Positions 1-64,000 of a DNA stretch of 64,000 bases are shown in pieces. The translations under genes were made by a program, and so were the position numbers. Within the stretch, counting starts at the first letter, position 1, and each line of letters starts with the position of its first letter. Source of the DNA: Chthoniobacterales bacterium (GTDB lineage Bacteria > Verrucomicrobiota > Verrucomicrobiia > Chthoniobacterales > JACTMZ01); assembly GCA_021463515.1 (NCBI GenBank), contig JAJTYZ010000112.1, positions 1 through 64,000 on the forward strand, in the 5' to 3' direction. A model generated the notes under the pieces. The model had not been told where the DNA came from, made no database searches, and was given only the letters and a program-made list of their open reading frames with translations.

Positions 1-1001
1 ACCAATCCCCACGTCTCCCAAGCCTCACTAGGCAAAACTAATACATCCGCTATGGCATACGCTTTGGAAATTTCTGATTGATTCAAAAAGCCAACAAAGG
101 AAGCTGACGGGCGAGGTGGGAGGGGACTTTGAAAATTGGAAATTTGAGGGCATTTTTGATCTACGTCGAACCTTACATCGCATGCTTTACGCAATTCAGC
201 ACCCAATTCACCACTCCCTACAAACAGGAGGTGCCACGGATGCGCCGCACCCTGCGTTTGGTGCGCTTGTGCAGCATGAATTATATCCATGGGGCGTTTT
301 TTAGGAATAAATTTCCCACAAAACATCACTATTTTTGTATCTTCAGGGATATTCCACGCTCGTCGTATTCCGTCTGTTCCAGCCTTCCGGTATTTTTCTG
401 CCTCACGTCGAAAAAACTCATTATCCACACAATAGGGAGCATTCAACAACTTCCGCTCGGGAACTCCATGCTTTAAATAAAAGCGCCGACTCGCCTGCCC
501 TATTGCTAAAAAATAATCAACTTTAGTGAAAAGCCAATGAAGCATCACCTTTCGAAAAAGTCCAAAGGGGCCACCTTTCTCTGAAATTTTATCACTCGCC
601 TCTCCTCTCATCAATACTGTCAGGCCTATCTTCTTCGCCGCAAAAACGGCATCCCAAAATGGCTTAAGCCGCCATCCTTCCACCCAAAGAGCCGTTGCCC
701 CCGCTACACGCAACTGCGCACCAAGGGATTTTGCAAGTTCAATCCCCCGAAATTTCCTTAAATCCCAAGCACCCTTCAACTCAAGAAACCGATGAGGGTA
801 GCCGCTCATTAAATCTACATCCCATGCAAAAGTTGCTCCAAACCCCTGATCTACTGACCGTTTTACTCCTTGATCCGTTAAAAACCAGACCTCGAAATCT
901 AACTTCGTCTTTGCAATCTCTCGCCAAAGTGGCACCTGATACTGAATGGGATGCGAAGTCAGAACGATCAACTTCGGAGCGCAATGTAATTGTTTTGACA
1001 T
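1..1001 (-). CDS. Glycosyltransferase family 4, partial (C-terminus beyond left edge)
   Basis: Absent from the ORF track because it has no stop in the window. Manual minus-strand translation is open from ATG at 1001 to base 1: MSKQLHCAPKLIVLTSHPIQYQVPLWREIAK...KIVMFCGKFIPKKRPMDIIHAA...LLFVGSGELGAELRKAC...AIADVLVLPSEAWETWGLV. Confidence 0.9.
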   Translation of the reverse strand, partial: MSKQLHCAPKLIVLTSHPIQYQVPLWREIAKTKLDFEVWFLTDQGVKRSVDQGFGATFAWDVDLMSGYPHRFLELKGAWDLRKFRGIELAKSLGAQLRVAGATALWVEGWRLKPFWDAVFAAKKIGLTVLMRGEASDKISEKGGPFGLFRKVMLHWLFTKVDYFLAIGQASRRFYLKHGVPERKLLNAPYCVDNEFFRREAEKYRKAGTDGIRRAWNIPEDTKIVMFCGKFIPKKRPMDIIHAAQAHQTQGAAHPWHLLFVGSGELGAELRKACDVRFDVDQKCPQISNFQSPLPPRPSASFVGFLNQSEISKAYAIADVLVLPSEAWETWGL

Positions 1002-1012
1002 TTTGAAAAATG

Positions 1013-2239
1013 TCAGAGGTCAAACAAAACCTCTGCATAAGCGCGTCCCCACCTTTTCCAGCTGAACATTTGAGCCTTTTCATGCGCTGCCTCTCCCAAT
1101 TTTTTTATTCGCTCAAAATCAGACATCAACGATTCCATGGCTTGCTGCAAACTCTCCACATTTCCGGGTGCAATAATCATCCCCTCTTTCCCATCTTCCA
1201 TTAAATCCGGCCCTGCTGTATTAGCCGTCGTTATCACGGCTAATCCAGCTGCCATCGCTTCTAAAATCACTAGGCCAAACCCCTCAAAGAGACTAGGAAA
1301 GACAAACACATCCGCCTCTGCCATTTCCTGCAATAAATCTCTCCGTGAAGTTTGCCCCAGTAGCCTCACACCTTTCGGCACACGCCCCTCCCACCTCCCC
1401 CCTCCTATCAAGCATAATTCCGCTTCCTCATGCTCCATTTTATCCCACGCTTCCAATAAAAACCCAACCCCTTTCCTTCGCCCCAGATGCCCCGCATACA
1501 AAAACCGCACGGATTTACGCTTTCTTCCCATCTGCGCGTGCCTACTCGCACACCCACGTTTAAATCGCTGACTTCCAATCTCCAAAAACTCATCAGCCAC
1601 ACCATACGGAAGCAACCTAATCTTCTCCTCGGAGACGCCGTTTTCTAACAGCGTCCTCCTGGAAAACGAACTTGCTACAATAATCGCATCAGCCAATTCG
1701 TGTTCTCTACGTTCCGCCCATGTCACTATTTCGAGCCGCGGTACAAATGCCTCCGGCCACACACTTTTATTCCCTCCTGCCTCCATCACCGCATTCGCTC
1801 GAGACAAGGGATGCCCCACACTCTGATCCAGTACAAATTTCTTACCCACCTTCTTTGCTCTTTCCCCGATCACCCATGATGCCGTATCAAAACCGATGAC
1901 AACATCCACCGCCCCAATCTCACTCTGTGGAATAAGTTTCTGAAAGAGCCAGTTTCGCCAATGCCACAGCCTCTCCCGCTTAATCGGAAGCCTCGCCAAC
2001 CCCAGAGCTAGTATTTCCACCCAAGAAATCGTCCGCAATTTTTCAATCGGAATATCAATCATCCGCCTTCTCGGTCGGCTACACTTCCCTCGAACCACCC
2101 CTATCCCCGTCCAAAACCGCCATAAAAGTCCCCGCCTCTCCAATTCTGTCGCCAATCGTGGCGCATGTTGCGTCCCCGGATGAACCAACAATACACGTAG
2201 CAAGCCTCGATTTGGGCTCTTTGCAATATCCGGATTCAT
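1013..2239 (-). CDS. Glycosyltransferase family 4
   Basis: RFLYAGHLGRRKGVGFLLEAW...ADVFVFPSLFEGFGLVILEAMAAGLAVITT; the ORF runs to 2329 but Met at 2239 avoids overlap with the upstream gene. Confidence 0.9.
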   Translation of the reverse strand: MNPDIAKSPNRGLLRVLLVHPGTQHAPRLATELERRGLLWRFWTGIGVVRGKCSRPRRRMIDIPIEKLRTISWVEILALGLARLPIKRERLWHWRNWLFQKLIPQSEIGAVDVVIGFDTASWVIGERAKKVGKKFVLDQSVGHPLSRANAVMEAGGNKSVWPEAFVPRLEIVTWAERREHELADAIIVASSFSRRTLLENGVSEEKIRLLPYGVADEFLEIGSQRFKRGCASRHAQMGRKRKSVRFLYAGHLGRRKGVGFLLEAWDKMEHEEAELCLIGGGRWEGRVPKGVRLLGQTSRRDLLQEMAEADVFVFPSLFEGFGLVILEAMAAGLAVITTANTAGPDLMEDGKEGMIIAPGNVESLQQAMESLMSDFERIKKLGEAAHEKAQMFSWKRWGRAYAEVLFDL

Positions 2240-2273
2240 AGGTGTTGTCAAAACCCCAAAGACAAAAAATCGC

Positions 2274-2927
2274 TTAGTGCTTCGCCCAAAGCCATTGGTT
2301 AAAACCAATCGGTCGCCTCTCTGGCGCAAACCTTCTCCACCACGCTTTCGGCACAGAGTTCACAACAAATCCGAGGCATTCCAAAAAGCGACGACACTCT
2401 GTGTCTAAGGACTTTGAATGTGTTTCAAGCAAGAGAAAAATTCGCTTCTGACTTAAAAAATCGTGAATCTCATGCAGTACTTTTAGTTCCGCACCATCTA
2501 TATCAATTTTGATGAGCACAGGCTCCGGCAAAGCCAAGAGCGACACCACCACGCTCTCACTCCCTGGAAAAAAATCCTGATAAATCAACAACCTTGGATC
2601 GTCCCTAAATCCATTGAGACTCATATTTTCCTGAAAGATCGGCCATCTTTCCAGTTTAGGATCAAAAGCCAGCACCTTTTCCACATTAGGGTGTTTCAAA
2701 GCCCATGCCGCCATCTCCCCATAACCGGCTCCTACATCAACCATGCTTCTCATCACTCCCCCAGCCCTCCTCAAAAATGGTGTTGTTTCTGCTTCATAAA
2801 GTCCTAGCAGCAAGGTTATTTCACATGAAGAGTCAATGAACAGTCTCAAGCCGCCATACAATCCCGCCCACACCCAACGCGGTCGCCGCCCTGAGCCCCA
2901 AAGGATTTTTTTAACGCAAGCCTTCAT
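2274..2927 (-). CDS. FkbM-family methyltransferase
   Basis: MVDVGAGYGEMAAW, IKIDIDGAELKVLHEI, ETHSKSLD; paralogous to 24630-25301. Confidence 0.8.
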   Translation of the reverse strand: MKACVKKILWGSGRRPRWVWAGLYGGLRLFIDSSCEITLLLGLYEAETTPFLRRAGGVMRSMVDVGAGYGEMAAWALKHPNVEKVLAFDPKLERWPIFQENMSLNGFRDDPRLLIYQDFFPGSESVVVSLLALPEPVLIKIDIDGAELKVLHEIHDFLSQKRIFLLLETHSKSLDTECRRFLECLGFVVNSVPKAWWRRFAPERRPIGFNQWLWAKH

Positions 2928-2935
2928 GATGCTCT

Positions 2936-3895
2936 TTACCTAATCTCACCCTGCCATCCTTTTGGTTTAGCAGCGTGTCGGCCACTGATAAAAAACTTGC
3001 GAAATGTCACCCGCTTCACAGGTTGTCGTTTTTTCCAATAACTCGATGCTAATTTTAGGAAATCCCAGACACCAAACAATCCGGAGTAAAACTCCTCTCC
3101 TCCCCCTTTCCATCCCCAACACACTTGGTTAATAGCTTTCCCTGGCAAATAATATAACACCTGCGGCATGGGGACACGCAGTAATGCAAAAATCAAATCA
3201 TTCAATGTCCCGGAGCGATGCTGCTTTCCCCAATTCCGCCCACTCGTAGTTTTATCATGCCAAACATGCACTCCGGGCAAAAATCGAACAACCCATCTAT
3301 GATCCAAAAATCGCAGGCACAAATCCTTTTCTTCCGAACCATAATACCCAGGAAACTCCGCATAATTTCCCACTTCTAAAGTATAACTTCGTCTCAAAAC
3401 ATGCCCACATCCCACATAACCCAAAGCATCCTTACCCACCTCACGTGCCACCTTCTTCGGGCGATCCGGTGACAAAATATCAAATGCTACTCCCGCTACT
3501 TTGGTATCCTTCTCAAACTCACGCGCAGCCATCTCAATCTCATCTCCCCGCATAAACCAAGCATCATCGTCCAAGCTACAAAACAAATCAAACCCCTCCA
3601 TCTCCAACATCCGAGCCCGCGAATCAATCAACGACAACTCCTCTTCCGGCACAAAATGCCGAATCCCCGGAAATCGTGCGATAATCTTCCCATTCTCCCT
3701 CCGCATCTCCTCTGTCCCGGAGTTATCCCACACCATCACATCAATCAATCCATAAGACTGCTCCAAACACGATTCCAAACACTTAGGCAAATATTCCGGT
3801 CTATCCTTCGTCACAATCCCCACACGCACCCGCAACTGCCCACTAATTTCCTCTTCTTTCAGCATCTCAATCTCCCCCCCACTGACAACTGCCAA
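2936..3895 (-). CDS. Glycosyltransferase family 2
   Basis: RVGIVTKDRPEYLPKCLESCLEQ...FCSLDDDAWF; start is TTG 3895 or ATG 3865, both inside a repeat. Confidence 0.85.
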   Translation of the reverse strand: MAVVSGGEIEMLKEEEISGQLRVRVGIVTKDRPEYLPKCLESCLEQSYGLIDVMVWDNSGTEEMRRENGKIIARFPGIRHFVPEEELSLIDSRARMLEMEGFDLFCSLDDDAWFMRGDEIEMAAREFEKDTKVAGVAFDILSPDRPKKVAREVGKDALGYVGCGHVLRRSYTLEVGNYAEFPGYYGSEEKDLCLRFLDHRWVVRFLPGVHVWHDKTTSGRNWGKQHRSGTLNDLIFALLRVPMPQVLYYLPGKAINQVCWGWKGGGEEFYSGLFGVWDFLKLASSYWKKRQPVKRVTFRKFFISGRHAAKPKGWQGEIR

Positions 3896-3898
3896 CTT
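3832..3898 (-). repeat. AGTTGGC-family heptamer repeat copy (gene-less)
   Basis: Minus strand AGTTGGC AGTTGTC AGTGGGG then GAGATGCTGAAAGAAGAGG...GGGCAGTTGC. Confidence 0.8.
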
Positions 3899-4450
3899 TC
3901 ATACCTTCCCCCCAATTTCCCTCGCTGGAATCCCAGCAACTACGGTTTCGGCAGGCACATCTTTAGTCACCACGGCACCAGCTCCCACCACCGCGAATTT
4001 GCCAATACGAACATTCCGTAAAACTTTAACACCCGCGCCCAGCCAAACTCCATCTTCAATGATCGTCTCCCCGAGTCTCATCGGTTGACTTTTCACATCT
4101 TTTCCTTCCACCGGCGTATGGTCCGAGTCCGTGATAAAACACATCGGTCCGATCATCACATTCGATCCTATCCAAAGTTTGTTGGATGCATCAAGAATCG
4201 TGTGGCGGTTAATATACGTGCCACAGCCGATCCGAATTTTATCCTTTTTGGGTAGCCCGCTCGCCAAAATTGTCACCCCACGATCAAGAGCACATCCCTT
4301 GAGTGTAATATCCGCCCAATGACGAGGAATTTCAATCTGGCGCATCCAACAATACTTTTCAATATTCACCCCTAATGCTCGGTAATAGAGATTGCGCCAG
4401 CGCGAAGCACTTCCCATACAGAGACGATGGAGGAGATGGATTGGATTCAT
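3899..4450 (-). CDS. Hexapeptide-repeat acyltransferase (WcaF/LbH-like)
   Basis: GAGVKVLRNVRIGKFAVVGAGAVVTKDVPAETVVAGIPAREIG. Confidence 0.9.
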   Translation of the reverse strand: MNPIHLLHRLCMGSASRWRNLYYRALGVNIEKYCWMRQIEIPRHWADITLKGCALDRGVTILASGLPKKDKIRIGCGTYINRHTILDASNKLWIGSNVMIGPMCFITDSDHTPVEGKDVKSQPMRLGETIIEDGVWLGAGVKVLRNVRIGKFAVVGAGAVVTKDVPAETVVAGIPAREIGGKV

Positions 4451-4454
4451 AACT

Positions 4455-5405
4455 TCAAAATGGCGGCAAAGACCGCCCTACCAAAATATCAAAGTATCCG
4501 AGAAGCGAACCTTTCAGAACTCGCCACTGTTTTGGATTGTGTAGGCTCCCAATCATTGTAGCGATCATTTGAAATGCGCCCCAGATCATAAGCCAAACCC
4601 AATATCTAAATCCTTGAATTCCCTGCACGCGGCGCGCCACAAAATCTCTATTAACCACGCCCATCCTCGCCACCCTTGCAAGATCAGATTTATGGCTTCC
4701 TGTTTGAGTATCATGAAAAATCCGTGCCGTTCGCGCATTGACCAATTTCCATTTTCTAGCCACCACCAATGACAAAGCCACATCTTCCATCATCGAATAT
4801 CCGGTGAACATTGGATCAAATGGAGGATCAGGCAAAGCCTCACGACGATACAGTGTAAGTCCCAAATTTAGCCACCCCACCGAAACCACGTCCGGCATTT
4901 CTTCACGATCTGCTGGAAGAAGATTCACCGCAGGCCCAAAAATCTTTCCCGCATAATCCGGTCCTAAGCCACCACCAATCAGCCGGTAAACAAGCCGCGA
5001 AACTCTGCCAGGTTCATGATATTTCTGATTCGTAATCATTGCGCTGGCACCACCGTTATCCGAAGCCAAGTGTAAAGCATTCCAAACGCGCTCCAAAGCA
5101 TGTGCCTCCAGAACAACATCATCATCCGCAAAACCAATAACATTCTCACGCACCAGACCCACTCCTTGATTTCGCTGAGCCGCAGCACCCCGCTGCTTGG
5201 CTGGAATACATAGTACCCTCGCGAACAAATCAAACCGTTCCTGCATCACACGGCATACCTCTACGGTTTGAGTGTCCGACGAAGCATCCACCACCATGAT
5301 TTCGCGTGGCCACACACCTTGAATCAATACAGATTCCAACATCTGTTGCAAAACAGCAGAACGCCCCGAAGTCGGGATCACCAGACTAAGGGGCAACACC
5401 TTCAA
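4455..5405 (-). CDS. Glycosyltransferase family 2
   Basis: SLVIPTSGRSAVLQQMLESVL...NVIGFADDDVVLE. Confidence 0.9.
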   Translation of the reverse strand: MKVLPLSLVIPTSGRSAVLQQMLESVLIQGVWPREIMVVDASSDTQTVEVCRVMQERFDLFARVLCIPAKQRGAAAQRNQGVGLVRENVIGFADDDVVLEAHALERVWNALHLASDNGGASAMITNQKYHEPGRVSRLVYRLIGGGLGPDYAGKIFGPAVNLLPADREEMPDVVSVGWLNLGLTLYRREALPDPPFDPMFTGYSMMEDVALSLVVARKWKLVNARTARIFHDTQTGSHKSDLARVARMGVVNRDFVARRVQGIQGFRYWVWLMIWGAFQMIATMIGSLHNPKQWRVLKGSLLGYFDILVGRSLPPF

Positions 5406-6139
5406 GTTGTGACCTCCCTAAGCACCCGCCAAAATCCCTCCCGAATCTTCACCGGGTCAAAATCGCGTCTCCCTGCCTCTACAGCCCGCTTCGCCAGCCC
5501 AACCCTCAACTCTCCATCTGTCTTCAATCTTTGTAAGCACGCCACCAATTCCTCACGCGTGGTGCACGAAACCACCCCATTGGGGTAAAAATTGAGAAAT
5601 TCTAAAACGCTAAAACGTTGCAATAATCCAACCCTTTCAGCATTTCCATTTTTCAGCTTTTCAGTTTCTTCACCTTTCAGCTTTCCCTCCCCTGTCAACT
5701 GCCCACTGCCAACTGCCAACTCCTCTACCCCACGCCCATATCTCACTCCGGTAGCAAACTCCGGCCCCGACACCACCACGGGCATCCCCAGTCCCAAATA
5801 CTCCGTTAACTTACTTGGAAAATGCGTACGGTAAAGCATCTCATTATCTCCAGCAGGATTTGAATAAGGTAAAATCATCACATCCGCCCGTTCCTGCATC
5901 GTGCGCCACATTTCTAGGATATTCATACGATGCGGCATCCATTCCACAACATCCGTCGCCTCCAATAATCCCTTTAACTTATACGGCGGTCGCGGTGTCG
6001 AAGTCAAAACCTTAGCATTCACCTCCCGCAACACCGGAATCAACGCCATCAACGCTTCCCCATATCCATAAGCCACCGATCCTGCATATCCCAGCGTCAA
6101 AGTCCCCACCCCATTTCCAGTATTCTCCTCTTGCTTCAT
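5402..6139 (-). CDS. Glycosyltransferase, C-terminal half of a split gene; carries an in-frame repeat-derived insert
   Basis: LTLGYAGSVAYGYGEALMAL...FPSKLTEYLGLGMPVVVSGPEF; contains AVGSGQLTGEGKLKGEETEKLKNGNAERVG; same frame as 6215-6856. Confidence 0.75.
   Translation of the reverse strand: MKQEENTGNGVGTLTLGYAGSVAYGYGEALMALIPVLREVNAKVLTSTPRPPYKLKGLLEATDVVEWMPHRMNILEMWRTMQERADVMILPYSNPAGDNEMLYRTHFPSKLTEYLGLGMPVVVSGPEFATGVRYGRGVEELAVGSGQLTGEGKLKGEETEKLKNGNAERVGLLQRFSVLEFLNFYPNGVVSCTTREELVACLQRLKTDGELRVGLAKRAVEAGRRDFDPVKIREGFWRVLREVTT
5594..5727 (-). repeat. AGTTGGC-family heptamer array plus GCTGAAA/TTTTAGC module, inside a CDS
   Basis: Minus strand AGTTGGC AGTTGGC AGTGGGC AGTTGAC AGGGGAGGGAAAGCTGAAAGGTGAAGAAACTGAAAAGCTGAAAAATGGAAATGCTGAAAGGGTTGGATTATTGCAACGTTTTAGCGTTTTAG. 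Confidence 0.85.
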
Positions 6140-6140
6140 T

Positions 6141-6224
6141 TCAAAATTTTAGTCTTTCAGCCTCTCTCTGCCAACTGACTACTGATTCCTGCCAACTCCT
6201 CTCCTTCCAGCATTTTAGCCTTTC
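6141..6224 (-). repeat. AGTTGGC-family heptamer copy splitting a glycosyltransferase
   Basis: Minus strand GGCTAAAATGCTGGAAGGAGAGG AGTTGGC AGGAATC AGTAGTC AGTTGGC AGAGAGAGGCTGAAAGACTAAAATTTTG. Confidence 0.85.
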
Positions 6225-6856
6225 ATCATTGCAGCCCGAAGTACTCTCGACATTTCGGGCGAGCGTGGCTGCAAATCCTCACTCCGATTCGGATACATCA
6301 CCTCACCCCTCACACTATACCGATTCGCTAGATAATCTTCCATTTCCGGGCTCACGCACAATCTCCTTGCTGCTGCTCGATATACCCTTCGGTTTTGTTC
6401 AAATAATCCCCGCTTCGCCCAAGAAAAAACTTTCTCAAATTCCTCGTTAAGATCGTGGACAATCAATACAAGCGGTACACCTAATAATCGTGCTGTCCGT
6501 TCCGCCGTCAGAATCCATGGCGTGCTCACCATCACCGCAACAACAATCCTTGGTTTAAAACTTCCCAATAAACTCAAAATCCTTCGATGTGTTGGCAAAG
6601 GAATCAACCCTGTTGCCGCCCATGATCGCTTATACATGCTAAATCGGGTATTATCAAAGCGCGCCATCGGCATTTTTAACTCACAGTAAGAACACGGTAG
6701 CACCTTTGCCCCATGATCTGTAGGCGGTCCCATAACGCACAGCGAATCTATGGGATACTCCGAAAAAAGGTGATACAACAATATCGCGCCTGCGTTTCGC
6801 GTTTGAGGAACTTCACCAGAAAGAATGAGCACATACGGCTTAATCATTGTCGGCAT
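6215..6856 (-). CDS. Glycosyltransferase, N-terminal half of a split gene
   Basis: YVLILSGEVPQTRNAGAILLYHLFSEYP...PLVLIVHDLNEEFEKVFSWAKR...RLCVSPEMEDYLANRY; ends at a repeat-encoded TAA. Confidence 0.75.
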   Translation of the reverse strand: MPTMIKPYVLILSGEVPQTRNAGAILLYHLFSEYPIDSLCVMGPPTDHGAKVLPCSYCELKMPMARFDNTRFSMYKRSWAATGLIPLPTHRRILSLLGSFKPRIVVAVMVSTPWILTAERTARLLGVPLVLIVHDLNEEFEKVFSWAKRGLFEQNRRVYRAAARRLCVSPEMEDYLANRYSVRGEVMYPNRSEDLQPRSPEMSRVLRAAMMKG

Positions 6857-6907
6857 AATTATCTCTCGACTGTTATACTTTTAAGAAAGTTATCTATTGA
6901 ACTACCT

Positions 6908-8386
6908 CTACCTTAATTCAACGACAATACTATCATCATCATCCTTGATTCTACCATCACGAACAATACTTACATTAATACTTTTCCTCAACACCTGTTC
7001 AAGCCTATATTTCAACCACCCAGCATTCTTCTCCTCATAAAAATCAACCTCTCCATTCGTGAGCTTTTTCCGAACTATAACGACAAGTGATAAAGCTTCT
7101 GGATTGCGTGCTAATTTAGCTAGCGCGAGATCAAATACGACTTGTTCCTCCTGAACATTGCGTGATGTGTGCCAAGCTTCACCCCTTGTAGAAATAATAT
7201 TAAAAAGACAAAACAAAATAATTAAAATTGAATACAATATCGGACGATTCAAGTGCCGAATCATCCACAAATAGGCAATAGCTACTATCCCTAATGTAAT
7301 GCCCATGTCAGCACCATAATTAAGGCGAGTTTGCGTTGAAATCGCACCCTGTGCTATAAATGTCCCTCGAAATCCGGCAAATAATACATAAGAAAACAAC
7401 AAAATCCAAAGTATTGAAATTTTCCTTATGCCCCCTTCAGCTTTATCACTTTTAAGAAGAATAGCTCCACCCGAAAGGGCAAAGATGCCGATCAGACCCC
7501 ATATAGGAAGGGTGATAGAATCTATTCCTTGATTCAACAGATCCCTCCAAGGAATGAGCCACAATGAATGCAGCCATCGTAGGTGAACGGAGATGAGTGC
7601 TATAAACTTCCTTTCTATCCCGCCCCCCGGTGTCCGAGCACCAGAATCTAAAGGATATGTTACCAAATATGCTCCCACCCAAATCATATAAGGAAGCAAC
7701 ATCCATCCCGATAACTTTAAAGCCGCCCAAATTCCCGCGCGCCACTCTCCTCGTGTAATTTTATCCTTGCTCTTTGAATGTAATAATGCGATGGCAAAAA
7801 AGACTATCCATGACGCTAAAGCCTGTTCATAAATTAAAAGTGAGGCAAAAACTAAAGTTTGAGCATAAATCAAATAACGTATATGACCTATTTGCATCCA
7901 CTCTTGAAATGAAATTAAGGCTAATAAAAAGAAGGCCATAGATAAGCGTTGATGTACACAAACCCACCAGACAACGGTCTGCGTATGCCAAGGGGCAGTC
8001 ACAAAGAGAAGAGTTGCTCCCAACGCAACAGCAGCAGGAAATCGCATTCGATGGAGAAAAATTAATAGAAGAACACCATTTACAGCGTGCCCTAAAATAC
8101 CCACACACATAGCACCAAATTCACCGAGTATCCACCCACCATACCCAATTATTATTAAAGAAAATGGACGTGCTACTGAATAACTGCCAGCTCCACTTTT
8201 TCTAATAGATTCAGATAAACTCGGCCACGTACCACCCGGCTGCCCAAAAACAAACATATAATCATCACTAAACCACCCACCACCATAAAGGAGTGGACTA
8301 TAACTTAAAATGGCAGCAAAGATGACCAAGAGAATTCCTGGCCACCTCTCCCTTATCCCCCATAACTCAGAACACGCTACACTCAC
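6908..8386 (-). CDS. Polytopic membrane protein (possible GT-C type/oligosaccharide processing)
   Basis: Many hydrophobic segments; GGGWFSDDYMF early loop resembling GT-C proteins. Confidence 0.65.
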   Translation of the reverse strand: MSVACSELWGIRERWPGILLVIFAAILSYSPLLYGGGWFSDDYMFVFGQPGGTWPSLSESIRKSGAGSYSVARPFSLIIIGYGGWILGEFGAMCVGILGHAVNGVLLLIFLHRMRFPAAVALGATLLFVTAPWHTQTVVWWVCVHQRLSMAFFLLALISFQEWMQIGHIRYLIYAQTLVFASLLIYEQALASWIVFFAIALLHSKSKDKITRGEWRAGIWAALKLSGWMLLPYMIWVGAYLVTYPLDSGARTPGGGIERKFIALISVHLRWLHSLWLIPWRDLLNQGIDSITLPIWGLIGIFALSGGAILLKSDKAEGGIRKISILWILLFSYVLFAGFRGTFIAQGAISTQTRLNYGADMGITLGIVAIAYLWMIRHLNRPILYSILIILFCLFNIISTRGEAWHTSRNVQEEQVVFDLALAKLARNPEALSLVVIVRKKLTNGEVDFYEEKNAGWLKYRLEQVLRKSINVSIVRDGRIKDDDDSIVVELR

Positions 8387-9366
8387 AAATAGTTTTGAAA
8401 ATGATGTTGATAAAATTTCATTATAGCACTAAGCCCACTTCGCAACGAAACTTTGGGAACCCATTCCAAAACTTTAGTTGCCCTTTGAAAATCGGCATAG
8501 TAATCCCCGATATCAATTTGCATTCGATCGGCGGGATAAGGCTTCACCTCGAATGCTCCTCCCCCATGAGCCTGAATCAACAATGTCGCTAAATCCAACA
8601 AAGTCACAGGAGGAGGCCCCCCTATATTGAATATCTGACCATCAGCTAGTGGATTCTCAGCAGCTAATAGCAGCGCGTCAACTGCATCATCAACATAGGT
8701 AAAATCACGCAGTTGTGAGCCACCCCAAACTTCAAAAGGTTTTCCTTCAAGCAACAATCGAATCCACACCCCAAGAAAGGTCTGCCGCGCATCCTTAATA
8801 CGCATACCAGGTCCAATCGTATTAGTTAATCGCAGCACCGCAGCCTTTATCCCATATACATTATTGTACAAAATATGGTAAAACTCACCGGCCATTTTAT
8901 TGATTCCATTGACATCCACCGGCCGCAGTGGATGATTTTCGTCAACAGGCAGATAATCAGGTTTTCCATAAATCTGCCGTGTACTAGCAAATACCACCTT
9001 GATCGTTGGATTAAATTGGCGGCACGCCTCTAACATCGATAATTGCGCTCGCGCATTTATTTCTAGATCTGTATTCGGATCACTCATTGAATCCATATGA
9101 CTCGTCTGACCAGCCAGATTAAATAGCACATCTTTCCCTTGGATTAAGTATTTCATGCTAAACCGATCTCGAACATCCGAGATATTCACATGAACCCTTC
9201 TTGAAAAATCCGTGATGTTACACCAATTGCCTCCATATTCAGGAATGAGACTATCTACAATGGACACATCAGCACCGAGATCAACAAGACGCCGTGCAAG
9301 GTTTGAGCCTATGAATCCTAGACCTCCGGTAATAAGCACTTTTCTTCCACTATAAAACTTGTTCAT
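8383..9366 (-). CDS. NAD-dependent epimerase/dehydratase (extended SDR)
   Basis: KVLITGGLGFIGSNLARRLVDLGADVSIVDS; FASTRQIYGKP. Confidence 0.9.
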   Translation of the reverse strand: MNKFYSGRKVLITGGLGFIGSNLARRLVDLGADVSIVDSLIPEYGGNWCNITDFSRRVHVNISDVRDRFSMKYLIQGKDVLFNLAGQTSHMDSMSDPNTDLEINARAQLSMLEACRQFNPTIKVVFASTRQIYGKPDYLPVDENHPLRPVDVNGINKMAGEFYHILYNNVYGIKAAVLRLTNTIGPGMRIKDARQTFLGVWIRLLLEGKPFEVWGGSQLRDFTYVDDAVDALLLAAENPLADGQIFNIGGPPPVTLLDLATLLIQAHGGGAFEVKPYPADRMQIDIGDYYADFQRATKVLEWVPKVSLRSGLSAIMKFYQHHFQNYL

Positions 9367-10469
9367 GGTTGATAAGCTTCCTGTAAAGCCTTTGCTACAA
9401 AGCTAACTTCGTCGTCCTCCATCTCTGGAAAACTGGGAATAGTAAACACTGTACGACAGCATTCTTCCGTAAGAGAAAGGTGAACATTCTTGAAGTGTTC
9501 CTTTAACACCCGTTGTTGATAATCTGGAACAGGAAAGTGTACATCACTCGCAACACCTCTATGTGCTAACTGTTGGATCACTTCTTTCCTTTTCGTACTT
9601 CGAAGCACATAGTGATGCACTATGAAATTATCATTACGTGAAAATGGCAAACGCGGTACAACACTTGACAGAGCCTCATGATAAATACTAGCAATCTGAC
9701 GACGCCGCTTATTCATAGAATCCAGATGATCGAGCTTCACATTGAGAACAGCAGCCTGCATTTCATCCATTCTACTGTTTGTTCCTCCTGGCATATTCAC
9801 ATAGTATTTATTTGCCCAGCCATATTGCCGTAACGAACGCAAACGTTGGGCGAAATCATCGTTATGGCTTACAACAGCACCTGCATCCCCATAAGCTCCA
9901 AGATTTTTTGTGGGGTAAAAGCTAAAACACCCGGCAATCCCAAAACTACCTGTCATCCTCCCTTCCCACCGTGCGCCATGTGATTCAGCACAATCTTCAA
10001 TCAGAGGAATTCCTGCTTCATTGCAAATTGTTGCTATACTGCCCATATCTGCAGCTTGCCCATAAAGGTGAGTGGCAATAATTGCTCGCGTTCGAGAGGT
10101 TATTGCCTTCCTTAAAGCTTGAGGATTCATTGTCATTAACTCCGAATCAATTTCACAGTATACAGGATGTAACTTAGCATTAAGGATGGCACATGTCGCA
10201 TACATCCCCGCATTAGCTACTGTAATAACCTCTCCTCCACAGCAGTCCAATGCCCGTAATGCCAATTCGATAGCCTGAGTTCCATTAGCAACACCAACAA
10301 CATGAGGCACACCAAGATACTTCGCAAAACGTTTTTCAAATTCTGTTACCTCTGGGCCAAGGATAAAGTTCGCACGTGTATGAACAGTATGTAAGCGTGC
10401 GGCGACAGCATCCTTGAAGGATGCGACATGACGCGAAAAGTCTTGTAAGGGAATCTTCATTAAGATCAA
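9363..10469 (-). CDS. DegT/DnrJ/EryC1/StrS aminotransferase
   Basis: GVANGTQAIELALRAL, ATHLYGQAADM, EDCAESHGARW, FSFYPTKNLGAYGDAGAV. Confidence 0.95.
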   Translation of the reverse strand: MILMKIPLQDFSRHVASFKDAVAARLHTVHTRANFILGPEVTEFEKRFAKYLGVPHVVGVANGTQAIELALRALDCCGGEVITVANAGMYATCAILNAKLHPVYCEIDSELMTMNPQALRKAITSRTRAIIATHLYGQAADMGSIATICNEAGIPLIEDCAESHGARWEGRMTGSFGIAGCFSFYPTKNLGAYGDAGAVVSHNDDFAQRLRSLRQYGWANKYYVNMPGGTNSRMDEMQAAVLNVKLDHLDSMNKRRRQIASIYHEALSSVVPRLPFSRNDNFIVHHYVLRSTKRKEVIQQLAHRGVASDVHFPVPDYQQRVLKEHFKNVHLSLTEECCRTVFTIPSFPEMEDDEVSFVAKALQEAYQP

Positions 10470-10482
10470 TTATTAACTCCAC

Positions 10483-11451
10483 TCAGTTGGGCTTGTGCTC
10501 CTGAATAGTACGCACCAGCGATTGAGGACGCCCCGCGAGTGTTAAATAGGTGCGCCCTAAGTATTCACCAATCACTCCAAGCATTAACAGCTGTGCGCCG
10601 GAAAATACACTAATAGCAGCCATTAAAGAGGCCCACCCCTTTATAGGCTCTCCATATAGAAATTTTTCACCTATAACTAAAATGACCAGCACAAATCCTA
10701 ACGTACAAAGCCCCGTCCCCATCAAACTTGCTAATCGAAGAGGCATCACACTAAAATTAAAAAACATATTCATCCACAATCGAACGAGTCGCCTTAATGT
10801 ATATCCACTTTGACCTTCAACTCGTTTTGCATGCTCTACTTGCAAGCGATCAATACGATTGGTGGCTCCAAGAATCAACCCATCAATATATGGAAACGGC
10901 CCACGATAACTCGTAATACGCTCTACTAATTCTCTACGCATTCCCCGAAAACTACATAAGTAGAGGTCCTTCGGTTTATCAAGAAGATAAGTTGCTACAA
11001 CATTGGTAAACCAACTCCCAAAATTGCGCAATGGATGATGCTTTTTCTCCGTAAACCAAGTGTACACGACATCGCAATCATGACTTTTAAGATATTCGAC
11101 AATTTTTAAGGCCTCAGAAACAGGATTTTGAAGATCATCATCAAGATTTACAATATACCGTCCTTTTGCCTGGCGAAACCCCTCTAAGACAGCAGCATGC
11201 TCGCCATAATTTTTAGCCATATCAATAAAAACGACAGGATAAGGTAATTTCGAAATTCTTTCCGTCACTCGCTGCCCCGTTCCATCGGAGCTGGCATCAT
11301 TCACCAAAACTAATTCCCAGCCTCCTTCGATCGGCAAGTCTCGAAAGGCATCTAGTAACTTATGTAAAAAGCTTCCTGTGTTATAAAGTGGCACAACAAA
11401 ACTAACTAGGGGCATATCTGCTGAATGAATCATAATAATTTCTTCCATCAA
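10483..11451 (-). CDS. Glycosyltransferase family 2 with C-terminal TM segments (DPM1/ArnC-like)
   Basis: SFVVPLYNTGSFLHKLLDAF...LVNDASSDGTGQ...IVNLDDDLQNP; two C-terminal TM stretches. Confidence 0.9.
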   Translation of the reverse strand: MMEEIIMIHSADMPLVSFVVPLYNTGSFLHKLLDAFRDLPIEGGWELVLVNDASSDGTGQRVTERISKLPYPVVFIDMAKNYGEHAAVLEGFRQAKGRYIVNLDDDLQNPVSEALKIVEYLKSHDCDVVYTWFTEKKHHPLRNFGSWFTNVVATYLLDKPKDLYLCSFRGMRRELVERITSYRGPFPYIDGLILGATNRIDRLQVEHAKRVEGQSGYTLRRLVRLWMNMFFNFSVMPLRLASLMGTGLCTLGFVLVILVIGEKFLYGEPIKGWASLMAAISVFSGAQLLMLGVIGEYLGRTYLTLAGRPQSLVRTIQEHKPN

Positions 11452-12209
11452 GATGTAGCTCTTCTCTGAGCAATACTAAATACAGAGGTTCCTATAGGGC
11501 ATTTTATGGCTTTACAAACTCGAGACTCCCAAGTTCCTACCCTAGTAAGGAATGCATTGGCCCAAACAGGAGGAGGCACAAGGTCTGATTTGGCCTCTAT
11601 TAAAGACGTAAGCTTATGGCGCTTACTTATTTGCCTCCAAAATAAGATCGGTAAAAAAAGCCATGCATTCCAACAAAACACATGATTGACAACGAATTCA
11701 TGTCTTTGGTGTAAGTTCTTCACACCCTGGGGTGTATATCGTCTCGCACTATACACTGCCACATCGTGTTGCCCACGCAAACAACGATAGGCAGGAAGAT
11801 TCATAATCAATTTTCCATCGCGACGAAGTACACGGCAGAATTCTTTCATAGAGCGCTCTTGATTGACTCCCTCGGAACAAAGGACATCGAGGGATACAAT
11901 CACATCCAGAGACGCATCAGGAAGAGGTATCTCATCAACACTCGCTTGAAAAACGTCATGAAATCCTCGCTCACGCGTATGCTCTAAAGCTAGAGGCGAA
12001 ACATCAAAGCCGTTCAGTTTCCAAGAATCTTTCCTCTCACGCAGGACCGCTAATGTCCCACCAGTTCCGCATCCAGCATCAAGAAGATGTGCGATGGGGT
12101 TACTAACTGTCGCTCGAACAACTTCATTAGCTGTCATCTCTCGTAATACCTTATACCACCAATACCCATCCTCCACTGAACGCATCGTTTGATATTCTTG
12201 ATCAAGCAT
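11448..12209 (-). CDS. Class I SAM-dependent methyltransferase
   Basis: HLLDAGCGTGGTLAVLRER...VIVSLDVL. Confidence 0.85.
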   Translation of the reverse strand: MLDQEYQTMRSVEDGYWWYKVLREMTANEVVRATVSNPIAHLLDAGCGTGGTLAVLRERKDSWKLNGFDVSPLALEHTRERGFHDVFQASVDEIPLPDASLDVIVSLDVLCSEGVNQERSMKEFCRVLRRDGKLIMNLPAYRCLRGQHDVAVYSARRYTPQGVKNLHQRHEFVVNHVFCWNAWLFLPILFWRQISKRHKLTSLIEAKSDLVPPPVWANAFLTRVGTWESRVCKAIKCPIGTSVFSIAQRRATS

Positions 12210-12220
12210 AACAATTCATC

Positions 12221-13102
12221 TTAAACACTAGCCCCAAAAAGAGCTTTCTCAAAATCAGACTTACCACTCGCAAAAAGAGCATTCCCCTCTATAAACGCTG
12301 CGCTTGTATCACTCTCCGTCAGCACCCTCATATCAGCCCCGAATGCTGTAAATTCACGATCTTTCATGAATGCCAACTTCTCAGCCCAGAAAGGCTCGGC
12401 TTCCATGAGAATAAAACTTGGACGTAAATTCTCAAAGTCAAAACCCTCTAACGCGGAAAGTTCAGAACCTTCAACATCCAATTTTACAACAGTTGGTGCT
12501 CCCGAACCAAATTCATGGACGACTTCGCGAAATACGACTGCTGGTATCCAATAATCTGGTTTCTCATGATCAAGCACTCCATGCGACCAAGCCGTCATCC
12601 CTTCCGCTAGTCCCCCATGGCACCAAGGAATTAAGCCCGCCTTATCACCAAGTGCCGCGTGAACTAAATGGGCATCCGAGACCTGATTACGATTGATATT
12701 ATCATGCAACTGCAAGAATGACGCAGGATTGGGCTCAAAACACAAAATCTTTAGTTCAGGGATCGAAGACATAACACACGAGAATAGCCCATGGTGAGCA
12801 CCTATATCTGCAAACCACCCCTTATGGTGCCTAAGAAGATCGCGGCAGAGGTTGATGGAATGTGGTTCGAAAGCTCCTTTCGTCAAAATATTCCATCCGA
12901 TAAAATCGGATGGATCAGCACAAAACAATGTTCCACTTGATCCCTCACGATAGACCCATGCATTTGATGGAAGGCGTCTGAAAAGAATCTTTAATATCCG
13001 TATTTTCGATGGATGCGCAGGGATTTTCCGAGCATAAATGGCCAAAGCTTTCACGAAAGGATGTAGAGGAACCCAGTGATATATCCTTGTAGTAGTTTTC
13101 AC
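12221..13102 (-). CDS. FkbM-family methyltransferase
   Basis: GWFADIGAHHGLFSCVM, VVKLDVEGSELSALEGF, ILMEAE. Confidence 0.85.
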   Translation of the reverse strand: MKTTTRIYHWVPLHPFVKALAIYARKIPAHPSKIRILKILFRRLPSNAWVYREGSSGTLFCADPSDFIGWNILTKGAFEPHSINLCRDLLRHHKGWFADIGAHHGLFSCVMSSIPELKILCFEPNPASFLQLHDNINRNQVSDAHLVHAALGDKAGLIPWCHGGLAEGMTAWSHGVLDHEKPDYWIPAVVFREVVHEFGSGAPTVVKLDVEGSELSALEGFDFENLRPSFILMEAEPFWAEKLAFMKDREFTAFGADMRVLTESDTSAAFIEGNALFASGKSDFEKALFGASV

Positions 13103-13163
13103 ATTTCCTCCTCTAAATAACTATGCCATCAGCATCTTTACGATTCCTGTAAGATGAATACCT

Positions 13164-13874
13164 TTAAAAGTTAACAAAAGGCACATTCCAATCTCTCGGC
13201 GGTTCACCTTTCTTTGTGAAGCCACACAATTGCCTTACACCTAGCAAGTTTCCCACTCTCTTCTTTAGTGACTTATGAGGATTTTCTAGCACACGATAGT
13301 CAATTTCATTTAGAATCTGGCCATAATTCGTGCGAATAAACTTTATCACCTTGCAGACATGCGGATCGCAACAATCGTCAAACAACATAATCCCACCAAG
13401 CCTCAAAACACGTAACGCATAGTAAAAATCTATGAAAGCATCTTCAAAAACGTGAGAGCCATCAATATAAATGATATCGAATTGCTCATTACTTCGACAA
13501 ATCTCAGGAAGCACGAGAGAGGAATAATCCTCATGCAAAGTAAAATTCCCAGAAAACCCGCAATCCGAAATGGCTCTTACAGCACTTCCCCCCCACCCTT
13601 TGCTTTGGAAAGGATCAATGGCACTATGATGGAAACCATCAACTGACACCTCCTTCAAAGTCGCCAGAAATGCAAGTGCCGATCCACCAAAGGCCAAACC
13701 AATCTCCAATGTTCTCGATGGACGCCCACGAAGGATTAATTCTCGTATAATCCGAATATTATTAAGCGTCGAAATGCCTCCAATCTGAACCACATTACCA
13801 GAGAGATCAAGAGATTTCCCGGACTCCATCATCTTCCGTAATTTCGGGCAAAAATCTAAATATGTTGCATCCAT
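13164..13874 (-). CDS. Class I SAM-dependent methyltransferase
   Basis: RTLEIGLAFGGSALAFLATL; IIYIDGSHVFEDAFIDF; LRLGGIMLFDDC. Confidence 0.8.
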   Translation of the reverse strand: MDATYLDFCPKLRKMMESGKSLDLSGNVVQIGGISTLNNIRIIRELILRGRPSRTLEIGLAFGGSALAFLATLKEVSVDGFHHSAIDPFQSKGWGGSAVRAISDCGFSGNFTLHEDYSSLVLPEICRSNEQFDIIYIDGSHVFEDAFIDFYYALRVLRLGGIMLFDDCCDPHVCKVIKFIRTNYGQILNEIDYRVLENPHKSLKKRVGNLLGVRQLCGFTKKGEPPRDWNVPFVNF

Positions 13875-13920
13875 AATCTAACAAACCTGATGAAAAACGC
13901 CAAATAAAACCACTATTATC

Positions 13921-15054
13921 TCATCCACCGCCGGCCAACTCTAAAAATCTCCGCGCCATGGCGGCAGGTGAATAATTCGCAATCACCCAATCATGTCCCT
14001 CAACAGCCACCTTACCCAAAATTTCAGGCTCATCTTTAATACGTTCAAGAGTTTTCTTCGGTTGCGCCAAATCAACTCCAATATAGTGTTTCCAATTCTC
14101 CGGCATTACCGGAAGATCAACTCCATACATCTCTAAATCCAGATTGATCACCACACACCCGGCCACCCAAGCCTCCCACGCTCGAAAACTATCCCACTGA
14201 ATAGACCGCCGAGGTCGCAGATCAAACTTAGCTATAAAATCAAAAAAATGCCGTTTCAATTTTGCCTTATTCCCTCCCACCATATAGCTTTGCGGATTCC
14301 ACGGCATCGGCGGAATAAGTTCACCACAAAAGCAAGCAACGGCTTGGCTACTCTTTAGGCGATTGTAATAGTTTTGCGAAAACCTCATCCCCGTCTGTTC
14401 CCACATAAGCCGCTCATAAGGATTAGAAGGTTCTTTCTTGAGATCATCTTTCGTCGTATCGAATGGGATTATCTTTTCTAATTGCGGCAAAAATTTCTTC
14501 TCGGCTTCAATTCGCGCTCCATGCCCATAGGGATGCGAGGCTCCAAAGTTCACCGACACAACACGCCGCCGCTCGGCAAACGACAACGCTCCTGACGTAG
14601 CTTGCACAATACGGTTGGTGAACCCTAAAACCCACGGACGCATGTTTTCCGGATGCCACGCACGGCGGTTCAACTTAGAACGCAAAATCAGATCAAACTT
14701 CCGGTATTCAGGTTCCCAAGATTCTGTCCAATACCCATCATGGTTGTCCATACACACCGTCACATACCTCCTTCCTTTCTTAAATAAGCCTTCCGGCAAA
14801 GGGCGCTTTAGAACCTCAAAACTCCCTGGACGCATAAAAACCGACCACGTGTAACTAACCACCACAACATCGCAATCATCCGGGCTTACATCGGGGTCAT
14901 GTTTTATTAAGAAATCGTCAGACACTGCAGACTGACGCCAATAATTACAGCTTCCATAAAATGGCACGCCGAGTTTTTTTAATCCTTCCGCCAGAGTAAC
15001 TACATCCTCCTGCAGATTGAAAGGCTCATCACGACAATAGAAGTAAACCCGCAT
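13921..15054 (-). CDS. Glycosyltransferase-like protein (CgeB-like C-terminus)
   Basis: SFRAWEAWVAGCVVINLDLEMYGVDLPVMPENWKHYIGVDL; ORF runs to 15108 but residues before MRVYFYCRDEPFN are repeat-derived. Confidence 0.6.
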   Translation of the reverse strand: MRVYFYCRDEPFNLQEDVVTLAEGLKKLGVPFYGSCNYWRQSAVSDDFLIKHDPDVSPDDCDVVVVSYTWSVFMRPGSFEVLKRPLPEGLFKKGRRYVTVCMDNHDGYWTESWEPEYRKFDLILRSKLNRRAWHPENMRPWVLGFTNRIVQATSGALSFAERRRVVSVNFGASHPYGHGARIEAEKKFLPQLEKIIPFDTTKDDLKKEPSNPYERLMWEQTGMRFSQNYYNRLKSSQAVACFCGELIPPMPWNPQSYMVGGNKAKLKRHFFDFIAKFDLRPRRSIQWDSFRAWEAWVAGCVVINLDLEMYGVDLPVMPENWKHYIGVDLAQPKKTLERIKDEPEILGKVAVEGHDWVIANYSPAAMARRFLELAGGG

Positions 15055-15060
15055 TTCGTT

Positions 15061-15140
15061 TTTAGCTTTCTTGTCCTCTCCTGCCGACGGCCAACTACCT
15101 ACTGTCAACTTCCCTGCTCAGTTTTTCGGCCTTTTCTCCC
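15061..15140 (-). repeat. AGTTGGC-family heptamer copy at a gene junction
   Basis: Minus strand AGTTGAC AGTAGGT AGTTGGC CGTCGGC AGGAGAGGACAAGAAAGCTAAAA. Confidence 0.8.
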
Positions 15141-16153
15141 AGTGCTGCAGCATAAGCTCCTAAGTCATGCTGACCGGCTCTAATCTCCCTTACAGCTTTC
15201 CACATGCCGCGCCTTCGTGACATTGTCATCTCCCATTCCAAACGCCTCAGTCGCCCCCTTCGCATAAAGGACATAATCCAGAATCGCCAATCGTTGCGCG
15301 GATGCAAGATGCGCCCATTCTCAACAAATCCATGCAATACAGTTGAATAGGCATTGGCCTCCGCATTTTTCAGCAAATATTCATCAGAGCAACGACCCAC
15401 AGGGATCAAATGATCCATCAACAACTTCTTAAATACACCCTTTCCATACCCTGATTGACACCCCACATAAGATAAGTCGGAATCTCCTCCGAAGCCAGCA
15501 CTTTTTGGAGTCGGATCTAGCAGCCGACGCATCGGATTATCCAAAACACGTTGTCGGTAAAGTTTTAAGGTCTCCCTCCGTGCACATAGTCCTGCTCCCC
15601 ATGGGGTGGAATCATGATGCTCAATCACATTGGACCAAATATCCTGTGTTAATTCACGCGCACACAAAGCACCCCGCAGCCAGGTATCAGGTGCCTTATC
15701 CGGCTCATCAAACTTTAGTAAAATTTGCCCACCCCAAGTTCCTAGGTGAGGGAAATCCCTAGAAATTTTGACAACCTCCTCAAGATAATCCGCCCGCAAA
15801 GCATTATCCTGATCCACAAAAACAAAGACATCTCCCTTCCCCAACTCAAACCCATACAGTCTGGAACTCACCAACCCAATCCCCTCCCGCTTCCGGTCCG
15901 TCTGCACAAGCCGCGCATTGGGATGCCATCCCAAATCCACAACCACCCTCCCTTCCTCCTCCCTCACCAACTCATCCCCTGCCCACTGCCCACTGCCAAC
16001 TGTCAACTTCTTCCTCGACGCATCATCAATAACGATCAGCTCCCATTGATCCTTAGGCAGCGTCTGACTCATAAGTGCCTCCAGCACAATCCCCAAATGC
16101 CGCACTCCAGGATTGCAGCAGGGCATGATAACGGAAATGAAGTTGGCAGACAT
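15095..16153 (-). CDS. Glycosyltransferase family 2 with in-frame repeat-derived insert
   Basis: ISVIMPCCNPGVRHLGIVLEALMSQTLPKDQWELIVIDDAS; insert KLTVGSGQWAGDELVREEEGRVVV precedes DLGWHPNARLV. Confidence 0.85.
   Translation of the reverse strand: MSANFISVIMPCCNPGVRHLGIVLEALMSQTLPKDQWELIVIDDASRKKLTVGSGQWAGDELVREEEGRVVVDLGWHPNARLVQTDRKREGIGLVSSRLYGFELGKGDVFVFVDQDNALRADYLEEVVKISRDFPHLGTWGGQILLKFDEPDKAPDTWLRGALCARELTQDIWSNVIEHHDSTPWGAGLCARRETLKLYRQRVLDNPMRRLLDPTPKSAGFGGDSDLSYVGCQSGYGKGVFKKLLMDHLIPVGRCSDEYLLKNAEANAYSTVLHGFVENGRILHPRNDWRFWIMSFMRRGRLRRLEWEMTMSRRRGMWKAVREIRAGQHDLGAYAAALGEKAEKLSREVDSR
15945..16010 (-). repeat. AGTTGGC-family heptamer copy inside a GT2 CDS
   Basis: Minus strand AGTTGAC AGTTGGC AGTGGGC AGTGGGC AGGGGATGAG. 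Confidence 0.8.
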
Positions 16154-16570
16154 CAGTAGTCAGTTGGCAGTTATTGCTTCAGTGAGCGTATCAAACCTTG
16201 GATCATGGCCGAAAGCTCACGACTATCGCTGATCCAGCGATCAGCAATAGAGTTTTCTAGCAAACCGGCTTTTACACCCACAGTTGCTTGTGTCCGAAAT
16301 TCCCCACATGAACCTCGAGCGTAATCAAGAAACTTCAAGCGATCGGGCAGCGATCTCCGCTCCATACCTTCAGCAATATTCGAGGGAATAGAAAGTGCCG
16401 AACGTGTTATCTGATCACGAAACCCGAAATCTACACACTTCGCAAGCTTTCTGTAAACGTTAGCACTCAGCTCTACGGAACGCTTCCAATCCTCCAAATC
16501 TTCAAAACCCGCCATATACAAATTTCCCCTAGTGACTGTCTGCTGCCCGCTGATTACTGCCTACTGCCCA
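16141..16570. mobile_element. Candidate element: four-helix-bundle gene between inverted AGTTGGC-family arrays
   Basis: Left arm (+) AGTTGGC AGACATC AGTAGTC AGTTGGC AGTTATT; right arm (reverse complement) AGTAGGC AGTAATC AGCGGGC AGCAGAC AGTCACT; gene 16171-16515 between. Confidence 0.7.
16171..16515 (-). CDS. Four-helix bundle protein (23S rRNA intervening-sequence protein family), intact
   Basis: FEDLEDWKRSVELSANVYRKL...FGFRDQITRSALSIPSNIAEGMER...FLDYARGSCGEFRTQ; ATG at 16515 (ORF extends to TTG 16521). Confidence 0.92.
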   Translation of the reverse strand: MAGFEDLEDWKRSVELSANVYRKLAKCVDFGFRDQITRSALSIPSNIAEGMERRSLPDRLKFLDYARGSCGEFRTQATVGVKAGLLENSIADRWISDSRELSAMIQGLIRSLKQ

Positions 16571-17471
16571 AAATTTCCCTGAAATTTTGGGCATATTCCG
16601 CAAGACACACCTTCCAATCCCGCATATAATTAATCCCTCTCCACTCCAACTTCATATTAACCAGCTTCTCAGAATACGGACGCGGCGCAAAGTACTCCTC
16701 CTTCCAATAATCGGAACCCACTTCCGTCACTTTCACATCATCCTCCAGCCCTAGAAGTCTCACAAATTCCTTGGCAACATCTAAGCGGCTACAGCTTCCT
16801 CCACACACCTGATTATAGAGTCCGTAATGCCCCGTTTCCAAAACTCTAAACATCCCATTGGCAAAGTCTTTGGTATAAGTCGGCGTCCCCAACTTATCCG
16901 CCACCACAAAAAGTTCCTTCGCTCCTCCCTGAATTTGCTTAAAAATTTTATTAACAAACTTCTTGTCCTTTTTCGGGCCGCCCCCCATCATCCATCCCGC
17001 ACGAAAAATAAAATACTTGCTCATTTTCCGTTCTACAAAGCACTCTCCATAATATTTCGACTTGGCATAATGACTCGTTGGCAGAGGCATATCGAAATCT
17101 GCATAGAACTCCTGCTCGCCGCCAAAAATTCCGGCGGTACTCACATAAACCATGGTTATCCCGCGAGATTCCGCCAGCAATGCTGTATTCTCCGGCCCCA
17201 GCGCATTCGTCGCCCACGAATCCTCCGGATTTTGCTCGCAATATTCCAAATCCGTCAAAGCCCCCAAATGAAAAACTACCGTGGGCGCAAACTCATCAAA
17301 CAGCTTCTTCAACGAGAATAAATCTCGAAAGTCCTGATAAACCAACCAAGGTTCATTCACATCAATATCCGTCGCCAATACATGTTCATATCTTTGCGTT
17401 GCCACCTCAAAAACAGCGGCCCCCAACATCCCCCCAGCCCCCAACAACAATACTTTATCCTGTGTATTCAT
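16554..17471 (-). CDS. NAD-dependent SDR, dTDP-4-dehydrorhamnose reductase-like
   Basis: KVLLLGAGGMLGAAVFEVA; VFHLGALTDLEYCEQNPEDSWATNALGPENTA; YVSTAGIFGG; YAKSKYYGE. Confidence 0.85.
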   Translation of the reverse strand: MNTQDKVLLLGAGGMLGAAVFEVATQRYEHVLATDIDVNEPWLVYQDFRDLFSLKKLFDEFAPTVVFHLGALTDLEYCEQNPEDSWATNALGPENTALLAESRGITMVYVSTAGIFGGEQEFYADFDMPLPTSHYAKSKYYGECFVERKMSKYFIFRAGWMMGGGPKKDKKFVNKIFKQIQGGAKELFVVADKLGTPTYTKDFANGMFRVLETGHYGLYNQVCGGSCSRLDVAKEFVRLLGLEDDVKVTEVGSDYWKEEYFAPRPYSEKLVNMKLEWRGINYMRDWKVCLAEYAQNFREILGSRQ

Positions 17472-17490
17472 ATCTTTTATAAATTAAATT

Positions 17491-17580
17491 CTTCCCATTT
17501 TCAACATTTAAGATTTTCAGTATTTTAGCTTTTTCTCCACTCCCTCCTACCAACTGCCTACTGACTCCTGCCAACTATCC
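17491..17580 (-). repeat. AGTTGGC-family heptamer copy between rfbC and rfbD-like genes
   Basis: Minus strand AGTTGGC AGGAGTC AGTAGGC AGTTGGT AGGAGGGAGTGGAGAAAAAGCTAAAATACTGAAAATC. Confidence 0.8.
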
Positions 17581-18112
17581 CTTCCCCCAAACTCCCTCCC
17601 CTCCCATCCTTTTCCGAAACAACCGGCTCTCCTTTAAGTGGCCACTGAATGCCTAATGATTTATCGTTCCAGAGAATGCAACATTCGTAAGATGGCGAAT
17701 AAAACTCCGTAGTTTTATAGGCAACATCGGCAAACTCAGAGAGCACATAAAATCCATGCGCAAAACCTTCCGGAATCCACAACATCTCTTGCGCCTCATC
17801 AGTTAATACCTCACCCACCCACTTTCCATAGGTCGCAGATTCAGGACGAATATCCACAGCGACATCGAAAATCTTCCCCCGCATCACCGTGATCAGTTTT
17901 GCCTGAGCCTTGGGTTCCACTTGATAATGCAATCCCCGCAAAACATTCCTTTTCGAACGCGAATGATTATCCTGCACAAACTCTACCTGACGATTCAATA
18001 CTTCATTTAACTTCAAGCGATTCCAAGATTCCAAAAAGAACCCTCGCTCATCACGAAAAATTTTCGGCTTAAGCAACATCACACCATCTAGCTTCGTTTG
18101 AATTACTTCCAT
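17558..18112 (-). CDS. rfbC: dTDP-4-dehydrorhamnose 3,5-epimerase
   Basis: GVMLLKPKIFRDERGFFLESWN; QDNHSRSKRNVLRGLHYQ; IPEGFAHGFYVLSE. Confidence 0.93.
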   Translation of the reverse strand: MEVIQTKLDGVMLLKPKIFRDERGFFLESWNRLKLNEVLNRQVEFVQDNHSRSKRNVLRGLHYQVEPKAQAKLITVMRGKIFDVAVDIRPESATYGKWVGEVLTDEAQEMLWIPEGFAHGFYVLSEFADVAYKTTEFYSPSYECCILWNDKSLGIQWPLKGEPVVSEKDGRGGSLGEGIVGRSQ

Positions 18113-18172
18113 ATTACAAATAGGCCACGAGTGATACTAATTTCTCTGATAAGTATAGAAGGTCATTCTCCT

Positions 18173-18748
18173 TTAATTTCGTCTTTGCATTACTCGTGCA
18201 GGAATTCCCGCCACGATTTCATGGGGTGACACATCCTTCGTCACGACAGCACCTGCAGCCACCACCGCTCCATTACCAATCGTCACCCCCCCCAACACCA
18301 CAACATTTGCTCCAATCCAAACATCGCGCCCAATTTTAGTCGGCAACAAAACATCCGGTGTTTCACGAATCAGTTCCCCGGCAGACGGAATCCCATGATT
18401 GGACGAGAGAATTGTCGCTTTCATCGAAATCAAGGAATGTTCCCCAATCTCTACCCCGCCATGACCATAAATCGTGACATAAGGCCCCAAATATACATTG
18501 CTATTCAAGTTTATACTTCCATCAAACGCCCACAAGACGACACCCCGCTCCACCCATACGCTATCACCCAGAAGAATCCGGCCTTTCGCATTGTAATTTT
18601 TAAGACAATTCTTGAATCCCTTCCCCAAATTAAAATCCACATCTGGTGCCAATCGAACGCCGCGCCCCAACTTTACTCCTCGCACCCTTGCAAGCCACCG
18701 CCTCTTTAACAAAAGCAATTTATAGAATTGGTTCAACAACGTATCCAT
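18173..18748 (-). CDS. Hexapeptide-repeat acyltransferase
   Basis: IGRDVWIGANVVVLGGVTIGNGAVVAAGAVVTKDVSPHEIVAGIPARV. Confidence 0.92.
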   Translation of the reverse strand: MDTLLNQFYKLLLLKRRWLARVRGVKLGRGVRLAPDVDFNLGKGFKNCLKNYNAKGRILLGDSVWVERGVVLWAFDGSINLNSNVYLGPYVTIYGHGGVEIGEHSLISMKATILSSNHGIPSAGELIRETPDVLLPTKIGRDVWIGANVVVLGGVTIGNGAVVAAGAVVTKDVSPHEIVAGIPARVMQRRN

Positions 18749-18793
18749 ACCTATACTTTTGCAGATTTTCGCTCGCGATCAGTTTCTACTGCC

Positions 18794-19942
18794 TTACTCT
18801 GTCACAACACTATCCAGTATTCTGACAAATGTTCCTACGGGATCATTATCACGACGGGCATCAAAAGTTGCACGAGCCGATAATCCCATTTCTCGCCAAT
18901 GTTTTCGATTTGTCAGTGCTCGGCGCAACGCCTCCTCGACCAACTCGACAGAAGTTGCACCCGCCAGAAAAGCATTCTCGCCATCTTGCAACCAGTCATC
19001 TACCCCCCCCACTCGGGTCGCCAGCAACGGACGCCCACACATCATGGCTTCCAGCATAGTACTTGCACATCCCTCTGAGCGCGAAGGCAATAGAAAAAGC
19101 TCACCACGGCACCAGAAATTGTGAATGTCCTCCGGTGGAAGAAACTCTTGTATCTCCAAACGCAAAGCAACGCCATAATAGGCGGCATACTCACGAATCA
19201 ATGCCGCATCCGCCCCATGTCCCGCCAAGCGTATCACAAAATCAAATTCCTTGGCTACTCGCCCTGCTGCCGCCAGAAAAATATCCCAGCCCTTTTGCCA
19301 TAAATCTATTCGGCCTAGTGCAAACAAATCAGCAGGCCCAGCAAGATCACCCATCCAAGGCAGTGCTCCTTTTGCCGTCCAAGCAATCGGATTCTGAATG
19401 ACACTAGCGCGTGGAATAACCAATCTCATAGTATGCTCCGCTGTCATTCTATTCGCCGTAGAGACAAAAGCAGTTCGAGCAGCTTGAGAAAAAACTTTAG
19501 TCATAGAAACCTGTGCCTCTTGATTCAAAGTCGGAGCCTCTTGTGCTTGGTGACAAACCAATACATACGGCGTCCTCGAAGACAGAAGCCAGTCCATTAA
19601 ATAATGTTCTGCCGTAAAATCGAAGGTTCCACCTTGCGTCAGTATCACAAGATCCGGAGAAAACTTTGCTAACTGAGTCTCCAAATACCCTTCACGCAGC
19701 ACGGGCGTACGTCGTTGCAATTCCTTACGGCGTCCGCGAAAGATCGAGTTCTCATGACGAAGAAAAATAGAAGCCCCCGTACGTTGTAATTCCTTCACCT
19801 TTTCATGATCCGCCGTCAGCGGACTAATTCCCACGAAAACTTCATCCCCGCGCTCTTGCATTCGCAACGCCGCCTCTGTCCACAAACGATCGGGACCGCC
19901 CCACGGATAACCGAGAATGCAAGATATAAAAGCGACCTTCAT
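18794..19942 (-). CDS. Glycosyltransferase family 4
   Basis: LFALGRIDLWQKGWDIFLAAAGR...FLLPSRSEGCASTMLEAMMCGRPLLATRVGGV. Confidence 0.9.
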   Translation of the reverse strand: MKVAFISCILGYPWGGPDRLWTEAALRMQERGDEVFVGISPLTADHEKVKELQRTGASIFLRHENSIFRGRRKELQRRTPVLREGYLETQLAKFSPDLVILTQGGTFDFTAEHYLMDWLLSSRTPYVLVCHQAQEAPTLNQEAQVSMTKVFSQAARTAFVSTANRMTAEHTMRLVIPRASVIQNPIAWTAKGALPWMGDLAGPADLFALGRIDLWQKGWDIFLAAAGRVAKEFDFVIRLAGHGADAALIREYAAYYGVALRLEIQEFLPPEDIHNFWCRGELFLLPSRSEGCASTMLEAMMCGRPLLATRVGGVDDWLQDGENAFLAGATSVELVEEALRRALTNRKHWREMGLSARATFDARRDNDPVGTFVRILDSVVTE

Positions 19943-19959
19943 GAATTACTCCGACTCCT

Positions 19960-20814
19960 TCACCGCCTCCTCAAAACCAAATGAAATCCTCTTTCGGGAT
20001 TCTCTTCAGCATCCCAATCCCATGGGATATTGGGATTACCCGAACCTCTCGGAAAATCCTTCGATTTCCACCCATCCTTGATCTCGACAAACTCCGGGGC
20101 AATTTGGCGAATTTTAGCGAGCCACCAACCCTTAGATTGTACCGTCTGATGCCAACGCAATCCCGTTGTTGCATCACTATCTTCATAAGTCGCGACGGAT
20201 GCCGCAAAGATGCCTCCTACCGCTAAATGACGAATAATGTTTGCAAACAATCCATCAATTTTCTCTTCTGGTATATGCTCCAACACCTCCCAAGCTGTGA
20301 TGAAATCAAAGAGAACACGCCCCTCTGACTCCGTATCTTGCAAGTCAAAATCTTTCGTAATATCCGCCACAAAAAGGCGTTCTCGAATTGTTCCCCATTC
20401 CGCTCGCGTATAATGCGCACTCAAATCACTACCTTCAACACCTATTGCATCATGCCCCAAGGACAGCATGTCATAAACCAGTCCCCCTCCTGCACACCCC
20501 AAATCCAAAAAGCGAACCTTTCGCCCAAACTGCTCTTCTGCCCACACCCCCAAGCGCGGCCAACGCGTGTTATCTCGAATGGTTCCTTTCGGTAAAATAT
20601 GATCTACAGATTCTCGCGCTGGGCCTGCCGAAGATACCAAAACAACGGACGTGTTGCGAATAAGCCGATCCGCCCCAAGCAAATCTCGTCGAGTAAACTC
20701 CAATTCCTTTTGCAACAATTCAAGTTGAGCTTTCAAATCTCCAATCTGATGAACCATGAGATTCAACCCCAATAATTTTTGAATCGCCGCGCGAAGTTGA
20801 TGCTTCCAAGTCAT
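19960..20814 (-). CDS. Class I SAM methyltransferase with N-terminal coiled coil
   Basis: FLDLGCAGGGLVYDMLSLGHDAIGVEGSDLS; AWEVLEHIPEEKIDGLFANI. Confidence 0.85.
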   Translation of the reverse strand: MTWKHQLRAAIQKLLGLNLMVHQIGDLKAQLELLQKELEFTRRDLLGADRLIRNTSVVLVSSAGPARESVDHILPKGTIRDNTRWPRLGVWAEEQFGRKVRFLDLGCAGGGLVYDMLSLGHDAIGVEGSDLSAHYTRAEWGTIRERLFVADITKDFDLQDTESEGRVLFDFITAWEVLEHIPEEKIDGLFANIIRHLAVGGIFAASVATYEDSDATTGLRWHQTVQSKGWWLAKIRQIAPEFVEIKDGWKSKDFPRGSGNPNIPWDWDAEENPERGFHLVLRRR

Positions 20815-20851
20815 AAGTTAAAATTTTCCGCCTCAAATGAGCTGCCACCCG

Positions 20852-21604
20852 TCATAAGCTTTCACCTTTACTGCCCACCGCAAGTACACCCAGATAAATC
20901 GGGGTCGCATCCTCCTTCGCTTCTACAACAGAATAATATTGAAAATGACGATCAGCCTGCCGATTTATCCATACAATATTTCGTGTCATAATAGTTCGCA
21001 CAACATTCCAACAAGCACCAAAAACGCTCTTATTCGTCGGTCTTCCCAACCAACCATGGCGTATCAACCAAAATAAAAGCACACGCGGTCCGCAAGTGAG
21101 TTTCCATCCCTTTTCTCTCTGAAATCCCGCGTCTTCCAATTCGCAAAAAAGCCCCTCCAATGTCCAACGCCGATAATCCACAGGAACTCCGTGTTCCTCA
21201 AATAACCCATGCGTAGAAACCACGATTTTTCCGCCGTGCTTCAATAACCGCCATGCTTCTCGCAAATAAGTCTGCGGATGCCTCACATGCTCCAGCACCT
21301 GTGTCGAAAGAACTAAATCAAAAGATTCATCGGGTGCCGCTATTTTTTCGTCCTCGCCAAAATGAAAATCTAACCCAGGAATATTCACACAGTCCGCCCG
21401 CCGATAATCGGCCTTGGGGAATAGCAAACGATAGGGAGACCCGCCTGCGCCAAAATCCAGAATCCGAATGTTTTCATCACTGCGAATCAATTCCAATGCC
21501 TTTCTCAAATCAGTTAGCGCGATGAAATCCAGATCATTAACTATAGGTTGCCACCGCTTGCGATTATATTCCGCAGCGGCAAGACCATGAATATCCTGCG
21601 TCAT
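20852..21604 (-). CDS. Class I SAM methyltransferase
   Basis: ILDFGAGGSPYRLLFPKADYRRADC; LVLSTQVLEHVRHPQTYLREAWRLLKHGG. Confidence 0.88.
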   Translation of the reverse strand: MTQDIHGLAAAEYNRKRWQPIVNDLDFIALTDLRKALELIRSDENIRILDFGAGGSPYRLLFPKADYRRADCVNIPGLDFHFGEDEKIAAPDESFDLVLSTQVLEHVRHPQTYLREAWRLLKHGGKIVVSTHGLFEEHGVPVDYRRWTLEGLFCELEDAGFQREKGWKLTCGPRVLLFWLIRHGWLGRPTNKSVFGACWNVVRTIMTRNIVWINRQADRHFQYYSVVEAKEDATPIYLGVLAVGSKGESL

Positions 21605-21614
21605 GATAGAGTCT

Positions 21615-22421
21615 CTAACTTTTAATCAAAACCCGTGCAGAACGATCTACACGATGTAAATAATAAGGGCGCTCCATCGCCCCGAAGTATTCATCAACAG
21701 CCTGACGTGCTCCTTGCCAATAGCCATAATCATCAATTATCAAAACACCTCCAGAAACAAGTTTAGGATAGAGATGGGTTAACTCATGGCGCGTTGACTT
21801 ATACCAATCTGTATCCAATCGCAACAAAGCAATCTCGCCCTCAGGAGACTGAACGGGCAATGTTTCCTCCACCGGTCCCTTAATAAAATGGACTTTCTCC
21901 TCGGGATAGGAAGTTGAGCGAATATTCTGTCGTACATCATCCAGCCCCGCAATGCACCATACACCTTCTTTATGAACATCATGCTCAAGATGCTTCTCCG
22001 CCAAAACTCCGTCTATCGTTCGATCTCTAGCGTCTGGCGTTGTCATTCCCTGAAAAGTATCATAAAGATATAACTCTCTATCGGCAGCCATTTCCTGCAT
22101 CAACGTTAACGCCATCGCCATACTGCTTCCCCCTCTCCAAACGCCACACTCTACAAAGGCGCCCAACAAATGATGCCGTAAAATGTATCGTACGGCATTG
22201 ATGAGCGTCGCCTGCCCCTCCAATGTGGTCATGGTAAAAGGCGCCACCCGCTTCATCGTCTCGCGAGCCGCATTGTCGGCGTCTTCAGGAAAGATCAATA
22301 AAGCACTTTGTGATTTCGAATTTTGTGACCTATTTATTATTCGTCGCTTCAACCTCGACAAAATAACATCCGGTCGAAAATCCCGCATGGTCAGGTTGTT
22401 CTTCGCTTTTATAGTTGCCAT
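21615..22421 (-). CDS. TylF/MycF-family O-methyltransferase
   Basis: FVECGVWRGGSSMAMALTL; YLYDTFQGMTTP; LLRLDTDWYKSTRHELTHLYPKLVSGGVLIIDDYG. Confidence 0.92.
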   Translation of the reverse strand: MATIKAKNNLTMRDFRPDVILSRLKRRIINRSQNSKSQSALLIFPEDADNAARETMKRVAPFTMTTLEGQATLINAVRYILRHHLLGAFVECGVWRGGSSMAMALTLMQEMAADRELYLYDTFQGMTTPDARDRTIDGVLAEKHLEHDVHKEGVWCIAGLDDVRQNIRSTSYPEEKVHFIKGPVEETLPVQSPEGEIALLRLDTDWYKSTRHELTHLYPKLVSGGVLIIDDYGYWQGARQAVDEYFGAMERPYYLHRVDRSARVLIKS

Positions 22422-22439
22422 ATCTTCACTCGCAAAACT

Positions 22440-23675
22440 CTAAACCTTCCAAACTGCATCTTCTAAATATGCACAAGTTTCCGGCCTCCAACCAAAGAGC
22501 GTAGGACGGCCATGAATGACGACCTCAAAATCACAAAGATTCTCAGCGATCTCATCTACGGGTTGCCCTGGTGCTCCTCCAAGAAATGCACGCACTGTAT
22601 ATTTCCCAACATTGAGACGGCAGCACGGGATTTCACATTGCAGGGTATGTGTCCCTGATGTGCGAAGCATCGGGCGTTCCTGATCATATTGCCACAAATG
22701 CACCACAGGGCGCTCCATGGAATCTAGGATTTGAAAAGAGAATGTCTTGCCGTGCTGTCCTTCAGGCATATGAATATCAAACTCAAAAATTAAAGGAGCC
22801 GCATGATGTTGTATGGCATTATCAGCACTAGTTATCACCTCAGCTCGTGTAATGGATGGCCGCTCCAAAACGGGGTCTGCTCGGTAAACCGTTTGTTTTT
22901 GATGCCCGCTCTCGAGGTAATCCCGAATGACATCCTCTGTCTTACCTGACGATCGCAGAAGCCCATGTTCCAAGAGAATGCAGCGAGCGGTGAGCGTTGC
23001 AATAGCATTCATATTATGACTTACAAAAAGCACCGTCCGCCCACCTTTGCCACTCACTTCTCGCATTTTGCCCAAGCATTTTTTTTGGAACTCTGCATCT
23101 CCAACAGCCAGCACTTCATCCACAATAAGGATTTCCGGTTCTAAATGTGCCGCGACCGCAAAGGCGAGTCGCACATACATTCCCGAACTATATCGCTTTA
23201 CTGGCGTATCTATAAAACGATCAATCTCCGCAAATGCTACAATTTCATCAAACTTCGCCTTAATCTCACGACGCGACATTCCTAAGATCGCCCCATTGAG
23301 AAAGATGTTTTCTCGCCCTGTGAGTTCCGGATGAAACCCTGTTCCTACCTCCAATAGCGACGCCACTCGGCCCGTAATGGTAATACGACCCTTCGTAGGT
23401 TCGGTAATGCGACTTAACACCTTGAGCAGTGTACTTTTTCCCGCTCCGTTACGCCCGATAACCCCGATTACCTCCCCCTGCTTGACGTCAAAGGAAATAT
23501 CATTAAGAGCCCAAAATTCTTCGCCTTCCGCAAACTTCCCCGCCTTTCCATTCGATTGCTTCCGAAAGGGTGCCTTCACCCAAAAATCTAACTTATGCCG
23601 AAGCCCCTCCCCACTTCGATCCTTTCCAATAAAGTATCGCTTAGACAAATGCTCGACTTTAATCAGTGAATCCAT
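22440..23675 (-). CDS. wzt: O-antigen/polysaccharide ABC transporter ATPase with C-terminal Wzt-like domain
   Basis: GVIGRNGAGKSTLLKVLSRI, Walker B EILIVDEVLAVGD, beta-rich C-terminal extension. Confidence 0.93.
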   Translation of the reverse strand: MDSLIKVEHLSKRYFIGKDRSGEGLRHKLDFWVKAPFRKQSNGKAGKFAEGEEFWALNDISFDVKQGEVIGVIGRNGAGKSTLLKVLSRITEPTKGRITITGRVASLLEVGTGFHPELTGRENIFLNGAILGMSRREIKAKFDEIVAFAEIDRFIDTPVKRYSSGMYVRLAFAVAAHLEPEILIVDEVLAVGDAEFQKKCLGKMREVSGKGGRTVLFVSHNMNAIATLTARCILLEHGLLRSSGKTEDVIRDYLESGHQKQTVYRADPVLERPSITRAEVITSADNAIQHHAAPLIFEFDIHMPEGQHGKTFSFQILDSMERPVVHLWQYDQERPMLRTSGTHTLQCEIPCCRLNVGKYTVRAFLGGAPGQPVDEIAENLCDFEVVIHGRPTLFGWRPETCAYLEDAVWKV

Positions 23676-23720
23676 TTTTCAATAAATGAGCATAGGCACC
23701 TTCATATCTACACTCTTTCC

Positions 23721-23749
23721 TATCCGTCTTATCCGTTTAATCCGTGGTC
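23721..23749 (-). repeat. Short array of a 9-bp word (ACGGATTAA-like)
   Basis: Minus strand CC ACGGATTAA ACGGATAAG ACGGATAGG between wzt and wzm. Confidence 0.55.
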
Positions 23750-23769
23750 AAAATCCTCCCTATCACTTT

Positions 23770-24600
23770 TTAAATAATATCTGCAAATGTCCGTTCTGTT
23801 TTTCTAAAGAACCATATCCCCGAGGCTAAACCTATACCAACCAACGCCAGAGACACACCAAAGGCCGGCCAATAAGGTTGAACATCACCCGAGAGAATAG
23901 CCCAACGAAACCCATCAATCACACCCACCATCGGATTCAGTGAATAAAGCATAAATACGACTTCACCAAATTTTTCTCGAACAACATGACTACTGAACCC
24001 CACAGGTGAAATATACAATCCAAACTGGATAATGAATGGCAGAACATATTTAAAGTCACGGTATTTGACATTTAAAGCCGTAATCCAAAGCCCTACGCCC
24101 AGTGCTGCGGCAAAAGCCGCCAAGGTAAATAAAGGCAGGAGCACCAAACGCCATGTGGGAACGTATTGATACCATAACATCAGTACCGCAAGGAATCCTA
24201 GATTAATGCAAAAATCCACGAGGCTCACAACTACCGCACTAGCAGGAACGATCAGACGCGGAAAATAAACTTTAGAAATGAGACTCGCATTACCTACAAT
24301 ACTGCCACTTGCCCCACTGAGAGAGTTCGCAAAAAATTGCCAGGGTAACATCGCTGCAAAGACTAAAATAGGATAAGGTACGCCACCCGAAGGAAACCCG
24401 GCGAGCTTTCCAAAGATCACGGTAAAAACAATCATCGTTAGCAGGGGTTGAAGAAGTGCCCAAGTGACGCCTACCGCCGTTTGTTTGTAACGCACAAGAA
24501 TGTCGCGCCACGCAAGGAAGCCAAACAGCTCTCGATACCGCCATAGATCGCGCCAATAATGCTTCTCCGTTCGCCCCGCTTCTATAATGAGTGTCGCCAT
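23770..24600 (-). CDS. wzm: Polysaccharide ABC transporter permease (ABC-2)
   Basis: HYWRDLWRYRELFGFLAWRDILVRYKQTAVGVTWALLQPLLTMIVFTVIFG. Confidence 0.95.
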   Translation of the reverse strand: MATLIIEAGRTEKHYWRDLWRYRELFGFLAWRDILVRYKQTAVGVTWALLQPLLTMIVFTVIFGKLAGFPSGGVPYPILVFAAMLPWQFFANSLSGASGSIVGNASLISKVYFPRLIVPASAVVVSLVDFCINLGFLAVLMLWYQYVPTWRLVLLPLFTLAAFAAALGVGLWITALNVKYRDFKYVLPFIIQFGLYISPVGFSSHVVREKFGEVVFMLYSLNPMVGVIDGFRWAILSGDVQPYWPAFGVSLALVGIGLASGIWFFRKTERTFADII

Positions 24601-24629
24601 GTATAGTACTGATTAGTCGAATATCCTTA

Positions 24630-25301
24630 CTACGGGGTTGCCACTAACCATTGATTAAAGCCAATGGGACGCTGCTCATTTATGAGTTTTCGCCACCAAG
24701 CAGGAGCGAGCCTTTTTACCTCATGCCCCGCATCTTTCAATAAACTGTGACATGCTTCGTCTAATTCCTTGGAGTGAGTTTCAATTAAACAAAACACCTG
24801 TTTCTGACGCAGAACGTCGCGAAGTTTTTTAAGAACTATTTCCTCGCCCCCATCTATATCCATTTTCATCAAAATAGGTTCGGGCAATTCTGCAAACAAT
24901 TGCATTGCTGCATCAGGGGCATCTCCTCCAAGAAACCAATCTTCCCGTGCCTCAAGTCGAGCATCATTTGTTAAGTAATTGAGTGCAAGATTCTCACGAA
25001 ATACAGGCCAACGCTCCGGCTTAGGATCATAAGCGAGAACGCACTTCATACGTCGCTGCTTAAGTCCCCAAACGGTCAACTCTCCATAACCTGCACCCAG
25101 ATCTATTAAACTTTGCGCTTCCTTTCCTGCCCAACGCAACCATGATGACGTCTCTGCTTCATACGTTCCGAGCCACAAACTCATTTCGCAAGCAGGATCA
25201 ATGGACAATATCAGTCCACGATACAAGCCAAAAGGAATACGACGCCCGGAGCGGCCTGTACCGAAGAGTGCTTTTTTGAAAAATGCCTTAATTTCCTTCA
25301 T
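24630..25301 (-). CDS. FkbM-family methyltransferase
   Basis: LIDLGAGYGELTVWGL, LMKMDIDGGEEIVLKKL, ETHSKELDEA; paralog of 2274-2927. Confidence 0.8.
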   Translation of the reverse strand: MKEIKAFFKKALFGTGRSGRRIPFGLYRGLILSIDPACEMSLWLGTYEAETSSWLRWAGKEAQSLIDLGAGYGELTVWGLKQRRMKCVLAYDPKPERWPVFRENLALNYLTNDARLEAREDWFLGGDAPDAAMQLFAELPEPILMKMDIDGGEEIVLKKLRDVLRQKQVFCLIETHSKELDEACHSLLKDAGHEVKRLAPAWWRKLINEQRPIGFNQWLVATP

Positions 25302-25358
25302 CCTTTTTGGTTAGAGCGTGTCATGCACTTTTTAGGTGCCCGCACCTCCATGAAATGA

Positions 25359-25915
25359 TCAGTTCAAGCCCAAAGCTGTCTCCCAAATTTCCCACGTTTT
25401 ATCAAGTCCGTGCCGCACAAGAATCTCTACAAACAAAGTTCTATCAAAGTCAGGCAATGCAATGAGATACACAATTCGCGCTCGATCTTTCGGTCGCCCT
25501 ACGGCTATTGCAATCGCGGCTAAATGCTCTGGGCGCATCACCCGCAAACACCCACCTTCCCACTTCCTATGCAAAGCTTGCTCGACAGCCTCAGCCTCCA
25601 AGTTTGTTGAAACCATAAGAAATTGAACGGGAAGGTCGTGAATAAGAATAGCTTCTTGATCAAATTCAGAAAACCCCATCTCTGCCAACTTCTCATAAAG
25701 AGGATTTAAGCTTACAAGAAGAGACTCGGAAGCTGAGTTCAGGAAAATAAAGACATCAACATTACGGGTTGCCAAGGGTTCGCCATAAAAACCTGCTGCC
25801 GTTGCACCTCCGATAGCATAGTTCTCCAGCGAACCGGTATGAACAAGTCGCTCTAAAATTTCACAGACTTTTTGTACTGCTGCTTTATATGCTCTAACTT
25901 TCGCGTCTCCCTAAT
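25359..25915 (-). CDS. Nucleotidyltransferase-fold protein; start uncertain
   Basis: Open frame extends upstream of the listed ORF: VRAYKAAVQKVCEILERLVHTGSLENYAIGGATAAGFYGEPLATRNVDVFIFL; stop TAG just upstream and no ATG seen. Confidence 0.6.
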
Positions 25916-26134
25916 AAATTGACCAATAAGTTGAAGCTTCTCAAGCACCGGCAAAGACCTTTGTTTCGCACGTCAGCGTGGCATACCCCACTCCCTAGGC
26001 ACCGGCGTGTCAACACCTTTGCCATATGATACTGATGGTTCACTTCTACTCATACTCAACCGCCATTCTCAAGTTTCCAGCCGTATGTTCGGATAATAAA
26101 GACCCATTCAAACGTCAATCCCAATTTCCTGCTC

Positions 26135-26737
26135 TTATGTTTTCTCCAGCTTGAAAATGCAATGCAAACCTCTGCCAAACACCCAGGAAAGAGGCCGGAA
26201 ATATATTGGAACACGGTTTGTAGAGAACACCACACGCGCATTTACCTCATCAAAAAGGCAACTCCACTCTTTCATGGATAGATAATTCCCGGGCACCGCG
26301 ACTCCATGACGATCATTGCCCACAGCGTCCATTTTCCGAAGAATCCAATCATCGCCCCAGTTTTCGCTAAGATGATCTTTAATGAGAACCCCTTGACGTG
26401 CCACTCGAAGCATGTCCCCCAGAATCGCTCTTGGGTCTTCCGCATGATGAAAAACATCCACAGCCATAACATAATCCCAGGCTCCATCATTCCAGGGAAG
26501 GTGCCTACCATCAAAGGCACGCACCGGAATGGCCACCTCACTACGAACCAACACATCCACGCCTTCCACGGTACGAAGCTGGCGTTTCTCACGTAACATG
26601 GAGGCCAACCTTCCATCACCGCACCCCACATCCAGCAAGGTGGCTCCCTCCTGAAGCAGCGGCCCCAAAGCCGCCACGAGATTGCGGAGGCGTGTGGGGT
26701 GAATGATGCTTCCGTGGATGAATCCTGTGACTTTCAT
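26135..26737 (-). CDS. Class I SAM methyltransferase
   Basis: LLDVGCGDGRLASMLREKR; YVMAVDVFHHAEDPRAILGDMLRV; ATG at 26737 overlaps upstream stop. Confidence 0.88.
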   Translation of the reverse strand: MKVTGFIHGSIIHPTRLRNLVAALGPLLQEGATLLDVGCGDGRLASMLREKRQLRTVEGVDVLVRSEVAIPVRAFDGRHLPWNDGAWDYVMAVDVFHHAEDPRAILGDMLRVARQGVLIKDHLSENWGDDWILRKMDAVGNDRHGVAVPGNYLSMKEWSCLFDEVNARVVFSTNRVPIYFRPLSWVFGRGLHCIFKLEKT

Positions 26738-27429
26738 TGCCTCGGAATGCTCTTGGACCCCACAAACATCCATTTGCCCCAGGCCACTTGCTCAAGGGTG
26801 ACATCGAACCGTTTGGCCACCTCCGCGCGTATCAAACTTCCGCTGGAAAGCCACGAATAGTAGGTATCTCGCTCCTCCTCGACCATCGTGGCAAAAGCAT
26901 CGAATTTGGGAAGCAGACGCCGCGCCGGTTTCCAAAAACTGACGGCATGTACAGCCCGCAAAAACGGAGTGTCCCAAGGTTCCACCGCGCAAAAGAGGCC
27001 GCCGGGAACCAAGGATTGCGCCACCTGATCCAACACAAGGGACAGATTTGTGGGAAGCTCCGGCAAGTGATGGAGTCCTCCTTGCACCACAAAGACATCC
27101 ACCGATTGCGGCTCAAACCGCAAATCTCTACAATCGGCCACAATGCGGCGGGCGCGGTCAGGAGCCTTGGCCAACAAGGCCGGAGACAGGTCAACGCCGC
27201 TCAGATTTTGAAACCCCATCTCCTGCAATACCGCGAGGCCATTTCCCCGTCCGCAAAACAAATCAACGATGTTCAGGGAGCGTTCCAAGGAATCGAATCC
27301 CATGCGAAAAAAGCGTTCCCGGAATTTCCGCTTCTCTTCAACAGGCTGCTCGAACCCCTGATAGGCATTCTCCCAACGCGGATTGCAGCAGTGCTCGCCG
27401 GAATGCCAGTAGATCAATCCGTCTTGCAT
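26734..27429 (-). CDS. Class I SAM methyltransferase
   Basis: NIVDLFCGRGNGLAVLQEMGFQNLSGVDLSPALL; start MQDGLIYWHSGEHCC at 27429 abuts upstream stop. Confidence 0.85.
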   Translation of the reverse strand: MQDGLIYWHSGEHCCNPRWENAYQGFEQPVEEKRKFRERFFRMGFDSLERSLNIVDLFCGRGNGLAVLQEMGFQNLSGVDLSPALLAKAPDRARRIVADCRDLRFEPQSVDVFVVQGGLHHLPELPTNLSLVLDQVAQSLVPGGLFCAVEPWDTPFLRAVHAVSFWKPARRLLPKFDAFATMVEEERDTYYSWLSSGSLIRAEVAKRFDVTLEQVAWGKWMFVGSKSIPRQ

Positions 27430-27431
27430 CT

Positions 27432-28601
27432 TTATTTGCGCCTCAGTGACAGGACGCTTCCCAGAAAGGCCACGAAACATAATTGCACCGCCATGACGCA
27501 CGCCGTAATGCCCGGCACCACCAACCGCATGGTTTGGGCATAATTCAGCGGGCCAAAGCCTTCACTGCTCCAACGGAAAAAAATCACCGAAATCAGCAGA
27601 ATGCCGACCATGAAAAGCCCGCTACTCAAAAGCAAACCTACCTCCAATCGCAAGAGCGCCGCTCCGGGACGCGTGCGTTTGCGCTTGGGCAAAATGCCCT
27701 CGGAGATGGCAAATTTTTCGATGAGAATTCCTAGGCAAAGCGCTTGGAATCCACAGATGATCAACATGCTCCCAACCAGCAGCGTGTGGGCGTCAAATTG
27801 AATCCCCGCAATAGCCGTCCCCGGCAAAGCCAAGGCCCACGCAACCGCGCCCAGAACGAACAAAATCACGCCTGGGATCATGAAAAGCCACTGCGGGGTG
27901 CAAAGCAAAAAGAACCTCAAGGTTCGCCATCCATCGCGCATGGTGCGCAAATGCGGAGCGTGGGAAATCCTCCCGTCTTTGTGCAACGTGATCGGAACCT
28001 CGCTGATTTTTGCTCCGCCGAGGCTGGACTTGATGATCATCTCCGTGGCGAACTCCATGCCGGTACAACGCTGATCGAGGCGGAGATAAAGATCTTTGGT
28101 GAATGCCCGCAGCCCACAATAGATATCGTGAATGGGCGCATGAAACCAACGCGCTGCGAGGGCTGAAAACATGGGGTTGCCAATCCACCGATGACTCCAC
28201 GGCATCGCCCCCGGAGCCACGCTCCCTCCCCCCGCGGGAAGGCGGCACCCCTGCACCAGCTCACACCCCTCCCGCAATTTGGCCACGAATTTTGGAATCT
28301 CCCGAAAGTCGTAGCTGTCATCCGCGTCCCCCATCACAATCCATTGTCCGCGCGCATCGGCAATTCCTCCCATGAGCGTGCTGCCGTAGCCCTTAGCCGC
28401 CACCGGAACGACGCGGGCTCCCTCTTTTTCGGCGAGAGCCTGCGAGCCATCGGTGCTTCCGTTGTCCGCCACAATGACTTCGCCAGTCAGCCCTGCTTCG
28501 CGGATACCCTCCCATGCCTTGCGAATGCACACGCCCAAGGTGTCCGACTCGTTCAGGCACGGAATCACCACGCTTAATTCGATGTTTGGATTTTCCATCA
28601 T
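27432..28601 (-). CDS. Glycosyltransferase family 2 (dolichol-phosphate-mannose synthase-like) with C-terminal TM domain
   Basis: LSVVIPCLNESDTLGVCIRKAWEGI...VADNGSTDGSQALAEKEGARVV; YCGLRAFTKDLYLRLD. Confidence 0.9.
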   Translation of the reverse strand: MMENPNIELSVVIPCLNESDTLGVCIRKAWEGIREAGLTGEVIVADNGSTDGSQALAEKEGARVVPVAAKGYGSTLMGGIADARGQWIVMGDADDSYDFREIPKFVAKLREGCELVQGCRLPAGGGSVAPGAMPWSHRWIGNPMFSALAARWFHAPIHDIYCGLRAFTKDLYLRLDQRCTGMEFATEMIIKSSLGGAKISEVPITLHKDGRISHAPHLRTMRDGWRTLRFFLLCTPQWLFMIPGVILFVLGAVAWALALPGTAIAGIQFDAHTLLVGSMLIICGFQALCLGILIEKFAISEGILPKRKRTRPGAALLRLEVGLLLSSGLFMVGILLISVIFFRWSSEGFGPLNYAQTMRLVVPGITACVMAVQLCFVAFLGSVLSLRRK

Positions 28602-28604
28602 GGC

Positions 28605-30203
28605 TTAGCTCACCCGGGAATTGTCCGTGAGCGTTTTCCAAATTGCCACAAGCAATCCGAGAATGCCTGCCAGCAGCATTCCCCATGCGGCCAACGCGAC
28701 AGCTCCTGCACGGACGCCAAATTGCGAGTAAACATGGAATGGCATGAAATTCACGCGCAGCAATCTCTCGGAAATCTCCGGCACCATGAGACGGCGTTCA
28801 CAAAATTCACCTCCCAGCATCGTGGCAAAATTCAGCCATCTCTGGCCCACAAGAAAGTATTCACGGCCCCATGCCGCCCATTGCACCTGCTCCAGGTTGC
28901 TCCAAAACAGGAGCGAGCCAATTTGGGCCGCAAGCGCATAGGCGGTCAAAATTCCACATGCGATTTTTGCCGTTTTTCCCATCCGGGGCCAAAGGTGCGC
29001 CATCAGGCCGAAGCCAAGCAGACCCAGCATGATGGCCGGCGTGGTTGTATAACGGCTGCCCCATCCTGACGCGCCGCCCGGCCACGGGTAGGGCGCGTAA
29101 AATGCAATCAATGTCAGCAATAATGCGAACAGGCAAAATCCAAGCGTTTTGATGTCCCTGGAGACGCGCCAAAAATAAAAAATCAACAACAGCGCAAAAA
29201 GCAAAATCCCCGGATCCATCCACAGGGCGGAGTCATAACCGGAAAACAGCAGCGTCCATACGCCCCGCCACCAATCGCCGCCAACGTAAAAATCCGGATT
29301 TTGCAACTGATGCGCCCCGATATAGGTGTTTGTGAACGACCCGAATCTCACCCACTGATATAAACGCTCTGCAACGACAAACAGCCCGAACACCGCGCCA
29401 AAAATTCCTGCGGCCTGAAGCCAGTTGCCGCGGCCCTTTGCCTTTCCATGCGCGTCACGGAATGCAAAAAGCAAAACCGCCATAAAAAGTCCCGCGAAGG
29501 CCGTTTCAAAGATGGTTGGGAGGCGAACCAGAAGCGCGAATCCCGCCGCTGCTCCCGCTCCGATCATATTGCCTAGGTGCCCGGTCAAGAACCATCGCAG
29601 ACAAAAAAGGAGGAGAGCCAAGAAACATAGGAGCGTAAGATTATTTTCCTGATTCACCTGCGTCCATTGCAGCAGTGTCGTTCCAAAAAGCATCCCAATC
29701 GTTCCCGTCGCCGCAGCCGTGGGTTGAAAATTCAACAACAGCAGTAAATGAAACCCAAACACCACGCACGCTGCGGTAATGAGTGGGAAAGTCGCATACA
29801 CAATGAACGCGTGTTTGATCCTACCTTTCACACTGGCCGGATCAGGCATTGTTTCTCCAAGAAGCAGCGAGCTGACCATATCCGCCGGGAACATCACCAG
29901 ACTCTGTCCTATTCCATACCACGCATGAATCACTCCATTGCGCCCGACAACGCCAAACTCAGGATAATCCCCGTCCCGAACCGGAGGCTCATCCGTCCAC
30001 AACGCGTGGGTGACCTGCAAGCGGCGCGAAGCATCTATCGAGCTGATATCTCCGTCCTCCACCGCAAACCCCGTCAGCAGAGCCATAAAAAATAATAAGA
30101 TCGTCAATCTCCTTTGAAGTCCTTTTATTTGTCCCCCTGTTCCAAACTCTGTTGGACATTGGGACAGTGATGCCATTAAACCCATGCCTGCTTTCCGCCT
30201 CAA
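28605..30203 (-). CDS. Polytopic membrane protein
   Basis: Multiple TM stretches; overlaps the upstream kinase gene by a few bp. Confidence 0.7.
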   Translation of the reverse strand: MRRKAGMGLMASLSQCPTEFGTGGQIKGLQRRLTILLFFMALLTGFAVEDGDISSIDASRRLQVTHALWTDEPPVRDGDYPEFGVVGRNGVIHAWYGIGQSLVMFPADMVSSLLLGETMPDPASVKGRIKHAFIVYATFPLITAACVVFGFHLLLLLNFQPTAAATGTIGMLFGTTLLQWTQVNQENNLTLLCFLALLLFCLRWFLTGHLGNMIGAGAAAGFALLVRLPTIFETAFAGLFMAVLLFAFRDAHGKAKGRGNWLQAAGIFGAVFGLFVVAERLYQWVRFGSFTNTYIGAHQLQNPDFYVGGDWWRGVWTLLFSGYDSALWMDPGILLFALLLIFYFWRVSRDIKTLGFCLFALLLTLIAFYAPYPWPGGASGWGSRYTTTPAIMLGLLGFGLMAHLWPRMGKTAKIACGILTAYALAAQIGSLLFWSNLEQVQWAAWGREYFLVGQRWLNFATMLGGEFCERRLMVPEISERLLRVNFMPFHVYSQFGVRAGAVALAAWGMLLAGILGLLVAIWKTLTDNSRVS

Positions 30204-31180
30204 TGCACAAAAATGATCCGACTCCCTTGCGGCGCAAAACGGAAAGGTGTTTCCTGTAAATTTCGGAGGGCTTGACGGACGGCAGATTGTTTATTTTGTG
30301 GGACAAGAAAAAGGAAAAAGCCACCACCACCTGCGCCCAGAATTTTTCCCCCAAGTGCTCCCGCAACACGTGCGGCATGGTAAGTGGCATTGATCGTCGG
30401 ATTTGAAATTCCCGCCGCCAAACTCTTTTTGAGGTGCCAACTTTCATCCATGGCCTCACCAAGCGTGTCCAAACGATTTGATTGTAAATCCTGTAACACA
30501 GCTTCGGCGCAAGCAACCATACGATCCATGGCCTTTATTTTGTCGCTCTCCTTAGTTAAAGTTTGCGATTGCTCTTTTAGAAGAGCCGATGCACTTCGTG
30601 TTACGCCTGTATAAAACAAGAGAAGCATAGATTGAAGCTCTTCCAATGTCTCTCGCTGACACAAAAGCTTCTGCACTTCCACCGTTTCATCAGCGTGAAA
30701 ACGGATAAAATTACTCCCCCCAAATGCTGCTGCATATTGGTCTTGCTTTCCGATAGGCTCACAACACCGTTCTATCTCTATCGCACAGGCTTCGGCTGCA
30801 AGACGTTCCGCAGAGGTATGGCGACCTTCATAAGCATGCAAGGCATTAAGCAACCCGACCGTGAATGCACTAGAACTTCCTAATCCGGTCCCTTGGGCCG
30901 GTATATCGGCCACCGAAGTGATTTCGATGCCCCCTCGAATTCCAAGCATATCTAATGCTTCGCGGACAATTGGATGTTGAACCTGTGATGCCTCACCCAC
31001 TTCCTCCATGCGAGAATAACTTACCCGCACCGCATCATCAAACTTCCGGCTCACTGTCACATAAACACATTTGTCAATAGTCGTTGAAAGAACCGCTCCG
31101 CCATTGCGCCGATAATAAGACGGCAAATCTGATCCTCCTCCCAGAAAACTAATGCGTAAAGGTGTTTGAGAAATGATCAT
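30200..31180 (-). CDS. hddA: GHMP kinase, D-glycero-D-manno-heptose 7-phosphate kinase-like
   Basis: MIISQTPLRISFLGGGSDLPSYYRRNGGAVLSTTIDKCVYV; PAQGTGLGSSSAFTVGLLNAL; GGKILGAGGGGFFLFL. Confidence 0.9.
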   Translation of the reverse strand: MIISQTPLRISFLGGGSDLPSYYRRNGGAVLSTTIDKCVYVTVSRKFDDAVRVSYSRMEEVGEASQVQHPIVREALDMLGIRGGIEITSVADIPAQGTGLGSSSAFTVGLLNALHAYEGRHTSAERLAAEACAIEIERCCEPIGKQDQYAAAFGGSNFIRFHADETVEVQKLLCQRETLEELQSMLLLFYTGVTRSASALLKEQSQTLTKESDKIKAMDRMVACAEAVLQDLQSNRLDTLGEAMDESWHLKKSLAAGISNPTINATYHAARVAGALGGKILGAGGGGFFLFLVPQNKQSAVRQALRNLQETPFRFAPQGSRIIFVH

Positions 31181-31182
31181 GG

Positions 31183-31661
31183 GGTTCTTGGTTCTTGGTT
31201 CTTGGTGCTTGGTGCTTGGTTTTTGAAAATTAATCGGCGTTGAGGAGGTATTTGATAAATCCTCCGATTTTTGCGTAAGTCAACCGGGCAAGCTCGTAGA
31301 GTTCTTCAAATTTGGATGGCGAGATATATTCCTGATCCAATGCGACATAAAGCTGACTCTGTACTTCGCTGCAGGAACGCTGGGCATAGCGGAGGAACTT
31401 GATAAACTCCGCCCTACTGCCACTATCAAACCCTTCGGCAATATTGTGCATAATGGAGCCGGCCGCCCTCGTGATCTAATCCCGCAAACCAAAGTCACGA
31501 CTAAATTTCTCCGAGGCAACAGCCGCATAAATTGAGCGCGTCAAGTTCCCTCGCCAATTTCCAAGCCTCAATCTCCTCGAACCGCGTAATTTTCATACCC
31601 ACCAAAAACCAAAAACCAAGAACCAGGAACCAAGCACTAAGAACCAGAACCAAGAACCAAA
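31183..31661. mobile_element. Candidate element: four-helix-bundle pseudogene between inverted GTTCTTG arrays
   Basis: Left arm (+) GTTCTTG GTTCTTG GTTCTTG GTGCTTG GTGCTTG GTTTTTG; right arm (reverse complement) GTTCTTG GTTCTG GTTCTTA GTGCTTG GTTCCTG GTTCTTG GTTTTTG GTTTTTG. Confidence 0.75.
31230..31596 (-). pseudogene. Four-helix bundle protein (23S rRNA IVS family), degraded: one frameshift and one in-frame TAG
   Basis: MKITRFEEIEAWKLAREL, then an apparent extra G, then TRSIYAAVASEKFSRDFGLRD(TAG)ITRAAGSIMHNIAEGFDSGSRAEFIKFLRYAQRSCSEVQSQLYVALDQEYIS; covers ORF fragments 31501-32091 (tail) and 31230-31451. Confidence 0.9.
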
Positions 31662-32953
31662 TCCACCGCTGCCCCGATATCCGCCACAACGTAATCCGGC
31701 TTGGCCTCGGGAAACTTTCCATCGCGCCCGCCCGCGCCCGTCCTAACGAGGATGGAACGCAATCCCCCACGCCGTGCCATTTCCATATCCACTGTGGTAT
31801 CTCCGACCATCCAAGAACGTGTGGGATCCAGCGCGAGGTCGCGGCAGGCTTGTTGAAGCATTCCCGTCGCGGGCTTACGACATTGGCAGGGACCTTTGAG
31901 TTCGGGACGCTCTCCGGGGAAACCATTGTCTGGGTGGTGCGGACAATAATAAATCGCATCCAGAAATGCTCCTTGCAGGCCCATCTCCCATTCCATCTTG
32001 CGGTGGATGGCAGCCACATCCTGCTCGGACGCTTCTCCACGGGCGATGACGGGCTGATTCGTGAGAACCACAAGCCGATAACCCGCTCCACGCAATTTTT
32101 TCAAGGCAGCCGCCACCCCCGGCAATAAGTCGAATTGCGCGGGCGTGCTGATAAAGCCGTTTTCTGCATTAAGCGTTCCATCACGATCCAGGAAAACCGC
32201 GGATTCACGATAGGCGTCATCGCGTAAATGAATACGGCCTTCCTGCCAATCGCGATGAACCTTCTCCAATCGCTCAGGAGTGCCCATGTCCTTAATGTAC
32301 TCGGTTGAGTTATAGGCTTCGATATGCCCACCGGCGGCAAGCAAGGCGGGCAAAACATCCTTGGCGAAGTCACGCTTGACGACCTCCCTGCTCCACGGAA
32401 GCAGAACGTCACGACGTATGACATAAAGTGCCGCATTGACGAGGTTGGCGAAGTATGGCCCTTGAGGATGAGGATAAGGATGCAGTGCGGTAACGCGCCC
32501 ATCCGTATCCGCCTCGACCAAATCGGAATCCTGCGGATGATCATTAGGATGAACAAAAGTGGTAAGATCGGCTCCTTGTGCGAGGTGCCTTCGTACAAAG
32601 CGCCCAAGGTCCACGGCCAACATGGTGTCGCCATAAAGAACGAGAAAATGCTCGGGCAGGGAATTCAACCGCTGAAGAACCGCTCCGGCACTTCCCAGCG
32701 GCTGCTCTTCGACGTCTACCGTCACCCGCAAATTAAAACGCGAGCCATCGCCTGTGAACTTGCGAATTTGATTAGCTAGGTGCCCTGCAAAAATCCGTAC
32801 ATCGTTAATGCCGTAGGCGGCAAGGAGATCGAGTTGATGTTCTAAAACCGGCTTCCCTCCGATCGAAACCAAAGCCTTCGGAATATCTCCCACAACCGCT
32901 GTGAGCCGCGTTCCCTTCCCTCCCGCTAAAATGGCCGCTGTATCAACCTTCAT
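31637..32953 (-). CDS. Fusion: heptose-1-phosphate guanylyltransferase-like (HddC) + heptose-1,7-bisphosphate phosphatase-like (GmhB)
   Basis: N-terminal AAILAGGKGTRLTAVVGDIPKALVSIGGKPVLEHQL; C-terminal AVFLDRDGTLNAENGFISTPAQF...MVGDTTVDMEMA; last residues LGSGS* are repeat-encoded. Confidence 0.9.
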   Translation of the reverse strand: MKVDTAAILAGGKGTRLTAVVGDIPKALVSIGGKPVLEHQLDLLAAYGINDVRIFAGHLANQIRKFTGDGSRFNLRVTVDVEEQPLGSAGAVLQRLNSLPEHFLVLYGDTMLAVDLGRFVRRHLAQGADLTTFVHPNDHPQDSDLVEADTDGRVTALHPYPHPQGPYFANLVNAALYVIRRDVLLPWSREVVKRDFAKDVLPALLAAGGHIEAYNSTEYIKDMGTPERLEKVHRDWQEGRIHLRDDAYRESAVFLDRDGTLNAENGFISTPAQFDLLPGVAAALKKLRGAGYRLVVLTNQPVIARGEASEQDVAAIHRKMEWEMGLQGAFLDAIYYCPHHPDNGFPGERPELKGPCQCRKPATGMLQQACRDLALDPTRSWMVGDTTVDMEMARRGGLRSILVRTGAGGRDGKFPEAKPDYVVADIGAAVDLVLGSGS

Positions 32954-32955
32954 GC

Positions 32956-33921
32956 TCACAATCCTTGCTCGCACGCCATTTCATCTATAGCGCGAATCGC
33001 CGCCTCATCGGATGTTATGCGAGGAGTCCATCCAAGCCGCTTCAGCTTTTTCGTGCTATAAGAAAACCTCGGAACATCCCCCACCCACCCACGGTCCCCT
33101 CCGGTGTAAGCAATAGACGTCCCCGGTGCTACGCGGGCGATACTTTGTTCCGCAAGAAAACGCACGAACGTCCCCTCACCGCGTGGACCGATGTTGAAGA
33201 CATTCCGCCTGTCGGTCGTGTGGGCCACGATGAACTGCATGGCATCCATCAACTCGCTCACATGCAGATAAGGTTTGCACTGGGTTCCATCCCCCAGCAC
33301 ACGCAATGTCCCCGGGTACGCCGTAAGGCGTTTCACGAAGTCATAAATTGCCCCATGTGTGGCGCGAGGCCCAATCACGTTGGGAAAGCGAAATATCCAC
33401 ACGTTTTCAAGGAAACTCTCTACCGCAGCACTCAGCAATGCCTCACTCGCCAGCTTAGTTGCGCCATAATTAGAAATGGGGAGCAAAGGCCCGCTCTCCT
33501 CTTCAAGAATATCCTCCCGCTCGCCATACACCGCTGATGTGGAAGCGAACGCTATCCGCCGCACGCCCACTTCCCGTGCTGCCTCCAATGTCCCATAGGT
33601 CGTTCCTAGCGTCCTCTTAAAGTCCACTGTCAAATCCGCAACACCCGCCAAAATATCGCTGTTCGCCGCCAGATGCCACACGAAATCAACCACTCCATGC
33701 GCTTGGACAGCTCGAGCAAAAGAATCCTTCGCAGCATCTGGATTACTCACATCAGCCTCCACGAAGTGAAATCGTGACTCCTTCCTCGCGGACGCCAAAT
33801 GCCCCTCCGTTCCAAGCGAAAAATCATCCACCCCGCTCACGAAATGCCCCTCCGCAAGCAGGCGATCCGCAAGCTGGCTGCCGATAAACCCGGCCACACC
33901 AGTAATAAAATGATGAGCCAT
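32956..33921 (-). CDS. NAD-dependent epimerase/dehydratase
   Basis: MAHHFITGVAGFIGSQLADRLLAEGHFVSGVDDFSLG; FASTSAVYGE; YGATKLASE; start chosen at 33921 rather than ORF start 33978. Confidence 0.9.
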   Translation of the reverse strand: MAHHFITGVAGFIGSQLADRLLAEGHFVSGVDDFSLGTEGHLASARKESRFHFVEADVSNPDAAKDSFARAVQAHGVVDFVWHLAANSDILAGVADLTVDFKRTLGTTYGTLEAAREVGVRRIAFASTSAVYGEREDILEEESGPLLPISNYGATKLASEALLSAAVESFLENVWIFRFPNVIGPRATHGAIYDFVKRLTAYPGTLRVLGDGTQCKPYLHVSELMDAMQFIVAHTTDRRNVFNIGPRGEGTFVRFLAEQSIARVAPGTSIAYTGGDRGWVGDVPRFSYSTKKLKRLGWTPRITSDEAAIRAIDEMACEQGL

Positions 33922-33928
33922 TAAAAAG

Positions 33929-34483
33929 TCAGGAAGTGACGCTATATTCCGACGTTCCGATGAGCATATCCACCACACCGGCGAGCAAAATCATGTGCGT
34001 GCATTCAATGATATTGTAGGCACGGCTTTCGACCCAGAAATTAATGTCGGCGGCGCTGCCCAGCGGATTGCCTTTTGCAAATCCTGTGAAGGCTGCCACA
34101 TAGAGCCCCAGTTCCTTGGCTCGATGTGCCGCTTTCACCACATTAGGAGATTTGCCGCTGCTGCTAATCAGTACCAAAATATCCTGCGGATCGGCATAAA
34201 TATCAACCGCTTTGGCAATCCAGTTCTCATACCCACAATCATTGCCAAGAGCTGTAATGAGATTCGCATCATTAAATGCCATCGCCCGAATTCTCCCGTG
34301 CTTCGCAAAGTCCGTGGCTAGATGACTCGCAATAGACGCGCTTGCCCCATTCCCCGCCAACATGAGTTTTCCTCCTTGTTCGCGAACTTGAATAATGGTC
34401 GCTTTAAAACTTTCCATCAACATACCCCACTCCGAGTTATCTAATGAACGTTGGTATTCCGAAAGATAGGATTTGATGTTCAT
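33929..34483 (-). CDS. gmhA: SIS-domain phosphoheptose isomerase
   Basis: KLMLAGNGASASIASHLATDFAKHGR; DILVLISSSGKSPNVVKAAHRAKELG. Confidence 0.88.
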   Translation of the reverse strand: MNIKSYLSEYQRSLDNSEWGMLMESFKATIIQVREQGGKLMLAGNGASASIASHLATDFAKHGRIRAMAFNDANLITALGNDCGYENWIAKAVDIYADPQDILVLISSSGKSPNVVKAAHRAKELGLYVAAFTGFAKGNPLGSAADINFWVESRAYNIIECTHMILLAGVVDMLIGTSEYSVTS

Positions 34484-34514
34484 AATATGTCGCGTTTAAC
34501 AAAGGATATTATAT

Positions 34515-36104
34515 TCAATGCGTCTTCGCCGATGGACTAACAATACTCGGCAAAACTTCCAACATCGCCTTTTCGGCACGGGCTTGCTCAGATTCACCTA
34601 TAAGTGCTAATTGAAGAGATCGTTGCCCCATATTGCGCCGTCCCGCCAAAACTGCTTTAAGGCGATTCGCTGGCGTTGCCAGTTCTGCCGTGATTTCGCG
34701 CCCGTCAATTCGGTCATCATTCACAATATACATGAGATAAAACTCATGATTTTCCGCACGAACTCTATAAAGATTATAAACAATAGGAATCCCATTCACT
34801 TCGGTTTTACGCATCTCCGATTTTGAGATAATTTCTCGTCCTATCATGCGCTGACATTGTTCAGGAAGATGAGGTTGAGCATAATAAAGGCTCATACGTT
34901 TTGGCTCCCACTCCGTAAAAATTAAATGCCAGAGCCGCCCCTGTTCATCCGTCCATGAACGTTGGAATCCTCGATCATAATGTAGCATTTCCTGCACGCG
35001 CTCTAGAAGAGGCTTATCTTGTAAAACTTCTCCCGCTTGAGCAGGAAGAACTGTCCACGCGGGCGCACGAACGATACCTCGGGCTTTCCATGCAAACCAT
35101 CCCTCAGAACCCCCTATCATCAACAACATCACCCCCATGACAGCAAAACACGTCAGAGCGGGGGCACGGCCCATCTTTGCCATGCTTCCTTTTTCCTTCA
35201 ACGGAAAGGGCACCACAATAGTACCCGGAAACTTTTGCAAAATCCAACACAGCAGCCAAATGACACCGATAGTGACAAACAAAATCGCAAATCCTGCAGG
35301 ATCGTGAAATTTTTCCAAAGCATCCGATCCCCCATACGCCACAGCAACCGAAAGTAAAATCATGCGCAAGACATTGAGCGCATAAGCAACGAAAAGCCCG
35401 ACAACCACAAGAAACGTGCGATAGCTCCAACGCAATCGAAAAAGTTCTCCGAGAAACAACGCCGCCATGATACTCGACTGAAAAGAACGGATTCCGCTAC
35501 AGGCATCGTCCACCCCAAGCGTTCCGTTTCCCACGTCAATCATGGTTCCATGACACACCGCAGCAACGCCCAAGAGCGGCAAAATCCATGTCGTCATCGT
35601 TGCGGCAAGCAAGCTCAGTTCCTGCGTTAACCATCGTTCAAGAGCCGTTGGCCAAGGGATGGCTAGGAGCGCAAAGACAAAGGCAAAAAGCAGGTGTTTT
35701 CCCCATGCCCAGCCGCCCACCAGTACCGTTAGCGAGACACTCGAAGCAAACGCCGACACGCCAAGAATCCACAAAACCAAACGCCAGTCCGGATAAACAC
35801 TCGCAATGAGAACACCCAAAGCCGTTGGGGCAACGAGCAACCCGAGCACCGCATAACATACCACTCGCGAAGCACTCTCAGCAGGATGCGGCTCCGGCCG
35901 CGAAATCCACCGTTGCCAAAAAATCCATCCCGATAAAATCGGAATAAACCAACCGTGAGAGTATTGTTCGTTGACTTCCCATTCTCCGGTAAGAATAAAA
36001 AACAGCCATCCCCAAACCACCACCAACGCCGCAAGATAGGCGAAGGCTGTCATTCCCTCGGACACCATCGGCACTCTCGAATTTTGCGATACTACTCCCA
36101 CCAT
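34515..36104 (-). CDS. Exosortase with C-terminal EpsI-like domain
   Basis: Candidate catalytic Cys/Arg/His motifs: DDACSGIRSFQSSIMAALFLGELF, ALNVLRMILLSVAVAYGG, FHDPAGFAI; C-terminal half with HLPEQCQRMIG. Confidence 0.93.
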   Translation of the reverse strand: MVGVVSQNSRVPMVSEGMTAFAYLAALVVVWGWLFFILTGEWEVNEQYSHGWFIPILSGWIFWQRWISRPEPHPAESASRVVCYAVLGLLVAPTALGVLIASVYPDWRLVLWILGVSAFASSVSLTVLVGGWAWGKHLLFAFVFALLAIPWPTALERWLTQELSLLAATMTTWILPLLGVAAVCHGTMIDVGNGTLGVDDACSGIRSFQSSIMAALFLGELFRLRWSYRTFLVVVGLFVAYALNVLRMILLSVAVAYGGSDALEKFHDPAGFAILFVTIGVIWLLCWILQKFPGTIVVPFPLKEKGSMAKMGRAPALTCFAVMGVMLLMIGGSEGWFAWKARGIVRAPAWTVLPAQAGEVLQDKPLLERVQEMLHYDRGFQRSWTDEQGRLWHLIFTEWEPKRMSLYYAQPHLPEQCQRMIGREIISKSEMRKTEVNGIPIVYNLYRVRAENHEFYLMYIVNDDRIDGREITAELATPANRLKAVLAGRRNMGQRSLQLALIGESEQARAEKAMLEVLPSIVSPSAKTH

Positions 36105-36107
36105 GCC

Positions 36108-36578
36108 CTAAACTTTTTCTGTCATGGCGGTAATGAGCGGCAACATATCCGCGAGAAATCCATGCCAACGTTGCATCTGATCATAACGCGCCTGCTGAAA
36201 CTCTCTCACCGACTTTTCATCATGGACGATACTGGAACGCAAGCGCGCCAAATGATCCTTCCCATTGCTCACATGTGGCTCAACGCGCATCCTCAAAAGG
36301 TTTGTGGCCCATTTGCGTAAATTGAGAACCGCACGAAAATGCCCCTTCCTCAACCCCGGAATACGCACGCCTTCAATCATCCCCACTTCACGAAGCCACT
36401 TCATGCTTTGAAATGTTCCCCCACGACTGCTTTTAAGGAGAATGCAAATTTCGTCCAAACTTAAAGGGTCTGAGGTTGCAAAGAGTAATCCATAAATCTG
36501 CCCAACTGACGCCGGCAAAGAAAAAGCCAAAGCCGCCCGCGTGAAAGTGTCCACACATTCAGATTGAAAGGCATTCAT
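36108..36578 (-). CDS. GbsR/MarR-like transcriptional regulator
   Basis: QIYGLLFATSDPLSLDEICILLKSSRGGTFQSMKWLREVGMI; start MNAFQSECVDTF at 36578. Confidence 0.75.
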   Translation of the reverse strand: MNAFQSECVDTFTRAALAFSLPASVGQIYGLLFATSDPLSLDEICILLKSSRGGTFQSMKWLREVGMIEGVRIPGLRKGHFRAVLNLRKWATNLLRMRVEPHVSNGKDHLARLRSSIVHDEKSVREFQQARYDQMQRWHGFLADMLPLITAMTEKV

Positions 36579-36825
36579 CTTCGATTTCCGCTCTCGAAAG
36601 GGCCCACTCCCCCCGTTTCCCGCCACTTCCGGCCATGCTACCGCACGTGGTAAGGCGTCCTTAAAACCTGACCTGTGGCGGCGTGTTGAAGTTGTAAGTG
36701 CCTTCGGCAAAAATTGCGTTTGACTCTTCCCAAAAAACTTAAACGCAACATTTCAGTAAGTTCAAATAAAAAAGAACGCATTTGATAGTGTGTTATCAGG
36801 TTCTGCGTTCGCGAAAAATCATTTT

Positions 36826-37413
36826 TCAAAGTCCGTCATTCGCTTGATGAATTCCGAGAGAGCGAATAAAGACACCCACAATCGCCACCAACAAAGCGCC
36901 CCCAATCAATAGCAACGCAAGTCCTGTTTCCTGCTGCTGACTTATGGTAAATGCGCTGCAAAGGAGGATGTCAAAAGTCCGCAGCGTGAACCCTACCGCG
37001 AGCAACATGGCAGCGACCATGCCGAGAAATGCCATGCGTAATTCGACGCTTGCCCCACGGAGAGCCGTGACACAAAGAAACCCGGACACAACCATCGTGA
37101 CATGCATGATTCGATTAAAGTCCGCATCAAAAGCCGCCCAATCCACGGAGCGTGGCAGCATCCAAAAAATCAAGGTGCCCATGACAAAAATGAGAGTGGC
37201 AATTTTCCATTCAGCACTTTTGATGGTGGCGCGAGAGAATCCAAAAGCTAATCCCACACCCAACGCAAACATGATGGGTAACTGCAAGGTTTGATGCCGA
37301 GGCATGGTGAGTGAAAACCAAGCATTCGCCGTGAATGACACGAGATAAAACAGCAGGCAAAAACCACCCAAAAGCACCAGACTTCCCCACCGAGAACGTG
37401 AATAAAAAGGCAT
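36826..37413 (-). CDS. Hypothetical multi-pass membrane protein
   Basis: Several hydrophobic helices; listed ORF start at 37473 lies inside a palindromic repeat, MPFYSRSRWGSL at 37413 more plausible. Confidence 0.6.
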   Translation of the reverse strand: MPFYSRSRWGSLVLLGGFCLLFYLVSFTANAWFSLTMPRHQTLQLPIMFALGVGLAFGFSRATIKSAEWKIATLIFVMGTLIFWMLPRSVDWAAFDADFNRIMHVTMVVSGFLCVTALRGASVELRMAFLGMVAAMLLAVGFTLRTFDILLCSAFTISQQQETGLALLLIGGALLVAIVGVFIRSLGIHQANDGL

Positions 37414-37441
37414 CTGGAAATCACCTCCCAAAACAACCATC

Positions 37442-37492
37442 GGGTACCGCGCTCGCCTCGGGTGCCGTTTCACGCGCCCCCGCGAGAAACAT
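37442..37492. repeat. REP-like element, copy 1 of about 50 bp
   Basis: GGGTACCGCGCTCGCCTCGGGTGCCGTTTCACGCGCCCCCGCGAGAAACAT; near-identical to 45288-45337. Confidence 0.8.
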
Positions 37493-37527
37493 GCCTTTTC
37501 TGCCCAGAGAGTACAGGAATTTTTTAA

Positions 37528-37557
37528 TCAGGGAGCACTGGCGTCTCGCCTGTGATT
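37528..37557. repeat. Single arm of GGCGTCTCGCC palindromic element
   Basis: TCAGGGAGCACTGGCGTCTCGCCTGTGATT, same word as 52096-52162. Confidence 0.7.
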
Positions 37558-37593
37558 GTTTTCCCAAAGCCAACTCAACATTCCTTAGCATCT

Positions 37594-38214
37594 TCATTTC
37601 TGAACCCACGATTTCAGCTCTTCAATAATCTGACGATCATCTTCTCGCGCAGGGTCAAACACTTTGACAATTTCCCCATTGGGCGCGACGAGAAATTGAT
37701 AGATGGAATGGTTTATGAGTGCTGTTCCTGGAACCCGACGAGCCCACACGCCCAACGTCCTAAGAAATTGATCGAAACTTTCCTGCGTCATTCCCTCTGG
37801 CAACGCAAAAGTCCAGCCACTCAAACCCTCTCCAAAAAGTTGCTTATAACTCTTGATTTTCCGCACGTCATCACGCTGCAAATCAAAACTAATCGTCAGC
37901 AATTCCAAATCTGCCGGAATAATCCCTCCTGCTAATTTCCGATAAATCCCTTCCAAACGATTGTTAATTTTATGGCAAACATCGGGACAATCCAGATAGA
38001 CAAAATTCACGAGCACAAATTTCTTTTTATCTTGAAGATGAAAAGTTGCCCCATCCTGATTCACAAACACAGCATCAGGAAATGCCCGAGGTAAGGGCCC
38101 CGCTTGATTCAACGCATAGGAAAAAACAGTGAATGCGCGAAATCCATCCGTCCATGCCCACAAAACCACCACGCAAATGACCAGTGCCGCAAGTGGTGGA
38201 AGAAAGCGTTTCAT
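37594..38214 (-). CDS. SCO1/SenC family copper chaperone
   Basis: FVLVNFVYLDCPDVCHKINNRLEGIYRKL (CxxxC) and NHSIYQFLVAPNGEIV. Confidence 0.9.
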   Translation of the reverse strand: MKRFLPPLAALVICVVVLWAWTDGFRAFTVFSYALNQAGPLPRAFPDAVFVNQDGATFHLQDKKKFVLVNFVYLDCPDVCHKINNRLEGIYRKLAGGIIPADLELLTISFDLQRDDVRKIKSYKQLFGEGLSGWTFALPEGMTQESFDQFLRTLGVWARRVPGTALINHSIYQFLVAPNGEIVKVFDPAREDDRQIIEELKSWVQK

Positions 38215-38241
38215 CGGTCAGCCCAATCTACAGCAGATTGG

Positions 38242-39762
38242 CTAAGCAGACGACTCCGTCGAAGTTGCATCAGTCACCACCCAACGCATCAACCTTATGA
38301 AAATAGAAATCCCCATCGTGATAATTCCCAACAATACGAGCACCACGAAAAATACCGCAAGACGTGCCAACAATGCTCCGATTTCATGGGAGCTAGAAAT
38401 CCCCATCGTGGAATACTCGGCAAAACGACGTGGGATGCTATTCATGCCGCCGAGGTAAAACATGAGCAAAAATCCATAAGAGCCGGTGACAAATGTCCAA
38501 AACGCCCATCCGGCCTTTGGTCCGCCCTCTTTCCCTGATTGCGGTGCCGTGAGGTAGTAGAGAAATCCAAGGATAAAAAGCACCACGCCCATGAGCATGT
38601 AAGTGTGGAAATGCGCGGGAACCCACAAGGTATTGTGAAGCACTTTATTCACCGCAATCGTAGAGTCCACCACCGCCGCAATGCCGCCAATCGCCCAGCC
38701 AACGGCACCCAAGAAAAAGGACAACGGAATCACTCCCCACTTAATTTTCGAATGATACAGCTGCGCAATAACGCCAAAAATTGTCACCGCTGTCGCCGGA
38801 ACCGCACTCATATACGAAGCAAGTTGCCCTGCATACTGAATCGAAATCGGCTGCGCAAAATCCATGTAGAGATGATGAAAATAGGCAAACAAGATGAAGA
38901 GAAATGTCGCGTTCCAAGCAATCACCGTCACCTTCGTCAATTTCCATGCGCGTCCCGTGAACTCAGGGAACAGCGTGTAAACCCAACCCACGGCGCAGTA
39001 AATCGTGATGTTGACCAAGGTATGGCCAAAGAAAAACAGGATATTTTTCATCATCAGCGGATTGAATTCCAAACTCGGCTCAAAGAGCTGAAATAAAAAC
39101 ATGATCAAAAAAACCGCACCCGCCAAAAATGCGAGGATGCCGGGAACCAGACTCACCACGCTAATTAACGCAATCGGCGGCAGTTCTTCCTCAGGTTCTT
39201 TATTCCCTAAATACCGCCAGCCCATAAGCTGAAAAAATCCTCCGTACTCCAAAGACAAAGCCCGTACAATATGTACGCAACCCACAAGCCACACGACGCC
39301 GAGAATGAGGAGAGAAATAAACGTAAGACCCGACGACCATTCCGGCCAACTCGTACCTTTAAACGGAAGCGGATAAAGCAAGTACCACCCTGCGGCAAAC
39401 CCGCCAATGAGCGTCGCCACCACCAACCCAATCACCCCAACGACAACTCCGATAAAGACAAAATACCCCACCTTCACGCTCGTTCGCGCAAACCGCGTCC
39501 CCACCAAGAAATGCAAGCCCCCCAACGCAAAACTAAACAACAACCCTGCCATCCCCAACCCATGCAAAGTCATGATCGCGTAAAAGGTGTTCGGCTGAAG
39601 ATGTACCAACTCGCCCTGGTTCAACCGCATGAAAAGCCCCAGCCCAATCAACAACGGAAACAATACCAAAAGCGTCACGCCCCATGTGACCATCAAGCGT
39701 CGTTGCTTCCGAAATTCTTCGGCATCCAAAGGTTTCATGGGTTCTCGTGTTTTATTCGACAT
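38242..39762 (-). CDS. Haem-copper cytochrome c oxidase subunit I
   Basis: YAIMTLHGLGMAGLLFSF; FFFGHTLVNITIYCAVGWVYTLFPE; LWVPAHFHTYMLMGVVLFILGFLYYL. Confidence 0.9.
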   Translation of the reverse strand: MSNKTREPMKPLDAEEFRKQRRLMVTWGVTLLVLFPLLIGLGLFMRLNQGELVHLQPNTFYAIMTLHGLGMAGLLFSFALGGLHFLVGTRFARTSVKVGYFVFIGVVVGVIGLVVATLIGGFAAGWYLLYPLPFKGTSWPEWSSGLTFISLLILGVVWLVGCVHIVRALSLEYGGFFQLMGWRYLGNKEPEEELPPIALISVVSLVPGILAFLAGAVFLIMFLFQLFEPSLEFNPLMMKNILFFFGHTLVNITIYCAVGWVYTLFPEFTGRAWKLTKVTVIAWNATFLFILFAYFHHLYMDFAQPISIQYAGQLASYMSAVPATAVTIFGVIAQLYHSKIKWGVIPLSFFLGAVGWAIGGIAAVVDSTIAVNKVLHNTLWVPAHFHTYMLMGVVLFILGFLYYLTAPQSGKEGGPKAGWAFWTFVTGSYGFLLMFYLGGMNSIPRRFAEYSTMGISSSHEIGALLARLAVFFVVLVLLGIITMGISIFIRLMRWVVTDATSTESSA

Positions 39763-40330
39763 GAATTTTTCCCGTCATAATTGTGTGTGGTGCCCCGCAG
39801 TATTCGAGGCAGAGAATCGGATAATCTCCTTTTTCTCGAAACCGATATTGCAAATCATTGCGATAGCCCGGCATGGCCTGCGTCTGCGCCAACAAAACAC
39901 CTCGATCGTTGTAAATGGAAAAATTGTGATTCACGTCCTCCGACGTCACTTGAAATGTGATCGGCGTATCCACAGGCAATGTGATTTGATTCGCACCCGT
40001 AAAATCCTTGGGCTTCACATCCGTAGAACCTATCCCCATTTTCCACGCCCATTGCATTCCCACAACCGTGACAATTTCGCCGGGCTTTTGCTGAAATTCT
40101 TCATAGGGCAAAAATCGTAATGTCCAAAAAAGCCCCACCGTCAGCACCACACACAAACCCCAAAAATAAAATCCGCGTACTTTGTAAACTTTCCCCTTTG
40201 CCGCGTATTTATCCTCCGTCCCCACCATCGCCGCACGCATGAGGAAAATCGCGCCAAGGAGAATAAAATACACCACCACGATTGTCACGAGCGCGGCGTA
40301 AACCTGAGTCGTCATCGCCGCAATCATCAA
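39752..40330 (-). CDS. Cytochrome c oxidase subunit II
   Basis: CuA-type motif CLEYCGAPHTIMTGKIHV; VTSEDVNHNFSIYNDRG. Confidence 0.92.
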   Translation of the reverse strand: MMIAAMTTQVYAALVTIVVVYFILLGAIFLMRAAMVGTEDKYAAKGKVYKVRGFYFWGLCVVLTVGLFWTLRFLPYEEFQQKPGEIVTVVGMQWAWKMGIGSTDVKPKDFTGANQITLPVDTPITFQVTSEDVNHNFSIYNDRGVLLAQTQAMPGYRNDLQYRFREKGDYPILCLEYCGAPHTIMTGKIHVE

Positions 40331-40471
40331 ACACCCTCCTCAGTCACACAAACCCACGCAGTGCGTTGCCGTAATGTCATAATCCAACTCATATCGTAAT
40401 ATGATATTTTTTGCAACATAAGAGCATCGCTGGCATCGGAGCGGACTCGGCGTTAAGATTGAGGGTTCGTC

Positions 40472-42619
40472 ATGTCTTTTCGCCTTTCCTCACCTCACGC
40501 ACCTTGCGGCGACCAAGGGCAGGCTATTGAAAAACTGACGCGCTCGCTCGAAGCTGGCAATCGTCATCAAACGCTACTCGGCGTCACGGGCTCGGGAAAA
40601 ACATTTACGGCGGCCAATGTCATTCGCAATCTCGATCGCCCAACGCTCGTCATTTCCCATAATAAAACACTCGCGGCGCAGCTTTATTCCGAGTTTAAGC
40701 AATTTTTCCCGGACAATGCCGTAGAGTATTTCGTCAGCTATTTCGACTACTACCAACCCGAGGCGTACATCCCACGCACCGACACGTACATCGAAAAAGA
40801 TTCCGCCATTAACGAGGAGATTGAGCGTCTGCGCCTTTCGGCTACGAGTTCGCTGCTTTCCCGTCGTGATGTGCTGATCGTCGCAAGCGTTTCCTGCATC
40901 TATGGCTTAGCGTCGCCGGAAGATTATCAGCAAATGCTTTTACCGCTCAAATCCGGCGAGGACATGTCTCGCGAAGCACTTCTCGGACGCCTCGTAGATT
41001 TGCTCTACGAGCGCAATGACATTGGTTTTGCTCGTGGAAAGTTTCGCGTTCGCGGGGATGTGGTGGAAGTTCATCCGGCAAATTTCGATGAGGAAGCCGT
41101 GCGCGTGGAGTTTTTTGGCGATACAATTGATCGCCTAAGCCTTTTCGATCCTCTCACCGGTCACGTCCTAAAATCTCTACCAGGGCTCACGATTTTTCCT
41201 GCAAAGCAATTTGTCACACCACATGAAAAGCTCCGCCGCGCATTAGGCACGATCCGCGTGGAGCTCGGCGAACGCCTTGCGGAACTTGAGTCACAGGGAA
41301 AACTTCTCGAATCCCAACGACTGAAAATTCGCACCGAATTTGATCTCGAAATGATGGAGGAAATGGGATTTTGCAGCGGGATTGAAAATTATTCGCGACA
41401 TCTCAGCGGACGCCTCCCCGGCTCGCGTCCGTTCACCCTGTTAGACTTTTTCCCTCGGGATTTCCTATGCGTCATTGATGAATCGCATACTTCCATTCCC
41501 CAAATTGGTGGCATGTATGCAGGAGACCGTTCGCGCAAGCAAGTGTTGGTAAATCACGGTTTTCGACTGCCCAGTGCCCTCGATAATCGTCCGTTGAATT
41601 TTCCGGAGTTCATGGGCATGACCAACCAGATTTTGTACATGAGCGCAACGCCCGGGGATTTTGAATTGCGCAATAGCCACGTCGGAAATCACTCATTTCT
41701 ACCTGCGGTTGACGCGGCGAATCGCCTTTCGATTGAGGAGAGCGCAGCTCTACTTGCACGTGCTCGAAGTCACTTTGCTGTTTCCGTTTCCAATGCTCCA
41801 TTGATTGTCGAACAAATCATCCGCCCCACGGGCCTCCTCGACCCCGTCATCACCGTGCGTCCACTCGCCAATCAAATTGACGAAACCATCGAACTTTGTC
41901 GTCAGCGCATTGAAAAAAATCAGCGTGTTCTCGTCACAACCCTCACCAAACGTACCGCAGAAGACCTATCGGATTACCTCCGCGACATTGGCCTTAAAGT
42001 TCGCTATCTTCACAGTGACATTGACACCATTGAACGCGTGGAAATTCTTCGCGCTCTTCGCGCCGGAGAGTTTGATATTCTCGTAGGCATCAACCTTCTT
42101 CGTGAAGGACTCGATTTGCCCGAAGTCGGTCTGGTCTGTATTCTTGACGCAGACAAAGAAGGCTATCTCCGCAGTCAAACATCCCTCATCCAAACCGCCG
42201 GACGCGCCGCTCGCCACGTGGATGGAGAAGTCGTGCTTTTTGCCGATAACATGACAAGCAGCATCCGTGCTCTCCTCGAGATCAGCGATGATCGGCGGCG
42301 GCGACAAATGGAGTACAATGAGAAACACGGCATCATTCCCCGCAGCGTTCAGCGTGCGGTGCAGGAAAGTCTTCATGTGATTCTTCGCGGAAAACCCGAC
42401 AAAACGGCCCGCGTGGCGGAGAGCAATTTGTCGCTCTCGGATTTACTCGCGGAGTTGAATCAAGAAATGGAAGAAGCTTCGTCAGCCTTGGAGTTTGAGC
42501 GTGCGGCTCTCCTCCGCGATCAAATTCTCGAACTTAAAGCCAATGCCGGCATTGAAAAAATCTCTCCCTCCCCTCGTCCGGTGACTTACGGTAAAAAGAA
42601 ACGCAAACCCAAGTTCTGA
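40472..42619 (+). CDS. uvrB: Excinuclease ABC subunit B
   Basis: [90 protein letters not shown]. Confidence 0.98.
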
Positions 42620-42623
42620 CATC

Positions 42624-43787
42624 ATGCCTCCCGCAAAAGCCAAAAAAACCGTCACCAAAGCTGCTCCTGCAGTATCATCCGCCATTCACGTCGTGGCCGG
42701 GAATGATGAGATGGCCGTTAAAAATCGCGCTCTCGAACTTTCGACAAAACTTACACCGGGCGATGGCGGAGAATTTTCAGCGGAGATTCTCGATGCTCAT
42801 GCAGACAATGCAGAACACGCCGGCTCTATTATTCGTGAGGCCATTCTCTCACTCAGTATGCCCGGATTTCTCGCCTCCGAAAAACTCGTCTGGCTCAAAA
42901 ACATCAACTTCCTTGCGGACACCCAACTTGGCGGAAGTAAGTCAGTTCTCGAAGCACTCGAAGAGCTCCAACAATTTCTTACCGGCGGCCTTCCCGAAGG
43001 CACGCGCCTCCTGTGCAGTGCCATCAATCCTGACAAGCGTCGCGTCTTTTACAAATTCCTCACCAAACTTGGCAGTACAGAAGTTCTCGATAAGCCTGCC
43101 ACCAGCCCCCGCTTTAGCGAAGATGATGCGGCTCGCCAAGTGGCTTCTACAGCGGCTCGCGAGCGTAATTTGCATTTTACTCCGGATGCACTCGAGCGCT
43201 TTGCGGCTTACGTGGGATCAGACACGCGTCAGGTGCTCAATGAGCTGGATAAAATTGACACGTACCTCGGGAGCGAGCGGCGGAAAATCAATGAGGACGA
43301 CATTTCTCTCCTCGTTCCGGAAACGCGGCGCGGCATCATTTTTGAACTCGGCAATTGTCTTGCTCGTCGCAATCTCAAAACAGCCAGTCGCTGCCTGCAA
43401 AAACTGCTCGCGCAAGGCGAAGAACCCGTCGGCCTTCTCTACGCTGTCATCGCCCCTACGATTCAACGTCTTCTCGCTGCCGCCGTACTCATCGAACAAT
43501 ACGGCCTCCGCGTCACTCCAAGCTACCCTGCTTTCCAATCGGCCCTCGAACGCCTTCCTGTCGAAGCAGCCGATATTGTCCCGCGTAAAAAGGATGGAAC
43601 CCTTAATGCTTATGGCTTTTATAAAACCGCCGAAGAAGCGGGGCGTTTTACAGCACGTGAACTTGGAGCGGCAACCATTGCGTGTGCCAATGCCGCAACG
43701 GCCATCATGACCACCGGTTCCGATCCCGCCCTCATCCTCCAACAGCTCCTCGTGCGTATTTTATCGAAAAAGTCTAAGGAATCCTAA
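42624..43787 (+). CDS. holA: DNA polymerase III delta subunit
   Basis: EKLVWLKNINFLAD...LERFAAYVGSDTRQVLNELDKIDTYL...FELGNCLARRNLKTASRCLQKLLAQGEEPVGLLYAVI. Confidence 0.9.
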   Translation: MPPAKAKKTVTKAAPAVSSAIHVVAGNDEMAVKNRALELSTKLTPGDGGEFSAEILDAHADNAEHAGSIIREAILSLSMPGFLASEKLVWLKNINFLADTQLGGSKSVLEALEELQQFLTGGLPEGTRLLCSAINPDKRRVFYKFLTKLGSTEVLDKPATSPRFSEDDAARQVASTAARERNLHFTPDALERFAAYVGSDTRQVLNELDKIDTYLGSERRKINEDDISLLVPETRRGIIFELGNCLARRNLKTASRCLQKLLAQGEEPVGLLYAVIAPTIQRLLAAAVLIEQYGLRVTPSYPAFQSALERLPVEAADIVPRKKDGTLNAYGFYKTAEEAGRFTARELGAATIACANAATAIMTTGSDPALILQQLLVRILSKKSKES

Positions 43788-44691
43788 GAACCATCCCAGG
43801 CTTAAGCTTCGTGGGGTCGGGAAGGACGTCTTTATTTGCCTCTGCAATTTTAGGCCATTGACTCGACTTATTGTAATACTTGCGTGCAATTCCGGCGAGT
43901 GTGTCGCCTCTTGCCACCGTATGCGAACGCTCCTTTGCCGGAGGTACAACGGCGGATGTCGCAGGGCTCGGAGCAGTTGCTCCCGGCATGATGAGCTGAA
44001 CATTCGCCGTGGATGCAGCATCCGTGGCCAGCGCGGAATTGACAGGGCGGGCTGCCGAGGGAATCACAGCAACAGCGCGTCGCACTTCGGGCTCCGGTGC
44101 AGCAACGGCAGGTGCCGGCGGCGGCGTTGCGGCAACGACCATCGCAGGAGGTGCGGCAGGTGCGACGGAGCGAGTGGCAAGAAAAGTTTTCTCTGCACTT
44201 TTATCCCCTGACTTTTGCTCTCGCTTTAATTCGGCAACTTGCTTTTGCAATTCCAGATTTTCATTTTTAAGCCGCGCTGCCTCACGAGCAGGAATCACCG
44301 AACCGTCCGCTAGATTGGACACAATGGCTAACCGCAAACGCGTCGCATACGTCTTCACATCCGTCGCAAATTGACCCTGCGGCGCAAGCTCCAAATAACG
44401 TTCAAAATGATGCAAGGCGGCTACGGGATTTTTCAGCTGATCCTCATACAAAAGTCCGAGCCGATAATGGGCTTCGGCCGAAAGCATCGTCCCATCCAAC
44501 GCCGATTCGTAATACTGCACCGCACGTTGCACTTCGCCGCGCGATACCGCGTCATTGCCCTCGCGAAGGTTGCGGCTTGTTTGCGAAACCGTGAGAAGAT
44601 CGCAACCCGAGAAAAAAATCATCGTCACAACCGAAACCGTGGCGTACTGGAGAATCCGTATGCTTGCTGCTGGTTTGTTCATGCGAGGCAT
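43774..44691 (-). CDS. TPR + LysM domain lipoprotein-like protein
   Basis: HYRLGLLYEDQLKNPVAALHHFERYLELAP; C-terminal HTVARGDTLAGIARKYYNKSSQWPKIAEANKDVLPDPTKLKPGMVLRIP. Confidence 0.9.
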   Translation of the reverse strand: MPRMNKPAASIRILQYATVSVVTMIFFSGCDLLTVSQTSRNLREGNDAVSRGEVQRAVQYYESALDGTMLSAEAHYRLGLLYEDQLKNPVAALHHFERYLELAPQGQFATDVKTYATRLRLAIVSNLADGSVIPAREAARLKNENLELQKQVAELKREQKSGDKSAEKTFLATRSVAPAAPPAMVVAATPPPAPAVAAPEPEVRRAVAVIPSAARPVNSALATDAASTANVQLIMPGATAPSPATSAVVPPAKERSHTVARGDTLAGIARKYYNKSSQWPKIAEANKDVLPDPTKLKPGMVLRIP

Positions 44692-44706
44692 GATAAACCT
44701 CCTCGC

Positions 44707-45261
44707 ATGTCAGGCAAGGCTGTCATCACAACGTTGACCATTCTCTCATTGGCCCTCGGCGCTTGCACCAAGGTACATGAGTCTTCCGCGCCACCCCAAT
44801 CCTCCCCAGTGCCTGCTGCAAAAATCACACCAGCAAAAAATCCTGGCACCAAACCTGCACCTCGCCCAACAACAGCCAAGCCATCACGGCGCACAAATAC
44901 GACATCAGCACCATCCCGTCCCATGACACCGGCCGTCAAAAAAGTTACGCCCTCGTCCAACACTCCCTACGATGACCTTCTCCCACTCCTCAAAGGCAAC
45001 GCCTCGTGGAATACCTATGGTCACGATCTCACCGTCACCAATGGGGCGAACCCCCCCGTTCCCATTTTTCGCCAAGCCATCGTCCTCGCCGCCGTTCGCG
45101 CCACGCTTGCGGACTCACCCGTGGAGCCAACAGCCGAATTCTTAAAAGGCACACTCACCCTCAAATTTAATCACGGCACCAGTCGAGAAATCGCCGCGGA
45201 TATCAATCGAACCCTCAAAGTTCCCGAAGTTAGTACCCTTTGTATTCTTCTCGGGAGTTGA
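44707..45261 (+). CDS. Putative lipoprotein, Pro/Thr-rich
   Basis: MSGKAVITTLTILSLALGACTKV lipobox-like; start at 44707 inside longer ORF. Confidence 0.6.
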   Translation: MSGKAVITTLTILSLALGACTKVHESSAPPQSSPVPAAKITPAKNPGTKPAPRPTTAKPSRRTNTTSAPSRPMTPAVKKVTPSSNTPYDDLLPLLKGNASWNTYGHDLTVTNGANPPVPIFRQAIVLAAVRATLADSPVEPTAEFLKGTLTLKFNHGTSREIAADINRTLKVPEVSTLCILLGS

Positions 45262-45287
45262 TCCCTCGCCTTCGTTCGGGTGCAAAG

Positions 45288-45337
45288 GGTACCGCGCCCA
45301 CCTCGGGTGCCGTTTCCCGCGCCCTCGCGGGAAACAT
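45288..45337. repeat. REP-like element, copy 2 with perfect 9-bp hairpin arms
   Basis: GGGTACCGCGCCCACCTCGGGTGCCGTTTCCCGCGCCCTCGCGGGAAACAT; TTTCCCGCG/CGCGGGAAA. Confidence 0.82.
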
Positions 45338-45393
45338 CGAAAAAATTAACAAGTCACTGAAAAAAATCTTAGTTTGCAGGAGTTCGTATTTCC

Positions 45394-45456
45394 ATCACAG
45401 GCGAACCGGAGCCGAAGGCGGAGATGGCTCTTAGGCAACCGCCTGTGCCCCCTGAT
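45394..45456. repeat. Related palindromic element with diverged centre
   Basis: ATCACAGGCG ... CCGCCTGTGCCCCCTGATTTTT between convergent genes. Confidence 0.6.
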
Positions 45457-45473
45457 TTTTTTCTTTGGTGGTG

Positions 45474-48056
45474 TTATTCTTCTGCTTCCGCTTCCGTTTC
45501 CGCTTCGTCTTCCTGATCCTGACTTACAACGCGGGCCATGGCTTGAAGTTTCTCGCCTTCGTTAAGTCCGATAAGACGCACTCCCTGCGCATTACGTCCT
45601 GTCATGCGAATCTCCGCGACACGCGTGCGGACGCTTTGGCCGCCGGATGTGATGAGCATAATTTCATCATTACCACGCACGCTTAAAGCACCCACGACAT
45701 CACCGGTTTTATCGGTAACTTTCATGGTGATGATTCCTTTACCGCCGCGACCTTGCAGGCGGTATTCGTCAAATTCGGTGCGTTTCCCTACGCCATTGGC
45801 ACCGGCAACGAGTAAGGTGGCATCGGGAACAACGAGAGCAGCACCAATCACAAAGTCGCCCTTCGACGGGCGAATTCCCCACACGCCGGTCGCGGTACGG
45901 CCCATGTCGCGAATGTCTTCCTCGCTGAAACGAATGCTCATGCCGTCTTTGGTAATAAGGACTACTTCGTTTTGGCCATCGGTCATGAGCGCATCAATGA
46001 GCACATCACCTTCCTCGATGTTAATGGCAATGATCCCGCCCTTGCGGATATTTCGATAGGCAGAGAGGTTTGTTTTCTTAATCGTGCCGGAGCGTGTGGC
46101 AAAAAGAATGTGTAGATTCTCATCCCACGTTTCGTCTTTGTCGGCACCTGTCTTCGCGGTGATACGAAGGACAGCAGCAATTTCTTCACCGGGTTTAAAC
46201 TCCAACAAATTGGCAATAGATCGCCCTTTGGCAGCGCGTCCCATTTCGGGAATGTTGTAAGCCTTTTCCACATAACAACGACCTTTTTTCGTGAAGAATA
46301 CAAGGTAGTCGTGCGTGCTGGCTGTGAAGAGATGCTCCACAAAATCATCTTCCTCATTTTCCGCCCGTGCCTCGCGCGTTTGCATGCCAATGACCCCTTT
46401 GCCCCCGCGTTTTTGGGCGCGATAAGCACTCACAGCGGTGCGCTTGATGAAGCCGCGATGGGTGACGGTAATGATACATCCTTCGTTGGTGATGAGGTCT
46501 TCAATGTTGATCTCACCCTCGTCGGGAACGATCTCGGTGAGGCGTGGGCCGGCGTGTTTGCTTTTGATTTCACGCAGCTCGGATTTGATAATTTCTAACA
46601 CGCGCTCTTCGCGAGCAAGGATATCAAGCAAGTCCGCAATCGTAGAAAGGAGTGCCGTGTATTCTGCCAAAACCTTGTCGCTTTCGAGGCCGGTAAGTTG
46701 GTAGAGACGCAGCTCAAGGATGTCATCCACCTGCTGCTCCGTGAGCAAGTATTCCCCATCGGTGAGACGCGCTTCGTTGCGGATTTTAATGCCAAATTTT
46801 TCCACTTGTTTACGAGTGAATTCAAAGGCGAGAAGTTTAACTTTGGCCTCCTCGCGATTTTTGGAATTACGAATGATGCGGATAAACTCATCAAGATTGG
46901 CGAGCGCAATGAGAAATGCCTCGAGTTTTTCCGCCCGCACTTCCGCCTCACCAAGCAAGTGCCGCGTGCGACGCAAAACAACTTCGCGACGATGCTCGAT
47001 GTAACAAGCAATGGCGCCTTTAAGCGAAAGCAATTTCGGCTTGCCATGGTCAATGGCCAACATCGTGGTGGAAAACGAACTCTCAAGCGTCGTGTACTTG
47101 TACAGATTGTTAATGACAACCTTCGGATTGGCGTCGCGCTTTAGCTCAACGACGACGCGGGTGTTTTCATCGGACTCATCGCGAATGGCGCTGATGTCGG
47201 TGATGGTCTTTTGATTCACCAAATCCGCGATGCGCTCGACGAGCGTGGCGCGATTGACATTGTAAGGAATCTCGGTGATGACGATTTGCTCGCGATTGCC
47301 TTTGAGTTCTTCGACGCCGGCTTTACCACGCACCTTCACGGAACCGCGTCCGGTTTCGAGATATTGCCGAATCCCCGCGACGCCGCATATATGGCAGCCT
47401 GTGGGAAAATCCGGCCCCTTAACATGCTTCATCAGCCCCTCGAGTGTGATGTCGGGTTTGTCAATTTGTGCGCAAATGGCATCAATCACTTCACCAAGAT
47501 TGTGCGGCGGCATATTGGTCGCCATACCAACCGCAATGCCCGTGCCACCATTTACGAGAAGATTCGGAAATGCCGCAGGAAAAACGACGGGCTCCGTCAG
47601 GCGTTCATCGTAATTGGGAACAAAATCCACCGTGGATTTATCCATATCCGCCATGAGTGCCGTACCAAGATGCGTGAGGCGTGCCTCGGTATAACGCATG
47701 GCCGCCGGAGGATCGCCTTCCACCGAACCAAAGTTGCCTTGCCCATCCACAAGCGTCTCCCGCGTTGCCCAACTTTGCGCCATGTGAACCAACGTAGGAT
47801 AAATGACAGCTTCGCCGTGCGGGTGATAGTTACCGCTGGTGTCACCGCAAATTTTGGCGCACTTGATATGCTGCCTCCCGGGGAAAAGCCGCAGATCGTG
47901 CATCGCGTAAAGAATGCGGCGCTGCGCAGGCTTAAGACCATCACGCGCATCGGGGAGAGCACGCGAAATGATAACGGACATGGAGTAGTCGAGAAAGGAG
48001 CGAGACATCTCCTCCGCGACATCAATAGGTTCGACTTTTTCGTTCTGTGTGTACAC
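45474..48056 (-). CDS. gyrA: DNA gyrase subunit A
   Basis: [33 protein letters not shown]; C-terminal beta-pinwheel repeats. Confidence 0.97.
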   Translation of the reverse strand: [860 protein letters not shown]

Positions 48057-48214
48057 GTAAAACTTCCTTGTTGGCGGCGACGGAATCGTTACCGCGTTGA
48101 CCTTGTATCATGACCGCACCCGCTGCGTCATGCCAGTGGAAACATTCGGCAAAGTGCAATTTTTCACTTACACCGCTCTCACAATAAGAGTCAAGGCTCT
48201 GCGAAAACGAAGGA

Positions 48215-48643
48215 CTACTCCCGCTCGCGCATGAACTCCTTGTGGCCGTCGCGACGGGATTGATTAAGGACGCTCATTTGCTTGCGAGCGGCATCCCATT
48301 TCCCTGCGCTAATAAGCTCCGCAAGCTCGTCAATTTCGGCAACCAAATGCTCGATGGACTTTTTATAGTCGGCCACAAACGCGGCACGTTTTGCCTCGGG
48401 AATGTCCGCTGTTTTTGCAGGCTCCAAAGCCCCCGCCGCCACCGCGGCCTCGCGTAATTTCGCGACGTGTTTGAGATTCTCCGTTTTGTCAGGCTGAGAG
48501 GCTTCGATTAAATCCGCCTTCAAATCCTTCGTCGCCTGCTTCATCACCTTCATCTTTTTTTCCAAAGGCGTCGCGTGCAGCGGCAGCGCAGGAATGAAAA
48601 CCAAGAGACTAAGAAAAAGGGCGAAGCGAAGAGTTGAGTTCAT
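48215..48643 (-). CDS. Hypothetical exported protein
   Basis: N-terminal signal-like MNSTLRFALFLSLLVFIPALPLHA, charged helical mature part. Confidence 0.7.
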   Translation of the reverse strand: MNSTLRFALFLSLLVFIPALPLHATPLEKKMKVMKQATKDLKADLIEASQPDKTENLKHVAKLREAAVAAGALEPAKTADIPEAKRAAFVADYKKSIEHLVAEIDELAELISAGKWDAARKQMSVLNQSRRDGHKEFMRERE

Positions 48644-48825
48644 GCGCCGATGGTATCCGCTGGCCTTCGCAGTTTGTCAAGCCACACGACTTTCAATTTT
48701 ACCACGCTCATTCACCCCATACGATTTCTCCAAATCGCATCCTAAAGTTTTTCCAAAAATTTCATTTTTTTCCTTGCCCCGAAATTATTCACCTCCTAAC
48801 CTCCCCCACAACGTCCAACCTCTCT

Positions 48826-49710
48826 ATGAAGAAAACCACCCTCACCCTACTCGCCTCTGCCGCTTTGGCAGCCACTACTTTCGCCTCAGCTGGTCCTGGC
48901 CCTTGGGCCAACTCCACATGGTATCCCGGAAGCCTCGATGGCAAATACCAAGCTGCCGTCTATGGCGAAAATATCTCGGGAGTCGTTGGCTTCGCCTTAA
49001 GTAGTGGTGCTCCAACTACGGCTACTACGAGCACGCTCAACATGACTAATGGCAGTTCACAATCAACCCTTACAGTTAATCCATTCCAAAATTACTACGC
49101 CATCTTTGTGGAAGGTCGGACTTACACCGGCATAGCCTTAGCAAATATTAATAATGACAATAGCTCAATAACGGGGACGCTCATCGGCGCACAACCCGAC
49201 TACACGCTTGATAGCTTTACCCTCAAAATTAAACAGCCAGCTATTACTAATATTACTCCAACTGTCACCGTTATTGGCAAAACAAACATAACCACAATAG
49301 TGCCAACAGGCTTTTATGTGACAAATGTAGTTTCGCCTGGCCCCCCCCCTGTACTACAAACTAATCAGATATTTGAAACCAACACTTCAACGATAGACGT
49401 GCTATCCACCAATTACACGACGAATATCACAGCGTCCCCTACCCTCGACAGTGATTATAAAGCATTCAATCCGCTTCCTCTTATTAATCGAGGCCTAAAT
49501 GGTGGATTTCAAGCAAAAATCACAGCAAATACTGCTACCTTCACTTTTGTAGGAAAGGGTAATTTGAGTACTCCATCGCAAACTCAGGTTATCAATATCA
49601 ACAGAGATAACCTTTCGTTCCCTGGTGATATTATTGGAACTCAGGTTCAAACCGACACCATACCCTTCATGATCAACGGTCTCCGTGTTTCTTTTACGAC
49701 ATCTCCTTAG
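48826..49710 (+). CDS. Hypothetical secreted Thr/Asn-rich protein
   Basis: MKKTTLTLLASAALAATTFASAGPGPWANSTWYPGSLDGKYQAAVYGENISG. Confidence 0.7.
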   Translation: MKKTTLTLLASAALAATTFASAGPGPWANSTWYPGSLDGKYQAAVYGENISGVVGFALSSGAPTTATTSTLNMTNGSSQSTLTVNPFQNYYAIFVEGRTYTGIALANINNDNSSITGTLIGAQPDYTLDSFTLKIKQPAITNITPTVTVIGKTNITTIVPTGFYVTNVVSPGPPPVLQTNQIFETNTSTIDVLSTNYTTNITASPTLDSDYKAFNPLPLINRGLNGGFQAKITANTATFTFVGKGNLSTPSQTQVININRDNLSFPGDIIGTQVQTDTIPFMINGLRVSFTTSP

Positions 49711-49751
49711 TTTTATTTTAAGAGGTTTTGCAAAATTACGACACCTAAATA

Positions 49752-50312
49752 ATGCCTCGTCATCATTTTGCTTTTTATTATCCTCGGAGAATTAAAAGTT
49801 TAGGGTTTACGGTTGTCGAATTGCTTGCTGTAATCGCTATCCTGATGCTTCTTGCCGTAGTTATAATCCCCAACTACGGACGTTGGATGTCTAGTGCATC
49901 ACAAGCACGATGCATGGCAAATCTGCGCTCACTCCATGTCGGTGTCGGGGCGTATCTCAACGACAATCAAAACATCTGGCCTCAAGGGCCACCACCCGAT
50001 AGCGGAGCAGAATGGTCAAGATTTTGGATTCAAACGCTTGAGCCCTTTGGAATCACCGGCAAAACATGGCAATGCCCTGCTATCGCCTCGATGCTACGCA
50101 ATTCTGACGGCAAAAAACATGCTTTCTTCGAAGCCTCCATCCACTACATGCCTACGCTGTTTGATGCAACACCCGGTATTGCTTACAAATGGCCAACGCA
50201 ACCTTGGTTCATTGAACGCGCTGATGCTCACGGAAACGGTGCTCTAATTAGCTTTACGGATGGCTCCATCAAATCATTTAATAAGGTTTTGGCAGAGCAG
50301 GGAATACGCTAA
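49752..50312 (+). CDS. Pseudopilin-like protein with prepilin N-terminal methylation motif
   Basis: SLGFTVVELLAVIAILMLLAVVIIPNYGRWMSSASQARCMANLRSL. Confidence 0.9.
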   Translation: MPRHHFAFYYPRRIKSLGFTVVELLAVIAILMLLAVVIIPNYGRWMSSASQARCMANLRSLHVGVGAYLNDNQNIWPQGPPPDSGAEWSRFWIQTLEPFGITGKTWQCPAIASMLRNSDGKKHAFFEASIHYMPTLFDATPGIAYKWPTQPWFIERADAHGNGALISFTDGSIKSFNKVLAEQGIR

Positions 50313-50393
50313 GCAGGGCATCTACCCCTCACTGAAAGTCAATCAATCTAAGATTGACGTCCCTCCAAAATACGTTAGAGATAAATTATCACC

Positions 50394-51071
50394 GTGTCCG
50401 ATTCATCCACACCCGAAAAGCCGGCTCCCTCGGAAAAAAAATCTATCGAGTCCACGCGAGAGCGCATCCTTCAGGCGGCGGAGCGTATTTATGCGGCCAG
50501 CGGATTTCATGGTATGTCTCTGCGTGATGTCACGCTGCTCGCCGGTGTCAATTTAGCAGCGGTCAATTATCATTTTGGCTCGAAGGACAAACTGATCCTC
50601 GCGCTCGCAGATCGGCGGCTAACTCCGATCAATGCGGCGCGGCTGGCGCGGCTGGAAAAGCTTCGCAAAAAACACGCAGACGCCCCCATTCCCATCGCAG
50701 ACTTGATCGGTGCTTTGGTATCACCGGTTCTTGAAGCTCTCCAACAAGGGAAAAGTACCCGTGCTATCATGGTCAGATTAGCGGGACAATTGATGACCGA
50801 TGAACCCCAACGCTTCGCCCATCTCCACCGTATTTTTTACAAGGAAACGCTCGATAAATTTTGCATTGAATTGGAACGCTCCTTACCTCATCTGACCTCG
50901 CACCAAATCCACGCAAGGTTCTTTTGCGTATTCTGCACTGTTTTGGGAATGCGCCTCATGCACGAAAGTATGGAGCTTTTCCTCCACGTGCGTACGGAAA
51001 GCCGTCAAATCGAACTTCTCGAAACCGAATTGCCAGCCTTTATTCTCGGTGCTTTTACCGCCCATGCGTGA
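50394..51071 (+). CDS. TetR/AcrR-family transcriptional regulator
   Basis: STRERILQAAERIYAASGFHGMSLRDVTLLAGVNLAAVNYHFGSKDKLI; Met codon supplied by GTG at the ORF start. Confidence 0.92.
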   Translation: MSDSSTPEKPAPSEKKSIESTRERILQAAERIYAASGFHGMSLRDVTLLAGVNLAAVNYHFGSKDKLILALADRRLTPINAARLARLEKLRKKHADAPIPIADLIGALVSPVLEALQQGKSTRAIMVRLAGQLMTDEPQRFAHLHRIFYKETLDKFCIELERSLPHLTSHQIHARFFCVFCTVLGMRLMHESMELFLHVRTESRQIELLETELPAFILGAFTAHA

Positions 51072-52014
51072 AGCGCTTCCTCATCCCGAGAGTAATAAAG
51101 CAACATCCTCCGAGCACTCACGAAAAGTCCTCATTCTCGGCGCGAAAGGTCGCCTAGGAGCTGCACTTACCCGAGCCTATGCCAACGATTCCAATGTGAT
51201 AGCTTGGAGCCGAGAGAAGGCAAACTTTGAAAACCCCAGTGCCGTCGCCGCAGCTGTGCGAAAATCCGAAGCAGAGATTGTCATCAACTGCGCGGCACTC
51301 ACCAATGTGGACACCTGCGAAGAGAAGCAAGAATTGGCGGAAGTAGTGAACGCACGCACTCCTACGGCTGTCGCTCAAGCCTGTGCAGAAATAAGAGCAC
51401 GGATGATTCACATCAGCACCGACTATGTTTTCGATGGAAAGAGCAACGTGCCTTACACCGAGGATGACGAAACGGCACCCCTTTCCTGGTATGGCAAAAC
51501 AAAGCGAGAAGGAGAGTGCAGAGTGCTTGCTGCCGCCGCCAACCATGCTGTCGTACGAGTCTCCTGGATTTTTGGCCCCGATCGCGATTCTTTCGTGGAT
51601 AAAGCACTTCAGCTCGCACTGCGCGGAGAACCCATTCGTGCGGTGGCTGACAAATGGAGTTCACCCACTTACACGCTCGATGCCGCCGAAGCCCTCCGCG
51701 CTCTCTTCGATCCTTTTGCGCCTGGCGGAGTGTATCATTTGAGCAATCACGGCAAATGCAGTTGGCGCAATTGGGCACAACAGGCGATTGATGCGGCCCT
51801 CGCTCTTGGGATTCCCATGAAATCCCGCCACGTGGAACCGCAAAAACTTTCCGAACTTGCCGTCATGACAGCACCACGCCCAATCCACACCGTTCTGTCC
51901 TGCAAACGCCTTGAGGCACTTCTTGGCACGCCGTTACGAGGATGGCAAGAAGCGGTGGCGGACTATATTCGACTCCTGCGAGATAGTGGACGACTCCCTG
52001 TGAAAGACGCGTAA
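51064..52014 (+). CDS. dTDP-4-dehydrorhamnose reductase-like SDR
   Basis: VLILGAKGRLGAALTRAY; NCAALTNVDTCEEKQELAEVVNARTPTAVAQ; ISTDYVFDGKSNVPYTEDDETAPLSWYGKTKREGE. Confidence 0.9.
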   Translation: MREALPHPESNKATSSEHSRKVLILGAKGRLGAALTRAYANDSNVIAWSREKANFENPSAVAAAVRKSEAEIVINCAALTNVDTCEEKQELAEVVNARTPTAVAQACAEIRARMIHISTDYVFDGKSNVPYTEDDETAPLSWYGKTKREGECRVLAAAANHAVVRVSWIFGPDRDSFVDKALQLALRGEPIRAVADKWSSPTYTLDAAEALRALFDPFAPGGVYHLSNHGKCSWRNWAQQAIDAALALGIPMKSRHVEPQKLSELAVMTAPRPIHTVLSCKRLEALLGTPLRGWQEAVADYIRLLRDSGRLPVKDA

Positions 52015-52095
52015 AAAAGCGGCAGCAGCGTGCCGCGGCTACAAAGCGAGAGAGAAGTATCAGGTGAATAGTTTCCATCCATGCAATGTGCTTGG

Positions 52096-52162
52096 TCAGG
52101 GGGCATGGGCGTCTCGCCCGTGTGCGTTTTTAAATCACAGGCGAGACGCCTGTGCTCCCTGA
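52096..52162. repeat. Long imperfect palindrome between convergent genes (possible bidirectional terminator/REP)
   Basis: TCAGGGGGCATGGGCGTCTCGCCCGTG ... CACAGGCGAGACGCCTGTGCTCCCTGA, arms about 27 nt with few mismatches. Confidence 0.82.
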
Positions 52163-52164
52163 TT

Positions 52165-53040
52165 TTATCCTTTACGAACTCTCCACGCAATCGCGCCGCG
52201 TGGAATCTCGGGAACATTCTCCCCAGGTTCTATAACTAATCGTTCTCCTCGCAATATCTCCACACACACTTGCCGTAAATCACGCGCTGTCCACGCTGCA
52301 AAATTGCACGAAACCAAAAGCCAGCCACCACGTTCTAAAAGATTAAAGCAACCGCGCAACGCCTCCGGCAAATCACGCGTCAGCCGAAACGTATTCCGTC
52401 CACCACGCCCAAATGTTGGCGGGTCGAGCACAATCAAATCGAAGGACTCTCCCCGGCGCACAAGCCGAGGAATAATTTTCATCGCATCCTCCGCAATAAA
52501 ACGATGACCACTGGAAGTATGGAGGTCATTAAGAGCAAAGTTCTCACGTGCCCGTGCAAGGTGGCTTTTCGCAGCATCAACGCTCAATGTTTTGCCGCCA
52601 CCCAATGCCGCACAGACAGAAAAACTTCCTGTGTAGGCAAAAAGATTAAGGGTTCGAGCCGGTTGAAGGGTACGCACCCAATGACGATTTCTACGTTGAT
52701 CGAGAAAAAGGCCGGAGGAATAGCCTCCCGCAGGTTCGACATAATAGGCCACGCCCCATTCTTTCACTCCCAATTTTCCTGGTGTCTCCCCCGCAACAAC
52801 CTTAGTCGCTTGTTGCCCTGCGGCATCTTTTGACAGCCCACGTGCCAACCATCCCCTCGGCTCAAAGCCAAAGCGTTCACGAAGCGATTTACGAAAATCC
52901 CACGCATCAAGGCGCAATCCGCTCCACACCACCCAATCCCCATAGCGATCCAACCACCCATCCCTCGCCGTTCCCAGGCGATGGGCCGTCGTTTCCTCTC
53001 GCCCAAATTGCTCCCATCGTTCCGTGCTAATCCAATCCAT
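52165..53040 (-). CDS. Class I SAM-dependent (RlmI-like) rRNA methyltransferase
   Basis: LNLFAYTGSFSVCAALGGGKTLSVDAAKSHLARARENFALNDL; FDLIVLDPPTFGRG. Confidence 0.88.
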   Translation of the reverse strand: MDWISTERWEQFGREETTAHRLGTARDGWLDRYGDWVVWSGLRLDAWDFRKSLRERFGFEPRGWLARGLSKDAAGQQATKVVAGETPGKLGVKEWGVAYYVEPAGGYSSGLFLDQRRNRHWVRTLQPARTLNLFAYTGSFSVCAALGGGKTLSVDAAKSHLARARENFALNDLHTSSGHRFIAEDAMKIIPRLVRRGESFDLIVLDPPTFGRGGRNTFRLTRDLPEALRGCFNLLERGGWLLVSCNFAAWTARDLRQVCVEILRGERLVIEPGENVPEIPRGAIAWRVRKG

Positions 53041-53107
53041 AATGTTCGCGCATCATGCCGCAGTTTTTCCATTCCGCCAAACCGATCATCACGATAACAT
53101 CCCGTTT

Positions 53108-55471
53108 ATGAATTCCTCCATTTACGAAAAACTTGGGCAATTTTATCTCGGGTGTGAAATGGAGCCGGATGGCAAACGCTCGGATCGGCCCCTGCTTTAC
53201 GATTCCCGGGATATGACAACTCACGGCGTTTGCGTGGGAATGACGGGCAGTGGTAAAACCGGGCTTTGCCTTGCGTTGCTCGAAGAAGCGGCGATGGATG
53301 GCATCCCTGCGTTGATTGTGGATCCGAAGGGCGATCTGGGAAATTTGGCTCTCACATTTCCACAAATGCGAGGCGAAGATTTTGCGCCATGGATCAATGA
53401 GGAAGATGCGCGAAAGGCGGGTGTCAATATGGAAGCCTTTGCGGAGCGCGAAGCAGAAAAATGGAAAGCGGGTCTCGCGGATTGGGGGCAAACTCCCGAA
53501 CGCATTGCGGCTCTTCGCGAGAAAGCGGACATTGCAATTTTTACTCCAGGCAGCACAGCGGGGATTCCGCTTTCTCTTCTTCGTTCATTTGCCGCGCCGG
53601 ACAAATCGCTCACTGACGATCCGGAGCTTCTCGCCGAGCGCATTCAAAGCACCACCGCCGGCCTTCTTGCGCTCCTTGGTATTGATGCCGATCCACTCCG
53701 TAGCCGTGAGTACAGTTTGCTCGCCGCCATTCTTCAAGACGCCTGGTCAAAAGAAAATTCTCCAGACCTTGCCGAACTCATTAGCCTCGTTCAAAACCCA
53801 CCCTTCGCCACTATTGGGGTACTTGCTCTCGAAGATTTTTTTCCGGCAAAGCAGCGCACAGGTCTCATTCTCGCTCTCAACAATCTCCTCGCCTCCCCCG
53901 GTTTTTCCGCATGGCGCGAAGGGCAGCCTCTCGATATCGCCTCCCTCCTGCACACCTCCACGGGCAAACCACGCCTCGCTATTTTGAGTATTGCGCATCT
54001 CTCCGATGCCGAACGCATGTTTTTCGTCACCACCCTGCTCCAAGAACTCATTGCTTGGATGCGGCGTCAGCCGGGAACGCCCTCGCTCCGCGCCTTGTTT
54101 TACATGGATGAAATTTTTGGCTATCTCCCTCCCATTGCTAATCCGCCTTCCAAAGGCCCGCTGCTTCTCCTTCTCAAACAGGCTCGCGCCTTCGGCCTCG
54201 GCCTCCTTTTTGCCACACAGAATCCAGCCGATCTTGATTATAAAGCTCTCTCCAACTGCGGAACATGGTTTATCGGACGCCTCCAAACCGACCGTGACAA
54301 ACAACGCGTCCTCGAAGGTCTCGAATCCGCAAGCGCGGGTGCCGGAGCAAACCGCACGGCACTTACGTCGCTGCTTGAGGGGTTAGGCAAACGCATCTTT
54401 CTCCTCAACAGCATCCATCTTACCGCCCCCGTTACATTTCAAACACGTTGGACCATGAGCTACCTGCGCGGACCGCTCACACGCGATCAAATCCGCACGC
54501 TGACAGACCCTATTCGCCCTGCGGTTTCCATCGAAAATGAACCGCCTACCCGCGAAAGGGCTGCTACTACCGACGATATTGCCACCTCTCCCGAGCCACC
54601 AACAGTCGAATCCGGCATCTGGCAACTTGTCACCGACGCCACAGCGACAACGCTCTTTCCATCTCTCGGCTTTAAAGCCCGTGCCACATTTTCCAGCCGC
54701 CGCCCTATCGCTGACGCCACCGCCGATGTTCTCATCAGCATTCCGTTAGGCCCGAAGGATTCTCCTGCGTGGAAAAACGCTGTTGTCGCCGGATCGTTCG
54801 ATGCCGCCAAATCTCCTGTTGCTCACGGAGGTGCTCTATTTGCCGACGCTCCCGTTGCCCTTCTTTCGACAGCATCCCATGGCACATGGAAAATGGACGC
54901 CCGACAACAGCTCGAAGACTCTCTTGAAATTACCGTTTTGCGCTTCGATAAAACAATCGGTACTCCCTTTGAAAACGAAATAGACTTCCGTCGCCGCCTC
55001 GAACAAGGAGCCCGCGAACAACGTGATGCGGAAGTCCATCGCCTCCGCGAAAAATACGCCACCAAATCTTCGGCGGCTGCGGCAAAAATTGCCCGCCTTC
55101 GTGAGACTGTCGCTCAGCAACAATCCCAAGCAACCGCTGCGAAACTTCAAACCGCCATTAGCTTTGGAACTACGATTCTTGGAGCACTCTTCGGCGGGAA
55201 AAAACTCGGTGTGGGCAACATCACCCGCGCCGGAACAGCCGCCCGTGGCGTCACCCGTGTGATGAAAGAATCCTCCGATGTCGGCACCGCCCAAGAGCGA
55301 CTTGCCGCCGCCCAAGCGGACGCCGAGGCCATTGAAAATGAAATCCAATCCCTCCTCGCCAACATCCCTTCACCCTCCGACGTCGCCAGCATTCCCGTGG
55401 AAACCCTCCGCCTCAAACTCGCTCCCGCCACCCTCCGCATCGAATCCTCCGGCATCCTCTGGGTAGGTTAA
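53108..55471 (+). CDS. HerA/DUF853-like ATPase
   Basis: GVCVGMTGSGKTGLCLALLEEAAMDGIPALIVDPKGDLGNLALTFP; FYMDEIFGYLPPIANPPSKGPLLLLLKQARAFGLGLLFATQNPADLDYKALSNCGTWFIGRLQTDRDKQRVLEGL; ATG 53108. Confidence 0.9.
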   Translation: MNSSIYEKLGQFYLGCEMEPDGKRSDRPLLYDSRDMTTHGVCVGMTGSGKTGLCLALLEEAAMDGIPALIVDPKGDLGNLALTFPQMRGEDFAPWINEEDARKAGVNMEAFAEREAEKWKAGLADWGQTPERIAALREKADIAIFTPGSTAGIPLSLLRSFAAPDKSLTDDPELLAERIQSTTAGLLALLGIDADPLRSREYSLLAAILQDAWSKENSPDLAELISLVQNPPFATIGVLALEDFFPAKQRTGLILALNNLLASPGFSAWREGQPLDIASLLHTSTGKPRLAILSIAHLSDAERMFFVTTLLQELIAWMRRQPGTPSLRALFYMDEIFGYLPPIANPPSKGPLLLLLKQARAFGLGLLFATQNPADLDYKALSNCGTWFIGRLQTDRDKQRVLEGLESASAGAGANRTALTSLLEGLGKRIFLLNSIHLTAPVTFQTRWTMSYLRGPLTRDQIRTLTDPIRPAVSIENEPPTRERAATTDDIATSPEPPTVESGIWQLVTDATATTLFPSLGFKARATFSSRRPIADATADVLISIPLGPKDSPAWKNAVVAGSFDAAKSPVAHGGALFADAPVALLSTASHGTWKMDARQQLEDSLEITVLRFDKTIGTPFENEIDFRRRLEQGAREQRDAEVHRLREKYATKSSAAAAKIARLRETVAQQQSQATAAKLQTAISFGTTILGALFGGKKLGVGNITRAGTAARGVTRVMKESSDVGTAQERLAAAQADAEAIENEIQSLLANIPSPSDVASIPVETLRLKLAPATLRIESSGILWVG

Positions 55472-55529
55472 TGTTCCGCATGTCTTTGATGGGCCAACGT
55501 AACGAGGGCATTAACGCCCAGAAAAAAGC

Positions 55530-55739
55530 TCACGGAAAGCCCTCCAAAAGTGCCCGTACCATGTCACTGGTAACCGGCTCCGCACCCCGATGCGCCTTGG
55601 TCACACGAAGTCCCGTCGCTGGATCTGTTATATATTTTTTAACCCGCTTTTGCGGCATTTCTGGCGTCAGCACCACCGAACCACCATGCACCAAGCACTG
55701 AAACCTAGTGCCTGGTGTCAAGTGCAGCCGACTCCGCAC
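55530..55739 (-). CDS. AbrB-like antitoxin candidate
   Basis: LTPGTRFQCLVHGGSVVLTPEMPQKRVKKYITDPATGLRVTKA; next to PIN-domain remnant. Confidence 0.5.
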   Translation of the reverse strand: MRSRLHLTPGTRFQCLVHGGSVVLTPEMPQKRVKKYITDPATGLRVTKAHRGAEPVTSDMVRALLEGFP

Positions 55740-55799
55740 TAGCCGTGGCAGGACAACTTAGCCCTTACGGGAAAGAGTGGTTATCACGCCCATGGGACA

Positions 55800-56032
55800 C
55801 TATGAGGAGAGTATTAGAAAAATGGTCGCTGGGCCGCCGGGAACCAGTGAGGCAGCTATCCCTGAATCGAAAGTCGCGAAACGTGTGCCGCACTTAACGG
55901 CGAGAGCCAGAAGGTAAAGGTCGGTAAGGTGTTGGGATGCCGGGAGTTTGGGAAAAAATCGGGGGCCCGAAAGAGAAAGCTCATCCGGCCAGAATTGATG
56001 CCCCGGAGCCGCCTTCATCGCATTTAAAAGCC
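55800..56032 (-). pseudogene. VapC-type PIN-domain toxin remnant (N-terminus lost)
   Basis: Open frame: PYGPRSTDEARRLLNAMKAAPGHQFWPDELSLSGPRFFPKLPASQHLTDLYLLALAVKCGTRFATFDSGI; in-frame TAG immediately upstream. Confidence 0.7.
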
Positions 56033-56231
56033 TCCGTGCCTCGTCGGTTGATCTCGGACCATATGGGGCAATCTATTGCTTTATGGGTAGGGTGCAAGGC
56101 TATGATGATGGCATATCCAACTTTCCTCTTGAAATTCTTCGCCTCAAATCTCCCGAGATTTTTTGAAGGGCCTGACATTTTTTGCAGAGTCCACTGGACG
56201 TTGTGAGGCGGGCGGATTAGGGAAGGAGGCT

Positions 56232-57113
56232 ATGAAATCTTTTAAGGCAGAGTGTGTGCTTCCAGCGCAGGCGATGTTGGGAGAAGGAGCGCGGTGGTTT
56301 TCCAACGAACAACGGCTGTATTGGGTGGATATTTTACGCTGTGAAGTTCACCGATTTAATCCGGCAACTGGACGCGATGAAATGCGAAAGACACCATGTC
56401 ATGTCTCGATGGTGCAACCAACGACACAGGGCGATTTAGTTTTAGCAACGCGAGATGGCATCGCCCGTATGGATTTTGAAAGCGGACAGTTTACCCCCCT
56501 TAACGATCCAGAAACTGACTTGCCGGGCAATCGTTTTAATGACGGCAAGCCCGACCCACGAGGGCGGTTGTTTGTGGGATCGTTGGCCTACGATGGCTCC
56601 GATAAAATGGCGAACCTCTGGCGTATCGAACCGGATTTGAGTTTTACAAAGCTGATTGACCATGTGGGAAATTCCAACGGCCTTGGATGGTCGCCGGATG
56701 AAAAAACTTTTTATTGGACGGACACCAAAACAGGCTGTGTCTTTGCCTTCGATTACGATGTGGCCACGGGAGATATTTACAATCGCCGCATCGCGGTGCA
56801 GGTAGATAAAGCCATTGGACGTCCCGATGGATTAGCCGTGGATGAAGAAGGATTTCTTTGGACGGCGCTTTGGGCGGGCGGCGGCGTAGCGCGATGGAAT
56901 CCTGCCACAGGAGCCATGGTCGCCAAGGTGGAATGTCCGGCTCTCAACGTCACGTGCCCGACCTTTGGCGGCGCGGATTTGGATGTACTTTATTTCACCA
57001 CAGCACAATTAGGCCGCGAAGGTGCTGTGGCATCGCCAGAGCCCGAAGCAGGAAATCTTTTCGCGGCCAAAGTCGGTGTCAAAGGGCGTCCGGAATTTTC
57101 CTTCGCGGGATGA
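56232..57113 (+). CDS. SMP-30/gluconolactonase family protein
   Basis: MLGEGARWFSNEQRLYWVDILRCEVHRFNPATG; GNRFNDGKPDPRGRLFVGSL; GRPDGLAVDEEGFLWTALWAGG; GGAGG before ATG 56232. Confidence 0.94.
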   Translation: MKSFKAECVLPAQAMLGEGARWFSNEQRLYWVDILRCEVHRFNPATGRDEMRKTPCHVSMVQPTTQGDLVLATRDGIARMDFESGQFTPLNDPETDLPGNRFNDGKPDPRGRLFVGSLAYDGSDKMANLWRIEPDLSFTKLIDHVGNSNGLGWSPDEKTFYWTDTKTGCVFAFDYDVATGDIYNRRIAVQVDKAIGRPDGLAVDEEGFLWTALWAGGGVARWNPATGAMVAKVECPALNVTCPTFGGADLDVLYFTTAQLGREGAVASPEPEAGNLFAAKVGVKGRPEFSFAG

Positions 57114-57332
57114 AATTAAAGGCTTTCTTGGACAACGTAGGCGACTTAATTCCTTCGGTACACTTGACCACCCAAGGATCGAAATCGCTAAACTTCGCGC
57201 AGAAATAAAGCACCGATCGGGGAGCTGTATAAAAGTAATCTTCCTGCTCTCGCCGGAAAGGAGACCCGTGCTATCTCCTACGCAGCCAATACTCCTATCT
57301 CATTTATTTCTGAACCGGAGTGGGCGAGATTA

Positions 57333-59270
57333 TTATGCCCGGCGACGGCGGAAGAGGAAAATGCCCAAGGTTCCACCAAGGGCGAGCAGGGCGACGGTGC
57401 CCGGCTCGGGAATGGCGACGGTATCGAGCCAGACGCGATTGGAATCGTAATTGATTTGAAATGTGTTGCCGCTCAGCACGAAGGTATTTGTAGGAGAAAA
57501 TGCCCCGCTGTTGACCGTTGCAAAGGTGCCGCTCAGAGTTCCGTTTGTGTAAGTGAGCAAATCAATGTCTTCACCAAGCGTAGGCGAATATCCAAGCGTC
57601 AGCTTAAGGTCTCCGTTCAACGTGACAATCGTTCCTGAGTACCCATTGGTGTTCACTACCGATAAGGCATCAAAGGAGCCTCCGGCGAGATGCATCTGGT
57701 AGGTGGAACCTGCATCAAGGGTCAAAGTTCCTTCAATTTTGAGGGCATTCGTCGTGGAATGGCTGGCATCTAGGGTGCCTCCAGCCTGAACCGTGACCGG
57801 AGTGTACATCGTGCCTATGTTGACGTTACCACCACTCCATTGAATCCCCCCGCCAACTTCGCCGCTTCCGGAAAGGGTGGCCCCATCGCGGACATAGAGA
57901 GATTGTATCTCCTTTAATTTTCCATCGAGTTTAAACGATCCGCCTTGAATATCCGTCTTCCCGGCAAAATTCGTTGCACTCCCTGTCCAAACGGCAGCAC
58001 CAGGCCCCGTTTTGATAACGCCATAATACCGATAAGTTCCACCGGAAGAACCTCTGTTGCCAGTAAATGTCAAGGTGCCATCGGTGGAATACTGATGGAT
58101 GTAGATTCCGTTATTTCCAAAACTATCAACGCCAACGGTATAGTCACCAACGCCTTCTTCCATTAGAAAGTAGGCACTGTTTATACTATTCGTACCTCCA
58201 GACAGTGTTCCAGCACCCTGAATTGTCAGGGATTGGGCCGAGACCGCAGCCGTAAGGGCCTGACTTCCGGAAATATAGTAATTTGTATTGGCGTTGCCTC
58301 CCGAAGTCGGAAGAGAGTTTGTCGGAACATTACGAGTGACCAGACCTGTGCCCGTATCGCGTGCTGCAAATCCTGTTTTGGTTCCGTCTGTGACAGTGAC
58401 TCTTCCCGAAAAACTCGTCGTAAGAAACGAATTCCCGACACCGGTCATTACATTGTTAAGCTTTAACGCACTATTCGCAGCAGAAAGATCAATGTTTAAT
58501 GTCTGAGAATAAAACCCTCCTGTTTGAATATTGGTAAAAACCAGCGTTGTTCCATCGCCTCCATTGGAATCTACCACAATGCGATTTTCACCCGCATTAT
58601 TACCCAAGTCAATTTCTCGCCCAACATTGATTGTGGTGGTTCCCGATGCGGCACCGCGGCCTTCAATCACGGCTCCGGAAGTTTGATTAAAGAGAATCTT
58701 GCCTGCGGTGAACGAAGCACCCGCCTCAAGCACAAGTCGGCCGCCGTTTATAGAAAATTGACCCGTAAAAGTATTGCTCCCCCCTAGGGTCAAAGTGCCT
58801 GCGCCAGCTTTGATCAAAGTTTTGGAGGTGGTCTCAGAAATATCTCCCAAGATGGCCAGTTCGCCCGCAACGACGGTGAACGTACTGTTAGCATTCAGCC
58901 TGATATTATTATGAATCTTCTGTACTCCGCTGCTGTAATTGGTGATATTAAGATTAAGATCAAATGAATTCCCCCACAGCTCAAAGTCGCTTGCATTAGC
59001 CGCAAAAGTCAGCGTTCTTACACTCGTCATCGTTGTATTGGTTGCATCCAACCCGATGGATCCGGCAAAGATCAAATCTTCATTGGTGTTCGCTGGTGCC
59101 GAGCCCCCCACCCAATTTGCACCCGTATTCCAGTTGCCATTGGCACCCCCACCATTCCATGTGTGCGTGGCCGCATGAGCTGAAGATAAGGCCATGGCAA
59201 GACTTACAGCGAGGGGTACGAAGCGAATAAAAGAGTGGAGCGAGTTTTCATGATTGGCAAATTTAAGCAC
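57333..59270 (-). CDS. PEP-CTERM, autotransporter-like beta-strand-repeat secreted protein
   Basis: Signal peptide MALSSAHAATHTWNGGGANGNWNTGANWVGG; GAGTLTLGGSNTFTGQFSINGGRLVLEAG; C-terminus AIPEPGTVALLALGGTLGIFLFRRRRA. Confidence 0.95.
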   Translation of the reverse strand: MLKFANHENSLHSFIRFVPLAVSLAMALSSAHAATHTWNGGGANGNWNTGANWVGGSAPANTNEDLIFAGSIGLDATNTTMTSVRTLTFAANASDFELWGNSFDLNLNITNYSSGVQKIHNNIRLNANSTFTVVAGELAILGDISETTSKTLIKAGAGTLTLGGSNTFTGQFSINGGRLVLEAGASFTAGKILFNQTSGAVIEGRGAASGTTTINVGREIDLGNNAGENRIVVDSNGGDGTTLVFTNIQTGGFYSQTLNIDLSAANSALKLNNVMTGVGNSFLTTSFSGRVTVTDGTKTGFAARDTGTGLVTRNVPTNSLPTSGGNANTNYYISGSQALTAAVSAQSLTIQGAGTLSGGTNSINSAYFLMEEGVGDYTVGVDSFGNNGIYIHQYSTDGTLTFTGNRGSSGGTYRYYGVIKTGPGAAVWTGSATNFAGKTDIQGGSFKLDGKLKEIQSLYVRDGATLSGSGEVGGGIQWSGGNVNIGTMYTPVTVQAGGTLDASHSTTNALKIEGTLTLDAGSTYQMHLAGGSFDALSVVNTNGYSGTIVTLNGDLKLTLGYSPTLGEDIDLLTYTNGTLSGTFATVNSGAFSPTNTFVLSGNTFQINYDSNRVWLDTVAIPEPGTVALLALGGTLGIFLFRRRRA

Positions 59271-59422
59271 GTGAATATACGGGATGCAAGAAAATTTTTC
59301 CTAAAATTTTGATGTGGCACAAAATATTTTTTGAGGCTTGATCGCAAGCTTGTGGGAATGTCTCTCAAAATAATCATGACGATACGATACGATTTTATGG
59401 CGCAGATGGGGTGATCGCGGAA

Positions 59423-61258
59423 TTATACTTGCTTATTTTTGCGTTGCTTTTCCGCATTTAATGCTGCTCGCAATGCATCCAAATCACCCCATTGCAGGAA
59501 CCCGGGGACGAACCACGCAAGCGATTCGTCGCATTTATCCTCCAACGATTTCGGCGCGTTGATCTCGGTTATGGTGATAAGCGAATTAGGTTTTAGCGCG
59601 AGGGCGATCAAGGCCGCAAAGCTGGTTTCGGCTTCGGCTATGATTTCAATGTGTGCTCGCGGAGACTCTTGGTGAACAGCCGCACAAATAGCGGCGATAC
59701 ACTCTGCCCACTCGCCTACCAACGTGTAGCCAAGCCAGAGGCAAGCGCGCGAAGAATCATGCAATCTCGCTTCACCGACAGGAGCATTCTCCCACGCAAG
59801 TTCGCCCGTTGCGGGAAGATCGGCAGCAAGGCCAATAATTCCGGCGTCGCAGGTTTTCTGAAGTTGCTTTTCTATGAACGTGGTTTTCTTTCCGTGTGGG
59901 GAGAGAAAAAGTCGAATTTCGTGAGCGATTCCCAAATCCCCGGTCGCATAGACGGGCATCTCTATTGCGCGCGGTGAGAGGATCGAACCAATGTGCGAGC
60001 CGTCGGAGAAGGTTTGTTTGCGCGTCCATTTTGGCGTCATAGTTTCATCGAATTTCCAACCGGTGATTTCCACCAGGGTGTTGCGGTCTGGCTTTTTTCT
60101 GACGACTTGCGCGGCGAGAGTTTTTCGGTTGGCGGCATAATTGGTGCTCTTGGGTTTTTCTCCTTCCGCGTAGCAGAGAAGATCGTTTTCGGGGATCGGA
60201 CTCCACGTGGGAAGCACCGTGGGAGACGTGAAAGATTCGCCTTTGAGCCAATGCAACATCCACGCCAGCATGGCCTGAAGCGGCTGCTCCCAATATCCGT
60301 GCTTCATGTCAAAAAGGCGGGAATCAAAATGGTGTCGTGCGCCAAGCATGGTGTAGATTTCCTCAAGCTGACGACAAGTATAGGACATAGGCTCATAACC
60401 GAAAGCAGGCTCATCGTGCAGCGCGTTGAGGATGAGCAGTGGGCGTGGTGCCATGATTCCAAGCAATCCCCATTCATCCATGAGCGGTAGTCCACCGGGA
60501 AGCGTCTCGCAAACGCAGTTGCAACGCGTGACGTAGGCTTCGAAGGAGCCTACGGAAACCACCGGAACGGCCGCCTGAATGCGCTCGTCCAGCGCAGACA
60601 GCCACATAGTTTGATTGCCGCCACCGCTTGCTCCAGTGGCACCGATTTTTTGCGCATTAACAAATGGCAGTGATTGCAGAACATCCACCGCACACATGTT
60701 GTCCCGCACCTGCAGACCAAGTAGGCTGTCGCCGAAAAGGTAAAGCTGCGCCGCAAGTGCGGCACCATGATATTTCCAAGGGCGTTCCTGCGAAGCACGC
60801 TCCCCGGCCCCGGCGACATCCACGGTAAGCGTGACGATGCCGTTTTTCGCCAGAACATGCCCACGAGCCTGTACCCGCGCTGCGATTTTTCCCTGCGGCC
60901 AATGCCCATGCATGTTCAACACGGCGGGAAACGGACCGGAGCCGTTCGGAATATACAAATTTGCGGTCACACGAATCTCCGGTGCCGAGGCGAAAGACAG
61001 ACGTTGAATCTTGTAGCCGTCGAGTCGAATTTCCCCATGAATCCGTACGTCTAAGTCTTGTTTCAAACGATGGGTGATGAGCAATTTCTCATGCAACGCC
61101 GTCCGCAGCTGGGCCGCACGTTCTCGCCATTGCTCCGGCGAAACCGGCAGGGCATGGGAGCGCGAAATTTCCGTCGCCTCCCGCCGCAGGCGCTCTTGAT
61201 GCAGGTGTCCATGAGGTCGGGTCCAGAGATTGGGAATGGAAAATGAGGATACGCTCAT
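59423..61258 (-). CDS. Alpha/beta hydrolase, acetylxylan esterase-like
   Basis: FPAVLNMHGHWPQGKIAARVQARGHVLAKNGIVTLTVDVAGAGERAS; KIGATGASGGGNQTMWLSALDERIQAAVPVVSVG. Confidence 0.8.
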   Translation of the reverse strand: MSVSSFSIPNLWTRPHGHLHQERLRREATEISRSHALPVSPEQWRERAAQLRTALHEKLLITHRLKQDLDVRIHGEIRLDGYKIQRLSFASAPEIRVTANLYIPNGSGPFPAVLNMHGHWPQGKIAARVQARGHVLAKNGIVTLTVDVAGAGERASQERPWKYHGAALAAQLYLFGDSLLGLQVRDNMCAVDVLQSLPFVNAQKIGATGASGGGNQTMWLSALDERIQAAVPVVSVGSFEAYVTRCNCVCETLPGGLPLMDEWGLLGIMAPRPLLILNALHDEPAFGYEPMSYTCRQLEEIYTMLGARHHFDSRLFDMKHGYWEQPLQAMLAWMLHWLKGESFTSPTVLPTWSPIPENDLLCYAEGEKPKSTNYAANRKTLAAQVVRKKPDRNTLVEITGWKFDETMTPKWTRKQTFSDGSHIGSILSPRAIEMPVYATGDLGIAHEIRLFLSPHGKKTTFIEKQLQKTCDAGIIGLAADLPATGELAWENAPVGEARLHDSSRACLWLGYTLVGEWAECIAAICAAVHQESPRAHIEIIAEAETSFAALIALALKPNSLITITEINAPKSLEDKCDESLAWFVPGFLQWGDLDALRAALNAEKQRKNKQV

Positions 61259-61397
61259 AACATTGCTTGAGACCTTTAATAATAATTATGGATAAATAGC
61301 TTTAACTATATACTCGATCGAGATGTATATTTTCATTGAGGATCGTTTGGAGTCCTACCTTTTGATCACACCGATAATATTGCCAGCCCTCAAAGTA

Positions 61398-63557
61398 TTA
61401 CCGCAATCCGCTTATGCTTGCCTCGAACATACGAAATTCCGCCGCCTGCAATTCTACACGTTCGCAACGGCCAAAGGCATGTAAAAAAACGCTGTGTTGG
61501 CGAGCCGGATCAATATTGTAGAGGCAAATTTTTCCTGCTTCAGGAAAGTAGGAAACATTGAGGTATTCGCATTCCGTGCGGGGCTCATCACCATCATCGG
61601 TGATCCACACCAGACCTCGTGCATTCTTCGCGATGTGGCGATAAAGCATACCCACAAGTCCCGGGGAGGTGCGTGTACTTCCCGGGCCAAAGTCCTGATC
61701 AAACGCACCTGGATAGGCCCAGGAATTAAGGAAGTAAACTGCACCCGCTCCAAGTTTGTGTCGCAATACCAAGGGATAGGCTTGCTCGTCATCCACAGCA
61801 AGCACCTCGATGTCAGCATCTACAATTTCAATCTTTCCCATCGGCGTTGCCAGAATTCCAAATCGGCGCGGAAAGCGAAAACCAAGCTTTTCATTGTTAT
61901 CGGGGGCCGTTGCCCAGTAAATACGCTCACCGCGTCCGAGCACTCTTACCCCGCACAGCTCCGAGAAATCCCCGCCATGAACGAGCTCTCCCACCTCGTA
62001 ATTATTAAAATTGCGCGTCATGTTGGTGGAAAGCTGTGGGATTGAGATGAAAAGCACACCACCCTCTCGAACATATTCTGTGAGGATGGAGTACTGTCGC
62101 GGTGACGCTGTATTCCACCCCGCAAAAAGGAGTGCCTTGTAATTTGCATGGAGGAACTTCGCCTCGAGGCGATCCTGTGCAAATGAAACGATGTCCACCT
62201 GCCCAAATGGAGTTCCAGAAAGAAAAGGATTTTCAAAGGGATCGATCACATTGGGTGTAGGATAAAAAACTCTTTTCACAATGTTCCATCCGCGCTCAGG
62301 AACGCCCTCGTACCATGCTGGGTTCTGATCCGCCAAAGTATAGGCACCGGCGATGGCATACTGCGGGCTGAAGCGGAAATTGCAAAGGTCGTAGTTGCCC
62401 TTGGCGATGGCGATCGTACTCTCCGGCTGTCCCTGCGGCGTACCGTTTGCTTTCACAAAATCGTAAAAGTCAGAAATTTCACGACGGTAGCGGCATGCAA
62501 TCGGCGCGTTGTAATTAATCTTACCAAAGTGCCTCCGAGCGTCCTCGATGTAAGGAATGTATTGGATCGGCTTATGTCCACCCCAATCTGCCTCCCCCGG
62601 CGCAAGCGGCACTCGTGGAAGCGAATGCTTTGGGGAATCTTCGCACAATGAGGCTTCAACAAACCAGTTGCCGCTTTCGTTAAGAATGATTTTGCAGCCA
62701 CTCATATATTTCATATACATGGCGCCCCTCAACAAATGCCATTTGTGCTCACTGGCATTAGGTATCCAAGAATAGTGCTCATGCGCCAAGTGACTGCCCC
62801 ATAACGGCAGGTTGTATTGACGATAAAGTCCGCGAGAAAGCGCGGAGGCAATGTTTAATGGTGAGAATGCGAAGTCCTCCAGCAATGGCACATCTGTACC
62901 GGCGGCAATTTCATAATCGACGTAGAAATTACCACTCGTCGCATAGATGGGACCCCAACCTGCAGCACGACGAGCGTCCACATGCTCGCGCACTCGTTCC
63001 ATAAGGTCATCCACAAAAGCCTTCAATGTGACCTTTTCTAGAGGATTCGAATCATCAAGTCGAAAGGTGTAGCGCTCGCCAAAATCATACCCGAGATAAA
63101 ACTTCCCGGAGTTCTGAAACTGCTTTGCCCACTCCGGATTAGCACTAACATAAATCAGCATAGTATAAATACCGCGTTGGGCCGCCTCACGAATAAAGCG
63201 GAGAACACCGGCACCATTACGTTCAGGATGTGCCTTGATCACCTCACACTCGTGTGCTTTAAGGTTTGTCTGTTTCTCCCAATCTGGCTCTGGCACATGA
63301 ACGCCGATTTCATCCAAAGCATACTGCCATTCGGCAATAGTCGCCGGTGAATAGCCACGCGCTGTACCCCACAGTTGCGCGACATTACCCTGATTATCCT
63401 CGATAATTTTTTCAATCATCTCCTGGGGTGTAAAACTCTGAGGCATCCACGATTGATGGCCGTGCAAGGTGCATAATAAATAGTCCTTACTCATGGGATA
63501 AATACCACTTCCTAAGAGTAAACCACAGGGAGGCAGTTCGATTTTGAATTTATTCAT
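61398..63557 (-). CDS. Large uncharacterised protein, possible glycoside-hydrolase-like enzyme
   Basis: 720-aa ORF; EWQYALDEIGVHVPEPDWEKQTNLK; mid-region YKALLFAGWNTASPRQYSILTEYVREGGVLFISIPQLSTN resembles a GATase-like domain; neighbours an esterase and sugar permease. Confidence 0.5.
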   Translation of the reverse strand: MNKFKIELPPCGLLLGSGIYPMSKDYLLCTLHGHQSWMPQSFTPQEMIEKIIEDNQGNVAQLWGTARGYSPATIAEWQYALDEIGVHVPEPDWEKQTNLKAHECEVIKAHPERNGAGVLRFIREAAQRGIYTMLIYVSANPEWAKQFQNSGKFYLGYDFGERYTFRLDDSNPLEKVTLKAFVDDLMERVREHVDARRAAGWGPIYATSGNFYVDYEIAAGTDVPLLEDFAFSPLNIASALSRGLYRQYNLPLWGSHLAHEHYSWIPNASEHKWHLLRGAMYMKYMSGCKIILNESGNWFVEASLCEDSPKHSLPRVPLAPGEADWGGHKPIQYIPYIEDARRHFGKINYNAPIACRYRREISDFYDFVKANGTPQGQPESTIAIAKGNYDLCNFRFSPQYAIAGAYTLADQNPAWYEGVPERGWNIVKRVFYPTPNVIDPFENPFLSGTPFGQVDIVSFAQDRLEAKFLHANYKALLFAGWNTASPRQYSILTEYVREGGVLFISIPQLSTNMTRNFNNYEVGELVHGGDFSELCGVRVLGRGERIYWATAPDNNEKLGFRFPRRFGILATPMGKIEIVDADIEVLAVDDEQAYPLVLRHKLGAGAVYFLNSWAYPGAFDQDFGPGSTRTSPGLVGMLYRHIAKNARGLVWITDDGDEPRTECEYLNVSYFPEAGKICLYNIDPARQHSVFLHAFGRCERVELQAAEFRMFEASISGLR

Positions 63558-63696
63558 AGTATGAAAAGCAATAAGAAACCTGCATTTGCCAGTATTTAAA
63601 GGGTGAGAAAGCTTCCAAACGTGTTAAAGCAGCACTTTTAAGAGTATTTTCAGAAATTTTGGATAAAATTCCCATGGGGGTTCGTATTTATAAGTA

Positions 63697-64000
63697 TTAT
63701 TTATCTGAAGGGACGACGATACCCCGAAGGATGATGTTTTGGCAAAAAATAAAGACAAGGAGAGTCGGAATAGCGGTTAACACGAGCGAAGCATAGACTA
63801 CGGGCGAGTCAACCATGGAGCGAAGTTGGTAAATATAAACCATGATTGTCCACATTTTAGGATCAGGTGCTAAAATGAGGGCGTAAAAGAAAGTTCCATA
63901 GGCGGCCGTAAATGCGCCTAAAGCAATGACAGCTAATATCGGTTTAGAGAGATTCATTCCGATTTGCCAAAACATAGTCCACTCATTGGCACCATCTAAC
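63697..64000 (-). CDS. Carbohydrate ABC transporter permease (MalG-like), partial (N-terminus beyond right edge)
   Basis: Manual extension to the edge gives LDGANEWTMFWQIGMNLSKPILAVIALGAFTAAYGTFFYALIL, matching the EAA-loop region. Confidence 0.88.
   Translation of the reverse strand, partial: LDGANEWTMFWQIGMNLSKPILAVIALGAFTAAYGTFFYALILAPDPKMWTIMVYIYQLRSMVDSPVVYASLVLTAIPTLLVFIFCQNIILRGIVVPSDK

Follow-up and report, generated by a model that had tools for sequence, protein, structure and literature searches.

The window, that is, the whole 64-kb stretch of DNA that was analysed, contains an intact gene of the S23/IVP family between two inverted arrays of a degenerate 7-nt word. The S23 gene lies on the same strand as its two neighbours, rmlD and a glycosyltransferase gene. 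The features of this element, of the solo arrays of the window and of a second copy of the family are as follows:

16554..17471, minus strand: rmlD, dTDP-4-dehydrorhamnose reductase-like, host gene upstream of the element (PF04321, E 5e-51)
16565..16593, minus strand: perfect 13-bp hairpin with a 3-nt loop, made of rmlD-end sequence and adjoining the outer edge of the upstream arm
16537..16568, minus strand: upstream arm in coding orientation, GGGC AGTAGGC AGTAATC AGCGGGC AGCAGAC, read from the sequence as a run of four AGNNNNC words
16171..16515, minus strand: intact S23/IVP-type four-helix-bundle gene (PF05635, E 2e-27; TIGR02436; NF008912)
16141..16171, plus strand: downstream arm, AGTTGGC AGACATC AGTAGTC AGTTGGC AGT, likewise read as a four-word AGNNNNC run
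15095..16153, minus strand: family 2 glycosyltransferase, host gene downstream of the element (PF00535, E 2e-11)
15981..16008, minus strand: solo array of the window element's word, inside the glycosyltransferase frame
6170..6197, minus strand: solo run of four AGNNNNC words
5694..5721, minus strand: solo array of the window element's word, inside the reading frame 5402-6139
3881..3897, minus strand: short solo match to the window element's word, AGTTGGCAGTTGTCAGT
31601..31660, minus strand: upstream arm of the second element, word GGTTCTT (ACCAAGA on the plus strand; TRF score 78)
31284..31547, minus strand: second S23-family gene, with one in-frame TAG (PF05635, 89 bits)
31183..31225, plus strand: downstream arm of the second element, word GGTTCTT (TRF score 65)

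The gene of the window element runs on the minus strand from an ATG ending at 16515 to a stop codon at 16171-16173, and encodes about 115 aa (114 from the ATG). The original prediction had placed it in the S23/four-helix-bundle family, and it belongs there: the protein passes the curated cut-off of PF05635/TIGR02436 (98 bits for TIGR02436, against a cut-off of 24), also exceeds that of NF008912, and is modelled as a four-helix bundle. The downstream arm is inverted relative to the upstream arm. Its words occupy 16141-16168 on the plus strand and those of the upstream arm run on the minus strand from 16564 to 16537, exactly as first read; the initial delimitation was thus right about the words but omitted the same-word solo arrays within 13 kb and the hairpin at 16565-16593. 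The rmlD stop codon falls inside the upstream arm, and the earliest codon at which the glycosyltransferase could start falls inside the downstream arm.

Runs of at least four consecutive AGNNNNC words occur exactly five times on the two strands of the window, starting at 5694(-), 6170(-), 15981(-), 16141(+) and 16538(-), and not once in 60 dinucleotide-preserving shuffles of it. Because the arms of the window element are degenerate, they align with each other at a modest score (13, where swapped arms have a median of 10), and the case at this locus rests on word phase and on comparative evidence. At 5602-5680, an 8-nt periodic stretch (CTAAAACG, then TTTCAGC) adjoins the AGTTGGC solo array in the same frame.

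In the second element, GGTTCTT is repeated 6 times on one side and ACCAAGA, its reverse complement in rotated form, 8.7 times on the other, and the next gene (30200-31180) has its start codon 2 nt away from the downstream arm. A third copy of the family, on another contig of the same genome, lies between inverted GTTGAGA arrays. This genome therefore holds three copies with inverted heptamer ends and three different words.

Inverted word arrays at homologous genes

Among relatives, 45 of 57 have genes of the S23/IVP family, as do 141 of 195 genomes in the same phylum and 61 of 80 in another. A first sample of 137 non-identical PF05635 loci was drawn from relatives, from the phylum of the window genome and from other phyla, and the upstream arm of each element was locally aligned with the reverse complement of the downstream arm of the same element. 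The median score was 20, against 10 for each of three controls (downstream arms of other elements, the direct orientation and distal flanks), for loci picked by match score and flanks cut to a fixed length; about one third of these loci did not rise above the 95% point of swapped pairs. Two held-out samples behaved similarly, with 17 against 10 for swapped arms and 9 for control flanks (28 loci from the phylum of a Chlorobiaceae genome) and 20 against 10 and 11.5 (25 loci from a search of 369 gammaproteobacteria). Lag scores were 13 and 13 where control flanks gave 6; strong arrays had a lag of 7 nt in 42/48 and 48/52 cases, with 8 and 6 nt as minor forms. The check set by the original prediction, that homologous genes should carry inverted arrays above background, thus came out positive in three samples, and inverted word arms are general across many bacterial phyla.

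The arms differ in size and quality. Array length varies widely between elements, and some arms, such as those of L034 and L041, comprise dozens of units. In L164 (G055:C48), the two arms are almost identical over about 45 nt, irregular units included, as if one were a fresh copy of the other. In cyanobacterial plasmids, the inverted arrays that enclose genes of the family have the word GGGAGTA or GGGAACA; the plasmid search gave mainly cyanobacterial matches, and was informative on words and not on empty sites. On two cyanobacterial plasmids (L393 and L394), S23 genes are found between cas6 and cas4 of CRISPR loci, and the long heptamer arrays on both sides of the gene in L393 match in direct, not inverted, orientation. 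One locus (L006; G000:C37, 1360-2110) was set aside from the class: it encodes a longer protein with a weak S23-like match, and has direct repeats of about 80 bp (GTCGAGTCTGTCGAGTAAGTCCTGT) in place of word arrays. It is possibly a sister element with different ends.

AGTTGGC is the word of the window element and not a general word of such arrays. Judging from the loci compared, the word is a property of each element or its lineage. AGTTGGC-type words accompany proteins closely related to that of the window in Planctomycetes (61-70% identity), in Roseibacillus (77%) and in a congener (81%), which suggests that protein and word passed together between phyla. Across all non-syntenic pairs, protein and word similarity are weakly correlated (rho 0.15, a value reached in 0 of 300 permutations). 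Among protein pairs that are 60-86% identical, 23.5% share a word, against a background of about 2%, so that most have different words, and unrelated operons within one genome hold copies with different words. The weak correlation and the mostly different words speak against a protein that strictly recognises its word. The word drifts fast and both arms nevertheless stay alike, which means that the arms change in concert. The strand polarity of words held in 83% of held-out words. A universal unit motif, ARKNKKC, was rejected: it reached 4.43 bits against 3.2-3.4 in training, but did not outperform composition in held-out words (p 0.19).

Operon junctions with and without the element

Elements sit in sense inside operons, at stop/start junctions. 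At loci with a neighbour on each side within 400 bp, as called by an ORF heuristic, both neighbours lay on the strand of the S23 gene in 81 of 111 cases and both on the opposite strand in 12 of 111. The median distance from the upstream stop codon to the start of the array is 3 nt, and the spacer deduced for the empty site is 3.5 nt.

This position within transcribed operons also suits an account in which the arms act in RNA, forming a long stem, closed by the gene as its loop, which RNase III would cleave in the manner of the intervening sequences (IVSs) of 23S rRNA; selection would keep the stem, thanks to which the element would do no harm in operons. RNase III does release the rRNA IVSs that contain an S23 ORF by cutting at a terminal stem (PMC4990558), and the window element folds better than its shuffles (z -2.9), as any inverted repeat would. 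Mismatches between arms, however, lean toward A-C and not G-U (G-U 194 vs A-C 258, p 0.003); an excess of G-U wobble pairs, considered as evidence for an RNA stem, was rejected as the opposite sign was found. We regard this account as unlikely.

Three junctions were found both empty and filled, in comparisons made between species and not between strains, and the empty orthologous sites called for by the original prediction therefore exist. Between metK and ahcY, three congeners have an empty spacer of 50-60 nt, the genome of the window is also empty, and six congeners carry an element of 0.44-0.49 kb with one of two words; in addition, one congener retains an arm remnant, and in a less closely related genome the junction holds an inverted array without the gene. 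The cysD–cysN spacer measures a few to 15 nt in the majority of 100 Pseudomonas species and 439-499 nt in others, while decayed copies of 115-351 nt in five species keep arm sequence. The sdhA–sdhB spacer is 2-7 nt long in four congeners and 439-472 nt long in three genomes of the genus. The empty sites examined at metK–ahcY, cysD–cysN and sdhA–sdhB contain no array, and no target duplication is visible at these three junctions when flanks are compared across different species. The E. coli strains that were examined for strain-level empty sites gave no match.

Most filled cysD–cysN alleles lack the 9-nt empty spacer and have AGT or AGC, not TCG, as the second codon of cysN; given these differences, allele replacement by recombination is possible. 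The protein tree requires the cysD–cysN copies to have changed site five times or more across well-supported branches, which we read as at least five separate arrivals, on a tree where gains and losses look alike. At the same junction in Pseudomonas mandelii (L132 and L268), an S23 gene whose arms have been replaced lies between duplicated sequence of about 90 bp from the end of cysD and the start of cysN, an arrangement that may hint at insertion or excision. At sdhA–sdhB in two genomes (L331 in G005, L343 in G007), a palindromic repeat, TGTAGCGGCGGTC...GACCGCCGCTACA, stands beside an S23 arm remnant and is a putative second repeat family using this junction.

An alternative is that nothing moves, and that the S23 gene is a host operon gene whose product binds the arrays as operators, inherited vertically and lost in some lineages. 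Constant placement in operons and a conserved reading frame would fit such a regulator, and the 7-nt repeats found just upstream of start codons in Beggiatoaceae have been proposed to be regulatory (PMC4679880). This account appears improbable against the five or more origins at cysD–cysN, the differently worded copies in unrelated operons of one genome, the remnants and pseudogenes, and the occurrence of the same word in different phyla.

Perfect hairpins with stems of 8 bp or more adjoin the outer edge of the upstream array in 12 of 161 elements, compared with 1 of 322 control windows (p 1.3e-5); at the outer edge of the downstream array, hairpins in the 161 elements were not significant relative to controls. 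At several cysD copies, the stems include and follow the host stop codon, as in the pairs CTAA/TTAG (L084), CTGA/TCAG (L127) and CTTCTAG/CTAGAAG (L134). Since the stems follow the host stop codon, the inner half of the hairpin looks copied from host sequence. This half would derive from foldback synthesis at insertion or from later template switching, a process that homogenises inverted repeats (PMC8604942, PMC8794818).

The S23 protein and solo arrays

The AlphaFold model of the window protein consists of four helices (mean pLDDT 97.6). Foldseek matched it to Xcc0516 (2gsc, TM 0.90) and to BT_0352 (2rld, 0.82), and on fold alone to Avd (4dwl, TM 0.79, E 0.36). Both solved S23 homologues have five chains per entry, and PMC10053308 cites the 2gsc paper under a title that refers to a quaternary structure of five four-helix bundles. 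The best match to xcc0516 in the sample is only 55% identical. The window protein, a four-helix bundle that matches PF05635 only, shows no catalytic domain.

The likeness to Avd, an accessory protein of diversity-generating retroelements, raises the option that the element spreads as RNA, with a reverse transcriptase acting in trans and the Avd-like protein as its accessory factor. PF00078 was found in 17 of 45 genomes with the gene and in 1 of 12 without it (p 0.08). Twelve relatives with at least four copies nevertheless have no match to PF00078, a 98% complete genome with 18 copies among them. Dependence on a resident PF00078 reverse transcriptase was therefore not supported, many copies being kept without PF00078, and we find this route very doubtful.

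Heptamer arrays also exist without the gene. The window genome, of which about 344 kb was covered as stretches, has such solo arrays, and the AGTTGGC arrays detected in it all lie on the contig of the window, within 13 kb of the element. Similarly, in a 9.5-Mb Planctomycete genome, nearly all AGTTGGC arrays fall within a 30-kb stretch around an element with the same word. In long stretches with 40 elements, 12-mers of the same word lay outside the elements at 5.7 times the density seen in other genomes; same-word solo arrays thus concentrate around the cognate gene. Gene-less inverted pairs of one word occur as well (L181; G252 region), and a 310-bp AGTTGGC-type array of about 44 units has no gene (L371; G252:C1:1929853-1930162). 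That the arrays are independent repeats into which S23 genes merely insert is hardly credible, even with solo arrays in the window genome and published gene-less heptamer families in Xanthomonas, Nostoc and Beggiatoaceae (PMC4692102, PMC4679880), as insertion into a tandem array predicts arms of the same direction, whereas the arms are inverted and the empty sites examined are without an array.

Known systems and a possible mode of spread

One close known parallel is the IVS of 23S rRNA, which shares the protein family, complementary ends and heptamers upstream of the ORF (PMC4990558). In Coxiella burnetii, an IVS of about 430 nt has three GACAGAT repeats upstream of the S23 ORF and a 28-bp terminal stem, and the heptamer copy number differs among strains (PMC4990558). 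However, IVSs lie in 23S rRNA helices and are cut by RNase III, whereas the window element lies between protein genes and, unlike the Coxiella IVS, has a repeated word common to both ends. In RAYT/REPIN systems, too, inverted repeats of one class enclose a small gene and also occur elsewhere as inverted pairs without it, but RAYTs are HuH/Y1 transposases acting on a short palindrome and REPINs are scattered genome-wide (PMC3116915, PMC6006769); the window gene has no HuH domain, its words are 7-nt tandem units and its solo arrays are near the gene.

The Avd protein of diversity-generating retroelements has the same fold as the window protein (4dwl, TM 0.79; PMC10053308). The locus has no reverse transcriptase, the three PF00078 matches of the genome lying on contigs C51 and C110 and not on C16, and it is not in 23S rRNA, with rmlD and a glycosyltransferase as neighbours; the original prediction had likewise seen neither rRNA nor reverse transcriptase here. 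No template or variable repeat was recognised at the locus, a point that comes from inspection and not from a systematic search. The window element also differs from DDE insertion sequences and MITEs in having no transposase. Orphan heptamers, namely GGGAATC in Xanthomonas, GGGGA(C/T)T in Nostoc (PMC4692102) and TAACTGA in Beggiatoaceae (PMC4679880), resemble the arms in being degenerate 7-nt arrays that are mostly intergenic and partly in inverted pairs, but were published as gene-less repeats (PMC4692102, PMC4679880); a link between them and S23 elements is suggested.

As it fails a defining feature of the IVS, diversity-generating retroelement, RAYT/REPIN and DDE systems, the window element was filed under none of them. 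Relative to the open-access literature searched, what is new is the element with word-array ends and not the protein family. The element class itself is well supported: the loci compared show its anatomy, a locus-specific word common to both ends, sense insertion at stop/start junctions of operons, presence/absence alleles, remnants and same-word solo arrays near the cognate gene. The idea of an insertion-type element with periodic word-array ends is thereby upheld by the inverted arrays at homologues and by the empty orthologous sites. Calling it autonomous was not borne out, as the window element includes no recombinase or transposase, its one gene matching PF05635 only, and carries no known recombinase or reverse transcriptase.

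Our preferred reading, to which we give a rough probability of 0.55, is that the window holds one copy of a widespread class of promoterless mobile elements of about 0.4-0.5 kb, which would be held as a hairpin by their protein and copied by the host. Each element comprises a single gene of the S23/IVP type, enclosed by inverted arrays whose 7-nt word is degenerate. Its protein, pentameric in the solved homologues, would bind the repeated units at both ends and keep the element folded as a hairpin, probably where replication or transcription exposes single-stranded DNA. Through template switching or foldback synthesis, host replication or repair would then copy the element into a site or out of one, in a process that would resemble that of REPINs without the Y1 transposase. 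The sense position inside an operon would supply transcription of the gene. Host template switching is preferred on account of the lack of a recombinase, the lack of visible target duplication, the concerted inverted ends and the host-copied edge; it would account for both the concerted change of the arms and the host sequence copied back as an outer hairpin. A five-subunit ring and arms of about 3-5 units would allow one unit per subunit, which we offer as an idea only.

The rRNA intervening sequences with an S23 gene would, on the preferred reading, be copies that landed in an rRNA operon; rRNA IVSs may be a special case of the element class, which the heptamers and terminal stem of the Coxiella IVS fit. 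In its fullest form, the proposal is tentative: a class free of recombinase, transposase and polymerase, in which a pentamer would read 7-nt words, the host would move the element by foldback template switching, the word would be lineage-specific and rewritten at both ends together, and both rRNA IVSs and the orphan heptamers of cyanobacteria and xanthomonads would be its products.

The S23/IVP family is abundant in several phyla and has so far been unexplained there. A word-ended mobile element offers one testable origin for rRNA IVSs, for orphan heptamers and for the ancestry of Avd. If the element moves without a recombinase of its own, it would represent a new way for DNA to spread.

Follow-up and report, generated by a model that had tools for sequence, protein, structure and literature searches.

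The locus at 31183-31660 of the window, the 64,000-nucleotide stretch of a Chthoniobacterales contig that was analysed here, is probably a decayed copy of a small selfish mobile element of ~450-550 bp, whose four-helix-bundle (4HB) protein would bind the repeat arrays at both ends of the element. TRF detects a period of 7 at 31183-31225 (6.1 copies, 91% match) and again at 31601-31660 (8.7 copies, 83% match), and these two arrays are mutually inverted (word GGTTCTT/AAGAACC) and bracket a 4HB pseudogene. The element is read on the minus strand, where the 5' arm (31604-31658, coding strand G-rich) comprises eight GGTTCTT-type units, from 31658 down to 31604 GGTTCTT, GGTTCT, GGTTCTT, AGTGCTT, GGTTCCT, GGTTCTT, GGTTTTT and GGTTTTT, followed by GGTGGGTATG with the ATG of the pseudogene at 31596-31594. 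The pseudogene itself (31230-31596; S23/23S_rRNA_IVP, TIGR02436) is disrupted by a frameshift between frames 0 and 1, located approximately at 31543-31553, and by an in-frame TAG at 31476-31478, which is evident from the frame reading together with the profile match. Its family membership is nevertheless clear from two profiles whose cut-offs are both exceeded, PF05635 at 31284-31547 (89 bits, curated cut-off 33.8, 3.4e-25) and TIGR02436 for the intact 3' part (62 bits, cut-off 24, 4.1e-17). After the 4HB frame and its stop, the 3' arm (31183-31224, minus strand, coding strand C/A-rich) runs from 31224 to 31183 as AAAAACC, twice AAGCACC and three times AAGAACC and stops 2 bp short of the downstream gene's ATG. 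The element thereby sits between two genes of one operon, all three being located on the minus strand: an upstream nucleotidyltransferase-HAD fusion (31637-32974), whose last codons and stop codon (31637-31639) lie within the 5' array, and a downstream GHMP-type kinase (30200-31180), whose start adjoins the 3' arm. The pseudogene is the sole gene between the arms, and neither a transposase nor a recombinase nor a reverse transcriptase was found inside the element. An earlier note on this DNA had described a 4HB gene flanked by inverted arrays of a 7-bp word and had suggested that each element lineage has its own word. Both points stand, the first by the TRF arrays with the PF05635 match between them, but the note had missed that the gene is a pseudogene, that words of 6 and 8 bp exist as well, and that the elements are placed within operons on the sense strand.

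The same genome harbors further loci of this kind. The note had attributed the same architecture to a second locus of the window, which is true for the inverted arms around a 4HB gene, whereas the word of this sister element (16141-16569) is only AGTNNNC-like and far more degenerate than that of the element at 31183-31660; the anatomical match is looser for this reason. On the minus strand, the sister locus has an intact 4HB gene with profile matches (16171-16521), a 5' arm of degenerate heptads (TGACTGT..CTACTGCCC; 16533-16569) that overlaps the stop of an epimerase gene, and a 3' arm with the degenerate heptads AGTTGGC AGACATC AGTAGTC AGTTGGC AGTTATT (16141-16175). A third element of this genome (L001, word GTTGAGA) is located between sdhA- and sdhB-like genes. 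In addition, a CTGCCCA/CTGCCAA heptad array at 15979-16008, 174 bp from the sister 4HB locus, lies inside a glycosyltransferase ORF (15095-16153, minus strand) as an in-frame insertion (KKLTVGSGQWAGDELV). Short arrays with differing words side by side (CTAAAACG twice, TTTCAGC-like, ACTGCCA) are clustered at 5600-5730 and 6150-6230 of the window, as if later elements insert beside older arrays.

Period-7 arrays clearly exceed chance. In 348 kb of the source genome, for which genome-wide counts combine this sample with pattern searches, eight period-7 arrays were found at the score used, whereas local shuffles of the same sequence gave none, and the other periods from 4 to 13 gave at most one each; period 14, the double of 7, gives two. 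Five of the eight arrays have one of three 4HB genes at most 350 bp away. The survey was extended to 139 4HB loci, taken partly from relatives and partly from named genomes that span many phyla (Verrucomicrobia, Planctomycetes, Bacteroidetes, Spirochaetes, Acidobacteria, Patescibacteria and others), where period-7 arrays occur at 31 upstream and 41 downstream sides, compared to 1.3% of random control stretches. Periods 8 (15 upstream, 15 downstream) and 6 (4 and 4) are enriched at these loci as well, while periods 4, 5 and 9-13 are not. The possibility raised in the earlier note, that arrays are equally frequent near random genes, can be dismissed, since arrays are present at 36-43% of the 4HB flanks, but at only 8-9% of the flanks of other genes of the same loci (Fisher p ~3e-16). 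The flanks are complementary to each other in 148 of 188 4HB loci, and a stricter cut-off is passed by 70% of the 188 loci versus 1.7% of mismatched flank pairs. All eight cyanobacterial plasmid loci with a 4HB gene that were retrieved have arrays with the same anatomy, and a tblastn search revealed no phage relatives. On the Pseudanabaena plasmid pPg_01 (L223), AGCTAAA arrays occur in several spacers of a type I-D cas operon, in which cas6 and cas4 are separated by a 4HB gene. The array-gene-array elements appear as a very widespread family of mobile DNA, which has apparently not been recognised before.

The arrays and the 4HB gene form one unit and descend together. Both arms carry the same word in inverted orientation in 40 of 45 two-armed loci, compared to 7.1% of cross-locus pairs. 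Moreover, the word follows the protein: it is shared by 59% of pairs with 60-80% identity of their 4HB proteins, by 24% at 50-60%, by 4% at 40-50% and by about 1% below 35%, and this correlation was reached by none of 2000 permutations, so that the predicted co-variation of word and protein clade is confirmed. The closest 4HB protein found to that of the window element, with 70% identity, comes from a genome of another family (L031) and is also accompanied by GGTTCTT. Within a set of 57 related genomes, only the source genome (G000) and G032, which are the genomes with this 4HB protein lineage, have GGTTCTT arrays in larger numbers. Genome G044 contains two copies that are 89% identical over gene and arrays, and because their flanks are unrelated, these copies set the limits of the mobile unit. 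At one conserved insertion site of a gammaproteobacterial family, the similarity of arms is higher within an element (0.84) than between elements (0.76; p = 0.0024), and therefore the arms evolve in concert. The co-variation of word and protein follows from joint inheritance alone and is no proof of binding. A universal GTTNA-like core motif for all words was apparent with all loci, but was not significant once related proteins were removed.

Concerning its location, the element occupies the short spacer between co-directional genes in sense direction. According to ORF-based gene calls, 4HB genes between co-directional neighbours have the same direction in 101 cases and the opposite one in 5, and the coding strand is G-rich in 52 of 58 arms after an upstream gene and C-rich in 61 of 71 arms before a downstream gene. 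Orthologous operon junctions either hold the unit, hold it in decayed form or lack it cleanly. The junction that holds the window element has no element in the same-genus genome G009, where the upstream orthologue has its own C-terminus and no array, while G003 has a solo AGTCGAA array and G005 a gene-less inverted pair with a different word at this position. The sdhA-sdhB junction was compared in 11 genomes: four are filled, one of them by a 4HB gene that is interrupted by a stop, only remnants are left in three, and four are empty with a spacer of 2-8 bp, two of the latter being nested among filled ones. This pattern fits either gain and clean loss or repeated gain, and it is possible that the empty sites reflect deletions restored by selection. 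No target-site duplication of at least 4 bp was seen by eye at the sdhAB site, where the array ends are fuzzy, and no insertion difference was seen between near-identical strains. In three of these junctions (L227, L228 and L234 of G006, G007 and G005, respectively) a palindromic repeat, TTTGTAGCGGCGGTC...GACCGCCGCTACAA, has taken the place of a portion of the 4HB element; this repeat has the appearance of a separate REP/MITE family.

Beside complete elements, the genomes contain dozens of gene-less hairpins and solo arms at other sites that are built from the same words. The search for arrays lacking a gene, as proposed in the earlier note, yielded the same words again, mainly arranged as inverted pairs or as solo arms. 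GTTGAG-type arrays reach up to 38 per genome within the genus, and a manual count over the listed rows gave 14 close array pairs, all convergent and none divergent, which form short hairpins. The arms of these hairpins (L297-L310) share the word, but their interiors are unrelated between sites with the exception of one orthologous pair, which would not result from simple copying or internal deletion of one master element. G009 has 38 GTTGAG sites, yet its listed 4HB genes all fall outside that lineage, and therefore copies can persist after the gene is gone or spread independently of it. In a phage-like-looking cluster of the source genome (L311; G000:C23:2300-3800), successive junctions have solo AACCAAG arrays, the word of the window element, right before the start codon. 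A solo ACTGAAA array, close to the TAACTGA of the Beggiatoaceae, is located right before the start codon in the spacer that separates leuC- and leuD-like genes (L194:5132-5169).

On this reading, the unit opens on its 5' side with an array whose word measures 6, 7 or 8 bp, continues with the gene of a pentameric 4HB protein of the S23/Avd kind and closes with the same word, now inverted, as its 3' array. The 4HB protein probably recognises its arrays, presumably by binding its own word at both ends, with probably one subunit per unit, and the bound protein would mark the DNA, gene-less derivatives included, for copying or joining by a host enzyme. After insertion, the gene would decay, and the arms would persist and stay alike; the intervening sequences (IVS) of 23S rRNA that carry an S23 gene would be those members of the family whose insertion site was in rRNA. 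Avd is known to bind nucleic acid as well as a reverse transcriptase, and the TRAP ring binds RNA triplets with one unit per subunit. A TRAP-like ring with one unit per subunit would explain both the tandem words and their clade-specific spacing. Whether the protein would go as far as to direct the spread is more doubtful, and we put forward only tentatively that the family may be mobile DNA without a recombinase of its own, in which the pentameric 4HB protein reads the 6-8 bp tandem word of its lineage and guides the spread of whole units, gene-less hairpins and solo arrays into operon junctions in sense direction.

The preponderance of sense insertions (101 vs. 5) would also be expected if the element acted on the RNA level like a 23S IVS, so that the arms form a stem in the operon mRNA that RNase III cleaves, with selection maintaining this stem and the insertion thereby remaining harmless. 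The predicted fold of the window element is indeed strong (-182.7 kcal/mol, z = -5.1), and the IVS of Coxiella burnetii, which is 428 nt long, has heptamers beside the start codon of its S23 gene as well as a 28-bp terminal stem, and this IVS is cut by RNase III (PMC4990558). However, if selection acted on the transcript, G-U mismatches in the stem should be preferred to A-C ones, and the arms have 164 mismatches of the G-U type and 180 of the A-C type (by locus 38 vs. 59); therefore, the wobble statistics do not support the view that the conserved function is that of an RNA hairpin. As solo arms without a partner are common as well, we regard this explanation as rather unlikely. A little less likely still is that the arrays have grown in place, by slippage or templated synthesis at hairpin ends with the 4HB protein and a polymerase, so that it is mainly the word that spreads, whether or not its arms enclose a gene. 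This would account for the gene-less hairpins with shared word and unrelated interiors, for the concerted evolution of the arms of one element, and for the successive junctions in G000:C23 that each carry a solo array of the window element's word, but copies that share gene and arrays show that whole units also move.

A purely host-encoded function seems improbable. If the 4HB gene were an ordinary host gene and the arrays control sites bound by the protein in its own mRNA or promoter, arrays on both sides of many 4HB genes that follow protein descent could be understood, but not the presence or absence at orthologous junctions, the decay of genes with the arms being kept, the inverted orientation of the arms, or the large number of unrelated genes at which these arrays recur. 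Solo arrays, some of them beside 4HB loci, might finally suggest that slippage-prone heptamer microsatellites came first and were merely a target for insertion of the 4HB gene. Such a split target would leave direct and not inverted halves, though, and both the empty sites without arrays and the G044 copies, which share arrays but not flanks, are opposed to it, so that this explanation is very improbable.

Reading the locus as a copy of a mobile element also has a bearing on heptamer repeats that have been reported without an origin. Such orphan repeats are GGGAATC of Xanthomonas and GGGGA(C/T)T of Nostoc (PMC4692102) and TAACTGA of Beggiatoaceae (PMC4679880); those of Xanthomonas are reported to form often inverted pairs with a strand polarity relative to the neighbouring genes (PMC4692102). 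Quadruplex or regulatory roles have been proposed for them, in passages that make no link to a 4HB gene (PMC4692102, PMC4679880). The prediction that GGGAATC flanks 4HB genes held. A search in a sample of the class that holds the Dactylopiibacterium locus led to one genome, G424, and then to the 4HB genes of its family, which we infer to be the Xanthomonadaceae: at 16 of 22 4HB loci the gene is adjoined by 7-bp arrays, and several of these read GGGAATC or a near variant of it. The orphan Xanthomonas heptamer is thus the word of one 4HB element lineage. A TAACTGA-like word likewise flanks the 4HB gene in L148.

The elements thereby join three puzzles, namely the purpose of the S23/4HB proteins, which are annotated in very many genomes of bacteria, the origin of over-represented 7-bp repeats, and the presence of the gene in cas and other operons. 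Genes for 4HB proteins inside such operons have been read as functionally linked (PMC3936711, PMC10053308). If they belong to a mobile element, gene-neighbourhood inferences drawn from them need correction, and the pairs of protein and word would offer a natural series of matched recognition sites to study. If recombinase-free elements that read a word do exist, many unexplained heptamer repeats of bacteria would be accounted for, and the 23S IVS would be a special case.

Among known systems, the 23S rRNA IVS are closest. They resemble the elements in size, in the 4HB/S23 gene, which is often decaying, in the terminal inverted repeats and in the heptamers at the start codon, and they are regarded as selfish (PMC4990558); the element described here likewise has terminal inverted repeats around an S23 gene. 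In contrast to the IVS, the elements are located in operon spacers, both of their arms are tandem arrays of a lineage-specific word, and gene-less derivatives are abundant. Insertion into 23S rRNA, the location that defines the IVS, is not seen here: none of the loci compared with E. coli 23S by blastn gave a match, and the neighbours of the window element are protein-coding. We conclude that the elements are kin to the 23S rRNA IVS outside of rRNA, although there is a real chance that they are a kind of their own. The second relative is Avd of the diversity-generating retroelements, which is described as a 4HB homolog with the same fold (PMC10053308). The likeness is confined to this fold and a weak profile match, since three intact 4HB proteins reach 25-33 bits with the Avd profile NF033474, far under its cut-off of 80 bits, and neither a reverse transcriptase nor a template or variable repeat was seen beside the window element. 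The solved relative of the 4HB protein is XCC0516 (2gsc, E = 3.4e-34), an assembly of five four-helix bundles according to the title of Lin et al. (2006), cited in PMC3936711. Earlier work places PF05635 genes within cas loci (PMC3936711) and close to retroelements (PMC10053308), in passages without mention of arrays, and a search of openly accessible journal papers found none that links 4HB genes to repeat arrays. REPINs and MITEs are also small intergenic inverted-repeat elements that are mobilised in trans. They differ in that the arms here are arrays of a 6-8 bp word, that the partner is a 4HB protein and no known transposase, and that interiors are not shared; within the element, the units are non-palindromic, and no Y1 (HUH) RAYT gene is present. 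Finally, the window-type elements agree with the definition of heptameric repeats (PMC4692102), being 7-bp tandem intergenic units that often form inverted pairs. The orphan heptamers and the cyanobacterial STRR are likewise intergenic 7-bp tandem units, and those of Xanthomonas share the inverted pairs and the same strand polarity as well; unlike in their published descriptions, in the parts concerned with these repeats, where a 4HB gene does not appear, GGGAATC here flanks 4HB genes.
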